DNA from: Arthrobacter roseus
Lineage (GTDB): Bacteria; Actinomycetota; Actinomycetes; Actinomycetales; Micrococcaceae
Assembly (NCBI RefSeq): GCF_016907875.1
Contig: NZ_JAFBCU010000001.1
Span: forward strand, 2,542,001-2,606,000
DNA length: 64,000 nucleotides
Direction: 5' to 3'
The position numbers and the translations under genes are program-made. The notes beneath the pieces were generated by a model, which was given only the letters and a program-made list of their open reading frames with translations, searched no databases and was not told the DNA's origin. Positions 1-64,000 of the stretch are shown here, piece by piece (position 1 is the stretch's first letter; the number at the start of each line of letters is the position of its first letter).

Positions 1-1
1 A

Positions 2-667
2 ACCCCGTCCCGCTACTCATTAGCCAACCGGCTCCGACGCTTCCTCTTTCGTCGCCGCCGTCTGCTCGCGATGCTGCTGATGTGTGCTGCGGCCGGTCTG
101 ACCGTTCAACAGCTCATTCCGGCCGATGGACAGAGAACACTGGCAGTGGTTGCAGGTACAGACCTGCCAGCCGGCGTCGTGCTCAATGCCTCCCACCTCA
201 CCGTTGATGAAGTGCCCACTGGTTCCGCCGTTGCTACCGCTTTCGCCGACCCGGAGGAACTGATAGGTGAACAGCTGGCCACTCCCCTGGTCAAGGGAAG
301 CACGGTGGAATCCACCTCACTGGTGGGGCCGGGACTGCTGACAGGAACTGCCCCTGGAACAGTAGCCGTACCTGTTCGGCCCGCCGACCCATCAGTGCTG
401 GAATTACTCGCCCCGGGTCAACTCGTTGACGTCGTGCATAGCACCGGCAACGGCTACGAGGTGGACTCAACGAACACTGTTATTGCCAACCACGTGGCTG
501 TGCTGTGGGTTGCTGGGGATCAAAGTTCTGCTGGCGCTTGGCCGCAGTCAAGCGGAAGCGCGGGTGGGCTCGTGGTCATCGCTGCGACCCCGGAACAATC
601 TACCGCCCTCGCGGGGGCCTCAAGCTCCGGGAAGGTGCACCTGGTGCTCACATCCGCCACCGACTGA
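2..667 (+). CDS. SAF-domain protein, CpaB/RcpC-like (5' partial)
   Basis: The reading frame is open from base 2, so the gene begins before the window; the first in-frame ATG is at 71. A basic stretch rich in Arg (LRRFLFRRRR) is followed by a hydrophobic segment (about 12 residues, LLAMLLMCAAAGL) that looks like a single N-terminal membrane anchor with a positive inside. The rest matches an SAF fold: 'VVAGTDLPAGVVL' starts the domain and 'GSTVESTSLV' continues it. Such domains occur in CpaB/RcpC proteins of Flp/Tad pilus assembly and in related secreted actinobacterial proteins. The expected pilus partners are outside the window, so the pilus role is inference. A gap of 55 bases separates it from the convergent helicase-like gene. 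Confidence 0.72.
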   Translation, partial: TPSRYSLANRLRRFLFRRRRLLAMLLMCAAAGLTVQQLIPADGQRTLAVVAGTDLPAGVVLNASHLTVDEVPTGSAVATAFADPEELIGEQLATPLVKGSTVESTSLVGPGLLTGTAPGTVAVPVRPADPSVLELLAPGQLVDVVHSTGNGYEVDSTNTVIANHVAVLWVAGDQSSAGAWPQSSGSAGGLVVIAATPEQSTALAGASSSGKVHLVLTSATD

Positions 668-722
668 TCGGGACCACAACAGAACGAACAAGTGATTCGC
701 CGGAACGGTCAGCAGGCCGGGT

Positions 723-3700
723 TCAGCCCCAGTGTGGAGGACGCTGTTCGCGCAGCCACGAATCGCGGTCCTCTTCCCTGTCTCCCCAAGCCTGCGGGCT
801 GTCAGTGGCTCCAAGGGTCGGCAGAACACTCTCTGCTGACTCAGCTGTGGACTGTTCCTCGTTCGGCTCCACCGGGTCCTCCGGGCTCTCTGTCACGGCG
901 TCCTTGTCTGGGACCCGGTGATCCGATTCCTTCACGGAATCATCCTCCACCGGCACCTGCTCTTCGGATGGCCTCTGTTCTGATTCGTCCAATGACTCGA
1001 CTGGCACCCCGTCGGAGGGACGTGGTTCAAGTCCCAGGTAGGTACCCACCAGATCAGCACACGCCTCCGGATCCGTGAAGACCTCGATGGTCCACAGTGG
1101 CATGGCTCTCCACCCCAGCCGCTCGAGCAGCTGCGGGCGTAGGCGTGAGCGTTCACGCACGGACATCTGCCGGTACCGTTCGGTTCCGTCAGACTCGATG
1201 GCAATGGGAGGTCGGTCGCCGTTGGGCTCAGCGGTGAGTGCACCGGATGTCGCAGCGATATCCAGTTCCCCCTCAAAGGTGTCCCAGATGCGTGCTCCGC
1301 GGGCTGCAAGCCTGTCCACCAGGTCTGCCACCAAAGGATCATCATCCAGCACGCTGGCGGGCGTGTCCGCTGCGTCCTGCGCGCCACTGCCCGACGAAGA
1401 CTCCGGCCTGTCCTCGACGGCGTCGCCGAGCCGCGAGGCCAGCAGCTCGTAGAAGTCGTGGGCGCCAAATTCCAGCCTCGACGGATCGAGGTCCTCCGGG
1501 CGGAAGCAGCTGAGTATGTGCAACCCGTGACGGGCGCGCGTCATGGCCGTCAAGAAACGGCCGCGTCCATCCGGCTCGGACAACGGACCAAAGTTATGTA
1601 GTGCGCGGCCATGCGGCGTGCGACCATACCCGAGGGAGAAAATGATGTTGTCACGAACAAGTCCCGCTGCCCGTTCAACGGGCACCACCCTGAAGGAATC
1701 TTTGCTCGGCTGAAAGAAATCGGCGGCCCAGGGGTAGTCGGCAAGATAGAGCCTGATGGCCTCTGCAACTCGTGCTGCATGCCGTGCACTTGCCGTGATG
1801 ACCGCTAGCGACTGGCCGGGGCGGCGCCTCACGTGTTCGAAAACAAGATCCACAACGCGGTTCACTTCCGCCGCAACGCTTTCAACACCACCGTGCTCAG
1901 AGCTGGGCATACCGGTTCCACCAGGGATGTACTCTGCAACAACAGCGGACGCACTCTGGTCCAGTGAACGCGCTTCAGGTAGTCGCGAGAGTCTGCCACC
2001 GTAGAACGCGGAGCTTAGTGATTCCACGAGTTTTTTGTCTACGCCCCGGTAGATCTCCGAGAGACCCTCGATGGGCAGAACCCGGGTCAACGCCGTGAAG
2101 ACGCTGACCAGCTCGCTGCCCTGCGTCTTCGCGTCGCCGGTGTCCGCCCCCACGTTGAACGGCTGCGGTGCGCCCAGCTGACCATCGCCGAAAGCGATGA
2201 CCTGCGTTGCACGACCGATCGCCGGAACCGCCGACTGCAACGACATGGACTCGGCGTCGAGCAAAAGAACCGCATCAAAGCGCTTGTCGGCAGGAAGGAT
2301 AGTGGAGAGCATCAGCGGGCTGGCTGCCCAGACGGGCATCAGTGCGGAAACCAGTTCTTCGGGCAGCGAGCTCAGGGAACCGAGGCTCACTGAGCCGGCT
2401 TTCAATAGCTCACGAAGGCTGGCCGCCTCCGACTGCCGTTGGCCAATGGCCGTTCGCCAGCGCTCTGCCAGGCCCCACCGCAGACGGGAACTGCCCGAGG
2501 CAATGTGTGCGTTGTCAGCCAAACGGTATTCCGCCTCAAGCCGGCGGAGGCTCTCGCCGTCGGACATGGCCAAGTAGTCATCGCCGCTGATCATTGCTTC
2601 CAGCGCGGACTGCCACCACGCCAGCTCGAGTTCCCCGCCTACCTGCCGATAGCCAACTTCTCGCTCGGCCAAATCATCGAGCAGCTCACCGAGCCCATGC
2701 TCACGCATTTCATCCAGCAGCAGAGTGCGCTCAGGCAACGTGGCCAGGGTGTCTTTGTCCCCAGACAGATTGCTCAGATGCCTCACCAAGTCCTGGACGG
2801 GCATCAATTCCAGAGGGCCAACACTGTCCTGGGGCTTGGCAAGGGTGTCCGCAAGCTCCTCTAGTTTGCGCTGGACGGTCTGGTGGAAGTTGTTGAGCTC
2901 AGCAAGACCAGTTGGCACCGAGGGATGACGCTGCGTGGTGGCATACCGAGTCCACGAGGTGCGCTGCTGTTGCACCAGCAGCAGCGAATGGTGGAGGTCC
3001 GTTATGTGGACCCCTGGCCGAACGTATTCCTTGGCCACTCTCCGCAGCCGGGACCGTGTCATGGAGCTCATCTCGATGCCGCGTTCCTTGCGCCACCCTG
3101 AGCTCGCCGTCGCGGAAATCAGATCTGTGACCGGCCGATCAAAAATATCCGGGGTGAACTTGTCAAGGCTTCCCCGCACAGCGACCAGGAGATCCAGCTG
3201 CTCTCCCCATTCAGCGAACGTGTTACCAAGTTCAATCTGGGAATGCTCAGCGACCGTACGGAGCTCTGTCTGAAGGCGCGGAATATCATCGGTAAGGCCC
3301 ATTGCGAGGCCGTGAGCGGTCTGGGTATCCGCCCTGTTGTGCAGTTGTGCGCCATACCAGGGGCTCTGCGTGGCGGCCTTGGAAAAACTTCCCAATTCAG
3401 CGGCTCGGCGCAAGCGACCCGTTACCTCGCTGCGATCCGTGATGCTGTCCAACACACTGCGTTTGAGCCGCACTGCTGTGGACGGCGCCGGGTTCAGCGA
3501 GGTCAGCTCGGCCAGCGACTGCATGGCCTGATACGGAGAGCAGCCCCAGCGGCTCCGCACATTATGGAGCGACTTCACATGATCTTGCAGCTTATGGCGG
3601 TTCTCCACCAGATTGCTGTGCAGGCTGTCCAGGTGTGGTTCTGTTGCCTTCTCATTGCGGACTATGGCCCGGATCAATTGGTCCCTGAGCTGCTGATCGC

Positions 3701-4748
3701 TGATGTTCGCATGCAGCTGGAGGACCAAGGACCCCAGGTTCAGTTCGTCCAGTTCCTGAACGAACTGGTTCACGGTGCCGCGGCGCTCCGCTGCGACCAA
3801 CACACTCTTGCCCTGATGCGCCAGAGCAGCAATCGCGTTGATAGCCGTTTGTGTCTGCCCGCTTCCAGGCGGCGCTGACACCACGAGGGACTCTCCGGCG
3901 GAAATCCGGTTCAGTACCTGCTGCTGCGCGGCATCGGCGTCCTTGACGAGCATCTCCTCGGAAGGGTGCAGGTGGTCCAGCACCGTACTGTTCACAGGCG
4001 CAGGGTTGACTGGCGCACCTTCGCCCACGTCGCCGTCGACGGCTGACTTCATCAGAGCTTCGAGCACAGGATGCTTGGGCGTCACAGCGGGATCGTGGCC
4101 CACATCCCCGAGATCTGCGAACGTGGAGATCAGCAGGTGGTGCTCAATGTTCATCCCGCGCACATTGGCCGTCAGCGCACGCAACCGCTCCAGGACCGGA
4201 TGGGGATCAAAGCGCGCGGTGCCATAGGCCAAAGAGGACAACACGGCAGCATCGACCGGCAAATGCTCCTGATCATGCAGGTACCTGCCCAGCGCCGGAT
4301 TGAGCCGGGCCTGCTCCGTGAGCTGAAGCTCATAATCATCCCGTGATGAGTGAACAGTCAGCGCCACGGCGGTGAGCAGCACTGGAGCAGTCAGCGTCTC
4401 GGAACGACCGTCGTCGCCCTGCGCCCTCCAACTTGCGGTCCCCGCTGCAAGGTAACCAACGTCAATCCCTCGTTCGCTTCCAAGTTCGTAGATACGGGCA
4501 CGCAGGGCCTTGGCCGCCTTCATGGCCTGGGCATACTGGGCCGGATCACGCAGCAGCGTGGACAGCCTGGTCCGCCGACCAGCCAGAAGCTGCGCCAGCC
4601 CAGAAGGGTGTGCGTGGGTGAGGTCAATGCTGTTGCCAGCGGACGGCGTGAAGTGGAGCAGCGTGTCCGGGCCAGCGTAGCTTCCCAACCTCTGCAGCCA
4701 CGGCAGAAGGAACGCCGAGGCGCTGTCCCCGGAATGTTCTTCCGTCAT
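723..4748 (-). CDS. Helicase-like AAA protein with C-terminal Vsr/DUF559-like nuclease domain
   Basis: A protein of about 1341 residues that follows the plan of large superfamily 1 (UPF1-like, DUF4011/DUF3320-type) helicases fused to a restriction-endonuclease-like domain. The P-loop region reads 'SAPPGSGQTQTAIN', with Gln where the Walker A Lys should be. The Walker B region reads 'VLLLDAESMSL' with DA in place of DE, followed by 'FGDGQLGAP', a relic of the GDxxQLPP motif. The late motif 'TAMTRARHGL' is well kept. The C-terminus has 'ELDIAA', 'AIESDG' and 'RLRPQLLERLGW', typical of Vsr/DUF559 nucleases, then an acidic low-complexity tail. ATG at 4748 is preceded by GGAGAG; a TTG 60 bases upstream is an alternative. 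It lies 146 bases after guaA. Nucleic acid binding without normal ATP hydrolysis is inference. Confidence 0.75.
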   Translation of the reverse strand: MTEEHSGDSASAFLLPWLQRLGSYAGPDTLLHFTPSAGNSIDLTHAHPSGLAQLLAGRRTRLSTLLRDPAQYAQAMKAAKALRARIYELGSERGIDVGYLAAGTASWRAQGDDGRSETLTAPVLLTAVALTVHSSRDDYELQLTEQARLNPALGRYLHDQEHLPVDAAVLSSLAYGTARFDPHPVLERLRALTANVRGMNIEHHLLISTFADLGDVGHDPAVTPKHPVLEALMKSAVDGDVGEGAPVNPAPVNSTVLDHLHPSEEMLVKDADAAQQQVLNRISAGESLVVSAPPGSGQTQTAINAIAALAHQGKSVLVAAERRGTVNQFVQELDELNLGSLVLQLHANISDQQLRDQLIRAIVRNEKATEPHLDSLHSNLVENRHKLQDHVKSLHNVRSRWGCSPYQAMQSLAELTSLNPAPSTAVRLKRSVLDSITDRSEVTGRLRRAAELGSFSKAATQSPWYGAQLHNRADTQTAHGLAMGLTDDIPRLQTELRTVAEHSQIELGNTFAEWGEQLDLLVAVRGSLDKFTPDIFDRPVTDLISATASSGWRKERGIEMSSMTRSRLRRVAKEYVRPGVHITDLHHSLLLVQQQRTSWTRYATTQRHPSVPTGLAELNNFHQTVQRKLEELADTLAKPQDSVGPLELMPVQDLVRHLSNLSGDKDTLATLPERTLLLDEMREHGLGELLDDLAEREVGYRQVGGELELAWWQSALEAMISGDDYLAMSDGESLRRLEAEYRLADNAHIASGSSRLRWGLAERWRTAIGQRQSEAASLRELLKAGSVSLGSLSSLPEELVSALMPVWAASPLMLSTILPADKRFDAVLLLDAESMSLQSAVPAIGRATQVIAFGDGQLGAPQPFNVGADTGDAKTQGSELVSVFTALTRVLPIEGLSEIYRGVDKKLVESLSSAFYGGRLSRLPEARSLDQSASAVVAEYIPGGTGMPSSEHGGVESVAAEVNRVVDLVFEHVRRRPGQSLAVITASARHAARVAEAIRLYLADYPWAADFFQPSKDSFRVVPVERAAGLVRDNIIFSLGYGRTPHGRALHNFGPLSEPDGRGRFLTAMTRARHGLHILSCFRPEDLDPSRLEFGAHDFYELLASRLGDAVEDRPESSSGSGAQDAADTPASVLDDDPLVADLVDRLAARGARIWDTFEGELDIAATSGALTAEPNGDRPPIAIESDGTERYRQMSVRERSRLRPQLLERLGWRAMPLWTIEVFTDPEACADLVGTYLGLEPRPSDGVPVESLDESEQRPSEEQVPVEDDSVKESDHRVPDKDAVTESPEDPVEPNEEQSTAESAESVLPTLGATDSPQAWGDREEDRDSWLREQRPPHWG

Positions 4749-4894
4749 GTTAGGCATCTCTCCTGCACTTACGCGTGCTGATCGTGACCAGAGTGGCATA
4801 TCCTCCAAGCTATCGGACGTAACCCGGTATGCCCCGAAGGCAACACCGGCGGAGCACCAAAAGTTAGCATTTCAGGCTCCTGCACAGGCAGGCG

Positions 4895-6487
4895 CTACTC
4901 CCATTCGATGGTTCCCGGCGGCTTGGACGTGACATCCAGAACCACCCGGTTCACGCCGTCGACCTCATTGGTGATCCGATTTGAGATCCGCGCCAGCAGG
5001 TCATAGGGCAGCCGGGACCAGTCCGCCGTCATAGCGTCCTCGCTGGAGACAGGACGCAACACGATCGGGTGCCCGTAGGTTCGGCCGTCCCCCTGCACGC
5101 CCACGCTGCGGACATCAGCCAGAAGAACGACGGGCATCTGCCAGACTTCCTGATCCAGTCCGGCCGCCGTCAGTTCTGCACGCGCAATGGCATCGGCGCG
5201 GCGCAGCAGGTCCAAACGCTCGGCCGTCACGTCCCCGACGATCCGTATTCCAAGTCCCGGACCGGGGAACGGCTGCCGACCGACAATCTCGGCGGGCAAG
5301 CCCAGTTCGGCACCGACAGCGCGCACCTCATCTTTGAAAAGATTCCGTAGTGGCTCGACCAGTTCAAAACGCAGGTCCTCAGGAAGTCCTCCCACGTTGT
5401 GGTGACTCTTGATGTTCGCCGCGCCCTCACCGCCCCCGGATTCGACGACGTCTGGGTACAGAGTGCCCTGAACCAAGAACTTGATCTGCTCGCCGACGGC
5501 ATCAGCGTCACGAATGATCGCGCGTTCAGCTTCCTCGAACGCCCGGATGAACTCCCTGCCGATGATCTTTCGCTTAGTTTCTGGATCCGACACTCCGGCC
5601 AGAGCATTGAGGAAACGCTCCTGCTCATGAGCGACGTAAAGCTTGACACCCGTTGCAGAAACAAAATCGCGTTCAACCTGCTCCGCTTCGCCTTCGCGCA
5701 GGAGCCCATGATCAACGAATACACAGGTCAGCTGATCCCCCACAGCACGCTGGACCAGGGCAGCGGCGACGGCAGAATCAACGCCGCCTGACAACCCGCA
5801 GATCACCCGGGCATCCCCGATCTGCTGCCGTACGCGCTCTACCTGCTCTTCCAGAATGTTGCCGGTGGTCCAGTTTCCCTGGAGGCCCGCACCGCGGTAG
5901 AGGAAGTTTTCCAGCACCCGCTGGCCGTGGGCCGAATGATTGACCTCTGGATGCCATTGCACGCCATAGAGCCGCTTCTCCTCATGGGCGAATGCGGCGA
6001 CAGGAGCGCCAGCGCTGCTCGCCAGCACCTCGAAGCCCTCAGGTGCGGCATGAACGCTATCCCCGTGGCTCATCCAGGCATTCTGATGTTCGGGGATGCC
6101 TTCAAGGATGGACCGGCACCCGTTCGTTGCTGTGACGTCGGTGGATCCGTATTCGCGCAGGCCTGTCTGGGCGACATGTCCGCCCAGTGCATTGGCCATG
6201 GCCTGAAAGCCATAGCAGATGCCCAGAACCGGAACGCCCGCCTCAAAGAGATCCGGGCCCACGCTGGGCGCACCCTCGGCGTAGACGCTCGACGGGCCTC
6301 CCGACAAAATGATCGCTACGGGGTTTTTAGCCAAGATCTGATCTGTGGTCCAGGTATGCGGAACAACTTCCGAAAAGACGTTGGCCTCGCGCACGCGGCG
6401 AGCAATCAGCTGTGCATACTGGGCGCCGTAGTCAACAATAAGGACAGGCCGGTGTTCGGTCAGGGCGGCTTCGGGATTCATCACCAT
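4895..6487 (-). CDS. guaA: GMP synthase (glutamine-hydrolysing)
   Basis: Cytosolic enzyme that makes GMP from XMP, ATP and glutamine. The 530 residues have the standard order: an N-terminal class I glutamine amidotransferase with the nucleophile Cys in 'GICYGFQ' and the catalytic His in 'QWHPEV', then the ATP pyrophosphatase with the P-loop '[12 protein letters not shown]', and the dimerisation domain ending 'PPGTIEWE', the family C-terminus. Length is normal. The 'MVM' start gives two possible ATGs. It stands on the same strand as guaB and guaB3 about 7 kb away, so the purine branch is clustered but not one operon. The next gene upstream on the strand is the DUF3817 gene, 43 bases away. Confidence 0.97.
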
Positions 6488-6530
6488 CCCAGTTTATCCG
6501 CCGATGACAGCAGCCCAAACCGGCAATGAA

Positions 6531-7001
6531 TCAGTACCTCTTGGCGGCTTCGGGATGCTCGGCGAGTTCGCTCTCCACCCGGCGATGGGTCCGGGTTTCG
6601 ACGATGAAGGACATCAGCGGCACCACACCGCCGAGGGCCAGGACAATGAACTTGCTGAAAGGCCAGCGCATCATCTGCCATAGCCGGAAATCGGCAAAGA
6701 GGTAGACGACGTACATCCAGCCGTGGACGATGAGCACCATGGTGGAGAGATTGATTCCGCCGGTGTTCGAGTCTTTGGTGAACATGCCAAGCGGCACCGT
6801 GTCACCGGATGCGTTGACTCCGCCAGCGATGATGTCGGATCCGAAACCGTACGCTGCGATCATTTCAACGACAACCAGCAGTAGCATCACACCGGTGGCG
6901 TATGCGAGCACTTTATAAAACGTCAGCGCCGAGCGAATCTGGCTGTGGGTCCCCCCAAAACGTCGTTTTTTGGGAGTAGTGCTGGGCTGTGTTTCGGTCA
7001 C
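6531..7001 (-). CDS. DUF3817-type small membrane protein
   Basis: A 156-residue protein with a basic cytosolic N-terminus ('KKRRFGG') and three hydrophobic segments (around 'YATGVMLLLVVVEMIAAYGF', 'MVLIVHGWMYVVYLFADF' and 'FIVLALGGVVPLMSFIVETR'). The 'HGW.Y..YL' pattern and 'ETRTHRRVESEL' end are typical of DUF3817 proteins, which are common in actinobacteria and have no established role. I take GTG at 7001 as the start because it overlaps the SURF1 stop by four bases (GTGA); the longer upstream frame runs inside SURF1 and is unlikely to be real. Translational coupling to SURF1 suggests, but does not prove, a membrane or respiratory role. Confidence 0.85.
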   Translation of the reverse strand: MTETQPSTTPKKRRFGGTHSQIRSALTFYKVLAYATGVMLLLVVVEMIAAYGFGSDIIAGGVNASGDTVPLGMFTKDSNTGGINLSTMVLIVHGWMYVVYLFADFRLWQMMRWPFSKFIVLALGGVVPLMSFIVETRTHRRVESELAEHPEAAKRY

Positions 7002-7813
7002 TTGGTTACCTCGTTCTGTGACTGACTGGTGGAGCTCTGGCGTGCTACCTCTTCGTCCTCGGCATCTTCGTGCTGTCTGCGGTAGTCGTCCGCTACCAGC
7101 CGCCACCAGAGGAAGAAGGCAAAGCCTGCAAAGACAAACCATTCTATGGCGTAGAAGATGTTCAGCCAGTTCAGCGGAGTCTCCTGTGGCTGTGGGCCCA
7201 CGAGAACGCGTTCAACACCGGCCGGCACGGCTGCCGATTGACCCTGATGCGAGATATCACTCGCCGTGACGAATCCGGAGTAGGCGGGCCGGTCCCAGAG
7301 GTTGACCAGATGAGCCGCTGACAGGCTGGCCACCTGCCCCTGGGGCATTGGTCCGGCGATCGGGGCCTCGGTAGGAAGCAGCCTGCCCACCACGGCGGCG
7401 GGTCCCGCTTTGGGCTCCGGCGGCGCGGCGGCGTCGTCCGCAATCCAACCGCGAACCACCGCGATGACCGGCGTCGTGCCCGCAGTTTCCGGAGCGCCGG
7501 CGACTTCAAAAGCGTTAACCACCCAAGCGCCCTCGCGGTCATCCTGCAGCCGACCGGGAATCACCAACTGTGTTCCGGCGACGAACGACCCTTCGATGCT
7601 CACGCGCTGATCGGCGTCGGGCTTGTACAGCGGATCCCCGGGCTTGAACGTTTCGGTCAGCGGCCTGACGGTCTCCGTTTGGGTGGGCGGCGGAGGTGCT
7701 TCACCCTCAGATTGTGAAAATTGCCATTGGCTGAGCAACACGAAGACCGAGGCCAGCACCAGGGCAAAGATCAGCGACAGGATCCAGCGTGGTTTCAGAG
7801 CGGTCTTGAGCAC
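6998..7813 (-). CDS. SURF1 family cytochrome oxidase assembly protein
   Basis: The 271-residue protein has an N-terminal transmembrane helix ('WILSLIFALVLASVFVLLSQWQ'), a large extracytoplasmic domain and a C-terminal helix ('WFVFAGFAFFLWWRLV'), the SURF1 plan. 'GDPLYKPDADQRVSIEGSF' and 'VVRGWI' are the usual family landmarks. SURF1 helps insert haem into cytochrome oxidase in the membrane. It heads a two-gene unit with the DUF3817 gene and is divergent from the ABC exporter, with about 98 bases between. The charged tail after the second helix is cytosolic. Function is by family; no oxidase genes are in the window. Confidence 0.9.
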   Translation of the reverse strand: MLKTALKPRWILSLIFALVLASVFVLLSQWQFSQSEGEAPPPPTQTETVRPLTETFKPGDPLYKPDADQRVSIEGSFVAGTQLVIPGRLQDDREGAWVVNAFEVAGAPETAGTTPVIAVVRGWIADDAAAPPEPKAGPAAVVGRLLPTEAPIAGPMPQGQVASLSAAHLVNLWDRPAYSGFVTASDISHQGQSAAVPAGVERVLVGPQPQETPLNWLNIFYAIEWFVFAGFAFFLWWRLVADDYRRQHEDAEDEEVARQSSTSQSQNEVTK

Positions 7814-7911
7814 GCATCCATGGTACTTCGACCACGTGTAGAAAACCCAATGCGCTAAGTGATTGGGATTCGTCTACCGCAGGTCGGGAAATGTGGCTAA
7901 GATGGTTCCTC

Positions 7912-9630
7912 GTGCGCTCCTATCCCTACCCCGATCCCGGCAAGCCTGTCCTGACATCCCCCGCCCGTTATCTGCTGTGGTTGGCCTCCCACCAGAAGTC
8001 AACGCTGCTCATCGGAACCGGGTTCGGAATCGTTTGGATGCTCACCCAGGCCTTCGTCCCGTTCGTCATAGGCCGCGCTATCGACGACGGCATTGTGGGC
8101 AGCGATATAGGACAACTCGCCCAATGGGTCCTGCTGCTCATCGGTCTGGTTGTTGTTCAGGTTCTCGCCGGCATGATGCGCCACCGGGCCGCCATCAGCA
8201 ATTGGATGCAAGCGGTCTTCAAGTCCATGCGGCTGATCGGCCACCGCATCACCCGAACTGGGGACGCACTTCCCCGCAAGCTCTCCACCGGAGAAGTTGT
8301 TTCCACCGCTGCCTCGGACGCCACGCGGATTGGGGACACCTTCTACATGGTGGACTCCGCGGCAGGCGCCGTCGTGGGGTGGCTGGCAGTGAGCTTCTTG
8401 ATCACCCAGACCTCGCCCCTGCTAGGACTCATCGTGTTCGTCGGAGTTCCGCTGAGCTGCGCGTTCCTGGCATTGGTGGTCCGCCCGCTCCAAGAGAAGC
8501 AGCGTGAACAGCGCGAGGCGTCCGGTCTGATGACCGCGGTTGGCGCGGATACCGTGGCGGGTCTGCGCGTTCTGCGCGGCATTGGCGGTGAAGATATTTT
8601 TGTGGGCCGCTACCGCGAGCGCTCGGCTACCACGCGCGACGCCGGTATCAAGGTGGCAGGGTCCCTTGCCACACTTGAGGCCTCGCAGGTCCTTCTAGCC
8701 GGCATTTTTGGTGTGGTCTTCACCTGGGTGGGTGCAACGCAGGCCATCAACGGTGACATCCAGCCCGGGCAACTGGTGGCTCTCTACGGTTACTCCGTTT
8801 TCCTCACTACCCCCATTCGAGTGGCATCACAGGCGGCCTCCAGTTACATCCGTGCTCACGTTGGCGCCCGAAAGATCGTCAATGTGCTCTCCATCGATTC
8901 CAACGTTTCAGACGAGGGCCCCCGCGTCGCGGCACCGGCAGCGGCGAGCCCTTTGACGGACGTCCGCTCCGGCGTCGTCGTTGAACCTGGCAGGATCACC
9001 GCCGTCGTCTCCGGCGACCCCGCGCATTCAGCCGAGCTCGCAACACGGCTGGGACGCTTCGATGACCTGGTTCTTTCCGAGGCCGAGGTCCGGTGGGGGA
9101 AGGAACTGCTGCACCACGTGCCGCTGGAGGAGATCCGCCAGCGGATTGTGGTCAGCGAAGCCAGCCCCCAACTCTTCACGGGAACGCTGCGTTCTCAACT
9201 GGATCCGTACGGCAAGCACGACGACGACGCCATCCTGGCCGCGCTCGATGCGGCCAGCGCGATCGACATCATCGATGGGCTTGAGAACGGTCTGGATGAG
9301 GAAGTCACCGAACGTGGTCGGAGCTTCTCCGGCGGGCAGCGGCAGCGACTCGTTCTGGCCCGCGCTCTCCTGACGGAGGCTGAGGCACTGGTGTTGATAG
9401 AACCGACGTCGGCCGTTGATGCGCACACTGAGTCGCGGATCGCGGCCCGGCTCCAGGGTGCCCGTGGCGGTGGTCATCGCATAACCGTGGTTGTCACCGC
9501 GAGTCCGCTGATGCTGGGCGCGGTTGATCATGTGGTGTTCCTTCAGGACGGCCGTGTGGCAGCTGAAGGCAGGCATGAGGACCTGATCAAAGTTTCCGAT
9601 TACCGAAACGTGGTGATTCGCAGTGAGTGA
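7912..9630 (+). CDS. ABC exporter half-transporter, degenerate ATP site subunit
   Basis: About 572 residues: a six-helix exporter membrane domain followed by a nucleotide-binding domain. The NBD has lost most ATP-binding features. At the Walker A position it has 'VVSGDPAHSAEL' with no Lys; the Walker B region reads 'LVLIEPTSAVD', with Ile for Asp and Glu kept; the switch region is 'VVVTASPL' with no His. It keeps an intact signature, 'FSGGQRQRLVLARAL'. It overlaps the partner gene by eight bases. I prefer GTG at 7912 ('RSYPYPDPG' start); ATG at 7891 is the alternative, and a TAAGAT at 7898-7903 could be a -10 box giving a nearly leaderless message. The substrate is unknown. Confidence 0.85.
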   Translation: MRSYPYPDPGKPVLTSPARYLLWLASHQKSTLLIGTGFGIVWMLTQAFVPFVIGRAIDDGIVGSDIGQLAQWVLLLIGLVVVQVLAGMMRHRAAISNWMQAVFKSMRLIGHRITRTGDALPRKLSTGEVVSTAASDATRIGDTFYMVDSAAGAVVGWLAVSFLITQTSPLLGLIVFVGVPLSCAFLALVVRPLQEKQREQREASGLMTAVGADTVAGLRVLRGIGGEDIFVGRYRERSATTRDAGIKVAGSLATLEASQVLLAGIFGVVFTWVGATQAINGDIQPGQLVALYGYSVFLTTPIRVASQAASSYIRAHVGARKIVNVLSIDSNVSDEGPRVAAPAAASPLTDVRSGVVVEPGRITAVVSGDPAHSAELATRLGRFDDLVLSEAEVRWGKELLHHVPLEEIRQRIVVSEASPQLFTGTLRSQLDPYGKHDDDAILAALDAASAIDIIDGLENGLDEEVTERGRSFSGGQRQRLVLARALLTEAEALVLIEPTSAVDAHTESRIAARLQGARGGGHRITVVVTASPLMLGAVDHVVFLQDGRVAAEGRHEDLIKVSDYRNVVIRSE

Positions 9631-11413
9631 AACCCAGACCCTGCCCGAAGAGCAGGCCAACCAGCCGGCGGTCGAGTCTGGGAAACTGCCCGTCGCTTCC
9701 GGTGCGGAGGTCCGCCGTGAGACCGGACGACTGATCCGCAAGCACCGCTCAGGCCTGGCCGTGGTGCTGGTGCTGTATGTGCTCTCTGCGGTCGCAGGGC
9801 TGGTGGGCCCCTACCTAATTGGGCGTTTGATTGATGCGGTGATCGCCGGTACTACTGCGCAGACCGTAACCCTCATTTCGAGCGTGATGTTGGTAGCCGT
9901 TGTCCTGCAGTCAGCGCTTCGGCGCTATGCCGTCTCGACGGGCATGATTTTCGGCGAGCGGGTGTTCACGGAGCTGCGTGATGATTTCATGGCAGATGTG
10001 ACCTCACTGCCGCTGTCCACGGTTGAGAAGGCCGGCACCGGCGACCTCGTGTCGCGGACCACGAACGATATTGACTCCGTGTCACATTCCGTGAGGTTCG
10101 GCATCCCTCAGGTGCTGGTTTCCGTGGTCACCATTGTGCTCACGGTGGGGGCGGCAGTGCTGGTTTCGCCCGTCCTGTCCATTGCTCTGTTGATTGGGCT
10201 GCCGATCCTCATTCCCATCACGCGCTGGTACCTCAAGCGAAGCACCGTGGGCTATCAGCGCGAACGTGAGTCCTATGCCGTGATCAATGGTGCTGTCACC
10301 GAGACCATTGAGGGTGCCCGCACGGTGGACGCCCTCAGCATGGGCTCTCTGCGCCGGGATCGGATGGATTCCGCGATCGGTGGCAGTTTCAAGGCCGAGC
10401 GCTTCACCCTGTTTCTGCGGTCTATTCTGTTCCCCGCCGCTGATTTTGCCTTCTGGATCCCCGTGGCTGGGATTCTACTGTGGGGCAGTTGGTTGGCCTC
10501 TAACGACGCTGTCTCACCGGGTATGGTCTCCGCTGTTGCGCTGTTCGCGGTGCGGCTGATCGATCCCGTCGACACGCTAATCATGTGGACTGACGAAATT
10601 CAGGTGGGCGCCGCGTCGCTGGCCCGCATCATCGGCATCAAGGATGTACCCCCGGACCGCACTGCGACCGCGGAGCAGCCCGTGACTGAGGACATTCTGC
10701 TCTCCGATGTGCGCTACGCGTACCGGCCGGGACACGATGTGCTCCACGGTGTGAACCTGACCCTGCGGCGGGGTGAACGCCTGGCCATGGTTGGACCGTC
10801 CGGAGCCGGAAAATCCACATTGGGCCGACTGATCGCCGGTATCCATCCGCCGTCGTCGGGCTCCGTCACCGTCGGCGGTGTGCCGCTTGTGAACCGGCCG
10901 TTGGACGAACTGCGGCGTGAAGTCGCTCTGGTCACTCAGGAACATCACGTATTCGTGGGTTCGCTGGCCGACAACGTGCGGTTGGGGAAAGCCGACGCCT
11001 CGCCGCAGGAACTCGAGGACGCCTTGAACGACGTCGGCGCACTCACCTGGGCGAAGGCACTTCCTGACGGCGTTGATACCGAGGTTGGCTCGGGTGCCTT
11101 CGAACTGACGCCCGCACAGGCTCAGGAAATTGCGTTGGCACGGTTGGTCCTCGCGGACCCGCACACGCTGGTGTTGGATGAGGCTACCTCCCTCATTGAC
11201 CCGCAGGCAGCGCGCGACCTGGAACGTTCGCTCAACGCGGTCCTCACCGGCCGCACCGTCGTGGCTATTGCCCACCGTCTACACACCGCGCACGACGCCG
11301 ATCGCATTGCGGTAGTTGAAGGCGGACGGATCACGGAACTCGGATCGCACGACGAATTGCTGGCACAAGAGGGCGCCTACGCGTCCCTGTGGCACTCCTG
11401 GCGTACGGAGTAG
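9623..11413 (+). CDS. ABC exporter half-transporter, catalytic partner
   Basis: A 596-residue exporter half-transporter: N-terminal membrane domain (first helix near 'GLAVVLVLYVLSAVAGL') and C-terminal NBD. Walker A 'GPSGAGKST', Walker B with Glu 'TLVLDEATS' and the switch His in 'AIAHRL' are all present. The signature is degraded to 'LTPAQAQEIALARL' instead of LSGGQ. Together with the preceding subunit this leaves one complete composite site: Walker A/B from this protein and signature from the partner. Heterodimeric exporters with one consensus and one degenerate site are a known class; here the split is unusually complete. Substrate (lipid, peptide or drug) cannot be told from the sequence. 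Confidence 0.9.
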   Translation: MSETQTLPEEQANQPAVESGKLPVASGAEVRRETGRLIRKHRSGLAVVLVLYVLSAVAGLVGPYLIGRLIDAVIAGTTAQTVTLISSVMLVAVVLQSALRRYAVSTGMIFGERVFTELRDDFMADVTSLPLSTVEKAGTGDLVSRTTNDIDSVSHSVRFGIPQVLVSVVTIVLTVGAAVLVSPVLSIALLIGLPILIPITRWYLKRSTVGYQRERESYAVINGAVTETIEGARTVDALSMGSLRRDRMDSAIGGSFKAERFTLFLRSILFPAADFAFWIPVAGILLWGSWLASNDAVSPGMVSAVALFAVRLIDPVDTLIMWTDEIQVGAASLARIIGIKDVPPDRTATAEQPVTEDILLSDVRYAYRPGHDVLHGVNLTLRRGERLAMVGPSGAGKSTLGRLIAGIHPPSSGSVTVGGVPLVNRPLDELRREVALVTQEHHVFVGSLADNVRLGKADASPQELEDALNDVGALTWAKALPDGVDTEVGSGAFELTPAQAQEIALARLVLADPHTLVLDEATSLIDPQAARDLERSLNAVLTGRTVVAIAHRLHTAHDADRIAVVEGGRITELGSHDELLAQEGAYASLWHSWRTE

Positions 11414-11419
11414 TGCCGG

Positions 11420-11908
11420 TCAGCACTCTGCAAAGTCCACTGTGGAATTGATCAGTTCGGCGATGATTTCCTCATCGTGGGCACGACGCAGGGATTCACG
11501 GAAGTTCTCTCGAGAGAGGGAACGCGCCAACCTTGCGAGAATGTCCAGATGCCCGGAGTACGACGACGCCGGCGTCGCCATCAACAGAATGAGCGTCGCG
11601 GGCCCATCCACTGCCCCGAAGTCCAGGCTGTGACCGAATCTGGTCACTCCCACGGCGATAGATGTGTCAACGACGTACTCGCTACGAGCATGCGGTATGC
11701 CGATACCGCCCGGCAGACCCGTGGCCATCTGGTGTTCAGGGGCACCGAGCTGAGCCAGGAACGCCTCCAGATCCGAGAGGCGCCCTTCTGCGAACATACG
11801 CGCAGCCAGTTGCCTCGCGGCGTCCTGTCGGTCAACCGCTTCCAGCCGGAGGACGACGAGCCCAGAGGTGGTCAGCGGCCTGTCTACGAAATCCGCATCA
11901 GCTGCCAC
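11420..11908 (-). CDS. Orphan PTS EIIA component (fructose/mannitol/PtsN type)
   Basis: A 162-residue single-domain EIIA. The phosphorylated His sits in 'GIGIPHARSEYV', and 'GVTRF', 'FGAVDGPATLILLMATP' and 'HLDILARLARSL' match the fructose-type EIIA fold. It would accept phosphate from HPr in the cytosol. No EIIB, EIIC or HPr gene is nearby, so it may serve a distant permease or act as a regulator as PtsN does. It lies 30 bases after glpD on the same strand and is probably cotranscribed. The start is GTG (reading 'MAADADF'). It ends six bases from the convergent ABC exporter gene. Confidence 0.87.
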   Translation of the reverse strand: MAADADFVDRPLTTSGLVVLRLEAVDRQDAARQLAARMFAEGRLSDLEAFLAQLGAPEHQMATGLPGGIGIPHARSEYVVDTSIAVGVTRFGHSLDFGAVDGPATLILLMATPASSYSGHLDILARLARSLSRENFRESLRRAHDEEIIAELINSTVDFAEC

Positions 11909-11938
11909 GGCTGGCTCCCTGACTCTCCGGCCCGGCCC

Positions 11939-13693
11939 CTACTCGGACTGGACCGGTTCAACTGGCAGAATGTCTGCTGCCCCCAGCCGGGCGCTATCGG
12001 CCGAGACGTCGTCGGGCTGTTCCTGGCTGAGCCTCTCGGCTTCAACCCTGGCCAGATAATGCTTGACCTCACGATCCACCTGGTCCGCACTCCAGTTGAG
12101 GTAAGGCGCCAACAGGTCCGCCACCACTGGCGCAGCAGAGACACCGCGATCAAAGCATTCTATGGACATGCGGGTTCTGCGGGTCAGGATGTCATCAATG
12201 TGCCGTGCGCCCTCGTGCGTCACGCCATAAACCACTTCCGCGAGCAGGTAATCATCGGTGCCTGGCAGGGTCTCTCCAAGCTGCGGATCCGCCTTGATCA
12301 GCTCCAGCAATTCGCTAGTCAACGAACCATAGCGCTGGAGCAGATGCTCCACCCGTGCAACGTGAATGCCTGCATCCTCCGCCATCCGCGCACGGTTGTT
12401 CCACGCTGCCTTATAGCCTTCGGCGCCGAGCATGGGAATGGTGGATGTGCAGCTGTCCGGGACCCGCTCGTCAAGGGCCCGGGTGGCTTCATCCACCGCG
12501 TCTTTAGCCATGACACGGTACGTGGTCCATTTGCCGCCTGCTACCACTACCAGACCCGGCACCGGGTGGGCCACCACGTGTTCGCGGGAGAGCTTCGCGG
12601 TTGAATCGCTCTCGCCCGCCAGCAAAGGTCGAAGCCCGGCGTAGACACCCTCGACGTCTTCCCTGGTCAGCGGCCGCTTCAACACCTTGTTGACGTGCTC
12701 CAACAGGTAATCGATATCCTTCGACGACGCGGCTGGGTGTGCCTTATCCAGGTCCCAGTCCGTATCCGTGGTGCCAATAATCCAGTGACGGCCCCACGGG
12801 ATCACGAACAAGACGGACTTCTCGGTCCGAAGAATCATGCCGACCGTAGACTGAATGCGGTCCCGCGGAACCACCAGGTGAATACCCTTGGACGCCCTGA
12901 CCTTGAGCTGCCCACGGTCCGTCACCATGGCCTGGGTCTCATCGGTCCAGACACCGGTTGCGTTCACGACCTGCTTGGCCCGGATCTCGAATTCTTCGCC
13001 GGTCTCCTGATCTTTGACCTTGGCTCCGACCACGCGTTCGCCGGCCCGCAGGAAGTCAACGACGGCAACGCGGTTCGCGGCCTTCGCACCGTAATTCATG
13101 GCCGTCCGCGCCATGTTCGCCACGTACCGGGCGTCATCGACCTGTGCGTCGTAGTAGCGGATGGACCCGACGAAGGCGTCCTTCTTCAGGCTCGGGGCTG
13201 CGCGCAGGGTCCCGCGCTTACTGAGGTGCTTGTGCATGGGTACACCGCGGGAGTTCCCACCGGTGAGGCTCATGGTGTCATAGAGCATGATCCCTGCGCC
13301 CACGTAAGGGCGCTCGATGAAGCGCTTGGTCAAGGGATACAGGAAAGGCACCGGACGCACCAGGTGTGGAGCGATCCGTTGGATCAACAGACCCCGTTCC
13401 TTCAGAGCCTCCTGCACCAGCGCGAAGTCCAGCATTTCGAGGTAACGCAGGCCACCGTGGATCAACTTCGACGAGCGTGAGGACGTGCCGGATGCCCAGT
13501 CTCGGGCCTCGACCATTCCAACGTCCAGGCCGCGAGTCACAGCATCCAGAGCTGCCCCTGCGCCCACTACACCCCCACCGACGATCAGGACATCGAGTTC
13601 CCGGCCGGCTTCAGAGGTCGCCTTCAGATAATCGATCGCGGACTCACGGTTCTTCGGGCTGAGCGCTTCAACCGACGATGATGGTGCTGACAC
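11939..13693 (-). CDS. glpD: Glycerol-3-phosphate dehydrogenase, FAD-dependent
   Basis: A 584-residue enzyme that oxidises glycerol-3-phosphate to dihydroxyacetone phosphate and passes electrons to quinones at the membrane. The FAD dinucleotide motif is 'VLIVGGGVVGAGAALDAVTRG', followed by the family signature 'GTSSRSSKLIHGGLRYLE'. A C-terminal helical DAO_C domain follows ('HVARVEHLLQRYGS'). The GTG start at 13693 has a clear AGGAGG seven bases upstream. No glpF or glpK is in the window. The EIIA gene downstream may be cotranscribed, which would fit carbon-source control, though this is inference. Confidence 0.95.
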   Translation of the reverse strand: MSAPSSSVEALSPKNRESAIDYLKATSEAGRELDVLIVGGGVVGAGAALDAVTRGLDVGMVEARDWASGTSSRSSKLIHGGLRYLEMLDFALVQEALKERGLLIQRIAPHLVRPVPFLYPLTKRFIERPYVGAGIMLYDTMSLTGGNSRGVPMHKHLSKRGTLRAAPSLKKDAFVGSIRYYDAQVDDARYVANMARTAMNYGAKAANRVAVVDFLRAGERVVGAKVKDQETGEEFEIRAKQVVNATGVWTDETQAMVTDRGQLKVRASKGIHLVVPRDRIQSTVGMILRTEKSVLFVIPWGRHWIIGTTDTDWDLDKAHPAASSKDIDYLLEHVNKVLKRPLTREDVEGVYAGLRPLLAGESDSTAKLSREHVVAHPVPGLVVVAGGKWTTYRVMAKDAVDEATRALDERVPDSCTSTIPMLGAEGYKAAWNNRARMAEDAGIHVARVEHLLQRYGSLTSELLELIKADPQLGETLPGTDDYLLAEVVYGVTHEGARHIDDILTRRTRMSIECFDRGVSAAPVVADLLAPYLNWSADQVDREVKHYLARVEAERLSQEQPDDVSADSARLGAADILPVEPVQSE

Positions 13694-13750
13694 GGTAAGT
13701 CCTCCTGAGAATGTGGACGATATGCAAGAAACCTTACGTCGCGGACGAGC

Positions 13751-14902
13751 TTAAGTCAGGTCCGCGCTATCCGAAACATAGGGAGAGACAACCACTTCAA
13801 CCCGTTGGAACTCTTTCAGGTCCGAGTAACCCGTCGTTGCCATGGAACGCCTCAATGCGCCAATAAGATTAGAGGTGCCGTTGGTGTGATGGGATGGGCC
13901 CCAAAGTACTTCCTTCAACGGTCCTACCGTGCCAACCCGGACCCGGTCCCCGCGAGGAAGTTCCTCGTGATGAGCCTCGGGGCCCCAATGCCATCCACGT
14001 CCCGGAGCTTCCTCGGCTCGTGCCAGTGCCGAGCCGAGCATCACAGCGTCAGCGCCCATGGCCATGGCCTTCACGATGTCCCCGCTTGCTCCCATACCGC
14101 CGTCGGCGATGACGTGCACATACCGGCCACCTGATTCGTCCATGTAATCCCGGCGTGCGGCAGCGACGTCGGAAATCGCCGAAGCAAGCGGCGAGTGGAT
14201 TCCGGAGGCACGGCGCGTGGTTGTGGTCGCTCCCCCACCGAATCCAACGAGAACTCCAGCCGCACCCGTTCGCATCAGGTGCAGCGCCGGCGTGTAGCCA
14301 GCTGCTCCTCCGACGATCACCGGAACATCAAGTTCATAGATAAACTGCTTGAGGTTCAGCGGTTCCTGTGTTTTAGACACGTGCTCAGCGGACACCGTGG
14401 TCCCGCGGATCACAAAAATATCGACGCCAGCCTCGATCACCGTCCGGTAGAACTCTTGGGTACGCTGCGGCGTCAAGGAACCAGCTACCGTGACTCCGGA
14501 CTCACGGATCTCAGCGAGGCGGGAAGTGATCAGCTCCGGCTGGACAGGCGCCCGGTACAGCTCCTGCATGCGCAGCGTGGCCGACGGGCTGAAATTCTCT
14601 TCGCTCAGCTCGGAGATTTCTTGAAGAACAGGACGTGGATCCTCGTAGCGCGTCCACAGGCCCTCAAGGTTCAGGACGCCGAGTCCGCCGAGCCTGCCCA
14701 TGGCAATCGCCGTTTCCGGGCACATCACGGAGTCCATGGGGGCCGCCAGAACCGGAATCTCGAACTGGTACGCGTCGATCTGCCACTGGACAGAAACGTC
14801 CCGCGGATCCCGCGTCCGGCGCGATGGAACCACGGCGACGTCATCCAGCGAATATGCCCTCTGGCCCCGCTTGCCGCGGCCAATTTCAATCTCGTTAGTC
14901 AC
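13751..14902 (-). CDS. GuaB3-type IMP dehydrogenase-related protein
   Basis: A 383-residue TIM-barrel protein of the IMPDH/GMPR family without CBS domains, the layout of the GuaB3 group that sits beside guaB in actinobacteria. Barrel landmarks are 'LAAPMDSV', 'GVLNLEGLWTRYEDP', 'FVIRGTTVSAEHVS' and 'VIADGGMGASGDIVKAMAMGADAVMLGSALA'. The catalytic loop of true IMPDH ('SICTTR') is not present at the expected place, so a GMP-reductase-like or other reaction is possible. It is 41 bases downstream of guaB on the same strand, so cotranscription is likely. Confidence 0.9.
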   Translation of the reverse strand: MTNEIEIGRGKRGQRAYSLDDVAVVPSRRTRDPRDVSVQWQIDAYQFEIPVLAAPMDSVMCPETAIAMGRLGGLGVLNLEGLWTRYEDPRPVLQEISELSEENFSPSATLRMQELYRAPVQPELITSRLAEIRESGVTVAGSLTPQRTQEFYRTVIEAGVDIFVIRGTTVSAEHVSKTQEPLNLKQFIYELDVPVIVGGAAGYTPALHLMRTGAAGVLVGFGGGATTTTRRASGIHSPLASAISDVAAARRDYMDESGGRYVHVIADGGMGASGDIVKAMAMGADAVMLGSALARAEEAPGRGWHWGPEAHHEELPRGDRVRVGTVGPLKEVLWGPSHHTNGTSNLIGALRRSMATTGYSDLKEFQRVEVVVSPYVSDSADLT

Positions 14903-14943
14903 GCTCTTAGGCTATCAGCGGCGGGCACCAAATCGACCCACGA

Positions 14944-16524
<1,581 letters not shown>

Positions 16525-16579
16525 CTACGTGCTTCACCGCACCGGAGTCTCGGCCACGCTCGGCAGTAGGGTTGCAGCT

Positions 16580-17933
16580 ATGGGACTCCGGCGTGTGAGT
16601 TTGATACAACGCTTTCGAACTGAGATGAGGTCAGTACGAACGCGGGTGCTTGCCACCATGCTGGCTTTCATGGCATCGGGCCTGATTGCAGCAGGCACAG
16701 TCACGGACTCTGGCGGCGGCGGGGCCTGACAAGGGGAACAGCACCTTCACGTCCGTCAATGAGCTCTTTCCCGCGTTGATCCGCAGCCGGGTCTCCAGTG
16801 CACATGAATCACTGGTCATGATCATCAACCGTCAGGCCGCCTATGTCCCTAAAGCCCAGCGCACTTCCAACGCGCAGATACAGCAGATCGAGAACGCCGC
16901 GAGAAGATACTCTGTCCCCGGGGAAACTGTGCTGCGTGATATTGAACTCAACGGACTAACCCACCGTCTGGCCATTGTTGACGTGCGTGTTGAGGGAGAT
17001 CAAGCCGACGGGGTCATGGTGGTCGCCAGCGATATTACTACTCAACGCGCAGATATTTTTGATTCGCTGAGAACTTTCAGCCTGGTCTCTCTGGGGACAA
17101 TTCTACTGGCTGGCATCGTGGGTTTTGTGGTGACCGGCCGCCTACTGACACCCGTCAAACGCCTGCGGGAAGCGACGGCCGCTGTTACCTCGGATGAGTT
17201 GACTCAACGGGTTCCTGTGCCAGACAGTGACGACGACATCAGCCAATTGGCAGCGAACTTCAACCATATGTTGGATCGGCTCGAAGAAGGATTCTCAGAT
17301 CAGCGTCGTTTCCTGGACGTCACCCAGACACGCGCACTGGGCCTGGATGAGCTGGACCGGATGTAGCGTCTGGTTGACGATCTGCTGGTGCTCGCCAAAG
17401 CACAGCGTCCTGACTTTCTTCGCCTCGATTGGATGGAGCTAGAACATTTTGTGATTGACGTACTGGATCGGGTCTCCCTCCTCGGTGAGCGCAACTGGAT
17501 TATCGATCATCCGGGTTCGGGGCGAGTCTGGGCGGACCGGCAGCGCATCACCCAGGCTCTCGTGCAACTGGCCGCCAACGCCCTTAAGTTCACGGCCGAC
17601 GGCGACACGATTGCTATCGGAGCGAATTGGTCCGACCCACCGCCATCGATGATTCAAGACCCAGAAGTGCACCATGCGGCTGCCCTGGAGTTGTGGGTGA
17701 GGGATACCGGCGCTGGCATTGCAGCCGCGGATCAGGAACGGATTTTCGACCGATTCGGACGCGGTGCCACCGGACGGACAGTCGAAGGCTCCGGACTGGG
17801 CCTTTCGATCGTCACAGCCATCATGGACGCTCACGGTGGCGCCGTGACGCTATCTTCGCAGCAGGGGCGCGGCTCCACGTTCACGCTGTGGGTCCCGGGT
17901 GGGAATCGGAACGAAAGTAGAGAGGAACGCTAA
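16580..17933 (+). pseudogene. Sensor histidine kinase pseudogene
   Basis: Remnant of a two-component sensor kinase. The N-terminus (ATG 16580) has the usual membrane helix ('VLATMLAFMASGLIAAG') but runs into a stop soon after about 16715. The rest of the extracellular sensor continues in another frame from 'GPDKGNSTFTSV', so a deletion with frame change has occurred. A second helix ('LVSLGTILLAGIVGFVVTG') and a HAMP domain ('PVKRLREATAAV') follow. After 'DQRRFLDV' the protein jumps to 'TQTRALGLDELDRM', so the H-box with the phosphorylated His is gone. A TAG at 17364-17366 sits where a CAG would restore the frame into 'RLVDDLLVLAKAQ'. The ATPase half (17388-17933, 'DTGAGI', 'GSGLGLSIV') is still open. 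Three independent lesions argue for a true pseudogene. Confidence 0.9.
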
Positions 17934-17935
17934 GC

Positions 17936-18503
17936 GTGTCCAGCATATTAATCGCAGAAGATGAAGTCCGCATCTCCATGTTCCTTCAGAAAGGTCTGAA
18001 GGCTGCCGGGTTCACGACCACTGTGGTGGAGGATGGCATGAGCGCACTCGACTACGCCACCACAGGAGAGTTCGATCTCCTGATCCTCGACGTGGGCCTG
18101 CCGCGCATGGACGGTTTCACCGTCCTGCCCACGCTGAGATCGATGAATGTCACGCTGCCGGTCATCATGGTGACAGCCCGGGATTCGGTGCAAGACACGG
18201 TGGCGGGGCAGGAGGGCGGCGCCGATGACTACCTGGCCAAGCCCTTTCGCTTCGAGGAACTTCTGGCGCGCGTGCGCAAACGTCTCCGTGAACCGCCGGC
18301 GACGGCTGGAGCGCCGAATGTTCCTGGAAAATCCGGGACATGTCCTGACCCGCGACCAACTCCTCAGCCGAGTATGGGGCTACGACTATGAGGGTGCCTC
18401 AAACGTCGTCGACGTCTACCTGCGGTACCTGCGGAACAAGCTCGGTGCGGAGAGGTTCCTGACGGTCCGCGGCGTTGGCTACCGTTTGGATGAGAAGACC
18501 TAG
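17936..18503 (+). pseudogene. OmpR/PhoB-type response regulator pseudogene
   Basis: Cognate regulator of the preceding kinase remnant. The receiver is intact from the GTG at 17936: acidic pocket 'IAEDE', phospho-acceptor Asp in 'LLILDVGLP', the 'MVTA' Thr and the 'LAKPF' Lys. After 'RVRKRLRE' (near 18291) the frame is lost: the receiver frame ends at 18391 with an unrelated tail. The winged-helix half resumes in another frame as '[19 protein letters not shown]' and ends '[12 protein letters not shown]'. The start of the DNA-binding domain (about 40 residues) is missing between them, so this is a deletion plus frameshift, not only a base miscall. A receiver-only protein could still be made. 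Confidence 0.9.
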
Positions 18504-18648
18504 CCTCCGAATCGCCTGGCTGTATGCACTCAAGATGAGAAAACTCTCACCTCCGGCTCATCCTCGCATCATGTTGATTCTCCATAGTTGACGGCGATGA
18601 ACATTCCGCCGCTTCTGAGGTGGGTCTCGACGTTGCAGGAAGGCCAGC

Positions 18649-19871
18649 ATGGATTACATCCCAGAACGCGCAGACTCCGGGGAGCTGCGCGTCATCCTTT
18701 ATTCGCACGATTCTCAGGGTCTGGGACATACCCGCCGTAATCTGGCCATTGCCGATGCTCTGGCGACCCGGCTCCCGGCACTCCTTAACCGCAAGGTCAC
18801 AGGGCTGCTGCTCAGCGGAGTGGGAACCCTCGGGTTTCCAGTGTCCTGCAACCTGGGATTGGGTGGCGTTGCCGGGAGTGGACAAACATGAAGGCAGTTA
18901 CGTCCCTCGCCATCTCGACGTCCGCATGCCACAATTGACGACCCTTCGTGCGGGCATCGCGGAGGCCGCTATGGTGTCTTTTGAACCACACCTGATCATC
19001 GTGGACCGCCACCCATACGGCGTCAACGGAGAACTGGGCAAGGCACTGAGCCAGGTCCGCCGAACCAATCCCGGTTGCAAGGTTGTGTTCGGATTACGCG
19101 ATGTGCTGGATTCCCCCGAGGCCGCTGCACGCGAATGGCAAGCCCTGGGAAGTCTCGGTCATCTGCGCGAGGATTTCGACGAAATCTGGATTTATGGAGA
19201 TCCGAACATTCACGATCCGCTGGCCACCGGCGAAATTCCGCTAGCGCTGGCAGATCGTGTCCGCTACACCGGGTACCTTTCCGCGGGCCGGCCCTACGCT
19301 GCCAACTCCAGCACCATGGAGCCGTCTTTTCTGCTCACCATGGCAGGGGCGGATCGGACGGTCTGGCGGTGACCATGGCGGCGGCGCGCGCCGGCGTTCC
19401 CCATGGTTACAGCCATCTGATCATTACCGGACCGCAGATGCCTGCAGCGCACCGCAGAGATGTGGAACGGGCAACAGGTCCACGCACACGCGTTGTTTCC
19501 TTCGTCCCCAAGCACTGACCGAAATCAAAGCTGCCAGCGCGATTGTCTCCATGGGCGGGTACAACTCTATCTGCGAGATCCTCAGCACCTCAGTGCCTGC
19601 ACTGGTTATCCCGCGTGTGCATCCCCGCCAGGAACAACTGATACGAGCCAGTGCGATGCAACGTCACGACCTCGTGGCTCTCTGTCCACCGGAACAGCTA
19701 TCCAGTGAAGCGGTGAGTCAGTGGTTCACCGAGGCTACCGAGAAAGAACAGAACCGGAGCAACGTGAACCTCGCTGGACTGGCGGCAGTACCGCGTATGG
19801 CCGCGGAACTGCTGTCCGGCGGAGTGAAGACCATCACGCCCGAAAGGGAGTACACCCATGCCGTCATCTGA
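18649..19871 (+). pseudogene. Glycosyltransferase (COG4671-like) pseudogene, three frameshifts
   Basis: The remnant of a GT28/GTB-fold glycosyltransferase starts at ATG 18649 behind AGGAAGG. The opening 'VILYSHDSQGLGHTRRNLAIA' is typical of predicted glycosyltransferases of the COG4671 group. The coding frame changes near 18836 (continues 'ATWDWVALPGV'), again near 19350 at a run of G's (continues 'GGSDGLAVTMAAARAGVP'), and again near 19512 (continues 'LTEIKAASAIVSMGGYNS'). It ends 'REYTHAVI' with a stop overlapping the next start by 14 bases. All conserved blocks are still present, so the decay is recent, or some shifts could be sequence errors. It would have added a sugar in the same polysaccharide pathway as the next two genes. 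Confidence 0.85.
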
Positions 19872-21444
19872 GCGGAGCAACCGCCCCCGTGTGGGCTACG
19901 TGCTGAAGGTCTACCCGCGCTTTTCAGAGACCTTCATCGTCACCGAAATCTTGGCCCGGGAAGCGGCCGGAGAAAACCTGACCATCTTCTCCCTGAGGCC
20001 GCCCTCGGGTCCTCGCTTTCACCCGGAACTGGCGCGGGTGAAAGCGCCGGTCCATTACGTGGAACGGTCATTCAAGCTCAGTGAAGGCTGGGAGATCATC
20101 AACCGTGCGCAGGAGGTGATCGAAGACTTCGCCCAGCGGTTCGGTCTGGTACTGCCCCAACTCGCGGGGCAGGACCCCCACGAGGTCTATCAGGGCATCC
20201 AGCTGGCCACGATGGCTACCCTGAACAACATCGACCATCTGCATGCGCATTTTGGTTCCGTGTCAGCGCGGACCGCGCGTATAGCCTCACTGCTGACGGG
20301 GATCCCCTATTCGTTCACATCTCATGCCAAGGACATCTTTCACGAGTCAGTGGACTATCACCAGCTCCGGGCTGTCCTGCGGGATGCTGATCATGCCATC
20401 ACCATCAGCGCCTACAACCACCGTTTCCTCTCGTCACTGTTTCCAGCCGAGACTGCTCGCCTACACCTGATCTACAACGGGCTGGAACTCGACCGCTTCA
20501 CCTTCAGGCCGCCGTCGCCCCTGGGATCGACACTGAAGTTAGCCGCCGTGGGACGGCTCGTGGAAAAAAAGGGCTTCGCGCTGCTGATTGCCGCCGCCCA
20601 GCAACTGGTGCACGAGGGAGTGCACCTTGACCTCCGGATAGCCGGTGGCGGGGAACTGGAGGAAGAACTGAAGACCCAGGTCCGCCAGGCAGGGCTGGAA
20701 GACGCCGTCACCCTCCTGGGACCACAAAATCAGTCAGAGGTCGCAGCGCTCCTGGGCTGGGCGGACGTTTTTGCGGCGCCCTGCGTTGTAGGAACGGACG
20801 GCAACACCGATGGGCTGCCCACCGTACTTCTGGAAGCGATGGCCATGGGAGTGCCCGTCGTCGCCAGCGATGTCACCGGCATACCCGAAGTCATCACCTC
20901 TCATCCAGATGGAACGCCGAAAACGGGAGTGCTGGTATGTGCTGGCTCTCTGGAGGATCTCATCCACGCACTGAAGTGCACGGCATCGCCAGACTTTGAG
21001 CGGCAAGAGATTTCCCGTAACGCCCGCCGTCTCATCGAATCGGCCTTCAACGCGCGTATCCAAGCACGGCTGCTGGCTGGACTGCTCGCTGGCAAGGACC
21101 ATGACCAGTCCACGGACGAGGTGGCCCGATGCGCGTCGCCTACATCTGCGCCGACCCCGGAATCCCAGTCTTCGGAACCAAAGGGGCCTCAGTTCACATT
21201 CAGGAGATCGTGCGCGCCTGGCGCGCCCACGGAGACGATCTACGCCTGTACTGCACCCGACGGGGCGAGGACGTTCCCGCCGATCTCGCTGACGTTCCCC
21301 TCACCGAACACCAGGTGCCGATTGTCAGGGCCGAAGAACGCGAGCAAGCTCAGTACGAGGCCGCAGAATATCTGGCCGCGGCAGCCCTCGCCGACGGCAT
21401 CGATCTCGTGTACGAACGTTACTCACTCTTCAGCACGGCGCTGA
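19858..21444 (+). CDS. GT4 glycosyltransferase with aberrant C-terminal read-through
   Basis: A cytosolic GT4-like glycosyltransferase. The N-terminal domain has 'VGYVLKVYPRFSETFIVTEI' and 'HLHAHFGSVSAR'; the C-terminal nucleotide-sugar domain has 'VGRLVEKKGF', 'LRIAGGGELE' and the acceptor motif 'EAMAMGVPVVASDVTGIPE'. The recognisable protein is about 424 residues, ending near 21129 where the next gene starts. There is no stop at this point, so the frame continues 104 residues through the following gene in another frame, giving a Ser/Pro/Arg-rich tail with no family likeness. A change in codon 2 of the next gene may have removed an ATGA-type stop. The core is probably active; the fate of the tail is unknown. 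Confidence 0.85.
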   Translation: MPSSERSNRPRVGYVLKVYPRFSETFIVTEILAREAAGENLTIFSLRPPSGPRFHPELARVKAPVHYVERSFKLSEGWEIINRAQEVIEDFAQRFGLVLPQLAGQDPHEVYQGIQLATMATLNNIDHLHAHFGSVSARTARIASLLTGIPYSFTSHAKDIFHESVDYHQLRAVLRDADHAITISAYNHRFLSSLFPAETARLHLIYNGLELDRFTFRPPSPLGSTLKLAAVGRLVEKKGFALLIAAAQQLVHEGVHLDLRIAGGGELEEELKTQVRQAGLEDAVTLLGPQNQSEVAALLGWADVFAAPCVVGTDGNTDGLPTVLLEAMAMGVPVVASDVTGIPEVITSHPDGTPKTGVLVCAGSLEDLIHALKCTASPDFERQEISRNARRLIESAFNARIQARLLAGLLAGKDHDQSTDEVARCASPTSAPTPESQSSEPKGPQFTFRRSCAPGAPTETIYACTAPDGARTFPPISLTFPSPNTRCRLSGPKNASKLSTRPQNIWPRQPSPTASISCTNVTHSSARR

Positions 21445-22256
21445 GCATCATCGTCTCGGAGGCGGGCGTTCCCGGCATCCTGGAAGTCAACGCTCCACTG
21501 ATCGCTGAACAACGGCTCTACCACAGCCTGCACGATGAAGACCGCGCCGTGGACATCCTCCGGCAGCAGGCGGCCGCCGCCTCCCGCATCGCTTGTGTAT
21601 CGGAACCCGTCGCCCAATGGGCACAAGAACTGGCCCCACTAGCCGAAGACCGTACTCTGGTGGCGCCCAACGGGGTGAACGTCTCACGGATCCGGTCCGC
21701 GGCAGAACGCGGCGAGCGCCCCGTCGTCGTCTTTGTCGGCACGTTGAAACCGTGGCACGGAGTAGACGTGCTCATCGAAGCGGCGGCGCAGGCGCGGCAA
21801 GACTGGCAGCTCCGAATCATCGGTGACGGCCCTGAAGCTGAGCCGCTACGCACGCTTGCCCGGGAGCTGGCTGTTGACGTCGAATTCACCGGCGCGCTCG
21901 CTCCAGAACGCATCCCCGCGGCGCTGGCCGAATGCTCCATCGCAGTGGCCCCTTATCCAGCAACGGACCGCGAGGAACAGCAATACTTCTCACCCTTTAA
22001 AATCTTTGAATACTGCGCCGCCGGTTTGGCCGTCGTCTCCTCCCGGGTGGGACAGATTCCCCACATCCTCAAGGACCAGAGCACAGGAATTCTGGTTGAG
22101 CCCTCAAATCCAACGGCGCTCCGAGATGCCGTTGACACCCTGGCCGCAGACCCGGACCTTCGGCACACTCTGGCCGCGGCAGCACGGCAGGACGCCGTCG
22201 ACAGCCACAGTTGGGATTCAGTACTGACGAAAATACTGCAGGGAGTGCAGCTATGA
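21129..22256 (+). CDS. GT4 glycosyltransferase
   Basis: A 375-residue GT4 (GT-B fold) glycosyltransferase. It opens 'MRVAYICADPGIPVFGTKGASVHIQE', and the donor domain shows 'VVFVGTLKPWHGVDVLIEAA', 'IIGDGPEAEPLRTLA' and 'FKIFEYCAAGLAVVSSRVGQIP', with the Glu expected near the sugar nucleotide. The length is normal and the frame intact. Its first 316 bases overlap the read-through of the preceding gene, and its stop overlaps a new ATG (ATGA at 22253). The role is probably addition of a sugar to an envelope or exported polysaccharide; donor and acceptor cannot be told. Confidence 0.9.
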   Translation: MRVAYICADPGIPVFGTKGASVHIQEIVRAWRAHGDDLRLYCTRRGEDVPADLADVPLTEHQVPIVRAEEREQAQYEAAEYLAAAALADGIDLVYERYSLFSTALSIIVSEAGVPGILEVNAPLIAEQRLYHSLHDEDRAVDILRQQAAAASRIACVSEPVAQWAQELAPLAEDRTLVAPNGVNVSRIRSAAERGERPVVVFVGTLKPWHGVDVLIEAAAQARQDWQLRIIGDGPEAEPLRTLARELAVDVEFTGALAPERIPAALAECSIAVAPYPATDREEQQYFSPFKIFEYCAAGLAVVSSRVGQIPHILKDQSTGILVEPSNPTALRDAVDTLAADPDLRHTLAAAARQDAVDSHSWDSVLTKILQGVQL

Positions 22257-22312
22257 AAAAACGGCAACGCGGCTTGGTGTCAAGCGGTGGTAGCAACATC
22301 GTCGTTGAGTAG
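22253..22312 (+). pseudogene. Truncated 5' end of a lost gene
   Basis: ATG at 22253 overlaps the stop of the preceding glycosyltransferase as ATGA, the pattern used by coupled genes in this operon. The frame encodes only 19 residues (MKKRQRGLVSSGGSNIVVE) and then stops. It looks like the beginning of a further operon gene removed by a deletion whose other edge is the UDP-glucose dehydrogenase remnant. The family is not recognisable from so short a piece. It could also be a chance ORF. Confidence 0.4.
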
Positions 22313-22329
22313 TTTGGTGAATACTTCCC

Positions 22330-22488
22330 GTGGTGTTGCTGACCCAATGGGAGCACTACACCCAGCTGGACCCGTGGGCAGCCGGCCAGCTGGTCGACGG
22401 AAAGTATGTTCTTGATGGTCGCAATGCTTTGGACCTCGACACCTGGCGAGGTGCTGGCTGGAACATTAAAGCAATGGGGCGGCCCTGA
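22330..22488 (+). pseudogene. C-terminal remnant of UDP-glucose/GDP-mannose dehydrogenase
   Basis: A 53-codon stretch ending in TGA reads 'VVLLTQWEHYTQLDP' and 'VLDGRNALDLDTWRGAGW' and finishes 'KAMGRP'. This is the C-terminal substrate-binding end of UDP-glucose 6-dehydrogenases, which normally closes with 'DGRN.LD...WR.AGW.Y..MGRP'. An in-frame TGA at 22318 blocks the frame upstream, and none of the NAD-binding domain is present within the window. It is on the same strand as the glycosyltransferases, so a dehydrogenase supplying UDP-glucuronate probably once belonged to this cluster. Confidence 0.85.
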
Positions 22489-22507
22489 TAACTGCGGTTC
22501 CGGTGCT

Positions 22508-24577
22508 TCAGGGCACCGGGATCTTGGCCACGCTCGCCCAACCTGTTGCCTGGCCGAAACGGGCACCGAAGTCATCCAACATGGTTTCCAGATACGACTG
22601 GGTCAAGTGATCGAGATCCATATAGACGTACACGTTGCCAATAGCACCCGGGCAGATATCGTCAATGCAGAACTTGTCCGACATATCCATGGTTCCAACC
22701 TTGGGCATGGAAGCACCCAGGGCGACAAGCGGGGATTCCTCGGCTAGAACCTGCGAACGTGGGAGGTTGCATTCCGGTGAATCGACTCCGTTGGTCTCCA
22801 GGCATTCGGGCATCGGGAACTCGAACCGAGGGTTGTCTCGGATACCGACAACGCTGATCCCGGCGTCCAGGAAACCCTGAACGCCCTCCTCATAGCCCTC
22901 AACGAGTGTTTCCTCCGGTGAGCTGTGTTCGGTTCGGGTAGCGACGGTGAAGACGGCGTCCGGCGTGCGCTCCATGACATAGGCCTTGCTGGCTTCGTTG
23001 AACTCGTTGCACTCCGGTGTGCTCTCGGGAGTTGGCGCGGCATAGCGGCAGCCCGGCTTGTGGATGAGGATGACGAGCCAGTTGTTGGCACGGGCAACCG
23101 GTCCCATCGCCGACATCCATTGCTGCGTGTGGGAGTCTCCCAGCGCAACGATGGTGCGGGTGGCTGTATCTGGGTTCCCCATATAGTCGCAGGACTCAAG
23201 GACCGGGTTGGTGGGCTCCCAGATACCTTTGCACTCGCCGTCGTAGTCGGCCCACTCTCCGCCCATGTTGCTGATCAACGGCTTGAGCGCAGCATCCGGA
23301 GTTCCCAGGTATTCAAAGCCCGGTTCCAGCGCCGCCGCTCCCGGGTTGTCCTCGGAAGACTGTGACGCAACGGCCTGCTCCTCGGCGTTGACCTGATACT
23401 GCCAACCCGACAGGGGTGCGGCAACCAGGGCCACACTGACTGCCACGACGATGCCCATCCGGTGACGGCGGGTTGATGCCCATGTCCAGCTGCGCACAGG
23501 AGTTTCGACCAGGCGTGTGGTGAGGATGGCCAGAAGTATGGACACGCCAATGAGGACGGCGCCGTCCATGAACCCGGCCGCGCTCTGCTCGGAGTACACG
23601 AGCCAGAACACAAGCAAGGGCCAGTGCCACAGATACAGAGCGTAAGAGTTATCGCCCATCCGCACCAGAGGTTTGAAGGTGAGGACGCGATCCACGCCGA
23701 AGCGGCTTCCAGATTGGCCCGCTACCATGATGCAGGCGGCGGAGAGAAGCGGCCACAGCGCGATGTAACCAGGGAACTCCGCCTCCACCTGAAGGACAAT
23801 CCCACAGCTGAGCATCCCTACAAAGCCCACCCAACCCAGGATCACCCTGAGCACCCTGTTGAAATTCAGGTATGGCAGTGTCAGCGCCAATAGCGAGCCG
23901 AGGGCAAATTCCCACAGGCGAGTGCGCGTGTCGAAGTAGGCGAAGGTCTGATTAGTTGCCGTCTCCCAGGCCGAGAACGCCAGCGACGCGGCGAAGAGAG
24001 TTGAGAACACGACGGTGAGCACGGTGCGGAAGCGGGTTTTCAGGAACCGCGACACCACAGCCGAACCAGCAAACAGCAACGGCCACAGAATGAACACCTG
24101 GCCCTGGATAGACAGCGACCAGAAGTGTTGTAGTGGGCTGGCGGCACTGTGATCTGTGGCGTAGTAATCCACCGAGCTGGCAGCGAGTTCCCAGTTCTGG
24201 AAGTAGAAAAGAGACGCCCATGTCTGGCTGAAAACCTCTTCCCACTGCGTCCGCGGCAGCAACAGCGCAGTGGCTACGAGGATGGCCAGCAGTACGACGA
24301 CGACGCCCGGCAGGAGCCGCTTGAACAGGTGAAGCCAGTACTTCACGAGGTGCAGCGGCTTACCGCCCTCAACTTTGCGGACGAATGAGCCGGTCAACAG
24401 GAACGCCGACACCAGAAGGAAGATGTCCACTCCCCCGGAAACCCGGCCAAGCCATACGTGATAGACCACCACCATGAGGACGGCGAGCGCCCGGAGACCC
24501 TGGAGTTCTGGGCGGTAAGTTTTGACCGGTTGGCGTGATGGCGTACCCGTGGTGGGCTCTCTGACCGTGACGGACAC
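22508..24577 (-). CDS. Membrane acyltransferase with SGNH domain (copy 2 of tandem pair)
   Basis: A 689-residue OafA/YrhL-type protein. The N-terminal acyltransferase-3 domain has about ten membrane helices and the expected His in 'VVYHVWLGRVSGGVDIF', plus 'SPLQHFWSLSIQGQVFILWP'. After the last helix ('MGIVVAVSVALVAAPLSGW') comes an extracytoplasmic SGNH hydrolase-like domain with the nucleophile motif 'VALGDSHTQQW' and a late 'DLDHL' carrying the catalytic Asp/His. Such proteins transfer acetyl or other acyl groups to sugars of envelope polysaccharides. It begins with GTG, sharing one base with the stop of the upstream copy (TAGTG), so the pair is coupled. It ends 19 bases from the dehydrogenase remnant, convergent with it. 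Confidence 0.9.
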   Translation of the reverse strand: MSVTVREPTTGTPSRQPVKTYRPELQGLRALAVLMVVVYHVWLGRVSGGVDIFLLVSAFLLTGSFVRKVEGGKPLHLVKYWLHLFKRLLPGVVVVLLAILVATALLLPRTQWEEVFSQTWASLFYFQNWELAASSVDYYATDHSAASPLQHFWSLSIQGQVFILWPLLFAGSAVVSRFLKTRFRTVLTVVFSTLFAASLAFSAWETATNQTFAYFDTRTRLWEFALGSLLALTLPYLNFNRVLRVILGWVGFVGMLSCGIVLQVEAEFPGYIALWPLLSAACIMVAGQSGSRFGVDRVLTFKPLVRMGDNSYALYLWHWPLLVFWLVYSEQSAAGFMDGAVLIGVSILLAILTTRLVETPVRSWTWASTRRHRMGIVVAVSVALVAAPLSGWQYQVNAEEQAVASQSSEDNPGAAALEPGFEYLGTPDAALKPLISNMGGEWADYDGECKGIWEPTNPVLESCDYMGNPDTATRTIVALGDSHTQQWMSAMGPVARANNWLVILIHKPGCRYAAPTPESTPECNEFNEASKAYVMERTPDAVFTVATRTEHSSPEETLVEGYEEGVQGFLDAGISVVGIRDNPRFEFPMPECLETNGVDSPECNLPRSQVLAEESPLVALGASMPKVGTMDMSDKFCIDDICPGAIGNVYVYMDLDHLTQSYLETMLDDFGARFGQATGWASVAKIPVP
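24441..24496. repeat. 56-bp direct repeat, copy A (tandem acyltransferase genes)
   Basis: These 56 bases are identical to 26495-26550. Both encode the first membrane helix and following loop of the acyltransferase domain (the block around 'VLMVVVYHVW'). The genes differ clearly on both sides, so this is more than protein conservation would need and suggests recent gene conversion or strong local constraint. Confidence 0.85.
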
Positions 24578-26649
24578 TAACGCTTCCAGCCCGTGGAATC
24601 GAATAGGCGATCGGAGAATTCCTCCGTCATGCTGCGGATATATGTGGCTCCGAGGTGATTATCATCCATGTAAACCATCACGTTTCCGATCACCGGCGGG
24701 CAGAGCCCGTCAACACAAATGCGGTCTGTCATATCGATGACGTGCAGTTTTTCGTACCGCTCGCCCAGTGAAGCTGCAGGGTTGACGTCCGCGAGCTTGT
24801 CCTCGAGCCGGAAGGTGCACGCCGGATCCTCAACACCGTTGGTTTCAACACATTCGGGGATGTTGACCCCGAAACGGGGATTGTCCCTGATGGCGATAAC
24901 GTCTGCTCCGTCATCCATGATCTGCACTGCGGCTTTCTCATATCCGGGTACCAGCAAATCCTCTGTCCGGGTGTGATGCGAGGACGACGACACCGTGAAA
25001 ACCATGTCCGGGTTTATAACGTCCAGGTAGCGCAGGGCATCGCCATTCCAATCCTCGCAACCCTCAAACTGTTCGCCGATCGGGGCTCCAAACGGGCACT
25101 GGCCCTTCCGGAGGACCACCAGCTGCCAGTTTTGCTCAGCGGCAAGCACTTCGATAGCTGCGACCCACTGCTGAGGGTGCGATGCGCCGACGACCACGGC
25201 AAGCTTGTCGGGATTCTCCGCCAGAGGAGTCTGGGTGCACCCGTCCTGAAGCAGCCCATACTCGGAGGCGTCAAAAATTCCAGCGCATTTCTGGTCTAGC
25301 CAAACCCATTCCGCGTCGATGGCTGTGGGCAAAGGAAGCACCGGGGCCTCGGGATTGCCTTTAAATTCAAACCCCTTGCCCAAGACAGTTGCACCCGGGT
25401 TATCGATGTCGACGCGGGTGGCTGCTTCTGCGGCGGCCGCGCGCAGCTGGCTTTGCCAGGTTGCGACGGGCACTGCCACCAAGAGAACGCTCAACGCTAT
25501 GACGATGCCGGCGCGGAGTCGCTTCTCCTCCGCCCACTTCAGATTCCGGATAGGGGTGTCGATCCATTTGGTGACGAGAACTGCCCAGATCACTGAGAAG
25601 ACAATGATGAAAGCTCCCGAGATGGGACCGGCCATTTCGCGGTCCCTGAAGATAAGGTAAATCACCAGAATGGGCCAATGAATGAGATACAAGGCGTAGG
25701 AAGAATCACCGAGTTTCACTAGTGGCTTCCACGACAGTAGCCGGTCCGCTCCCCAGCGGCTATCCGTTTGACCAGCCACGATGATCGCTGCTGCTGCCAG
25801 CGTGGGCCAGAGCGCGATGTAGCCGGGGAACTGCTGTTCCACCTGCAGCACGATACCCACGCTGAGCATCGCCGCGATGCCGATCCAACCGAGAAATACG
25901 CGCGCGCTGCGCCCTGGCTTGAGGTACGGGAGAAACAATGCGATCAGAGATCCAAGAGCGAATTCCCATAGCCTCGTGCGGGTATCGAAGTAGGCAAAGC
26001 CCTGATTTGTATACGTTTGCACAACGGAGAAGGCCAGCGACACCGCGAACACGGATCCAAAAAGCACGATCAACGTAGGGCGGACCCTCAACAGCGTTCG
26101 GCTGCAGAGCAATCCAGCCAGGGCGAACAACAGCGGCCAGAGAATGAATACCTGCCCCTGGATGGACAGTGACCAAAAGTGTTGCAAGGGGCTGGCTCCA
26201 CTGTGGTCCGTTGCGTAATAATCCACAGAACCAAACGCCAGGACCCAGTTCTGGAAGTAGAACAGAGACGCCCATGCTTGATCGAGAATTGTTGACCACC
26301 GGGTTGCGGGCACGAAAGTGAACACTGCCGCCAGAGTAACGAGGATGGTTAGCGCCGCCATGGGCAGCAGTCGTTTGAATACATGAACCCAATAGCCAGG
26401 GAGGTCCAGAGCCTTCCCGGTTTCGAGTTTTCGTGTGAAGGAAAGCGTCAACAGAAACGAGGAGATGAGGAGGAAAATGTCCACACCCCCGGACACCCGG
26501 CCAAGCCATACGTGATAGACCACCACCATGAGGACGGCGAGCGCCCGGAGGCCCTGAACTTCCGGCCGGTACACCTTCGGGTCTTGACGTCTGGGCACAG
26601 TTGGCGAGGAACTGTCCCTGCTTATAGCAGCAATCTGGGCGCTCGGCAC
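24577..26649 (-). CDS. Membrane acyltransferase with SGNH domain (copy 1 of tandem pair)
   Basis: A 690-residue paralogue of the next gene, with the same acyltransferase-3 membrane domain ('YRPEVQGLRALAVLMVVVYH', 'SPLQHFWSLSIQGQVF') and SGNH-like extracytoplasmic domain. Here the first SGNH block reads 'VVVGASHPQQW', so the Asp of GDS is Ala while the Ser is kept; the late block is 'MDDNHLG'. The altered block may change or weaken the activity of this domain. The GTG start is preceded by GGAAGG. It is the first gene of the pair and faces groEL across a strong inverted repeat. A role in O-acylation of the neighbouring polysaccharide is inference from position. Confidence 0.9.
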   Translation of the reverse strand: MPSAQIAAISRDSSSPTVPRRQDPKVYRPEVQGLRALAVLMVVVYHVWLGRVSGGVDIFLLISSFLLTLSFTRKLETGKALDLPGYWVHVFKRLLPMAALTILVTLAAVFTFVPATRWSTILDQAWASLFYFQNWVLAFGSVDYYATDHSGASPLQHFWSLSIQGQVFILWPLLFALAGLLCSRTLLRVRPTLIVLFGSVFAVSLAFSVVQTYTNQGFAYFDTRTRLWEFALGSLIALFLPYLKPGRSARVFLGWIGIAAMLSVGIVLQVEQQFPGYIALWPTLAAAAIIVAGQTDSRWGADRLLSWKPLVKLGDSSYALYLIHWPILVIYLIFRDREMAGPISGAFIIVFSVIWAVLVTKWIDTPIRNLKWAEEKRLRAGIVIALSVLLVAVPVATWQSQLRAAAAEAATRVDIDNPGATVLGKGFEFKGNPEAPVLPLPTAIDAEWVWLDQKCAGIFDASEYGLLQDGCTQTPLAENPDKLAVVVGASHPQQWVAAIEVLAAEQNWQLVVLRKGQCPFGAPIGEQFEGCEDWNGDALRYLDVINPDMVFTVSSSSHHTRTEDLLVPGYEKAAVQIMDDGADVIAIRDNPRFGVNIPECVETNGVEDPACTFRLEDKLADVNPAASLGERYEKLHVIDMTDRICVDGLCPPVIGNVMVYMDDNHLGATYIRSMTEEFSDRLFDSTGWKR
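26495..26550. repeat. 56-bp direct repeat, copy B (tandem acyltransferase genes)
   Basis: Identical to 24441-24496 and in the same place in the paralogous gene. Distance between copies is about 2 kb, so recombination could delete one gene and leave a chimera. Confidence 0.85.
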
Positions 26650-26736
26650 CTATGTGAACCTTCCGGGGAGAAAACGTACCGGGCCATCTTACCGGACAGA
26701 CCAGATCCATAGCTGAACGTGAAATTCAACCGTTAC

Positions 26737-26779
26737 ACGCGAAAAGCACCCCCGCTCAATGCGGAGGTGCTTTTCGCGT
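26737..26779. terminator. Bidirectional terminator-like hairpin between groEL and acyltransferase genes
   Basis: A 14-base perfect stem (ACGCGAAAAGCACC at 26737-26750, GGTGCTTTTCGCGT at 26766-26779), extendable inward by CCG/CGG, with a short loop. A/T runs within the stem allow a U-rich transcript end in either direction. It directly follows groEL on the minus strand, where it would end the groESL message. Confidence 0.85.
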
Positions 26780-26793
26780 CGTGACGTTGGTCG

Positions 26794-28437
<1,644 letters not shown>

Positions 28438-28494
28438 CTACATTGCCGGCAGTATTGCCGGATGTGCTTGCGGTACAGGGCACCTGAAGAAGTT

Positions 28495-28791
28495 CTACTT
28501 TTCGACGATCGCCAGGACGTCGCGGGCGGACAATACGAGGAATTCCTCGCCGCCGGACTTGATCTCGGTTCCGCCGTACTTCGAGTAGATAACGACGTCG
28601 CCGACGGCAACATCGATGGGAACACGGTTGCCGTTGTCATCAACGCGGCCTGGGCCTACTGCAACAACTTCGCCCTCCTGGGGCTTTTCCTTGGCAGTGT
28701 CCGGAATGACGAGACCAGACGCTGTGGTCTGCTCGGCTTCGAGCGGACGGACAACAACGCGATCCTCAAGAGGCTTAATAGAGACCGACAC
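28495..28791 (-). CDS. groES: Co-chaperonin GroES
   Basis: A 98-residue co-chaperonin that caps GroEL. It begins '[23 protein letters not shown]', and the mobile loop region is '[27 protein letters not shown]', ending '[14 protein letters not shown]'. GTG at 28791 is chosen because AAAGGAGAG stands just upstream and the family begins here; a longer frame to 28872 runs into the leader. First gene of the groESL operon. Confidence 0.97.
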
Positions 28792-28885
28792 TCGGCTCTC
28801 CTTTGCATGAGTTACCAATGGTTTCAGGGTCTGGGATGGAGCGCGCAAACCGTCGTCGCGGTGCCGGATCACGCTACCCAGACAA

Positions 28886-28911
28886 TTAGCACCTCAGGTC
28901 GAGAGTGCTAA
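28886..28911. promoter_or_regulatory. CIRCE operator 2 (HrcA site, spacing short by one)
   Basis: TTAGCAC and GTGCTAA arms face each other across 12 bases, where the consensus has 13; the inner bases of the first arm are CT instead of TC and the second arm GAGTGCTAA is perfect. It lies at or just downstream of the expected groESL start point. Confidence 0.85.
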
Positions 28912-28916
28912 TACAG

Positions 28917-28945
28917 ACTTTATGCCCCGGTTAGCACTCGGTCAA
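28917..28945 (-). promoter_or_regulatory. groESL promoter (-35/-10)
   Basis: On the minus strand TTGACC (28945-28940) and TAAAGT (28922-28917) are separated by 17 bases, a good fit to a housekeeping sigma promoter. The -35 box lies inside one CIRCE element and the start point would fall at or in the other, so bound HrcA would block polymerase. Confidence 0.7.
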
Positions 28946-28957
28946 GACGAGTGCCAA
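28931..28957. promoter_or_regulatory. CIRCE operator 1 (HrcA site)
   Basis: TTAGCACTC, nine bases, then GAGTGCCAA: the consensus CIRCE inverted repeat (TTAGCACTC-N9-GAGTGCTAA) with one mismatch in the second arm. It covers the -35 box of the groESL promoter. HrcA repression with release on heat shock is established for this element. Confidence 0.92.
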
Positions 28958-29050
28958 AAGCGTGGCTGTCTTTGCACCGACCTCTGGCCACCAGCGGCAG
29001 TAACGACCTAGCATGGGGGCATAGCGATAGCCCTCAACCGGAAGGTAGCC

Positions 29051-31024
29051 ATGGGACCGTCAACGCCGCAGAATGTGACCCAGAAGATCATCAGCGAGCA
29101 TCTGGTGGACGGGGAGATGACGCCCGGCACTGAGATCGGGCTGAGAATCGATCAAACATTGACGCAGGACGCCACGGGCACCATGGTCATGCTCGAACTC
29201 GAAGCCATGGGAATCGAGCGCGTCCAGACCGAACTCTCTGCCCAATATGTTGACCATAACCTGCTCCAGACGGATGAGAAAAACCCGGAAGACCACCTGT
29301 TTCTGCAGTCTGCAGCGCAACGGTACGGCCTGTGGTTCTCGAAGCCGGGTAATGGTGTCTCGCACCCTGTCCACCAAGCACGCTTCGGGCGCCCGGGCGC
29401 CATCATGGTGGGCTCTGACTCGCACACCTGCGCTGCGGGCGCCATCGGCATGCTCGCCATCGGCGTCGGAGGTCTGGAAGTTGCCATGGCCATGGCCGGT
29501 GAACCGCTGTACGTAGCCATGCCCGAGATCTGGGGTGTGGAACTGACCGGCGAATTACCAGATTGGGTCTCCGCCAAGGACATCATCCTGGAAATGCTAC
29601 GGCGTCACAACGTCAAGGGCGGCGTGGGACGGATCATCGAGTATCACGGTCCCGGGCTGGCTGGACTTACCGCTATGGACCGGCACGTCATCGCGAACAT
29701 GGGCGCCGAGCTGGGCGCAACCACCAGCGTGTTCCCCAGCGATGAGGAAGTGCTCAGATTCCTCACAGGGGCCGGACGCGCAGAAGATTTCGCAGAAATT
29801 CTGGCCGACGACGGCGCCACCTACGACGTCGAAGAGACGATTGACCTCTCCACTTTGGAGCCGCTCATTGCCAAACCGTCCTCTCCCGGCAACGTAGTTC
29901 CCGTCCGGGAAGTCGCCGGCGCAGAGGTCTATCAGGTCGTCGTCGGGTCCTCTGCCAATCCGGGTCTGCGGGACTTCGCCGTCGTCGCCGAAATCCTCAA
30001 GGGCAGGCAGGGACACCAAGCGGTGTCAGTGGACATCAACCCGACGTCGCGCGAAATCCTTGAGGACCTCTCGAAGGGCGGATGGCTGTTCGATCTCATC
30101 TCCGCAGGTGCCAGAATTCATCAGTCCGGCTGCATGGGGTGTATCGGGATGGGTCAGGCACCAGCCACCGGGCGCAACAGTCTGCGCACCGTGCCACGCA
30201 ACTTTCCCGGCCGGTCCGGAACGGATGAGGACGCCGTCTGGCTGTGCTCTCCGGAAACAGCTGCTGCAGCTGCGCTGACCGGGGTGATCACGGATCCACG
30301 GGACCTGGACATGGACTACCCGCGGCCGGCGCTGCCCTCCGAACCCAGCATCAACACAGCGATGCTGCTCGAGCCACTTCCTCCTGAAGAGGCCTCCCAT
30401 GTTGAGCTGGTCAAGGGCTCCAACATCGCCTCGCTGCCGGAGTTTGACCCACTTCCGGACAAGATCGAGCTCCCTGTCCTCCTGAAAATGGGCGACAACA
30501 TCTCGACCGACGAAATCCTGCCTGCCGGAGCCCGCGTACTGCCCTACCGCAGCAACATCCCCAGTATCTCCGATTTCCTCTTCACCCAGGTGGACAAAAC
30601 CTACGCCACGCGCGCCAAGGAGGCGGAGGGTGGACACATGCTCATTGCGGGTGAGAACTACGGTCAGGGTAGCTCCCGCGAACACGCCGTCATCGCTCCG
30701 CGTTACCTTGGCCTGCGCATCGTCGTCGCGAAGTCCTTTGCACGGATTCACTGGCAGAACCTCGCAAACTTCGGTGTGCTCGCCCTTGAGTTCACCGATC
30801 CGGCAGACTACGACGCCGTCTCAAAGGGAAGCGTCCTGAGTTTCGAGGGTATCCACGAACAACTGAAGAACAACCACGAGATGACCGCCACGCTGGACGA
30901 CGACCGACGGCTCACCCTGCGCCACCGGCTCTCGCCACGGCAGGCGGACATGGTCCTCAAGGGCGGCCGCATTGCCACGGTGGCCAAGCAGAACGTAAAA
31001 CCGGACGAGATCGTCGACGCCTGA
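29051..31024 (+). CDS. Aconitase-family hydratase (about 650-residue form)
   Basis: A 657-residue aconitase superfamily protein. The [4Fe-4S] ligands are visible as Cys in 'GSDSHTCAAGAIG' and the pair in 'SGCMGCIGMG'. The swivel domain at the C-terminus has 'YGQGSSREHAVIAPRYLGLRIVVAKSFARIH'. It isomerises citrate-like acids in the cytosol, as aconitase or a homologue. The length fits the shorter mitochondrial-like aconitase form rather than the roughly 900-residue AcnA, so it may be a second aconitase or act on a related substrate. It stands alone on the plus strand, divergent from groES. Confidence 0.85.
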   Translation: MGPSTPQNVTQKIISEHLVDGEMTPGTEIGLRIDQTLTQDATGTMVMLELEAMGIERVQTELSAQYVDHNLLQTDEKNPEDHLFLQSAAQRYGLWFSKPGNGVSHPVHQARFGRPGAIMVGSDSHTCAAGAIGMLAIGVGGLEVAMAMAGEPLYVAMPEIWGVELTGELPDWVSAKDIILEMLRRHNVKGGVGRIIEYHGPGLAGLTAMDRHVIANMGAELGATTSVFPSDEEVLRFLTGAGRAEDFAEILADDGATYDVEETIDLSTLEPLIAKPSSPGNVVPVREVAGAEVYQVVVGSSANPGLRDFAVVAEILKGRQGHQAVSVDINPTSREILEDLSKGGWLFDLISAGARIHQSGCMGCIGMGQAPATGRNSLRTVPRNFPGRSGTDEDAVWLCSPETAAAAALTGVITDPRDLDMDYPRPALPSEPSINTAMLLEPLPPEEASHVELVKGSNIASLPEFDPLPDKIELPVLLKMGDNISTDEILPAGARVLPYRSNIPSISDFLFTQVDKTYATRAKEAEGGHMLIAGENYGQGSSREHAVIAPRYLGLRIVVAKSFARIHWQNLANFGVLALEFTDPADYDAVSKGSVLSFEGIHEQLKNNHEMTATLDDDRRLTLRHRLSPRQADMVLKGGRIATVAKQNVKPDEIVDA

Positions 31025-31097
31025 ACGGCCGGGCGTCGTCACTTCCAGGATGGCAACGGGTTAGGGCCGTAGGGACGGGTCCCCATAAGCTGGCTTC

Positions 31098-32330
31098 ATG
31101 GCTGCCGAAAACATCGTCCCGCTCCTGACTCCCGAGGGCTGGGAGCTGCTCAATTCGATGGGGCCCTACGTCGAAGCTGAAAGCCTGGCGGTCAGCGACA
31201 AACTCCGCAAGGCCGGGCACTCTCCAGAGCTGGTGTCCGCAGCCCTCACCCAGGCACGGCTGAGGATGAAGGCTCGAACCAAGTTTGGACCGTTCTCAGA
31301 CCAGATGATCTTCTCGCAGGCGGGCTTGGAACAGGCCACCCGTTTCACCGTTGCGGCCCGCCACGCGCAACGCTATGTGACCGCCGGAATTACCAAAATT
31401 GCGGACCTGGGCTGCGGCATCGGAGCCGATTCCATGGCATTCGCGAGCCTGGACCGGCACGTCACAGCCGTCGAGGCAGATGAGACCACAGCCGCAATAG
31501 CCACCATGAACCTCATGCCCTGGCCGGACGCGGTGGTGGTCAACGGCACCGCCGAAGAGTTTGACCTTGAAGGGCACGACGGCGTGTGGCTGGACCCGGC
31601 ACGCCGGACCACGTCCACCTCAGGCACCACCAGAATCTTTGACCCGGAATCCTTTTCCCCTCCACTGTCATTCGTTGAGGGGCTCGCGAATCGCGGACTG
31701 GCCGTTGGTGTCAAGCTGGGCCCCGGCATTCCCCATGACTCCGTGCCAGCCGACTGCGAGGCACAATGGGTGTCCGTCAACGGCGACGTCACTGAAGCGG
31801 CGCTCTGGTTCAACGCTCTCGCCCGACCCGGTATTCGGCGCGCAGCCCTGGTCATTGGCCCTGCCGGTGCCGCCGAGATGACCGCTGAAACGGATTACGA
31901 CCCCGAGAATCAGGATGTCGCCGTCGGCGCCGTGGAAGGGTATCTGTACGAACCCGACGGCGCCGTCATCCGGGCTGGCCTTGTCGCCGACACCGCCCGG
32001 AGCCTCGGCGGGCACCTGTTGGACCCACACATCGCCTACATTTGCGCACCGACCCTGATCGACACACCGTTTGCCAGGGCCTACAAGGTTCTGGACGTGC
32101 TGCCCTACAACGTCAAACGACTCCGCACCTGGGTTCGGGAGAACGGCATCGGCATCTTGGACATCAAAAAGCGCGGCACCGCCGTCACACCGGAGGAGCT
32201 CAGAAAGCAGTTGTTGCCCGGCGGGACCAAACGCGGCACTGCCTCTGCCACGCTGGTACTGACCCGGATTGGAGAGGAGAGGATCGCCGTCGTCGTCGAA
32301 CCTGTCCCCATCCCTGCCAGAGCCGACTGA
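31098..32330 (+). CDS. Class I SAM-dependent methyltransferase with THUMP-like domain
   Basis: A 410-residue protein. A Rossmann methyltransferase core starts near residue 95: SAM-binding motif I 'IADLGCGIGADSMAFA', acidic loop 'VTAVEADETTAAIA', and motif 'DGVWLDPARRT'. The C-terminal part ('RAYKVLDVLPYNVKRLRTWVRENGIGILDIKKRG') is the THUMP-like RNA-binding domain found with this family. RNA is the likely substrate, but the modified base is not known. It is 73 bases downstream of the aconitase gene. Confidence 0.85.
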   Translation: MAAENIVPLLTPEGWELLNSMGPYVEAESLAVSDKLRKAGHSPELVSAALTQARLRMKARTKFGPFSDQMIFSQAGLEQATRFTVAARHAQRYVTAGITKIADLGCGIGADSMAFASLDRHVTAVEADETTAAIATMNLMPWPDAVVVNGTAEEFDLEGHDGVWLDPARRTTSTSGTTRIFDPESFSPPLSFVEGLANRGLAVGVKLGPGIPHDSVPADCEAQWVSVNGDVTEAALWFNALARPGIRRAALVIGPAGAAEMTAETDYDPENQDVAVGAVEGYLYEPDGAVIRAGLVADTARSLGGHLLDPHIAYICAPTLIDTPFARAYKVLDVLPYNVKRLRTWVRENGIGILDIKKRGTAVTPEELRKQLLPGGTKRGTASATLVLTRIGEERIAVVVEPVPIPARAD

Positions 32331-32433
32331 GCGGCGCACTCCTGCATTATCATTGAACTGAGTTCCTTCCCCGATAAAGCGGTTTGAGCCACCATTTGTT
32401 AGCCGGCATTGACCGCACGGATCAGGAGACCAT

Positions 32434-33585
32434 ATGAAGATTGAGTTCGCCCAGTCAGAACAGTCCACACTCGGAGTTGAGTGGGAGATTGCTCTAGCAG
32501 ACGCCCACACGGGCGAGCTCAAATCAGTGGCCGACGAGGTCCTCCGCGGAGTAGCCGCAAACTATCCTGGCCTGCAGCAGGACGATGAGCATCCGCACAT
32601 CAAGCAGGAACTGTTACTGAACACGGTGGAAGTTGTCACCGGCGTCTGCCATACGGTTTCTGAGGCCAAAGCTGATCTGGCTCGTTCCGTTTCTGCTCTG
32701 CGCGATGTCACAGACAAGATGGGGATCGAACTGTTCTCTGCCGGGTCGCACCCCTTCGCGACACCGCGCTCCCAACCCGTCACCGACAAAGAACGTTATT
32801 CAAAACTCATAGACCGTACCCAGTGGTGGGGCCAGCAGATGGTCATCTACGGGGTCCACGTTCACGTCGGTCTGGACAACCGAAACAAGGCCATGCCCGT
32901 ACTCGACGGGCTGGTCAACTACTTCCCTCACCTGCAGGCGCTTTCTGCCTCCTCACCGTTCTGGGGTGGCGAAGACACCGGCTACGCATCCCAGCGGGCG
33001 CTCATGTTTCAGCAGCTGCCCACGGCCGGTCTGCCCTTCCAGTTCCCGGACTGGTCAGCCTACGAAGCGTACGTCGGTGACATGTTCACCACCGGCGTCA
33101 TCGACTCCGCTAGTGAGATCCGGTGGGACGTCCGGCCCGTAGCCAACCTCGGCACCGTCGAAATGCGGATCTGCGACGGTCTGTCCACGCTTCAGGAAAT
33201 CGGCGCCGTCGCTGCCTTCACCCAGTGTCTGGTCGAAGAATCTTCACAGACGCTCGACGCCGGCGGAACCATTCCCACCATGCCGCCCTGGCACGTCCAG
33301 GAGAATAAGTGGCGGGCAGCCCGGTACGGCATGGAGTCCATCATCATTCTCGATGCGGCCGGCAACGAACAACTCGTCACAGACCACATCATGGAGACGC
33401 TGAACCGGCTCGAGCCCATCGCCCAGAAGCTGAACTGCACACGTGAACTAGCCGACGTCGAAACAATAGTCCGCAACGGTGCCGGCTACCAGCGCCAGCG
33501 TCGCATCGCCAAGGAAAACAACGGCGACCTACGGGCCGTGGTCCGCGATCTCATTGCGCAGATGCGGGCAGGCTCCAGCGCCTGA
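32434..33585 (+). CDS. Glutamate-cysteine ligase family protein (YbdK/GCS2)
   Basis: A 383-residue carboxylate-amine ligase of the GCS2/YbdK family. It begins 'STLGVEWEIALAD', with the ATP-binding Glu in 'LGVEWEI', then 'ELLLNTVEVVTGVC', 'GVHVHVGLDN' and 'GTVEMRICDG'. It joins glutamate and cysteine to gamma-glutamylcysteine with ATP. Since these organisms use mycothiol and not glutathione, a role in ergothioneine (as EgtA) or another gamma-glutamyl product is possible; no egt genes adjoin. ATG at 32434 has a GGAG upstream. It is single and convergent with the DinB-like gene. Confidence 0.87.
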   Translation: MKIEFAQSEQSTLGVEWEIALADAHTGELKSVADEVLRGVAANYPGLQQDDEHPHIKQELLLNTVEVVTGVCHTVSEAKADLARSVSALRDVTDKMGIELFSAGSHPFATPRSQPVTDKERYSKLIDRTQWWGQQMVIYGVHVHVGLDNRNKAMPVLDGLVNYFPHLQALSASSPFWGGEDTGYASQRALMFQQLPTAGLPFQFPDWSAYEAYVGDMFTTGVIDSASEIRWDVRPVANLGTVEMRICDGLSTLQEIGAVAAFTQCLVEESSQTLDAGGTIPTMPPWHVQENKWRAARYGMESIIILDAAGNEQLVTDHIMETLNRLEPIAQKLNCTRELADVETIVRNGAGYQRQRRIAKENNGDLRAVVRDLIAQMRAGSSA

Positions 33586-33621
33586 GCCGTACGGGCCCCT
33601 CCCGGATAGAACACAGGGCGC

Positions 33622-34197
33622 TCAGTGGCTGAAGTCCGCGTGGCGTCCCAGTTTCGCAAGAATCAGCGTCTGCCGGTCTGTGGTGTCGGGCACGTCCAGT
33701 GCGGGCTCGCAGATCCCTTTGGAGTAGAGGCTCTCCCCGAACCCCGCAATGGCACCCTCGAGCATGTTCATCTCTTCGCGGGAGAAGTCGTCGTCGAACC
33801 CTGCAGCCCGGGCAATATCCCACCGGTGCACCACCATGTCGAACCCGTAGAACCGCAGCATCGATTCCCCGACTTTCGCCGTCCCGAAGTAGCCTTCGTA
33901 CTCTTTGTCGCTGACCTTGGGATCCTGCAGCAGATCCTGGACCCAGGCACTGTGCTGGGACCACGCCGCAACCGGATCATTGTCCACGCGCAGCTCTTCG
34001 TTTAGAGGAATTCCCCGTTCATTCAGAAAAGTGCGCTGCGTGGAGATGAGATGCCTCAACACGTCCACGGCTTTCCACCCCGTGCACGGCGAATCATTGT
34101 TCCAGTCGTCCTCAGCCACACGGACCAGGACGGAGGAAAGGGTTGCGTTCAGGCCGCGGTATTCGTCGGCAGCGCCGGTGTCATTAGTCATGAGCAT
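33622..34197 (-). CDS. TIGR03086/DinB-like mycothiol-type metal-binding protein
   Basis: A 191-residue DinB/maleylpyruvate-isomerase-like four-helix bundle protein. 'TLSSVLVRVAEDDWNNDSPCTGWKAVDVLRHL' and 'GFDMVVHRWDIARA' supply the His residues that bind a divalent metal. Members use mycothiol or bacillithiol as cofactor or transfer it to electrophiles. I start at ATG 34197 ('MLMTND'); 34191 is an alternative, and a longer frame to 34236 lacks family likeness. It follows tsaD by 64 bases on the same strand and may be the last gene of that unit. Confidence 0.8.
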   Translation of the reverse strand: MLMTNDTGAADEYRGLNATLSSVLVRVAEDDWNNDSPCTGWKAVDVLRHLISTQRTFLNERGIPLNEELRVDNDPVAAWSQHSAWVQDLLQDPKVSDKEYEGYFGTAKVGESMLRFYGFDMVVHRWDIARAAGFDDDFSREEMNMLEGAIAGFGESLYSKGICEPALDVPDTTDRQTLILAKLGRHADFSH

Positions 34198-34261
34198 TAC
34201 GCTACCGGGATAGTTGGCCGCTGTCCTTGGCCCCATTGTTTTTACTTACCGAGTAAAACAG

Positions 34262-35344
34262 TTACTGGTAGACGGTGGTCACCGGCATGGACGAATCAGT
34301 TCCGAAGTCCAGGCCGCTCGGTTGACCACCGGCGGCGACAATCTGCGCTCCGAGCGCGGCCACCATGGCCCCGTTGTCAGTACAGAGAACCGGTCGCGGA
34401 ATATGCAGGGTGATGCCGGCCGCGGAACAACGCTCGTGTGCCAGCTCCCGCAGACGAGAGTTCGCCGCCACTCCCCCACCGAGCAGCAACGAAGTGATCC
34501 CATGTTCTCGGCACGCCAGAATGGCCTTGGTGGTGATGACATCCACCACCGCCTCCTGAAAGGACGCGGCGACGTCGGCCACCGGGACGGGCTCCCCGGC
34601 CGCCTCATAGTGTTCCACGCAGCGGGCAACAGCAGTCTTGAGGCCGGAGAATGACCAGTCGTAACGGTGCGGCCCGGGTTCCTCGGCCGTGCCCATGTAC
34701 TTGGGCTGCGTCAGTCCACGAGGGAAGCGCACCGCACGCGGATTGCCTTCTTGTGCCAACCTGTCGATGGCAGGACCGCCGGGATATCCGAGCCCCAGAA
34801 TGCGTGCCACCTTGTCATAGGCCTCGCCGGCGGCGTCGTCGATAGTGGACCCCAGCAACTCGACGTCGGAGGCAATACTGCGGACCCTCAACACTTCTGT
34901 GTGACCGCCAGAGACCAGCAGCGCACCCAGGTTCTCAGGCAGCGGACGGCCACCGAAGGATTCATCCAGCAGCCCCACCCCCACGTGGGCCACGAGGTGG
35001 TTGATGGCGTAGAGCGGTTTACCGGCGGCGAGGGCGAGAGCCTTGGCCGCCGAGACGCCGACCATGAGGGCACCGGATAGTCCGGGACCTGAGGTGACGG
35101 CAATGGCGTCAATGTCTTCGAGGGAAACCCTGGCATCGTTCAACGCCTGCTGCAGCGTGGGCAGGAAAGCGTCGAGATGCGCCCGCGACGCGATTTCAGG
35201 GATGACTCCACCGAAACGGACGTGCTCCTCCATGGACGAGGCAACGGCGTTGGCGAGCAGTTGACGACCACGAACAATGCCGACGCCTGTTTCATCGCAC
35301 GAGGATTCGATGCCGAGGATCAGAGGGCCATCGGGGTCAGTCAT
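34262..35344 (-). CDS. tsaD: tRNA N6-adenosine threonylcarbamoyltransferase
   Basis: A 360-residue Kae1/TsaD ASKHA-fold protein that transfers threonylcarbamoyl to A37 of ANN-reading tRNAs. It opens '[17 protein letters not shown]', has '[15 protein letters not shown]' with a metal-binding His and '[12 protein letters not shown]', and ends with the Asn/Asp-rich ATP site '[13 protein letters not shown]'. It overlaps rimI by eight bases and is coupled to tsaB and tsaE upstream, the standard t6A gene set. Confidence 0.97.
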
Positions 35345-35840
35345 GATCTGCCTCTAATAGGTCCAGCTTCATGATGATGGCGTCGATCCCGCCACGGTAG
35401 TAGCGCCGCCGGATGTCGATTTGTTCGAAGCCGAAGTACTGGTACAGCTGCTGTGCCCGCGGGTTATCGGCGCGCACTTCCAACAGCACGCTGTCGGCGC
35501 CCCTGCTTACGGCCTCCTCAATGAGGCGGCGCAGCAGAACGGACCCGATGCCCTGTCCCTCGTGTCCGGGTTCGACGGCGATGGTCTGGATATCTCCCAG
35601 CGGCGGGATGCACATCAGCCCCGCGTACCCGATGATGGCACCGGCTTCCTCTGCCACCACGTAGTGCCGGGTCTGCTGCTGTTTGAGCTCTGCATAAAAC
35701 ATGTCCAGCGGCCATGCGTCCGTGGGGAACAACTGGTTTTCCAGCACGTGGACGGGCACGACGTCGTCGGTGGTCATGGCGCGCATCGTCACCGTGGGCG
35801 GCAGCTCCCGGTACGGGAGTCTGGGGATTCGAGTGGTCAT
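35337..35840 (-). CDS. rimI: Ribosomal protein S18 alanine N-acetyltransferase (GNAT)
   Basis: A 167-residue GNAT acetyltransferase. The acetyl-CoA loop is '[20 protein letters not shown]', followed by '[20 protein letters not shown]'. RimI acetylates the N-terminus of S18; in actinobacteria this gene sits between tsaB and tsaD, as here. It overlaps tsaB by four and tsaD by eight bases. Acetylation of other proteins is possible. Confidence 0.9.
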
Positions 35841-36505
35841 GACAGTGCCCGCTTTCGGGGTCCGGGGACCTGGGCGTCAGATTCGCGCAGGTACAAAGGA
35901 GTGGTGTCCGTGGACTGTGTTCCGTTGCGGATCCGCTCCAGCGTGACGACCCCCAGTGACGAGGCTGAGGGCTGCAGGTCGGTGAACTCTTGGACGGCAC
36001 TCAGCGCGTCCGCGTAGAGCCCGGCCCCTTTTCCGTAGACGGGCAGGGCTGGAAGCTCCGGCGGCGACGCAACCGCTGGTCCCTCGAGGAGCTTAGGGAT
36101 ATTCCCCATGGCGCTGTACCGTGCCCAGTACACTTCCTTGCGTCGGGCGTCCGTTGCTACCACGTACTCGTCGAGCCCCCGTTCCCGGGCATCCGTCAGT
36201 GCGTCCGCGGCGATTGCTTCCAAGCTCATGAGCCCAAAGAGTGGCACGTTCCAGACAAATGCGAGCGTCCTTGCCGTCGCGATACCGGCGCGCAACCCGG
36301 TGAAGGGCCCTGGCCCGGTGCCCGTGACCACAGCATCCAGGTCCGTGCCGTCGATCCCGGCTGCCAACAGCAGGTCGCGGACGGCGGGTGTCAGTACCTC
36401 AGCATGGGTTCGGGTATCCCCGGACGCGAATGAGACGAGAACGCCGTCGTCGTTCACCAGTGCCGCGCTGGCAATAGCGGAGGTGTCCAGGGAGAGAATC
36501 AGCAC
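35837..36505 (-). CDS. tsaB: tRNA threonylcarbamoyl adenosine modification protein TsaB
   Basis: A 222-residue inactive paralogue of TsaD that scaffolds the t6A complex. It opens 'MLILSLDTSAIASAALVND', then 'GTGPGPFTGLRAGIATARTLAF' and 'VATDARRKEVYWARY', the family landmarks. It lacks the metal site of TsaD. It is 21 bases after tsaE and overlaps rimI by four bases. Confidence 0.95.
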   Translation of the reverse strand: MLILSLDTSAIASAALVNDDGVLVSFASGDTRTHAEVLTPAVRDLLLAAGIDGTDLDAVVTGTGPGPFTGLRAGIATARTLAFVWNVPLFGLMSLEAIAADALTDARERGLDEYVVATDARRKEVYWARYSAMGNIPKLLEGPAVASPPELPALPVYGKGAGLYADALSAVQEFTDLQPSASSLGVVTLERIRNGTQSTDTTPLYLRESDAQVPGPRKRALS

Positions 36506-36526
36506 CGCTCCATTCTAGCCGTGGGC

Positions 36527-37032
36527 TCAGCCGAGCTGGATCCGCTGGCCCTCCCAGCGGGGTCCAAAGGCTTCGATCTGCAGGGTGCGTGGTTCGTCGT
36601 CGTCGGCTTCAAAATCCGGTAACTCGCCGCCCGTGGGGCGCGCCAGGTGGATATGGAGTCTGTTGGGCGAGAGGTGCTCGGCGCGTCCTTCCCCCCATTC
36701 GATGACGGTAACGGAGGTATCGAGGGTGGATTCGAGGTCCAGGTCATCGATCTCGCCTGCACTTGTGAGCCGGTACGCGTCAACATGAACCAGTTGCGGC
36801 CCGTCGGTGATCGAGGGGTGGATGCGCACCAGCACGAAAGTTGGCGAAATGATGCCGCTGCGCACGCCCAGACCAACGCCGAGCCCCTGGGTGAAGGTGG
36901 TCTTCCCGGCCCCCAGTTCGCCGGTGAGCAGCAGTACATCTCCCGCAGCGAGAGTACGTCCGATCTCGGCCGCAGTAGCACGCGTCAGCTCGACGTCGGC
37001 AGTGACCAGTTCAGCCGTCCACACCGGGGAAC

Positions 37033-37036
<4 letters not shown>
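36527..37036 (-). CDS. tsaE: tRNA threonylcarbamoyl adenosine biosynthesis ATPase TsaE
   Basis: A 169-residue P-loop ATPase: Walker A 'LTGELGAGKTTFTQGLG' and 'VIEWGEGRAEHL', which holds the family's conserved 'EWGE'. TsaE drives the TsaB-TsaD complex. Its start overlaps the alr stop by four bases. Confidence 0.96.
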
Positions 37037-38190
<1,154 letters not shown>

Positions 38191-38202
38191 CTCCCTATTG
38201 TT

Positions 38203-39312
38203 TCACCGCTTGAGGCCGCGGCCGGGACCGGCGTCGGAATAGCGGGCCACCGTGGCCGAGGCGCGCCGTGCTGCCTCGCGCGGCACGCCGGCAAGAATGT
38301 CCTCCAGAAAGCTGTAGCGACGCAGCCATTGACGCCGGATCTTATCGCCACCCCGGTTCGCTGCTGTCCACCAGTCGGCAATGTCGCCCCAACCCGGTGC
38401 GGCCAGGGAACCGCCCACTTCCTGGACGGACAATGCTGCACACAGATTGGCAAAGGCAAGCCTGTCCGCCAATTTCCACCCGGCGAGATCTCCCATGATG
38501 AACGCGGCCGTGAAGCAGTCTCCGGCACCCGTGGGGTCGTAGGCGTTGACCGGCAGCGTGGGAACCCATTCCTCCTCTCCAGTGACAGAGTCGACGGCCA
38601 TAGCGCCCTGATGCCCAAGCGTCACGACGGCAACGGGAACCTTATCTGCGAGCGCGTAGAGCGCGCGCCACGGATCGTCGGTGCGGGTGTATGCCATGGC
38701 TTCGGCGCTGTTGGGCATGAAAGCGTGAAATCGGTCCAGCGAGTCCAGAGATGCCTGCGGCCACGTTTCGGTGGAGTCCCAGCCCACGCTGCCGAACAGT
38801 TTGGTTCCGGCCGTGTGCAAGTCCAGCGAGCACTGATCAGGTTCAGGTACGACGTCTGCTACAGCGGCCTGGCAGCGCGGCGGGCGTCCCAGGAGGCGGG
38901 CGACCGGCACGGGCGAGGGGTGCCCGTGGCTGACCATGGAGCGGTCCTGGTGCACTGACATGGACACCGTCACCGGCGAATGCCAACCCTCGAATTTCCG
39001 GGAGTGTGAGAGATCAACGTGCTCCTGGTTTTCCAGAATGTCCCAGTTGAAGTCTCCGTACGCGTCGTCGCCAAAGGCCGAGGCAAGCGAGGTCCGCAGT
39101 CCGAGCCTGCTCGCTGCTATGGCTTGGTTGGCGATGCCGCCGGGGCTGGACCCCATGCCCCCGGCCCACGTTTCCGTGCCGGGCGCGGGAAGTGAGTCGA
39201 GGCCGGTGAAGATGATGTCCAGCGATACGGATCCGGTCAGCAGCAGGTCGAAGTCGAATGTGGTGTCCTCGCGTGAGGCCGCGAGTGGGTCAAAACGGTG
39301 CGGGCTTGCCAT
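38203..39312 (-). CDS. PfkB-family carbohydrate kinase
   Basis: A 369-residue ribokinase/PfkB-type sugar kinase. 'GGMGSSPGGIANQAIAASRLGL' is the substrate-binding motif and 'YDPTGAGDCFTAAFIMGDLAG' holds the anion hole and catalytic Asp. ATG at 39312 ('MASPHRFDP') is chosen as the start; the frame upstream runs across the divergent GH4 gene. Only 19 bases separate the two starts, and the pairing with a 6-phospho-beta-glucosidase suggests a shared carbohydrate route. The substrate is unknown. Confidence 0.87.
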   Translation of the reverse strand: MASPHRFDPLAASREDTTFDFDLLLTGSVSLDIIFTGLDSLPAPGTETWAGGMGSSPGGIANQAIAASRLGLRTSLASAFGDDAYGDFNWDILENQEHVDLSHSRKFEGWHSPVTVSMSVHQDRSMVSHGHPSPVPVARLLGRPPRCQAAVADVVPEPDQCSLDLHTAGTKLFGSVGWDSTETWPQASLDSLDRFHAFMPNSAEAMAYTRTDDPWRALYALADKVPVAVVTLGHQGAMAVDSVTGEEEWVPTLPVNAYDPTGAGDCFTAAFIMGDLAGWKLADRLAFANLCAALSVQEVGGSLAAPGWGDIADWWTAANRGGDKIRRQWLRRYSFLEDILAGVPREAARRASATVARYSDAGPGRGLKR

Positions 39313-39331
39313 ATACGGCACAATACTCTGC

Positions 39332-40681
39332 ATGAAGCTCTCCATTCTTGGCGGCGGCGGCTTTCGCGTTCCGCTGGTGTTCCGCGCGCTCTCTTCCGGA
39401 CGTTTTGCCGGACTGATTACCGACGTCGCGCTGTTCGATTCGGATCCGCGGCGATTAGCTGCCATGGAACGGGTGTTGGCCAGTATGCCGGTGCCCGACT
39501 CCGGTTCCACACCTACCGTGAGCACGTGTGCGGATGCGCGGACAGCCCTGGACGGCACGGATATGGTGTTTGCTGCCATCCGAGCGGGTTCGACGGCGGG
39601 CCGGGTGTTGGATGAGCGTATTGCGATGAAGCACGGGTTGCTGGGCCAGGAGACCACTGGCGTTGGGGGCATTGCGTATGCGTTACGGTCGATTCCGCAG
39701 ATGCTGGCGCTGGGCCGGGACATTGCGGACGTTGCTCCGGGCGCGTGGTTGATCAACTTCACGAACCCGGCGGGCATGGTGACGGAGGCGTTGCAACCAC
39801 TGCTGGGTGAGCGGGTCATTGGTATCTGCGATTCGCCTATTTCGTTGGTGCGGCGGGCCGCGTTGGCCGCGGGTGTTCCTCTGGAGGAGGGCTCCCTTTC
39901 TGGTGTGGATTACGTGGGGCTGAACCACCTGGGCTGGCTACGCGGATTGACGCACGACGGCAAAGATCATCTGCCTGCCCTGCTAGCTGATCCCGCGCGG
40001 CTGGCAACTTTTGAAGAAGGACGCATTTTTGGGCCGGACCTGCCCCGGATGCTCGGCTGTCTTCCCAATGAGTACCTTTTCTATTACTACTTTCAGCGCG
40101 AGGCAACTCTGGCCATGGCCGGTGCCCGGCAAACGCGCGGGGAGTTCATCGACGTCCAGCAACGCTATTTGTATGAGGAGCTGTTGACACCGGGTGAGCG
40201 CACTCCGTGGCAACTCTGGGACGCAGCCCGGCGCTCGCGCGAGGAAGGCTATCTTGCCGAGGCCAGGACCGACGGGGAGGACCGGGACGAAACCGATCTG
40301 CTGGGCGGCGGCTACGAACGAGTGGCCCTGTCCGCCATGGAATCGCTGCTGACGGGTAAACCCGCGGAGCTGATCCTCAATGTGCGCAACGGCGGCTTGC
40401 TCGCTCAGTTGCCTGCTGACGCCGTCGTCGAACTGCCATCACGGATCGACGGCTCGGGGGCAACCCCGCTTCCGACGACGGCTCCCACACTGCACCAGCA
40501 GGGGCTCATGAGCGCCATGAAAGCGGTGGAGCAGCTCGTGGTCCGGGCTGCAGTGACAGGCGACTACGCGGCTGCCCGTGAAGCGATCGCCATCCACCCG
40601 CTCGTGGATTCGTTCCATTCAGCGGGCGCGGTTCTCGCTGAATACCAGACATCTCACCAGGAACTGGCCTATTTGCGCTGA
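39332..40681 (+). CDS. 6-phospho-beta-glucosidase (GH4)
   Basis: A 449-residue family 4 glycosidase using NAD and a metal ion. The NAD motif is 'LSILGGGGFRVP', with 'INFTNPAG', the Cys/metal-region 'GICDSP' and 'VDYVGLNHLGWL', and the family Tyr in the 'YLFYYYF' block. It hydrolyses phosphorylated beta-glucosides such as cellobiose-6-phosphate, normally made by a PTS; the only PTS gene here is the distant orphan EIIA. It ends 15 bases from the convergent treZ gene. Confidence 0.9.
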   Translation: MKLSILGGGGFRVPLVFRALSSGRFAGLITDVALFDSDPRRLAAMERVLASMPVPDSGSTPTVSTCADARTALDGTDMVFAAIRAGSTAGRVLDERIAMKHGLLGQETTGVGGIAYALRSIPQMLALGRDIADVAPGAWLINFTNPAGMVTEALQPLLGERVIGICDSPISLVRRAALAAGVPLEEGSLSGVDYVGLNHLGWLRGLTHDGKDHLPALLADPARLATFEEGRIFGPDLPRMLGCLPNEYLFYYYFQREATLAMAGARQTRGEFIDVQQRYLYEELLTPGERTPWQLWDAARRSREEGYLAEARTDGEDRDETDLLGGGYERVALSAMESLLTGKPAELILNVRNGGLLAQLPADAVVELPSRIDGSGATPLPTTAPTLHQQGLMSAMKAVEQLVVRAAVTGDYAAAREAIAIHPLVDSFHSAGAVLAEYQTSHQELAYLR

Positions 40682-40695
40682 AGTGTCCCGCGCCG

Positions 40696-42438
40696 TTACA
40701 GCACGACGGCGGCGCTGTGAGCTGGCAGGTTCAGTTTCCCTGCCCCATCCAGCACTGTGCCCTGGTTCGTGGCCAGACGAATCTGGCCGTTACCCACATC
40801 CAGTTCTCTCGTGGTGTCGCCGAGGTTCAGGACAATCGTTGCTTCTCCCCTGCGCATGATCAACCAGCGCTCGTTTTCACTGCAATCCACCGCGACGTCG
40901 GCGAAGCTCAGCTGCCCTTCGTGGGAGAGCTCCTTCCGCAGGGCGATCAGTTCCCGGTACAGCTTCAGCAGGTCCGTGTGGCCGGTTGCCTCTGCCTCCG
41001 ACCAATCCAGCTTGGAGTTCAGGAACGTGGATTCCTCCTGCGGGTTGGGCACCTGCTCCGGGTCCCAGCCCATCCGCTCGAACTCAGCCAGACGCCCCTC
41101 CGCGGTGGCGGTTCCGAGCTCCGGCTCCGGGTGACTCGTGAAGAACTGCCACGGCGTGCTCGCCCCGAATTCCTCGCCCATGAACAGCATCGGCGTGCTG
41201 GGCGAGAGAATATTGACGACGGCGGCAATCGCCAGCTGCCCCTGGTTCAGGGAACCTGTGAGACGGTCGCCGGCTGCCCGATTTCCAATCTGGTCATGAT
41301 TTTGAGTGCAGACCACGAGCTGGTGGGGTTGGACTCGTTCGGCGTCGATGGGACGACCATGATGGCGTTCACGGAACGATGAGTACGTGCCGTTGTGAAA
41401 GAACCCCTGCGTCAGGACTTTAGCCAGGGCCCCCACTGAGTCGAAATCCGCATAGTAACCTTCGGTTTCGCCGGTCAGGTTTACATGCACGGCGTGGTGG
41501 AAATCGTCGCTCCACTGCCCTGCCAACCCGTAGCCGTTGACGTCCCGTGACTCAATGAGCCGGGGGTTGTTGAGGTCGGACTCCGCTATGAGGATGAGGT
41601 TCTTGCCCAGTTCTTCTGCACACTCATCGGTCGCGCTGCCAAGTTCTTCGAGCACATGCACGGCGCGCTCATCGTGCAGGGCGTGGACCGCGTCCAGACG
41701 CAGCCCATCCACGTGAAAGTCGCGAAACCACATCAGGGCGTTGTCGATAATGTACCGACGGACCTCGTCGGAGCCTGGCCCGTCTAAGTTCAGGGAGTCA
41801 CCCCACGTGTTCGCTTTCCCTTCGGTGAGGTAGGGACCAAAGCGGGGCAGGTAGTTGCCGCTTGGGCCCAGGTGGTTGTAGACAACGTCTTGGATGACAC
41901 CGATTCCGTGGCGGTGGGCCGCGTCCACGAACCGGCGGTAAGCCTCGGGACCGCCATAGGTTTCCTGTACCGCGTACCAGAGGACGCCGTCGTATCCCCA
42001 GTTGTGAGTCCCGTTGAAGGCATTGACGGGCAGCAGTTCAACGAAGTCGACGCCGAGGTTGGCCAGGTAGTCCAGCTTTTCTGCGGCCGCATCGAGGGTG
42101 CCCTCGGGCGTGAAAGTGCCGATATGCAGCTCGTAGATGACGCCCTCCCCCAGTGCTGGCGGGCTCCATCCGTTGTCCTGCCACGAGTGGCTGGAGGGGT
42201 CATCGGTGCGGGACAGGCCGTGCACGCCGTCGGGCTGTCTGCGCGAACGCGGATCGGGCAACACCGGCTCGGCACGGTCGAGGAGATAGCCGTAGTCGAC
42301 GTCCTCTCCCTCCACAGCGACGTCTTCCGGTGGTGTCCACCATCCGTCGTCGCCGGCCGTCATGGAGTGTGTCTCGCCGTTGATCCGCAGCTGCATGGTG
42401 TGTGCCATCGGGGCCCAGACCGCAAATTGTTCTCTCAT
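40696..42438 (-). CDS. treZ: Malto-oligosyltrehalose trehalohydrolase
   Basis: A 580-residue GH13 enzyme that releases trehalose from maltooligosyltrehalose. The N-terminal beta-domain starts '[21 protein letters not shown]' at ATG 42438. The barrel has '[13 protein letters not shown]', nucleophile region '[15 protein letters not shown]', '[12 protein letters not shown]' with the acid/base Glu and '[12 protein letters not shown]'. ATG overlaps the treY stop by four bases; a longer frame to 42726 is an artefact within treY. It is the last gene of glgX-treY-treZ. Confidence 0.95.
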
Positions 42439-44774
42439 GCCGTCTCCTCCCGTTCGCGTGTCAACAGAGCCACCGGGTAAGTGGCCAGCAGATCCGCCAC
42501 CCGCACCACGCCGCTGGTAAAGACCGTATCGGTGAAAGCGTCGCGATAGTGACCCTCCGGCAGCATCACTTCGGTGTTCTTCCACCCGCCTCGCTTTTCC
42601 AGGCCGACCGGTAACCGGGTGGCCAGTGTGATGGCGCCGCCGCTGTCGTAGGCGATGAGGTGATCCGATGCCGGTCCGGATCCCGCCAACGACGTATAAG
42701 CATTGAACAACTCCGGGTTTCCACACCGCGCCCGAAGAGTTCGGCTGACTATCCGCAACTTTGCTGCACCCGTTTCATCGACCGGCGGGGGCCCCTGTTG
42801 ATCCTGATCCTGATCCTGCAGGAGTTTTTTGCGGAGCTCAAAGTCGACCGGACGCCGGTTGTCGGGGTCCACCAGCGAGTAATCCCACAGCTCTGTGCCC
42901 TGGTAGACGTCGGGGATGCCGGGCATGGTGAGCTGCACCAGCTTCGAGGACAGGGAGTTACTCCAGCCCGCCGCCCTGATGTGCTCGACGCACCGCTCCA
43001 CGATGTCCCCGACCTGCTCGTCGTCGAATGCGGCGTCCACCATCGCGTGGAGCTGTTCCTCAAACTCCACGTTTGGCTCCGTCCACGTGGTCGACGACGA
43101 CGCCTCCCGGGACGCCTTTTCGGCGTAGGCGTGCAGCCTGTCGCGGGACGCCGGCCATACGCCAATAAACGACTGCCACAGCAGGTTCGCCAGCTCGCCG
43201 TCTGCCAGCGGTGCGGCATCCGCCAGTTCGTTCACGGTATGACCCCAGAACTCGGGCACCTCGGAGAGCACGCTGATGCGGGCACGTACGTCTTCGCTGC
43301 GCTTTGTATCGTGGGTAGACAGGGTGGTCATGGCGAGGGACCGGGTTGCGAGCCTATCCAGCATCTCGGTGTGGAATTGATCGAGCGAGATCGAGAAAAG
43401 CGACGGATCTGCGCCCACCTCGTTCAGAGACACCAGACGGTCATAGCGGTAGAACGCGGTGTCCTCGACGCCCTTGGCCATGACCATCCCACTGGTCTGC
43501 TGGAACCTCACTGCGAGCGCCTTGGTCTCGCCATCGATGTCTTCCAGGAGCGGCTGCAGAGTGTCGATGGTCCCGGATAAATCAGGACGACGCCGGTGTG
43601 CCTCCTTCACTGCGTGGAGTAGGTATTCCCGTCCGAATGGCAGATACGTTCGGTACACGGGAAGGCAGGCCGTGAGCTCTGCGAAAGCGTCCACTGCGTC
43701 ATCGAACGTTATTCCTACTGACACCGGGACGAGCCGGGCCAACCGGCGCATTTCAGAGCCCAGGATGGTGTCCGCGATGTGCCGTTTGGTGCCGTGGATC
43801 AGGTCCGGGTAGTCCGGTTTCGCGATGGTAGTGCGCGAAGCTGAAATGCGTTCCAGCTCCGGCTGTCCCTGCGGGTCCACGAACAGGCGATTCACCATGG
43901 CCAAGGCGTCGTAGCCGCTGGTGCCGGCGCAGTGCCACGAGGGCGGCAATTCCTCGCCGGGTTCCAGGATCTTCTCCACCAAGACATAGGTGCCGTCTGT
44001 CTGCTCGGCCAGTCGTTCCAGATACGCGCCGGGCAGCGCGAGGCCGTCCGGGTGATCAATGCGCAGACCGTCCACAAGCCCCTCGCGTATCCACCGCACG
44101 GGTTCGGCATGGGCGGCATCGAAAACGTCCGGATCTTCAACGCGCAGTCCAGCGAGCGTATTGACGGCGAAGAATCTGCGGTAATTCAGGTCTGTGTCCG
44201 CGCGGCGCCAACTGACCAATTCATAGTTCTGCCGGGCATGGACCTCCGCCGGCTGGCCGCCGCCCGTTCCTTCGGCAACCGGGAAGCGGTGATCGTAGTA
44301 GCGCAGTTCCAGGCTGTGAGGCCCATCAACAAGTTCAAGCGGGGCCTCGTCCGCTCTATCCTCACCGAGCACAGGCAACAGGATGCGCCCGTCGCCCGCC
44401 GCCCAATCGACGTCGAAATAGGACGCATACTCTGATTCCTGCCCTTCGCTCAGCAGCGACCACCACCACGGGTTCTGTGCTGGCGTGGCAACGCCTAGGT
44501 GGTTGGGAACAATATCCACCAGAACACCCATACCCAGTGACCGGGCTTTTCCCGAGAGCGACGCGAGCGCGGACGCCCCACCCCGCTCCGGATCAACGAG
44601 CCGCGGATCGGTGACGTCGTAACCGTGATTGGACCCTTCCTCCGCTTTCAGGATCGGCGAGAGGTACAGCCAGTCCACGCCCAGCCGGTGCAGGTATGCG
44701 GTGACGGCTTCGGCGTCTCTAAGAGTGAAGCCCTCGTGGAGCTGGAGCCGGTAGGTGGAGGCAGGCGTCTTCAC
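42435..44774 (-). CDS. treY: Malto-oligosyltrehalose synthase
   Basis: A 779-residue GH13 intramolecular transglucosylase that converts the reducing end of maltodextrins to a trehalosyl group. It opens '[23 protein letters not shown]' and has '[10 protein letters not shown]', '[14 protein letters not shown]', '[11 protein letters not shown]' and '[17 protein letters not shown]'. Its start overlaps glgX by four bases and its end overlaps treZ by four. A GATCCT triplet repeat (42800-42817) encodes a short Asp-Gln run near the C-terminus. Confidence 0.96.
42800..42817. repeat. Hexanucleotide repeat (GATCCT)x3 within treY
   Basis: Three perfect copies of GATCCT encode an Asp-Gln run on the minus strand. 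A gain or loss of one unit would keep the frame, so length variation would be tolerated. Confidence 0.8.
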
Positions 44775-46942
44775 AGTTGCTCCTGCAGAACCACCATGGA
44801 CTTTGCCTCAACCACCAAGACGGATTCAGGCTCAATCGTGGTGTCTTCGCCAGCATGGGCCGCGGCTGTGACTGAGCCGGCGTCGTCGTCCGCTGTATTG
44901 ACGGCGACCGTCCAGTTGGGCGCGTAGTCAGCGGTTGGAATGGTGAACTCCACCGGCTGATCGTCCGCGTTGAACAGCAGGAGGAAGCTGTCGTCGACAA
45001 TGCGCTGACCGCGAGCGTCCCGTCCGCTAATGCCCCGGCCGTTGAGGAATACGCCAATCGAACGGCTAAGCCCTGTGTCCCAGTCTTCATCAGCCATGAT
45101 GCTGCCATCCACACTCAACCACTCAATGTCCGAGAGTGCTTCCACCCCGCCGCGCTTGGCGGGACGACCGTTGAAGAACCGGCGGCGGCGGAATGTAGGG
45201 TGCTCAGTTCTTAGTGAATTGATGGCTGCTGTGAACTCGAGTAGCGGCTCGTCCACGTTGTCCCAGTTGATCCAGCTCAGCTCAGAGTCCTGGCAATAGG
45301 AGTTGTTGTTTCCGTTCTGGGTACGTCCGAGTTCATCACCGTGACTGAGCATCGGCACACCCTGAGACAACAGCAGCGTGGCTATGAAGTTTCGTTGCTG
45401 GCGTGAACGCAGCTTCTGGATCTCTTCGTCGTCGGTGGGGCCCTCCACTCCGGAGTTCCACGACCGGTTGTGGGACTCGCCGTCATTATTGTCTTCCCCG
45501 TTGGCCTCGTTGTGTTTCTCGTTGTAAGAGACGAGGTCCTTGAGGGTGAATCCATCGTGGGCAGTGACAAAGTTGATGGATGCCACGGGCCGCCTGGCCG
45601 AGTCCTCGTAGAGATCAGCGGAACCAGTGAGGCGTGATGCGAATTCACCCAGCGTTGAGGGCTCTCCCCGCCAGAAGTCGCGCACCGTGTCCCGGTACAT
45701 TCCGTTCCACTCCGTCCACAGCGGCGGGAAGTTACCCACTTGGTAGCCGCCAGGACCGACGTCCCAGGGCTCGGCGATGAGCTTGACCTGTGAGACCACC
45801 GGGTCCTGCTGGACCAGTTCAAAGAAGGTGGATAGACGATCGACGTCGTAGAACTCGCGGGCTAGCGTGGACGCGAGGTCGAAGCGGAACCCGTCCACGT
45901 GCATTTCCGTCACCCAGTAGCGCAGCGAGTCCATCAGTAGTTGCAGGGAGTGCGGGTGCCGGACGTTCAGCGAGTTTCCGGTGCCGGTGTAGTCCATGTA
46001 GTACTGCTTGTCATCCTCCACGAGCCGGTAGTAGGCGGCGTTGTCGATGCCTCGGAATGACAGGGTGGGGCCCATATGGTTGCCCTCCGCCGTGTGGTTG
46101 TACACGACGTCCAGAATGACCTCAATGCCTGCCAGGTGCATGGCCTTGACCATGGCTTTGAATTCTTGCACCTGCTGGCCTTCATCCCCGTTGGCCGCGT
46201 AGGTGTTCTGCGGTGAGAAGAACCCGATGGTGTTGTAGCCCCAGTAATTGGACAGCCCCTTGTCCTGCAGAGTGCTGTCGTTCACGAACTGGTGGACCGG
46301 CATAAGCTCGAGCGCGGTGACCCCGAGCTTCTTCAGATGCTCGACGACGGACGGATGCGCTACCGCCGCGTAGGTGCCGCGCTGTTCCGCCGGAATATCG
46401 GGATGCATGGCGGTCAGGCCCTTCACATGGGCCTCGTAGATGACGCTCTCGTGGTACGGAACCCGCGGCTTGCGGTCCCCGTCCCAGTCAAAGAACGGGT
46501 TAATCACCACACCGAGCATGGTGTGCCCGGCGGAGTCATCATTGTTGACCGAGTCTTCATCGCCGAAGTTGTAGCTGAACAGTGACTGGTCCCAGTCCAT
46601 CTCGCCACTCACGGCCTTGGCGTACGGGTCTAACAACAGCTTATTGGGGTTACAGCGGTGGCCCTCTGCTGGATCCGAGGGACCGTGCACACGGTAGCCG
46701 TACTTCTGCCCGGGAAGCACCTGCGGAAGATAGGCGTGCCACACGTAACCGTCCACCTCACGCAGAACAATACGTTCCTCGGAGTTGTCTTCCCCGATGA
46801 GGCATAGCTCTACCTTGTCTGCCACTTCGCTGAACAGCGCAAAGTTGGTGCCACTGCCATCGTAGGTGGCCCCTAGCGGGTAGGCGTCGCCAGGCCATGT
46901 CTCCCTGCTGCTGCCCTGCTGCGATGGATCCGAAACTGCCAT
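44771..46942 (-). CDS. glgX: Glycogen debranching enzyme
   Basis: A 723-residue GH13 isoamylase-type enzyme (TreX/GlgX) that cuts alpha-1,6 branches to feed TreY. A CBM48 domain near the N-terminus ('[21 protein letters not shown]') precedes the barrel, with '[18 protein letters not shown]', '[13 protein letters not shown]', '[14 protein letters not shown]' (nucleophile), 'LIAEPWDVG' (acid/base) and '[13 protein letters not shown]'. Start ATG 46942 ('[10 protein letters not shown]') has AGGAGCAACAC upstream; the longer frame to 47161 overlaps nnrD out of phase. First gene of the trehalose operon. Confidence 0.95.
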
Positions 46943-47000
46943 GTGTTGCTCCTGGTCTCGTGAGGTGATTCGCGTGATCGTGGTAGTAACAGGGTTCAGT

Positions 47001-48536
47001 CTAGAACCGTGCCCTGACATTTTGGGGTAGCCGGGAAAGTACCGTCCGAACATACTGCGGAAGGCCCGACGACGAGAGCGGGCCGTCGTCGTCGGCCAAC
47101 TGTCCTGCCATGCCATGCAGCATCGCGGCAAGCGCTGATATGACGGCCCAGCGTGCTTCATCGGGCAGGCCCAATGCCGTCGCCGGATTGGGCCCCTCGG
47201 CCATGGTGGCGGTCAGTGCTCCCAGGATTCCGGCGAGAGTGTCCCCTGTTCCAGCAGTGGCCAGCCAGGGCGTGGAGTTTGACTGGCTGAACGTGGTTCC
47301 TGCGGGACAGGCGACGACGGTGGCGTGGCCTTTCAGCAGCACCGTGGCTCCCGTGATCTTGGCAGCCTCCCGTGCGTATTTCAGCGGCGACATCTTTATC
47401 TCATCTGCTGTGACGTCTTGGCCGAGCTGCTCAAAAATACCCGAGAGCTCGCCCGCGTGTGGGGTGAGGATGACGGCGTCGTGCAGCGGGTACTGAAGGG
47501 CCTTCAGGGCGCTCGCGTCAGCCACAACGGGCAACCCGGACCCGACGGCATCCCGGGCTCGCTGCACCTGCTGCGAGTCCTCGCCAATCCCTGGGCCCAC
47601 CAGCCACGCCTGAACGTGTTCATCGGCTATGTCACCGGAGCTGCAGACCACTTCCGGGTGGAGCAGGTTGATCTTGTCACTGACCGCGTCTGGCCCCAGA
47701 TAACGGACCATTCCGACGCCGGTGGCAAGGGCGCCCCCGCAGGACAGCAGGGCTGCACCCGGGTATTGCGGAGAACCTGCGCTGATACCCAGGACGCCGC
47801 GGCTGTATTTGTGGTCCGTTGGTCCCGGAACCGGGTAGAGAGCCGCGAGGTCACCGAGTTCCAGCCTGTAGACGTCGGCTTCGTTCACGTCGAAGGGGAC
47901 GCCGATGTCGACGACGTCGAGTGTGCCTGCGGCGAGCGCGCCGGGACCGGCCATGAGACCAGATTTTGCTGCGCCAAAGGTGGTCGTCGCTTTCGCCTGA
48001 AGGACTGGCCCCTCTACCTCGCCCGTTGAGGGATCGACACCGCTGGGTAGGTCGCAGGCGAGCACTTCAATCGCGTGGCAGTTCAATGCTTCGACGAAGC
48101 CGCGTGCTGGTTCGCGGAGTCCGCCGTGGGCACCGATTCCGAGGATCCCATCGATGACCAGCGCCGCTTCCAGACAGGCTCTGACTGCTCTGGTGTGGGT
48201 GGAGTCGTCGCCCTGGAGCCGGATGACAGTGCCGCCCGAGCGTTGAAACTCGGCCAGCCCTGATTCGTGGACACGCTCCGAGGTGAGGATGGCGGTGGTC
48301 TGAATTCCGCGCCGGCTGAGGAGGGCTCCCGCGTACAGTGCATCTCCCCCGTTGTTGCCACTGCCCACGATGATCGCGGCTCTGGCACCGTAGATTCCGC
48401 CATGTCCGGCAATCAGCTCGACAGCCTTCGCGTACAGTCCATGGGCGGCCCGGCGCATGAGTTGCCCGTCTGGGCCTGCTGCCAGCAGTGGCGCCTCTGC
48501 GGCACGTACCTGTTCGGCGGTATACGCGGCGATCAT
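47001..48536 (-). CDS. nnrD: Bifunctional NAD(P)H-hydrate epimerase/dehydratase
   Basis: A 511-residue fusion that repairs damaged NAD(P)H hydrates. The N-terminal YjeF/NnrE epimerase has 'IIVGSGNNGGDALYAGALL' and 'CDLPSGVDPSTG'. The C-terminal ribokinase-like NnrD dehydratase has 'LTPHAGELSGIF', 'VLLKGHATVVA' and 'LATAGTGDTLAGILGAL'. It follows acpS by 74 bases on the minus strand and precedes glgX by 58. Length is normal for the fusion. Confidence 0.94.
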   Translation of the reverse strand: MIAAYTAEQVRAAEAPLLAAGPDGQLMRRAAHGLYAKAVELIAGHGGIYGARAAIIVGSGNNGGDALYAGALLSRRGIQTTAILTSERVHESGLAEFQRSGGTVIRLQGDDSTHTRAVRACLEAALVIDGILGIGAHGGLREPARGFVEALNCHAIEVLACDLPSGVDPSTGEVEGPVLQAKATTTFGAAKSGLMAGPGALAAGTLDVVDIGVPFDVNEADVYRLELGDLAALYPVPGPTDHKYSRGVLGISAGSPQYPGAALLSCGGALATGVGMVRYLGPDAVSDKINLLHPEVVCSSGDIADEHVQAWLVGPGIGEDSQQVQRARDAVGSGLPVVADASALKALQYPLHDAVILTPHAGELSGIFEQLGQDVTADEIKMSPLKYAREAAKITGATVLLKGHATVVACPAGTTFSQSNSTPWLATAGTGDTLAGILGALTATMAEGPNPATALGLPDEARWAVISALAAMLHGMAGQLADDDGPLSSSGLPQYVRTVLSRLPQNVRARF

Positions 48537-48610
48537 AAATAAGCATCCTTCCCATCGGGGGGGCTGGATACCTATCGTAAGGGCATCATCTATGTGAGAG
48601 AGAAACCTGA

Positions 48611-48961
48611 TTAGCCTTCAGCGATAACCATGGCCGTTGCTACGTCGCCGTCGTGGCTCAGGGACAGATGCCAGCGACGGACGCCCTTGGCCTCAGCGAC
48701 GGCTTGAACCGTGCCCTGCACCTCGATGGTGGGGACACCGTGTTCGTCGGCGCCAACCTGGCAGTCCTGCCAGTTCATGCCCGCTGGCGCGCCGAGAGCC
48801 TTGGCTACGGCTTCCTTCGCGGCGAAACGTGCCGCGAGCGAGCGAAGATTCAGGTTCCGCTCGGCGGGAACAAACAACCTGTCCCGGAGCGAGGGTGTGC
48901 GCTCCAACTGCCTTCCGAAGCGGGGCATGTCAACTACGTCAACACCGATTCCAACGATCAT
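48611..48961 (-). CDS. acpS: Holo-[acyl-carrier-protein] synthase
   Basis: A 116-residue phosphopantetheinyl transferase that activates ACP for fatty acid synthesis. '[14 protein letters not shown]' with the metal-binding Asp and '[16 protein letters not shown]' with the Glu and Lys are the two family motifs, and '[16 protein letters not shown]' is the end. It stands between glmS and nnrD, a common actinobacterial order. Confidence 0.95.
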
Positions 48962-48986
48962 CAGCTGTCCTGTCTGCTCGAGTTGG

Positions 48987-50903
48987 CTATTCCACCGTCA
49001 CGGATTTTGCGAGGTTACGCGGCTGGTCGACGTCGAGCCCCTTGGCTGTCGCCAGAGCGCACGCGAAGATCTGCAGAGGAACAGTGGTCAGCAACGGCGC
49101 CAACAGCGGAGGTGTCTCCGGAATGTAGAAAATGTGCTCGGCGTAGTCGCGGACAGATTCGTCGCCTTCCTCGGCGATCACGATGGTCTTGGCACCACGG
49201 GCACGGATTTCCTGGATATTGGAAACCACCTTCGCATGGAGCGAATCGCGGCCTCGTCGGGAAGGCACGACGACGAAGACCGGCTGCCCCTCCTCAATCA
49301 GAGCGATCGGCCCGTGCTTGAGCTCGCCTGCGGCAAACCCTTCAGCGTGAATGTAAGCCAGCTCCTTGAGCTTCAGCGCACCTTCCATGGCCACGGGGAA
49401 GCCCACGTGACGACCAAGGAACAGGACAGACTTGGTCTGCGCCATCTCCTGAGCCAGTTGCTTCACATCCTCGGAATGATCCAGCACTTCCTGGATCTTC
49501 GCGGGAATCCGGCCAAGCTCCGTCATGATGTCCGCGATTTCACCCTGGAACTTGTTACCGCGCAACTGCGCCAGGTACAGGCCCAGCAAATAGGCGGCCG
49601 TGATCTGTGCCAGGAACGCCTTCGTTGAGGCAACAGCGATCTCCGGGCCAGCGTGCGTATACAGCACGGCATCAGATTCCCGCGGAATCGTGGACCCGTT
49701 GGTGTTACAGATGGATAGCGTCTTTGCGCCCTGTTCCTTGGCGTACCTGACAGCCATCAGAGTATCCATGGTCTCTCCGGACTGGGAGATGGACACCACC
49801 AGCGTGTTCGGGGTGACGATGGGATCGCGATAACGGAATTCGTGGCTGAGCTCCACTTCCGTCGGAATCCTGCACCAATGTTCAATGGCGTATTTGGCAA
49901 CCTGCCCGGCATACGCCGAGGTACCACAGGCCAGAACGATGATCTTGTCTACGGACTTCAGCGCAGCAGGATCGATGCGGAGCTCGTCCAGCATCAACTT
50001 TCCGTCAACATCCGAGCGGCCGAGCAGTGTGTCTGCCACTGCCTCTGGCTGATCGTGGATTTCCTTCTCCATGAACGACGGGAACCCGCCCTTCTCAGCG
50101 GCGGCTGCATCCCAGTCAACGTGAAATTCCTTGCCCTCGGCCGGAACACCATCGAAATCAGTGATGGATACCGATTCCGGGGTGATCGTGACAATTTGGT
50201 CCTGGCCAAGCTCCACGGCACGACGTGTGAAGTCGATGAAACCTGAGACGTCCGAGCCCAGAAAGTTCTCGTTCTCCCCCAGCCCTATGACCAACGGCGA
50301 ATTCCGGCGGGCGGCCACAACGATGTCGGGCAGATCCTGGTGAATGGCCAGCAGGGTGAATGCTCCCTCGAGCTGCCGACTCGTCAACTGCATGGCGTGC
50401 GTGAGGTGATCCACGCCGTCGTCCGCGCCGTCCCCTGATTCAACGACTCCGCGGTAAATACTGCCGAGCAGTTCCGCGGCGACCTCAGTGTCGGTTTCGG
50501 ACTCGAACTCGTGACCCTCGGCCCGGAGGCGTACCTTGATTTCCGCGAAGTTCTCGATGATGCCGTTATGGATCAGCGCTAGCCTGCCCTGGTCACCAAG
50601 GTGCGGGTGCGCGTTCTGGTCTGTGGGCCCACCATGGGTTGCCCACCGTGTGTGACCTATTGCGGTCATAGAGGTAGGCAGCGGGTCAGCGTTCAACTCC
50701 GCTACGAGGTTGGCGAGTTTGCCGGACTTCTTACGTGACTCGATCGAATCCTCGCCCAGAACGGCGACGCCCGCGGAGTCATATCCGCGGTACTCCAGAC
50801 GCCGCAGACCCTCCATCACAACATCGAGGGCAGTATGTCCTGCTGTCCCTGAACTTCCGGCGACAGTGCCCCCGCGACCAACGTAACCTACAATTCCACA
50901 CAT
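48987..50903 (-). CDS. glmS: Glutamine-fructose-6-phosphate aminotransferase
   Basis: A 638-residue enzyme making glucosamine-6-phosphate for the cell wall. The start is set by the N-terminal nucleophile: '[12 protein letters not shown]' gives Cys at position 2 at ATG 50903, so the longer frame to 50930 is excluded. Then come 'GHTRWATHG', two SIS domains ('[11 protein letters not shown]', 'SQSGETMDT', '[21 protein letters not shown]') and the C-terminus 'NLAKSVTVE'. No glmS ribozyme was noticed upstream. Divergent from coaA. Confidence 0.97.
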
Positions 50904-51004
50904 GGAATCCAGCCTACCGCCCCGGTCCACTCATCCTGAACAAACGCAGAGCCAGAGAATGCGATCGTTTGGGAATGTCCACCCCAGCAGGCAGACTTTG
51001 TAGA

Positions 51005-51982
51005 GTGAAAGAGCAGACACCGTCCTCAAACGCGTCCAACGGCGACGGCAATTTCACACCGTTCGTGGAGCTTGACCGCCACACGTGGGCGCGACTGTCC
51101 CACGAACTGGAAACCAGCCTCACCTATGAGGACATCATCCGGCTTCGTGGTCTCGGCGATCAACTGGACCTGAATGAAGTCCGTGAGGTCTATCTCCCCC
51201 TCTCCCGCCTGCTGGACTTATATATCGCGGCGGCAGGACGGCTGCATTCAGCCACTAACACGTTCCTCGGCGAGGACACCCGCCGCACTCCTTTTGTTAT
51301 CGGCGTCGGCGGCTCCGTTGCTGTGGGAAAGTCGACGACGGCACGTGTGTTGCAGGAGATGCTGCGCCGTTCCCCGGAGACTCCGACCGTCGAGCTCATG
51401 ACCACCGACGGCTTCCTGTACCCCAACGCGGAACTGGAACGGCGGGGCCTCATGCAGCGCAAAGGCTTCCCTGAGTCCTACGACCGACGTCGGCTGCTCC
51501 GTTTCGTCAGCGCCGTCAAGAGCGGGGCCGATGAGGTTCGCGCACCCAAGTATTCACACCTGACCTACGACATCGTGCCGGAGGGGGAGGTTGTGGTCCA
51601 CCGACCCGACGTCCTCATTGTTGAGGGGCTCAACGTGCTCGCTCCCGCCCGGACGCGGGCCGATGGACGGTCGGGCCTGGCACTCAGCGACTTCTTCGAC
51701 TTCTCCATCTACGTTGATGCCCGCACGTCCTATATAGAAGAGTGGTACGTCCAGCGGTTCCAGAAACTCCGTTCGGGTGCCTTCGCCAACCCTGCCTCCT
51801 ATTTTCACCGATATGCGGGTCTGACAGATCAGGAAGCCACCGAAACGGCGCTGGATATCTGGCGGCGCATCAACGAACCGAACCTCCGTGAAAATGTTCT
51901 GCCAACACGCGGCCGGGCAACGCTTGTGCTGACCAAGGATGCCGATCATTCCATTCGGCGAATGCTCTTGCGCAAGACATGA
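51005..51982 (+). CDS. coaA: Pantothenate kinase (type I)
   Basis: A 325-residue CoaA that phosphorylates pantothenate, the first step to CoA. Walker A is '[15 protein letters not shown]', followed by 'TTDGFLYPN' and 'YDIVPEG', and '[11 protein letters not shown]' before the typical end '[13 protein letters not shown]'. I prefer GTG at 51005; ATG at 50975 is an alternative, and neither has a strong ribosome site. Its stop overlaps the start of the next gene by four bases (ATGA). Confidence 0.92.
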
Positions 51983-52845
51983 CGCTCCGCACCCCCCGCA
52001 GCAGAAAGCGCACACTGACGACGACGGCGCTGTCGGTGGCAATCGCCGTCGTACTGGCTGCTTGTGGAACCGGAGATAACGCTGCGGACCTCACGAGCAA
52101 AGCGGCTTTACCGGGGCCACAGCAAACCAACCCGGCGACGGCTACACCGTCGCATTCCCGTGCGACGGCGGCGCCACCGCCTTCCAGCACGGCCGTCGCT
52201 TCGGTTCTTCCCACACAAGCCGTGACTAAACCCACCCCAGCGCCGAATGCATACAGGGATCCCACCCGTCTGGATGTTGTAGTCAACAAGCAGCGGCCAG
52301 TTAAACCGCTGAACTTTGTTCCTTCGGCGTTAACGCTGCCGCAGGTGAATCTGGCCACAGCCCCGGGGGCCGCGAAAATGCAGGCCGATGCTGCAGCCGC
52401 ACTGGAGGATATGTTTGCGGCGGCTGCTGCAAACGGTATTGGGCTAACTGTCGTGAGCGGATACCGGTCCTATCAAGACCAGGCTGCAACGTATAACCAT
52501 TGGGTGGCTGTTCACGGAAGCGTTCAGCGCGCCGACGGTGTCTCCGCCCGGCCCGGGTATTCGGAACACCAAACAGGGCTTGCCTTTGATGTGGGCCAGT
52601 CGGACGGGGTGTGCACCCTGTTGCCGTGTTTCCGGGACACGGCCGCGGGGCAGTGGATGGACGAGCACGCCCACCGTTACGGGTTCATCCTGCGTTATCC
52701 TCCCGGCCAAGAACAGGTCACTGGTTTTCAACCCGAATATTGGCACTTCCGGTACGTAGGGTTGGATATCAGCACGGATATGCATTCCAACGCCACACCC
52801 ACTCTAGAGACGTACTTCGGTTTACCGGCCGCACCCAGCTACTAG
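51979..52845 (+). CDS. D-alanyl-D-alanine carboxypeptidase, VanY-type lipoprotein
   Basis: A 288-residue M15 family peptidase exported as a lipoprotein: basic N-terminus, hydrophobic stretch and lipobox 'VLAACGTG'. A low-complexity Ala/Pro/Thr linker follows, then the zinc peptidase with '[14 protein letters not shown]', '[13 protein letters not shown]' (zinc His and Asp) and '[11 protein letters not shown]' (catalytic Glu and zinc His). It trims peptidoglycan stem peptides at the cell surface. The coupled start with coaA suggests shared translation, not shared function. Confidence 0.9.
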
Positions 52846-52903
52846 TGAAATTTCGGGTCCGCAACCATCTCAATCACGTGGCCGTTAGTTATAAGCTTCA
52901 GGC

Positions 52904-53284
52904 ATGTTAAAGGGATTCAAAGAATTCATGATGAAGGGCAACGTCGTAGACCTTGCCGTCGCGGTGGTTATTGGTACGGCGTTCGCAGCGGTCGTCAAGG
53001 CGCTCGTAGACAGTGTGCTGATGCCCCTGATTTCCATGTTGTTCGGAACACCGAATTTCGATGACTTTCTGGTCTTCGGCCAGGTCAAGTTCGGAGTCTT
53101 TCTGACCGCGGTTGTCACTTTCGTGCTCGTCGCCGCCGCCGTGTACTTCGTCGTGGTTCTACCGATGAATAAGATGATCGAACGCCGCAACCGTCGTCTG
53201 GGAATTGTCGAGGAGGAAGAGGCAATCGATCCGCAGATCCTGCTGCTCACTGAAATACGCGACAGCCTGCAGACCCGCCTGTAA
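52904..53284 (+). CDS. mscL: Large-conductance mechanosensitive channel
   Basis: A 126-residue membrane protein with two transmembrane helices. It opens 'LKGFKEFMMKGNVVDLAVAVVIGTAF', with the pore helix 'LAVAVVIGTAFAAVVKALV', a loop and the second helix 'FLTAVVTFVLVAAAVYFVVV', then a charged C-terminal bundle. It opens under osmotic downshock. Length and layout are canonical. Confidence 0.96.
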   Translation: MLKGFKEFMMKGNVVDLAVAVVIGTAFAAVVKALVDSVLMPLISMLFGTPNFDDFLVFGQVKFGVFLTAVVTFVLVAAAVYFVVVLPMNKMIERRNRRLGIVEEEEAIDPQILLLTEIRDSLQTRL

Positions 53285-53301
53285 TTCGCCGTTCCCAAAG
53301 A

Positions 53302-53326
53302 CCCGTCCCCCGATCATAGGGGCGGG
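53302..53326. terminator. Terminator-like GC hairpin after mscL
   Basis: CCCGTCCCC at 53302-53310 pairs with GGGGCGGG at 53319-53326 (one bulged T, eight-base loop), 18 bases after the mscL stop. There is no U tract, which is common among actinobacterial terminators. Confidence 0.55.
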
Positions 53327-53390
53327 CCTGCCAATCGCAACCCCTGTCCTAGGGCTTCACGCGACTCGACCATAAGGAAGGAACACGACA

Positions 53391-53864
53391 TTGAGCAGTA
53401 GAGCTGCATGGAGAACGCTGTTTTTGACTTCACTAGTCGTTCTTGCCGTTGCAGGCTGTACAGGGATGGACACTCCTTCTATGGAAAGTGACAGAGCGAC
53501 GGCGCCTATGGTCACGGCCAGCCCTGATTCGCTCACTCCGGTGGCTGATGTGAAGATCCAGGTGCCCGAAGATGAAGACGTGCTCGGATCCCTTGAGAAC
53601 CAGAAGGGCATCGGCAGTATCGGACCATTGGAGGTCACAAAGCCGTCGCTGGTTATATTTGCCGCCTGTGCAGGACAAGGCCACGTCTCCGTGGGCATTC
53701 CGGGCGTAGGATCATTTCCGCTGAAGTGCGATTCCAACGCCAGTGGGGTGCGCAATGAGTTTGACGTTGGCCATGTAAGTGGTCCGATCACCGTGAAAAT
53801 CGCGGGGATGGGCGAACAACGATGGGCAGTGACGGTAGCCCAGGCGGAACCAACCGGATACTAA
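53391..53864 (+). CDS. Small secreted lipoprotein, unknown function
   Basis: A 157-residue protein. TTG at 53391 follows AAGGAAGG with good spacing. A lipoprotein signal is clear: 'RAAWRTLFLTSLVVLAVAGC' with the lipobox ending 'AVAGC'. The mature part has no recognised domain; it includes two further Cys ('FAACAGQGHVSVG', 'PLKCDSNASG') that could form a disulfide and ends 'RWAVTVAQAEPTGY'. It is convergent with glmM. I know of no assigned role. Confidence 0.75.
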   Translation: MSSRAAWRTLFLTSLVVLAVAGCTGMDTPSMESDRATAPMVTASPDSLTPVADVKIQVPEDEDVLGSLENQKGIGSIGPLEVTKPSLVIFAACAGQGHVSVGIPGVGSFPLKCDSNASGVRNEFDVGHVSGPITVKIAGMGEQRWAVTVAQAEPTGY

Positions 53865-53932
53865 CTATTCCGGCGCTCGAATGGGCAAAGAGGCTGATCT
53901 TTCGCCGCGTCCGTCGTTCCGGCGCACCGAAA

Positions 53933-53979
53933 GTGCAGGTCAGGGGCCCCGCGCTGAGATAGGAGCCCTTTACCTGCAC
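53933..53979. terminator. Possible bidirectional terminator between lipoprotein gene and glmM
   Basis: GTGCAGGT (53933-53940) and ACCTGCAC (53972-53979) form an eight-base stem, with further GC-rich partial pairing inside the 31-base interval. It lies between two convergent stops, where a terminator would be useful. The long loop lowers confidence. Confidence 0.4.
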
Positions 53980-53991
53980 GAAAGGCGACGC

Positions 53992-55350
53992 TTAGGCGGT
54001 GCTCGCTAGGGTCAGATGCGAGCGAACGGCGCCAGCCAACTGATCGGCGAGCCGCTCAGCGGTCACCATGTCCTCAGCCTCAACCATGACGCGTACAACA
54101 GCTTCCGTACCCGACGGGCGCAACAAAACGCGCCCGGTTTCTCCAAGTTCACCCTGAGCAGCCATGACGGCATTCTTTACGCCCTCATGGGTGCTCACTG
54201 CTGTCTTGTCCACGTCCTTGACGTTGATGAGTACCTGGGGCAGTCGGGTCATGATGCTCGCGAGCTGCTTGAGCGACCGCCCGGTCTTGGCTACCTGGGC
54301 GGCGAGCTGAAGTCCCGTAAGGACGCCGTCGCCCGTAGTGGCATGATCGGCAATGATGACGTGGCCCGATTGCTCACCGCCGAGGCTGTAGCTGCCCTTG
54401 CGCATGGCCTCGAGAACGTAGCGATCCCCCACCCCGGTTTCCCGGACGCTAATGCCGGCCTCACGGAGAGCAAGTTTGAGTCCCAGATTGCTCATGACAG
54501 TGGCGACGAGGGTGTTGTCCTTCAACCGGTCCGCCGCGTTCATGGCGACCGCGAGGATCGCCATGATCTCGTCGCCATCGACAACGGTGCCCTCATGGTC
54601 AACGGCGAGGCAGCGGTCGGCGTCGCCGTCGTGGGCGATGCCGAGATCCGCGTTGTTCGCCAAGACAGTCTCCTGGAGTTTTTCCAGGTAGGTGGATCCG
54701 CAGCCATCGTTGATGTTGAGGCCGTCCGGGTCCGCGCCGATGACTATGATGTCCGCGCCAGCAGCGGCGAATACTTCCGGGGAACAGCCGCTCGCGGCAC
54801 CGTTAGCGCAGTCGAGGACAATTTTCAGGCCATCAAGGCGGTGCGGGAGAGTCTGCAACAGGTGAAGCACGTAGCGGTCTTCGGCGTCTGCGAACCGCTG
54901 GATACGCCCGACATCGGCCCCCGTGGGCATGTGGGCGGGGTTCTTCAGCTGCATCTCGATAGCGTCTTCTACGGTGTCGTCGAGTTTCTGTCCACCACGG
55001 GCGAGGAACTTGATGCCGTTGTCCGGCGCCGCATTGTGGGAGGCCGAGATCATGACGCCGAAGTCGGCTTTGAGGTCCGCTACCAGGAAAGCCGCCGCGG
55101 GGGTGGGGAGGACACCGGCGTCGTAAACGTCAATACCAGAACTGGCAAGTCCAGCTTCGACCGCAGCGCCTATGAATCCGCCGCTGATACGGGGGTCGCG
55201 TGCAATGACGGCGGTGGGGCGCTTACCGTCTTCCACAGTGTTGTGTCCAAGGACGACGGCAGCAGCTTGTGCGAGCTGTAGTGACAGCTCGGCCGTGATC
55301 AATCCGTTTGCCAATCCTCGGACCCCATCGGTCCCAAACAATCTACTCAT
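53992..55350 (-). CDS. glmM: Phosphoglucosamine mutase
   Basis: A 452-residue enzyme converting glucosamine-6-phosphate to the 1-phosphate for UDP-GlcNAc. It opens '[14 protein letters not shown]', the active phosphoserine is in '[16 protein letters not shown]', the metal loop is '[11 protein letters not shown]' and the substrate loop 'GGEQSGHVI'. The C-terminal '[19 protein letters not shown]' binds phosphate. It is 136 bases downstream of rpsI, beyond a strong hairpin, as in many actinobacteria. Confidence 0.96.
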
Positions 55351-55424
55351 CGTTTTACATCCTAAGCGACGTCCGCCGGTTTTCCTGTGAAGCTGGTGTT
55401 CCCACGGACTTTCTGGTCTCTAAC

Positions 55425-55462
55425 CGCAAAAGCCCGCCCGGTAAGCCGGACGGGCTTTTGCG
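55425..55462 (-). terminator. Terminator of the rplM-rpsI operon
   Basis: CGCAAAAGCCCGCCCGG (55425-55441) pairs with CCGGACGGGCTTTTGCG (55446-55462), a 17-base stem with one mismatch and a four-base loop, 25 bases after the rpsI stop. The A/T runs in the stem would give a U-rich end to the transcript on the minus strand. Confidence 0.88.
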
Positions 55463-55486
55463 TTGGTGAAGCTTAGCGCGTGAAGA

Positions 55487-55984
55487 TTAGCGCTTGGAGT
55501 ACTGAGGCGCCTTGCGGGCCTTCTTGAGACCAGCCTTCTTGCGCTCGATGATGCGGGCGTCGCGGGTCAGGAACCCTGCCTTCTTCAGCGTGGGGCGGTT
55601 GTTGTCGCGGTCGATCTCGTTCAGTGAACGGGCGATACCGAGACGCAATGCACCAGCCTGGCCGGAGGGGCCGCCACCGCTGATCCGGGCGATGACGTCA
55701 TAGGCGCCGTCGAGGTCCAGAATGCGGAACGGGTCATTTACTTCCTGCTGGTGCAGCTTGTTCGGGAAGTAGTTGGACAGGTCGCGACCGTTGATGGTCC
55801 ATTTGCCGGTTCCCGGAAAAATCCGGACACGAGCGATGGCTTCCTTGCGGCGCCCAACAGCTGCACCGGGAACGGTCAGCGCGGGACGCTCTGTGGTTGC
55901 GGTTTCAGTTGCCGCATCCGGGGTTTCCGAGGTGTAGCTGGAAAGCTCCTCGGTGGTGTTGAGCTCTTCAGTATTCTGAGCCAC
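55487..55984 (-). CDS. rpsI: 30S ribosomal protein S9
   Basis: A 165-residue S9 with the acidic actinobacterial N-terminal extension (about 35 residues rich in Glu and Thr). The core opens '[31 protein letters not shown]' and ends '[12 protein letters not shown]', the conserved tail that reaches the P-site tRNA. GTG start behind AAGGAGA. It is 39 bases after rplM in the conserved pair. Confidence 0.98.
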
Positions 55985-56023
55985 GATTCTCCTTGAATAA
56001 GTTTCTAAAGCCGATGGCCGAAA

Positions 56024-56467
56024 TTACTGAGCGACCTGGGTGATGTCGAATGACTTGGGCTGCTGCGCGGCATGCGGGTGCTCAGCACCGACATATACCT
56101 TCAGCTTGGACAGCTGCTGCGCGGCCAGGGAATTCTTGGGAAGCATGCCCTTGACTGCCTTTTCTACGGCGCGCACAGGATTCTGCTCCAGGAGCTCCGC
56201 GTAGGACATTGATGAAAGACCACCGGGGAAACCCGAGTGGCGGTAGGCACGCTTCTGTTCCAGCTTGGCGCCGGTCAGCGCAACCTTGTCAGCGTTGAGG
56301 ATGATGACGAAATCGCCCATGTCCATATGAGGAGCAAAGGTCGGCTTGTGCTTTCCGCGCAGCAGTGTTGCGGTCTGGCTGGCAAGACGACCCAGGACAA
56401 CGTCTGTGGCGTCAATGACGTGCCACTGGCGGTTGATGTCGCCGGGCTTCGGGGTGTACGTACGCAC
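56024..56467 (-). CDS. rplM: 50S ribosomal protein L13
   Basis: A 147-residue L13. GTG at 56467 ('[30 protein letters not shown]') gives the usual length; the frame to 56506 has a 13-residue extra without likeness. '[29 protein letters not shown]' is the conserved core. The 271 bases upstream to the next gene hold the promoter and leader; I could not place a confident promoter or autoregulatory structure there. Confidence 0.98.
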
Positions 56468-56738
56468 GGTTTTTGCCTTTTCTTGTTCTGGTGGCGCCAA
56501 ACACAACGGACTTTCGCAGTGCGATGAGTTAACGCGTTTCTCTATGCGCTACCGGAGATCCAGGTGAGGACTGAACATAACCAGTGGTCCCGGTGTTTCC
56601 CGGCCGGCCTGTAGGGCTTGATGAGGCTCTGCAACGGAGCCACCCTAGGCGCGGACGTATCGGGATAGGACACGCACAACGACTATCAACAATAACTCGG
56701 CGGAGCACCCGTGGTCAAAACGACGCGCGAGCTGACCC

Positions 56739-57509
56739 CTACAGTTTCAGAAGGGCCCGCGCCGCAGCCCCGGTACTTGCCGCATAGCGGCCCCCGAACA
56801 GGATTGCGTGAACCATCAGCGGGTAGAGCTGGTGCAGCGGTATCCGATCCCGCCAACCGGCCTGTAGCCCATGTACCTGCTCATAACCCTCCACAATGCG
56901 GTCTAAGAATGGGCAGCCGAAGAGCGCCAGAAATGCCAAGTCCGTCTCTCGATGACCACCGTGCGCAGCGGAATCAATCAGCGTAGCGCCACCACTGGTC
57001 CACATGAGATTCCCGTTCCAGAGGTCGCCGTGTATCCGGGCCGGTGAGTCGCCGTCGTCGAAATCGCCATTGAGAAGACGATTGTTGACAGCCTCGATAA
57101 GACGGCGCGTTTGTTCACTGAACGCATGCGCCGCGCGCGGCAGTTCGAGCAACGGCTGCAGCCGGGCCTCCGCGTAGAACGCGCCCCACGCAGGTTCTTC
57201 TGCGTAAGCCATCGGCAGCGGATCACCCGTGGGCCCAAAGTAGCCCGGTCCCGTCCAGCCCTCGGGCGGCGATCCGAATGCTGGAGCGCCGGCGTCGTGC
57301 GTTCGTGCCAGACCCGCACCAAACTCAAGGGCGCTCTCACGCGACGGCGCTGTCTCAGTCAGCCGGTCGAGAAGCAGGTGATTTTCACCGGCGTCGAGCA
57401 CCTCAACACAGGGTGCGCCGCCGGCCGAGCCGAGCCACTGCAACCCGGCAGCCTCGCAGTGGAAAAAGCCGGTGGGTGCATCGAAGCGTTCCTTCCGGAA
57501 AGTGCGCAT
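56739..57509 (-). CDS. Fructosamine kinase family protein
   Basis: A 256-residue kinase-like protein. 'MRTFRKERF' starts it; the ATP-lid region is followed by the catalytic loop 'RIHGDLWNGNLMWTSGGATLIDSAAHGGHRETDLAFLALFG', with the conserved 'HGDLW.GN' and 'IDPA'-like metal motif (here 'IDSA'). Members phosphorylate sugar adducts on protein lysines so that they break down, or act on related amines. It is one gene alone on the minus strand, divergent from the FtsX pair. Confidence 0.87.
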   Translation of the reverse strand: MRTFRKERFDAPTGFFHCEAAGLQWLGSAGGAPCVEVLDAGENHLLLDRLTETAPSRESALEFGAGLARTHDAGAPAFGSPPEGWTGPGYFGPTGDPLPMAYAEEPAWGAFYAEARLQPLLELPRAAHAFSEQTRRLIEAVNNRLLNGDFDDGDSPARIHGDLWNGNLMWTSGGATLIDSAAHGGHRETDLAFLALFGCPFLDRIVEGYEQVHGLQAGWRDRIPLHQLYPLMVHAILFGGRYAASTGAAARALLKL

Positions 57510-57637
57510 AGCCCCAGTCTAGGTTCTGACTTTTTTTCGTGCGGCGCACGTCACACTTCCGGCTAGGATCGAACGTGGTGCCGCGATCCGGCGCCACTCA
57601 CACAGGGGGAGTACCGGTTTTTGGATTGACGCGGTTC

Positions 57638-60600
57638 ATGCGGGCTCGGGGACGTGCCAGCGGCCGGATTCTCATCGTGATTCTGCTGACCCTCACCTTC
57701 ATCACCGCGATCATCTCGGCGACTGTTGGGTACACGCAACTCGCAGCGACGCAGGCCCTCCGAGCCACGGCTGCTCAGCCCTTCTCGGCAGAGACCTTCC
57801 TCCGGGTTCACACCTCAGTACCGGACAATCCGGACGACGCCGAAGCGCAACTACAGCGCGCCGACGTCGTGATGAACGAACTGGCCCTCAGCGACGGCCT
57901 GCAACGCATCCATTCCCGATTCGGTCCAGACCTGCCGCTGGTCCCATCTGCGGGCACTGCCGTCAATCTTCCGGCGGAACTCTCCTTCGTCCCCGTGGAA
58001 ATGCCAGCGCCCGACGCCGTCACGCCGGTCAACGGCTCCTGGAACAGTTTCGAAAAGTTCGAGTCCAACTCCCCCGGCCCGGTTCCCGCCGTGTTGACGG
58101 CTGCTGCGGCCACGGGGTTGGAGCTGGAAGTGGGTCAGACGTTCAGCGTGAAGGGTCCAGACTCCGCTGTCCGGCTTGAACTGGTCGCCGTCGTCGGCAG
58201 TTCACCGAGCGAAGGCCAGGAAGTAGTCCCGCTTCTGGCTGCCGCCCAGGCTGTCGCAGGCGAGGGGACAACGCACGCCGTCGCCGTTCCCGAGGGGAGC
58301 CTTGAACGCTTCACCTCGTCCCCCAAAATCCAATGGACTCTGGTACTGGACCCGGGCACGGTCAGCGCGGCAGACCTCGAGCCTCTGGCCGCTGGCCTGC
58401 CCGTCCTCAAAGACCGGATGCTGGCCGATAACGCCATCAACGACGGCGGCGTGGTCGCCACCGGAGGGCTCGCGGGTACAATCGCCACCGCCGCGGAAGC
58501 TACCCGGGCGGTTCAGTCCATCGTCCCGATCTCGATCATCATTTTGATTGCCCTGGGCCTGATCGGCGTTGTCAGACTTGCCGGTCTCCTCGCCGATTCG
58601 CGCAGCACAGAGTCACAGCTGATCGGAGCACGGGGAGCCTCGTCCAGCCAGCGCACGCTGCTCGCCGCTGCGGAAATCCTGCCCGTCGCGCTACTGGCTT
58701 CGGTTATGGGGTGGGCAATCGCCGTCGGCGTCACTCCGCTCCTGACCAGTTGGACGCTTGCTGAGACATCCCAGGCGAACCTGACCTGGGGCGGCTTTGC
58801 TGAGGTAGCCGCCTCAACATGGTTCGTCCCGCTGACCGTCCTGCTGACCGCCGTCGTCGTCTTCGCCGGGCTCACTTTCCTTCAAGCCCGCCGCGACGGC
58901 GCTCCTGTCACGGCGACAGAGCGCATTGGCTCCTTCATCGTCGTGGCTGCGCTGGCCGGGGTCTGTCTGTTGAGCGTGTTCCAGTTCCTCCTGCACGGTT
59001 CACCGCTGATCGCAACGAACGACGGTCAAGAGCGAGTCAACGTGCTGGCAGCACCGGCTCCAGCCCTGCTGATCCTGCTGTTCGCGGCCGTTGCCCTGTT
59101 GATCATTGCCGCGCTGTCCCGGATGGTCGAGAAGCGGGCTGGACGCCGCCCGGGCATGCGCCTGTTTTTGGCTGCCCGGCAAGTGTCGCGGCGCATTTCG
59201 CTGTTCGTCCTACCCGTCATCGTCATCGCAGCAACGGTGGGGGGCGGCGTATTTACGGCCGCTTTCACCCACTCCGCGAAGACAGCCCAGCAGACGGCGG
59301 CGCAGCTGGTGAATGGTTCCGATATCCGCGTCCGGGACTCGGGTCCGCTGGTGCTGCACCGTGCCTCCGATCTGCTGGAAGTGCAAAAGTTCAACGAGCT
59401 GGACGGTGTCAGCACTGCCGAAGCAATCCACCAGGGGACGGCACGTGCTGGCACCGAAGATGTGACGGTGACGGCGGTCCGCGCTGAATCGCTGCCTGGA
59501 CTTCTGGCCACGGATCCCAGCGTCTTCAACGCCGAGGACGCGGCCACACAGCTCTCGACGCCGGGCACGCTGGCTCCCCCGGCACTTGAGCTGAATGCCC
59601 AGACGTCGCAGGTCCGCTTCCAGCTCTCAACCACTGGCAGCCGCTCCGAAGCCGCTTACGGCCAGCGCCGGGGCAACACCAATGAATACCGGGCCACGAT
59701 CACCGCCTGGCTGCAGAAGTCCGACGGCGGATTGGTTCCAGTCGACGCGGGCACCGTCAACCTCTCAGCGAGCGGCGATAAGCAGCTTCACTCGCTCGCG
59801 TTCTCTCTCCCCGACGGCGAAGGCGAGCGCGACTTCACGGCCATCGCCGCCGTCGACATCTCCGTAAAATCCACGGGAGTTCCCCTGGACTTCACGGTGC
59901 AGCTGACCAGCATTGCCACCGATGCAGGAGTGGGCACGGGCGAGAACAGGCTCGACGGCGAGCAGGACCTGACGCTGGTGGACGACGCGTTCACGGAAAG
60001 CCCTTCGGATCCTCTCGTCGATGGTGCTGGCGCAATACTGCACGCAACCAACGATCAGGGACTACCCATGTCTGCCCGGCTGATCTCCACTGCCATCAGC
60101 GATGATCCGATCCCGGTCGTGGCCACGGCCGACCTGCTGGCTGCTCTGGACCTTTCCGTCGGCGAGAACATGCCGCTGCGGGTGGGGAGCGCTAACATTC
60201 CGGCCGTCATCGCAGACAGCGTCCAGGCTCTCCCCGGGTCGGGTGCAGGCTTCGCCGTGCTCGTGGACAGAGAGGGCTACGCACACGCGTGGCTAACCCA
60301 TTTGCCCGTCCCGCCGAGAGCGAACGAAGTCTGGATTGCCGCAGAACCAGAAGCCGACGTCAACAAAATCACCGATCTGGCAAGGGACCTGTCCGGTCCT
60401 GCTGCGGAGGTCACCGCCGCCACTGAATCAGCTGCCAGCCGTTTCCTGACACCCGCCACGGCGGCCCTGTGGTTGGGTGCTATCGGAGCCCTGATCATCG
60501 GTGCTGCGGCACTCGCGGCGAGCGCAGCGGCCATGGCCGCCGCCCGCCGCCCGGAGGTTTCTATCCTGCGCGCCGTGGGAGTTCAGGCCCGTGAACAAGC

Positions 60601-60880
60601 CAGCGGACGACGTCGGGAGCTGGCCTGGGTGGGAGCGGTTGCCCTTGTCTTTGGCGTGGTAGCCGGGTTGGGCGCTGCGTTGCTGACTGTCCCCGCGCTG
60701 GCGGGCATCACCCTGGTGGATACCGCCGTGACGTTCGCGGTTCCGTTTGGCGTCGCCGTCGTGCCCGCACTGCTGATCGTTGTGGCGCAGGCAGCTGTGT
60801 TGGCTGTTGCGGTGTGGCTGTATGGTCGCGCTGTCTACCGGCAGTCCACTGATCGTGCGTGGGTGGAGGACCTGCGGTGA
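57638..60880 (+). CDS. Large FtsX-type ABC permease subunit
   Basis: A 1080-residue membrane protein with an N-terminal helix ('ILIVILLTLTFITAIISATVGY'), a long extracytoplasmic region, a cluster of helices around 'IIILIALGLIGVVRLAGLL', a second extracytoplasmic region, and a final cluster ('WLGAIGALIIGAAALAASAAAMAAARRPEVSILRAVGV'). The 'RAVGVQAREQ' pattern is typical of FtsX/MacB permeases. Start is uncertain: ATG 57638, or TTG 57626 behind GGGGGAG at 57605-57611. Its stop overlaps the next gene by four bases. It probably pairs with the next permease and the ATPase at the window end. Cargo unknown. Confidence 0.85.
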   Translation: MRARGRASGRILIVILLTLTFITAIISATVGYTQLAATQALRATAAQPFSAETFLRVHTSVPDNPDDAEAQLQRADVVMNELALSDGLQRIHSRFGPDLPLVPSAGTAVNLPAELSFVPVEMPAPDAVTPVNGSWNSFEKFESNSPGPVPAVLTAAAATGLELEVGQTFSVKGPDSAVRLELVAVVGSSPSEGQEVVPLLAAAQAVAGEGTTHAVAVPEGSLERFTSSPKIQWTLVLDPGTVSAADLEPLAAGLPVLKDRMLADNAINDGGVVATGGLAGTIATAAEATRAVQSIVPISIIILIALGLIGVVRLAGLLADSRSTESQLIGARGASSSQRTLLAAAEILPVALLASVMGWAIAVGVTPLLTSWTLAETSQANLTWGGFAEVAASTWFVPLTVLLTAVVVFAGLTFLQARRDGAPVTATERIGSFIVVAALAGVCLLSVFQFLLHGSPLIATNDGQERVNVLAAPAPALLILLFAAVALLIIAALSRMVEKRAGRRPGMRLFLAARQVSRRISLFVLPVIVIAATVGGGVFTAAFTHSAKTAQQTAAQLVNGSDIRVRDSGPLVLHRASDLLEVQKFNELDGVSTAEAIHQGTARAGTEDVTVTAVRAESLPGLLATDPSVFNAEDAATQLSTPGTLAPPALELNAQTSQVRFQLSTTGSRSEAAYGQRRGNTNEYRATITAWLQKSDGGLVPVDAGTVNLSASGDKQLHSLAFSLPDGEGERDFTAIAAVDISVKSTGVPLDFTVQLTSIATDAGVGTGENRLDGEQDLTLVDDAFTESPSDPLVDGAGAILHATNDQGLPMSARLISTAISDDPIPVVATADLLAALDLSVGENMPLRVGSANIPAVIADSVQALPGSGAGFAVLVDREGYAHAWLTHLPVPPRANEVWIAAEPEADVNKITDLARDLSGPAAEVTAATESAASRFLTPATAALWLGAIGALIIGAAALAASAAAMAAARRPEVSILRAVGVQAREQASGRRRELAWVGAVALVFGVVAGLGAALLTVPALAGITLVDTAVTFAVPFGVAVVPALLIVVAQAAVLAVAVWLYGRAVYRQSTDRAWVEDLR

Positions 60881-63588
60881 AACTTTTCACTCTGCTCCAC
60901 CGGCAGTTCCGTCATCACCGGGCAGCGTCCGTGCTGTTGGTGTGCATCATTGTGGTGGTCTCTGGTCTGCTGGCTGCCTGGCCGCGCGCTATCAACGCCA
61001 TGTATACGAAGGATCTTCAGCAGAGCGTCGGTGAGTTGACCGCCTCGCAACGGAACGTGTCCGCGTTCGCGCCCTCGGCCATCACTGTGTCCGATGACGA
61101 GCACAGCAATCTGACGCCAGCGGATCTTGAGGAGCAACTCGCGTCCGTGCGGGCGGGATTCCCGGAACTCCTGAAGCCTTCGGTCGCGGATGCCCAATGG
61201 GTCAGTACGGCCACGGAGACCGGGATCATTGGGGACCTGCCAGACGGCGTTTACGGGATAAAGCCGTCATTCGCTATAGCCCCCGGGCTCATGGATCATG
61301 CAACACTCACCGAGGGCCGGCTTCCGGAGTCCCTGCCGTCGAAAGACCTCGGTGAGAAGCCGTTGGAGATCATCCTCTCGGCCCATGGCGCCGAGGGCGC
61401 GCGTTGGAAAGTCGGCGAAGTGCGGTCGGCGAACGTCGGTGCCCCCCAAGTCAGGACTGGTCAGGGCTTTTGGGACCCCGTCGCTGAGAGTGACGTGGTT
61501 CTCACCGGGATCTATGAAGCAAAAGATCCCTCGGCCGGGTACTGGAGCATGGCGCCAGCCCTGCTGTATCCCGGGATCATCAACGATCCCGAGCGCGGTG
61601 ACCTGGTCTCTCCCACCGCCGTGATCAATGTTGGGTCCGGTGTTTCGACGTTTGCGCTCACGGGTAAAACGAGCCTGAGCGTCTGGTACAAGCTGCAGCC
61701 CAGCGCGCTGAACGCTCAAACCGCCACCGCGCTTGAGGCCCAATTACGTCAGGTCTCCGGTCAATCAACCAGCCTCGATGCGGATGCCGGGCTGTTGGGT
61801 ACGCCCCTGACGTTTCGCTCGGAAACCGCTGACACCATTGCCGACGTCACCGAACGTGCCTCCACCACAAACCGCATCCTTGCTCTGCTGGCATCTGGCC
61901 CTCTCGGTGTGTGCCTGCTGACCGCGGTGATCGCTGTTCGGCTGGTGCTGGACCGACGCCGGAATGCTCTGGCCCTGGTCGCAGCCCGCGGTGCCTCCGG
62001 CTTTCAGCTGCGTGCCGCACTGATGGCCGAGGGACTGCTCCTGGGCCTTCCGGCGGCTGCCGTGGGTACAGCCGTTGCCCTGCTGCTAGTCCCAGTGCCC
62101 GTGGAGCCGTCGCAGTTCCTCTGGCCCGCGTTGACGGCGCTCACTCCGGCGGCGATCTTTGCTGGCACCAGGTTGAAGCACGACGACGGCCCGGCGTCAC
62201 TTGGCAAGCGACGCTGGCGCCTCGTCGCAGAAGGAGCCGTTGTGCTGGCCGCTATCGGATCAGTAACGGCCCTGCTCAGCCGCGGTGGCTCCGGCGCCTC
62301 CACCGTGGATCCAGTGCTCAGCGCGGCGCCGCTGCTGATCGCCGTCGCAGTGTCACTGCTGGTCTTGCGCCTCTATCCATTGCCGTTGGCCTGGTGGTCG
62401 CGCCGTCAGCGCGCCTCCTCCGGGCTCCTCAGCTTCCTTGGCCCGGTACGCTCTGTGCGTTCAGCCGTTGCTGCGCTCGTTCCGCTTATGGCGCTCACCG
62501 TCGGCGTCGCCGTCGTCGTGTTCTCCGGGACCCTGCTCTCAACCTTCCACGATGGTGTGACGAAGGCCGCGCGCTACAGTGTTCCAGCGGACCTTCTGGT
62601 GGACACTGCGCCGCTGGACAACGCACAACTGGAGCAGGTGGAAGGGATCGACGGCGTCGCCGCTGTAGCCGCCCTCTCAGACTTCGTTGCGGCGTCTCCC
62701 CAGTTCGACGGCATAGAAGCGAACAGCCGCCATGTCTGGCTGGTCGACGCGGAGGCCCTGAAGGACGTCCAATCGGGCTACCCGGGAGCCATTCCCGCGT
62801 CGTTGCTGGACGAGCTCAGTAGCACCACGGAAGGGCCGCTGCCCATGATCGTCGCCAGCCAAACGGGCCTGACATCCGGTGACGAGGGCGAGATCAGGTT
62901 CTACGGTGAGGCCGATGTCGCGGTGACCGCGTCACTGGATCGCATCTCCCTCCTGGACACCAGTAACTGGGTGTTGCTAGACCGCGACGCGGTCCGCGAC
63001 CGCCTCGACATCGAAGCCTTCGCAGGAAAACTGTTGATCAAGCTGGCGCCCGGAGCGGACGCGACGCAGGTCAAGGAGAGCCTCTCCGAGATCAGTGGTA
63101 TCAGCGGCAGTCAGGTGACCCCCTCCGAGTATCAGGAACGCATCCTGGAATCCCCGTCGGCCAAGGGACTCCAGCTAGGGCTCTGGACGGTGGTTGCCTT
63201 CATGGGAGTGCTGTCCGCCCTGATCATTATCATGACCACGCTCGTCAACGCGCCGGGCAGAAACCGGTTGATCGCTCTCCTGCGGACACTGGGCTTCCCA
63301 CCATCACGGGACCGTGGCCTCCTGCTGTGGGAACTCATTCCGCCGGCTGTCGTCGCGCTCGTGGTGGGAGCCGGCGTCGGGCTCCTACTGCCCACCATCG
63401 TGATGCAGGCCGTGGATCTGAGGATCTTCACCGGTGGTCCCCTGCCCGTCGGGTTGGCACCGGACCCGGTGCTGCTCGGACTGTTTCTGGGCGGATTTGT
63501 GCTCGTGGTACTGGGCTCGGTGGCAGCGGCCGTAGCGGTGGGACGACGACAACGCATAGCGGCAGTCCTTCGGATCGGTGAAGAGTGA
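60877..63588 (+). CDS. Large FtsX-type ABC permease subunit (partner)
   Basis: A 903-residue membrane protein. GTG at 60877 overlaps the previous stop (GTGA). The N-terminal helix is '[24 protein letters not shown]'. Middle helices follow '[32 protein letters not shown]', with a '[20 protein letters not shown]' FtsX pattern. The last cluster is '[22 protein letters not shown]' to '[20 protein letters not shown]', including '[16 protein letters not shown]'. It forms the second half of the probable MacB-like heteromeric exporter or mechanotransmission complex with the previous gene. Confidence 0.87.
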
Positions 63589-63614
63589 GAACAGCCAATG
63601 AGAACGGAACCAGC

Positions 63615-64000
63615 ATGAGCAGCAACCAGAGCGCACCGGACATTCTCTGCGAGGATGTGGTCCGCATCTTCCGCGGCGACGGCATTGAAGTTCAAGCCCT
63701 CCAGGGACTCAACCTACGGGTGGAGCGGGGAGAGATGATCGCCGTCGTCGGTGCCTCCGGATCCGGTAAATCCACGCTCCTGACCATCCTCTCCGGACTC
63801 GATGTGCCCTCCGCGGGCAAAGCTCACGTAGCCGGCATCGACCTGCTCAACATGACCCGAAAGCAACGGGTCCACTACCAGCGGCAAACCGTGGGTTTCA
63901 TCTGGCAGCAGACCCCACGCAACCTGCTCCCCTACCTCACCGCAGCGGAAAATGTAGAACTGCCCATGGCGCTCGCTGGCCGGAAGAACACCTCCGGTCT
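63615..64000 (+). CDS. ABC transporter ATP-binding protein, MacB/LolD type (3' partial)
   Basis: Open from ATG 63615 to the end of the window, so truncated by the edge. It starts '[13 protein letters not shown]', with Walker A '[20 protein letters not shown]' and Q-loop '[22 protein letters not shown]', the style of MacB/LolD/FtsE ATPases. It lies 26 bases after the second permease and would power the two FtsX subunits. Walker B and signature are beyond the window. Confidence 0.95.

What the first reader, a model, noticed from the sequence alone, without database searches (positions are those of the whole stretch)
21127..21444. Lost stop codon creates a 104-residue out-of-frame tail on a glycosyltransferase
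The first GT4 core ends at residue 424, right at the ATG of the next gene, where this operon normally uses ATGA overlaps. The second gene begins ATG CGC; if Arg codon 2 had been AGA or AGG, ATGA would supply TGA to the upstream gene. A change to CGC is synonymous for the downstream protein but removes the upstream stop, so a silent substitution in one gene could have fused a tail on its neighbour. The tail comes from the second frame of the next gene and would be Ser/Pro/Arg rich.
Basis: inference. Interest (0 to 1): 0.6.

Follow-up and report, generated by a model that had tools for sequence, protein, structure and literature searches.

The report
Point-mutated stop in decaying sugar operon
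A glycosyltransferase gene lost its stop codon by what looks like a single-base change and now reads 104 residues into the next gene, but it sits in a gene cluster that is visibly falling apart, so this is most likely ordinary gene decay rather than a new protein part.

Summary
In detail: ORF 19858-21444 (528 aa) carries a 104-residue tail read from the second frame of the next gene (316-nt overlap). In 10 of the 12 relatives closest by the upstream protein, the stop is exactly where the window has CGA (21127-21129); 10 of 99 relatives have the same ATGCGC start with an in-frame stop directly before it. The simplest history is TGA to CGA in the stop codon itself (one transition), not a silent AGA/AGG-to-CGC change downstream. 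ATGA with AGA/AGG occurs in 28 of 99; in the tree, 15 of 17 such rows form a separate, mainly Nesterenkonia/Brevibacterium group. The tail has no coding signal in its own frame and no confident fold. It lies in a decayed polysaccharide-type cluster: the histidine kinase has lost its H-box and carries a nonsense codon, the response regulator is frameshifted, the GT28-like gene has three frame changes, the ABC transporter is missing, and a C-terminal scrap of a UDP-sugar dehydrogenase remains. The one congener held lacks the whole 6 kb. Stop-codon point mutation extending a 3' end is a described class of long overlap (PMC2478687). Ordinary; low interest.

The parts
19858..21126 (+). GT4 glycosyltransferase GT-A, conserved core of 423 codons
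   Evidence: Pfam Glycos_transf_1 1.6e-30; 53-66% identity to orthologs in L111, L031, L033, L112, L113, L114; differs at 1 of 90 near-invariant columns; core mostly pLDDT above 90
21127..21129 (+). CGA codon at the place where 33 of 99 relatives have the stop (26 TGA, 7 TAA)
21130..21444 (+). 104-codon out-of-frame tail of GT-A plus TGA, over the start of GT-B
   Evidence: coding score -0.30 bits per codon in the tail frame (105 codons from 21127) against +0.28 for nearly the same bases in the GT-B frame; pLDDT below 50 from residue 416 on
21129..22256 (+). GT4 glycosyltransferase GT-B, 375 aa, ORF intact; SD-like GAGGTGG at 21118-21124 (read by eye)
   Evidence: 3 of 83 near-invariant columns differ
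16686..17933 (+). histidine kinase remnant: 27-residue gap that takes out the H-box (HELRTPL) part of HisKA, and in-frame TAG at 17364-17366
   Evidence: alignment to L038 and L083; HisKA present in the L038 ortholog, HAMP and HATPase_c only, on separate ORFs, in the window
17936..18503 (+). response regulator remnant: receiver domain in one frame, DNA-binding part in another, linker poorly matched
   Evidence: intact ortholog in L038 has Response_reg and Trans_reg_C
18664..19841 (+). GT28-like glycosyltransferase remnant in four pieces over three frames (breaks near 18820, 19348, 19510)
   Evidence: against orthologs in L111, L112, L113, L114, L031, L033; against L037, L038, L051, L083
22253..22312 (+). 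19-codon ORF at the place where L033 starts an ABC transporter
   Evidence: read by eye; ABC transporter in L033; tblastn of the downstream ORFs of L033, L037, L038, L051 and L083 gave no hit to a transporter here
22330..22485 (+). C-terminal scrap of a UDP-sugar dehydrogenase
   Evidence: 46-52% identity over 52-53 residues to the ends of ORFs in L112, L113, L114; the L112 one is a UDP-glucose/GDP-mannose dehydrogenase by Pfam; the scrap itself: UDPG_MGDP_dh_C E 0.0004, 21.2 bits, below the 30-bit cut-off

Best explanation
A point mutation (TGA to CGA, T to C at 21127) removed the natural stop of GT-A in a cluster that once ran histidine kinase, response regulator, GT28-like, GT4-A, GT4-B, ABC transporter, probably with a UDP-sugar dehydrogenase nearby. 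Ribosomes on GT-A now run on in the second frame of GT-B to the first chance stop at 21442, adding a low-complexity, probably disordered tail and removing the one-base stop/start overlap that may have coupled GT-B to GT-A. The change is one of many lesions in a dispensable, decaying cluster. Shown: the tail, the homologous stop position in relatives, the neighbouring lesions, the absence in the congener. Inferred: the direction of the change, the order of the lesions, loss of coupling, lack of function.
For: Stop in the homologous codon in 33 of 99 relatives (26 TGA, 7 TAA), 31 of the 33 with CGN at codon 2; 10 of the 12 closest; the five nearest tree rows by path are all of this type (two of them, L002 and L031, are near relatives of each other). 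Gapless alignment at the junction. The tail frame has no coding signal and no confident fold. Neighbouring lesions are not only single-base indels: a 27-residue in-frame gap over the H-box, a nonsense codon, missing genes. Congener G001 has the IMP dehydrogenase and acyltransferase genes next to each other without the 6 kb and only weak matches to GT-A and GT-B (best 4.8e-11 and 7.4e-16).
Against: GT-A and GT-B have nearly intact cores: 1 of 90 and 3 of 83 near-invariant columns changed, with 15 and 2 of the 57 rows deviating more, so either they still work or the decay is young. Identity of GT-A to its closest ortholog (65.7% with L111) is like that between intact relatives (L111-L033 66.2%). 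One close relative, L004, has ATGA with AAG and sits in the same unresolved fork as the window, so the ancestral junction is likely but not certain. Without reads, a base-calling error at 21127 is not excluded. An intact-looking UDP-sugar dehydrogenase exists elsewhere in the genome (435-codon open frame), so that activity need not be lost.
Confidence: 0.85

Rival explanations
1. One reading: an ATGA stop was lost when AGA/AGG at codon 2 of GT-B changed silently to CGC.
For: ATGA with AGA/AGG exists in the wider family, 28 of 99 relatives; L004, in the window's own part of the tree, has ATGAAG.
Against: 15 of the 17 AGA/AGG rows in the tree lie in one separate, mainly Nesterenkonia/Brevibacterium group; 10 of the 12 closest relatives have the stop one codon earlier; two substitutions are needed to reach CGC instead of one; 10 of 99 relatives have ATGCGC with a normal stop.
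Confidence: 0.06
2. Sequencing or assembly error: the true base is T and GT-A ends normally; some neighbouring frame changes could also be errors.
For: Two of the three frame changes of the GT28-like gene lie at short runs (GGGG 19346-19349, CCCC 19506-19509; placed by eye). A single substitution cannot be checked without reads.
Against: The neighbourhood also shows a 27-residue in-frame gap, a nonsense codon and missing genes, which are not typical read errors; by a crude ORF scan, without ortholog checks, the rest of the 64 kb is mostly open genes; the genome is rated 99.99% complete in one contig.
Confidence: 0.08
3. A retained C-terminal extension: the 528-aa protein is made and the tail does something (stability, membrane or partner binding, or lower GT-B translation). 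This does not exclude the point-mutation origin.
For: The core of GT-A is nearly unblemished; an SD-like sequence remains before GT-B (by eye).
Against: The tail has a negative coding score and no confident fold (it has no aligned homologs, so this is weak); its length is common for chance read-through in this family (9 of 33); its cluster partners are broken or missing.
Confidence: 0.03

Closest known systems
[quoted passage not shown] abstract and section 5 read)
   Same: [quoted passage not shown] 68 of their 715 co-directional long overlaps (frameshift or stop mutation together).
   Different: 316 nt is longer than their mean of 121 bp for this class; here the lesion can be assigned to one base and sits in a decayed cluster.
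Overlap formation by elongation of gene 1 (Fonseca, Harris and Posada 2013, PMC3887535; abstract, Results section and passages read)
   Same: In their model overlaps arise mainly by loss of the upstream stop and use of a later one, with no selection needed.
   Different: They simulate neighbours that do not overlap at the start; here a 1-nt overlap was the likely start.
ATGA/TGATG termination-reinitiation pairs (Huber et al. 2019, PMC6728339; abstract and list of sections read)
   Same: Many of the relatives' GT-A/GT-B junctions are of this kind (TGATG, TAATG or ATGA).
   Different: The window has lost the stop half of the signal at this junction.
C-terminal extensions by stop loss in yeast and Drosophila (Andreatta et al. 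2015, PMC4494051; abstract read)
   Same: New C-terminus by loss of a stop codon.
   Different: There the added part is former non-coding DNA in eukaryotes; here it is the shifted frame of a neighbouring gene.

Membership tests
[quoted passage not shown]
   of 99 relatives with GT-B downstream, 7 are fused in frame and the other 92 end GT-A no more than 4 bases past the aligned start of GT-B; 10 further loci could not be judged
3' extension by stop-codon point mutation (PMC2478687, category iii) | downstream gene of normal length | tested here: met
   GT-B 375 aa against 376 aa in L033, aligned from residue 1
3' extension by stop-codon point mutation (PMC2478687, category iii) | stop lost by substitution and not by a frameshift upstream | tested here: met
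   gapless alignment at the stop codon of L031; GT-A matches orthologs in one frame to about residue 413
Functional overlapping coding region | coding signal or conservation in the tail frame | tested here: not met
   -0.30 bits per codon; relatives stop before it
Pseudogene cluster | several neighbouring genes with disabling lesions against intact orthologs in the same order | tested here: met
   order HK-RR-GT28-GT4A-GT4B in the four loci examined, L037, L038, L051, L083
Pseudogene cluster | no product or no function | not testable with these tools
   needs RNA and protein data

The most novel reading that the evidence does not exclude
GT-A and GT-B are still working in an otherwise dead cluster, and the accidental 104-residue tail is translated and tolerated or even useful: a C-terminal extension caught at birth, made from the second frame of its neighbour.
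Probability: 0.04. Interest if true: 0.4.

Novelty: new member of a known kind. Interest (0 to 1): 0.12.

Why it matters
It matters little by itself. It is a clean worked case of how a long same-strand overlap can arise without selection from a stop/start overlap by one substitution, and a warning against reading such tails as new domains. It also shows why a plausible mutational story from one sequence should be checked against relatives: the silent-codon route fitted the code but not the junctions of the closest relatives.

Tried and rejected
Silent AGA/AGG to CGC route: rejected on the junctions of 99 relatives. Tail as a conserved element: rejected on coding score and relatives; the matches into the tail (for example G061, query 9-526) are best explained by the tool reading through stops while GT-B is conserved, so that its shifted frame also looks alike (inference). 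Relaxed evolution of GT-A: not shown. Base-calling error: cannot be excluded. A second congener to date the loss: only one is held.

Limits and dropped rows. In one search ten of 110 loci were set aside (nine without GT-B found, one running off the end) and GT-B starts were extrapolated from alignments; for L003, L032, L034 and L035 the likely start codon lies one codon before the aligned position, so their 'codon 2' is in alignment register. Some loci are the same sequence from two collections (L010/L068, L011/L052, L013/L059), so 99 is not 99 independent cases. The tree used the 56 of 99 relatives with a GT-A bit score of 330 or more; it is a quick tree and the window's place is an unresolved fork. 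In one search the GT-A row against L033 came out empty because of my coordinate filter; one search gives 58.4%. One search stopped on a division by zero and was repeated. The 34 genes of the control were picked by hand from the 44 ORFs, with starts at the most upstream ATG/GTG/TTG; runs of zero are start codons followed by A. The codon model was trained on long ORFs of the window, which may include the 528-codon ORF with its tail. The read-through list includes one odd value (542 codons, L074). The 34-base repeat was looked for because both ends matched one place in G001, so its random control is a rough one.

Paper searches gave general work on overlaps and pseudogenes; none of the listed titles concerns this cluster, but the lists are capped and cover open-licence papers only.

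Full report
Observation. The ORF 19858-21444 on the + strand is 528 codons. Its first 423 codons match GT4 glycosyltransferases. Codon 424 is CGA at 21127-21129, followed by 104 residues read over the start of the next gene, GT-B (ATG at 21129, 375 aa). The overlap is 316 nt. The tail holds 17 Pro, 16 Ser, 13 Thr, 10 Ala and 9 Arg of 104.

Where the stop was. Of these 110 loci, 100 have GT-B downstream, one of them the window. Among the other 99 the junctions are: stop in the codon where the window has CGA, 33 (26 TGA, 7 TAA); ATGA type, 33; fused in frame into one long protein, 7; other spacing, 26. Of the first class 31 of 33 have CGN as codon 2 of GT-B; of the ATGA class 28 of 33 have AGA or AGG. 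Of the 12 relatives most similar by GT-A, 10 are of the first class, one (L004) is ATGA with AAG, one (L036) has other spacing. Ten of 99 have exactly ATGCGC with an in-frame stop directly before.

The junction aligns without gaps: window GAG GTG GCC CGA TGCGC, Arthrobacter VKM Ac-2550 GAG GTG GCG TGA TGCGA. A quick tree of GT-A plus GT-B for 57 rows puts the window in an unresolved fork with L004, the pair L002/L031, six Arthrobacter-like rows and a branch of 26 others; the five nearest rows by path all have the stop in the CGA position. Of the 17 AGA/AGG rows in the tree, 15 lie in one separate group of Nesterenkonia, Brevibacterium, Micrococcus terreus and a few others. The direction is inferred, since no other strain of the species was available.

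The tail. In its own frame it scores -0.30 bits per codon on a codon model trained on the long ORFs of the window, against +0.26 for the GT-A core and +0.28 for the same stretch read as GT-B (model). AlphaFold2 gives the core high confidence and everything from residue 416 on below 50; the tail had no aligned homologs, so this is weak evidence of disorder. The length is long for this window (longest of 34 hand-picked genes, median 5.5 codons) but ordinary for the family: 9 of 33 relatives of the same class would read 104 codons or more past their stop.

Surroundings. In the four loci examined, Kocuria (L037, L038), Sediminivirga (L051) and Brevibacterium (L083), the order is histidine kinase, response regulator, GT28-like, GT4-A, GT4-B; in Arthrobacter H5 (L033) GT-B is followed by an ABC transporter. 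In the window the kinase lacks 27 residues that include the H-box (the L038 ortholog has a HisKA domain there) and has TAG at 17364-17366; the regulator's receiver and DNA-binding parts are in different frames; the GT28-like gene is in four pieces with three frame changes; no transporter match is left; and a 52-residue scrap at 22330-22485 resembles the end of UDP-sugar dehydrogenases (below the Pfam cut-off). Another dehydrogenase of that family, with a 435-codon open frame, lies elsewhere in the genome. By a crude ORF scan, without ortholog checks, the rest of the 64 kb is mostly open genes; 53284-53992 has no clear one.

The one congener held, G001, has the IMP dehydrogenase gene (96% identical) and the AT3-SGNH acyltransferase gene (86%) with 64 bases between the matched ends and none of the 6 kb (families), and only weak matches to GT-A and GT-B. 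A 34-base direct repeat (29 of 34 identical) lies at 16529-16562 and 22503-22536, one copy at the 3' end of the acyltransferase gene; its score of 24 was not reached in 491 random pairs of stretches (maximum 16). So the segment was either lost in G001, perhaps between such repeats, or gained in this lineage.

Against the decay reading. GT-A and GT-B cores are nearly clean: 1 of 90 and 3 of 83 near-invariant columns differ; 15 and 2 of 57 rows deviate more. Identities of the window to L111 are 58.7, 65.7 and 59.7% for the GT28-like gene, GT-A and GT-B, against 62.2, 66.2 and 65.3% between L111 and L033: little or no excess for GT-A. So the two genes may still work, or the damage is recent.

Known kind. 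[quoted passage not shown] abstract and section 5 read). Fonseca and colleagues explain such overlaps without selection (PMC3887535; abstract, Results and passages read). Overlapping ATGA or TGATG pairs were strictly coupled in 13 of 14 tested cases (PMC6728339; abstract read). C-terminal extensions by stop loss are described in yeast and Drosophila (PMC4494051; abstract read). The finding is a new case of a known kind.

Noticed in passing
16529-16562 and 22503-22536: 34-base direct repeat, 29 of 34 identical, flanks the 6-kb segment that congener G001 lacks; one copy is at the 3' end of the acyltransferase gene.
   Followed up: partly
L006, L007, L009, L040, L041, L043, L044: In these 7 of 99 relatives (Kocuria among them) GT-A and GT-B are fused in frame into one long ORF, a natural fusion of the two enzymes.
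   Followed up: partly
16686-17933: Histidine kinase with the H-box region missing and a nonsense codon at 17364-17366.
   Followed up: yes
22508-24577 and 24577-26649: Two tandem AT3-SGNH acyltransferase genes on the - strand that share one base, about 52% identical to each other.
   Followed up: no
L002 and L031, junction stop: Two close relatives (92-96% identical proteins) differ in the 24 bases around the junction only by TAA against TGA, so the stop codon itself changes while termination is kept.
   Followed up: no
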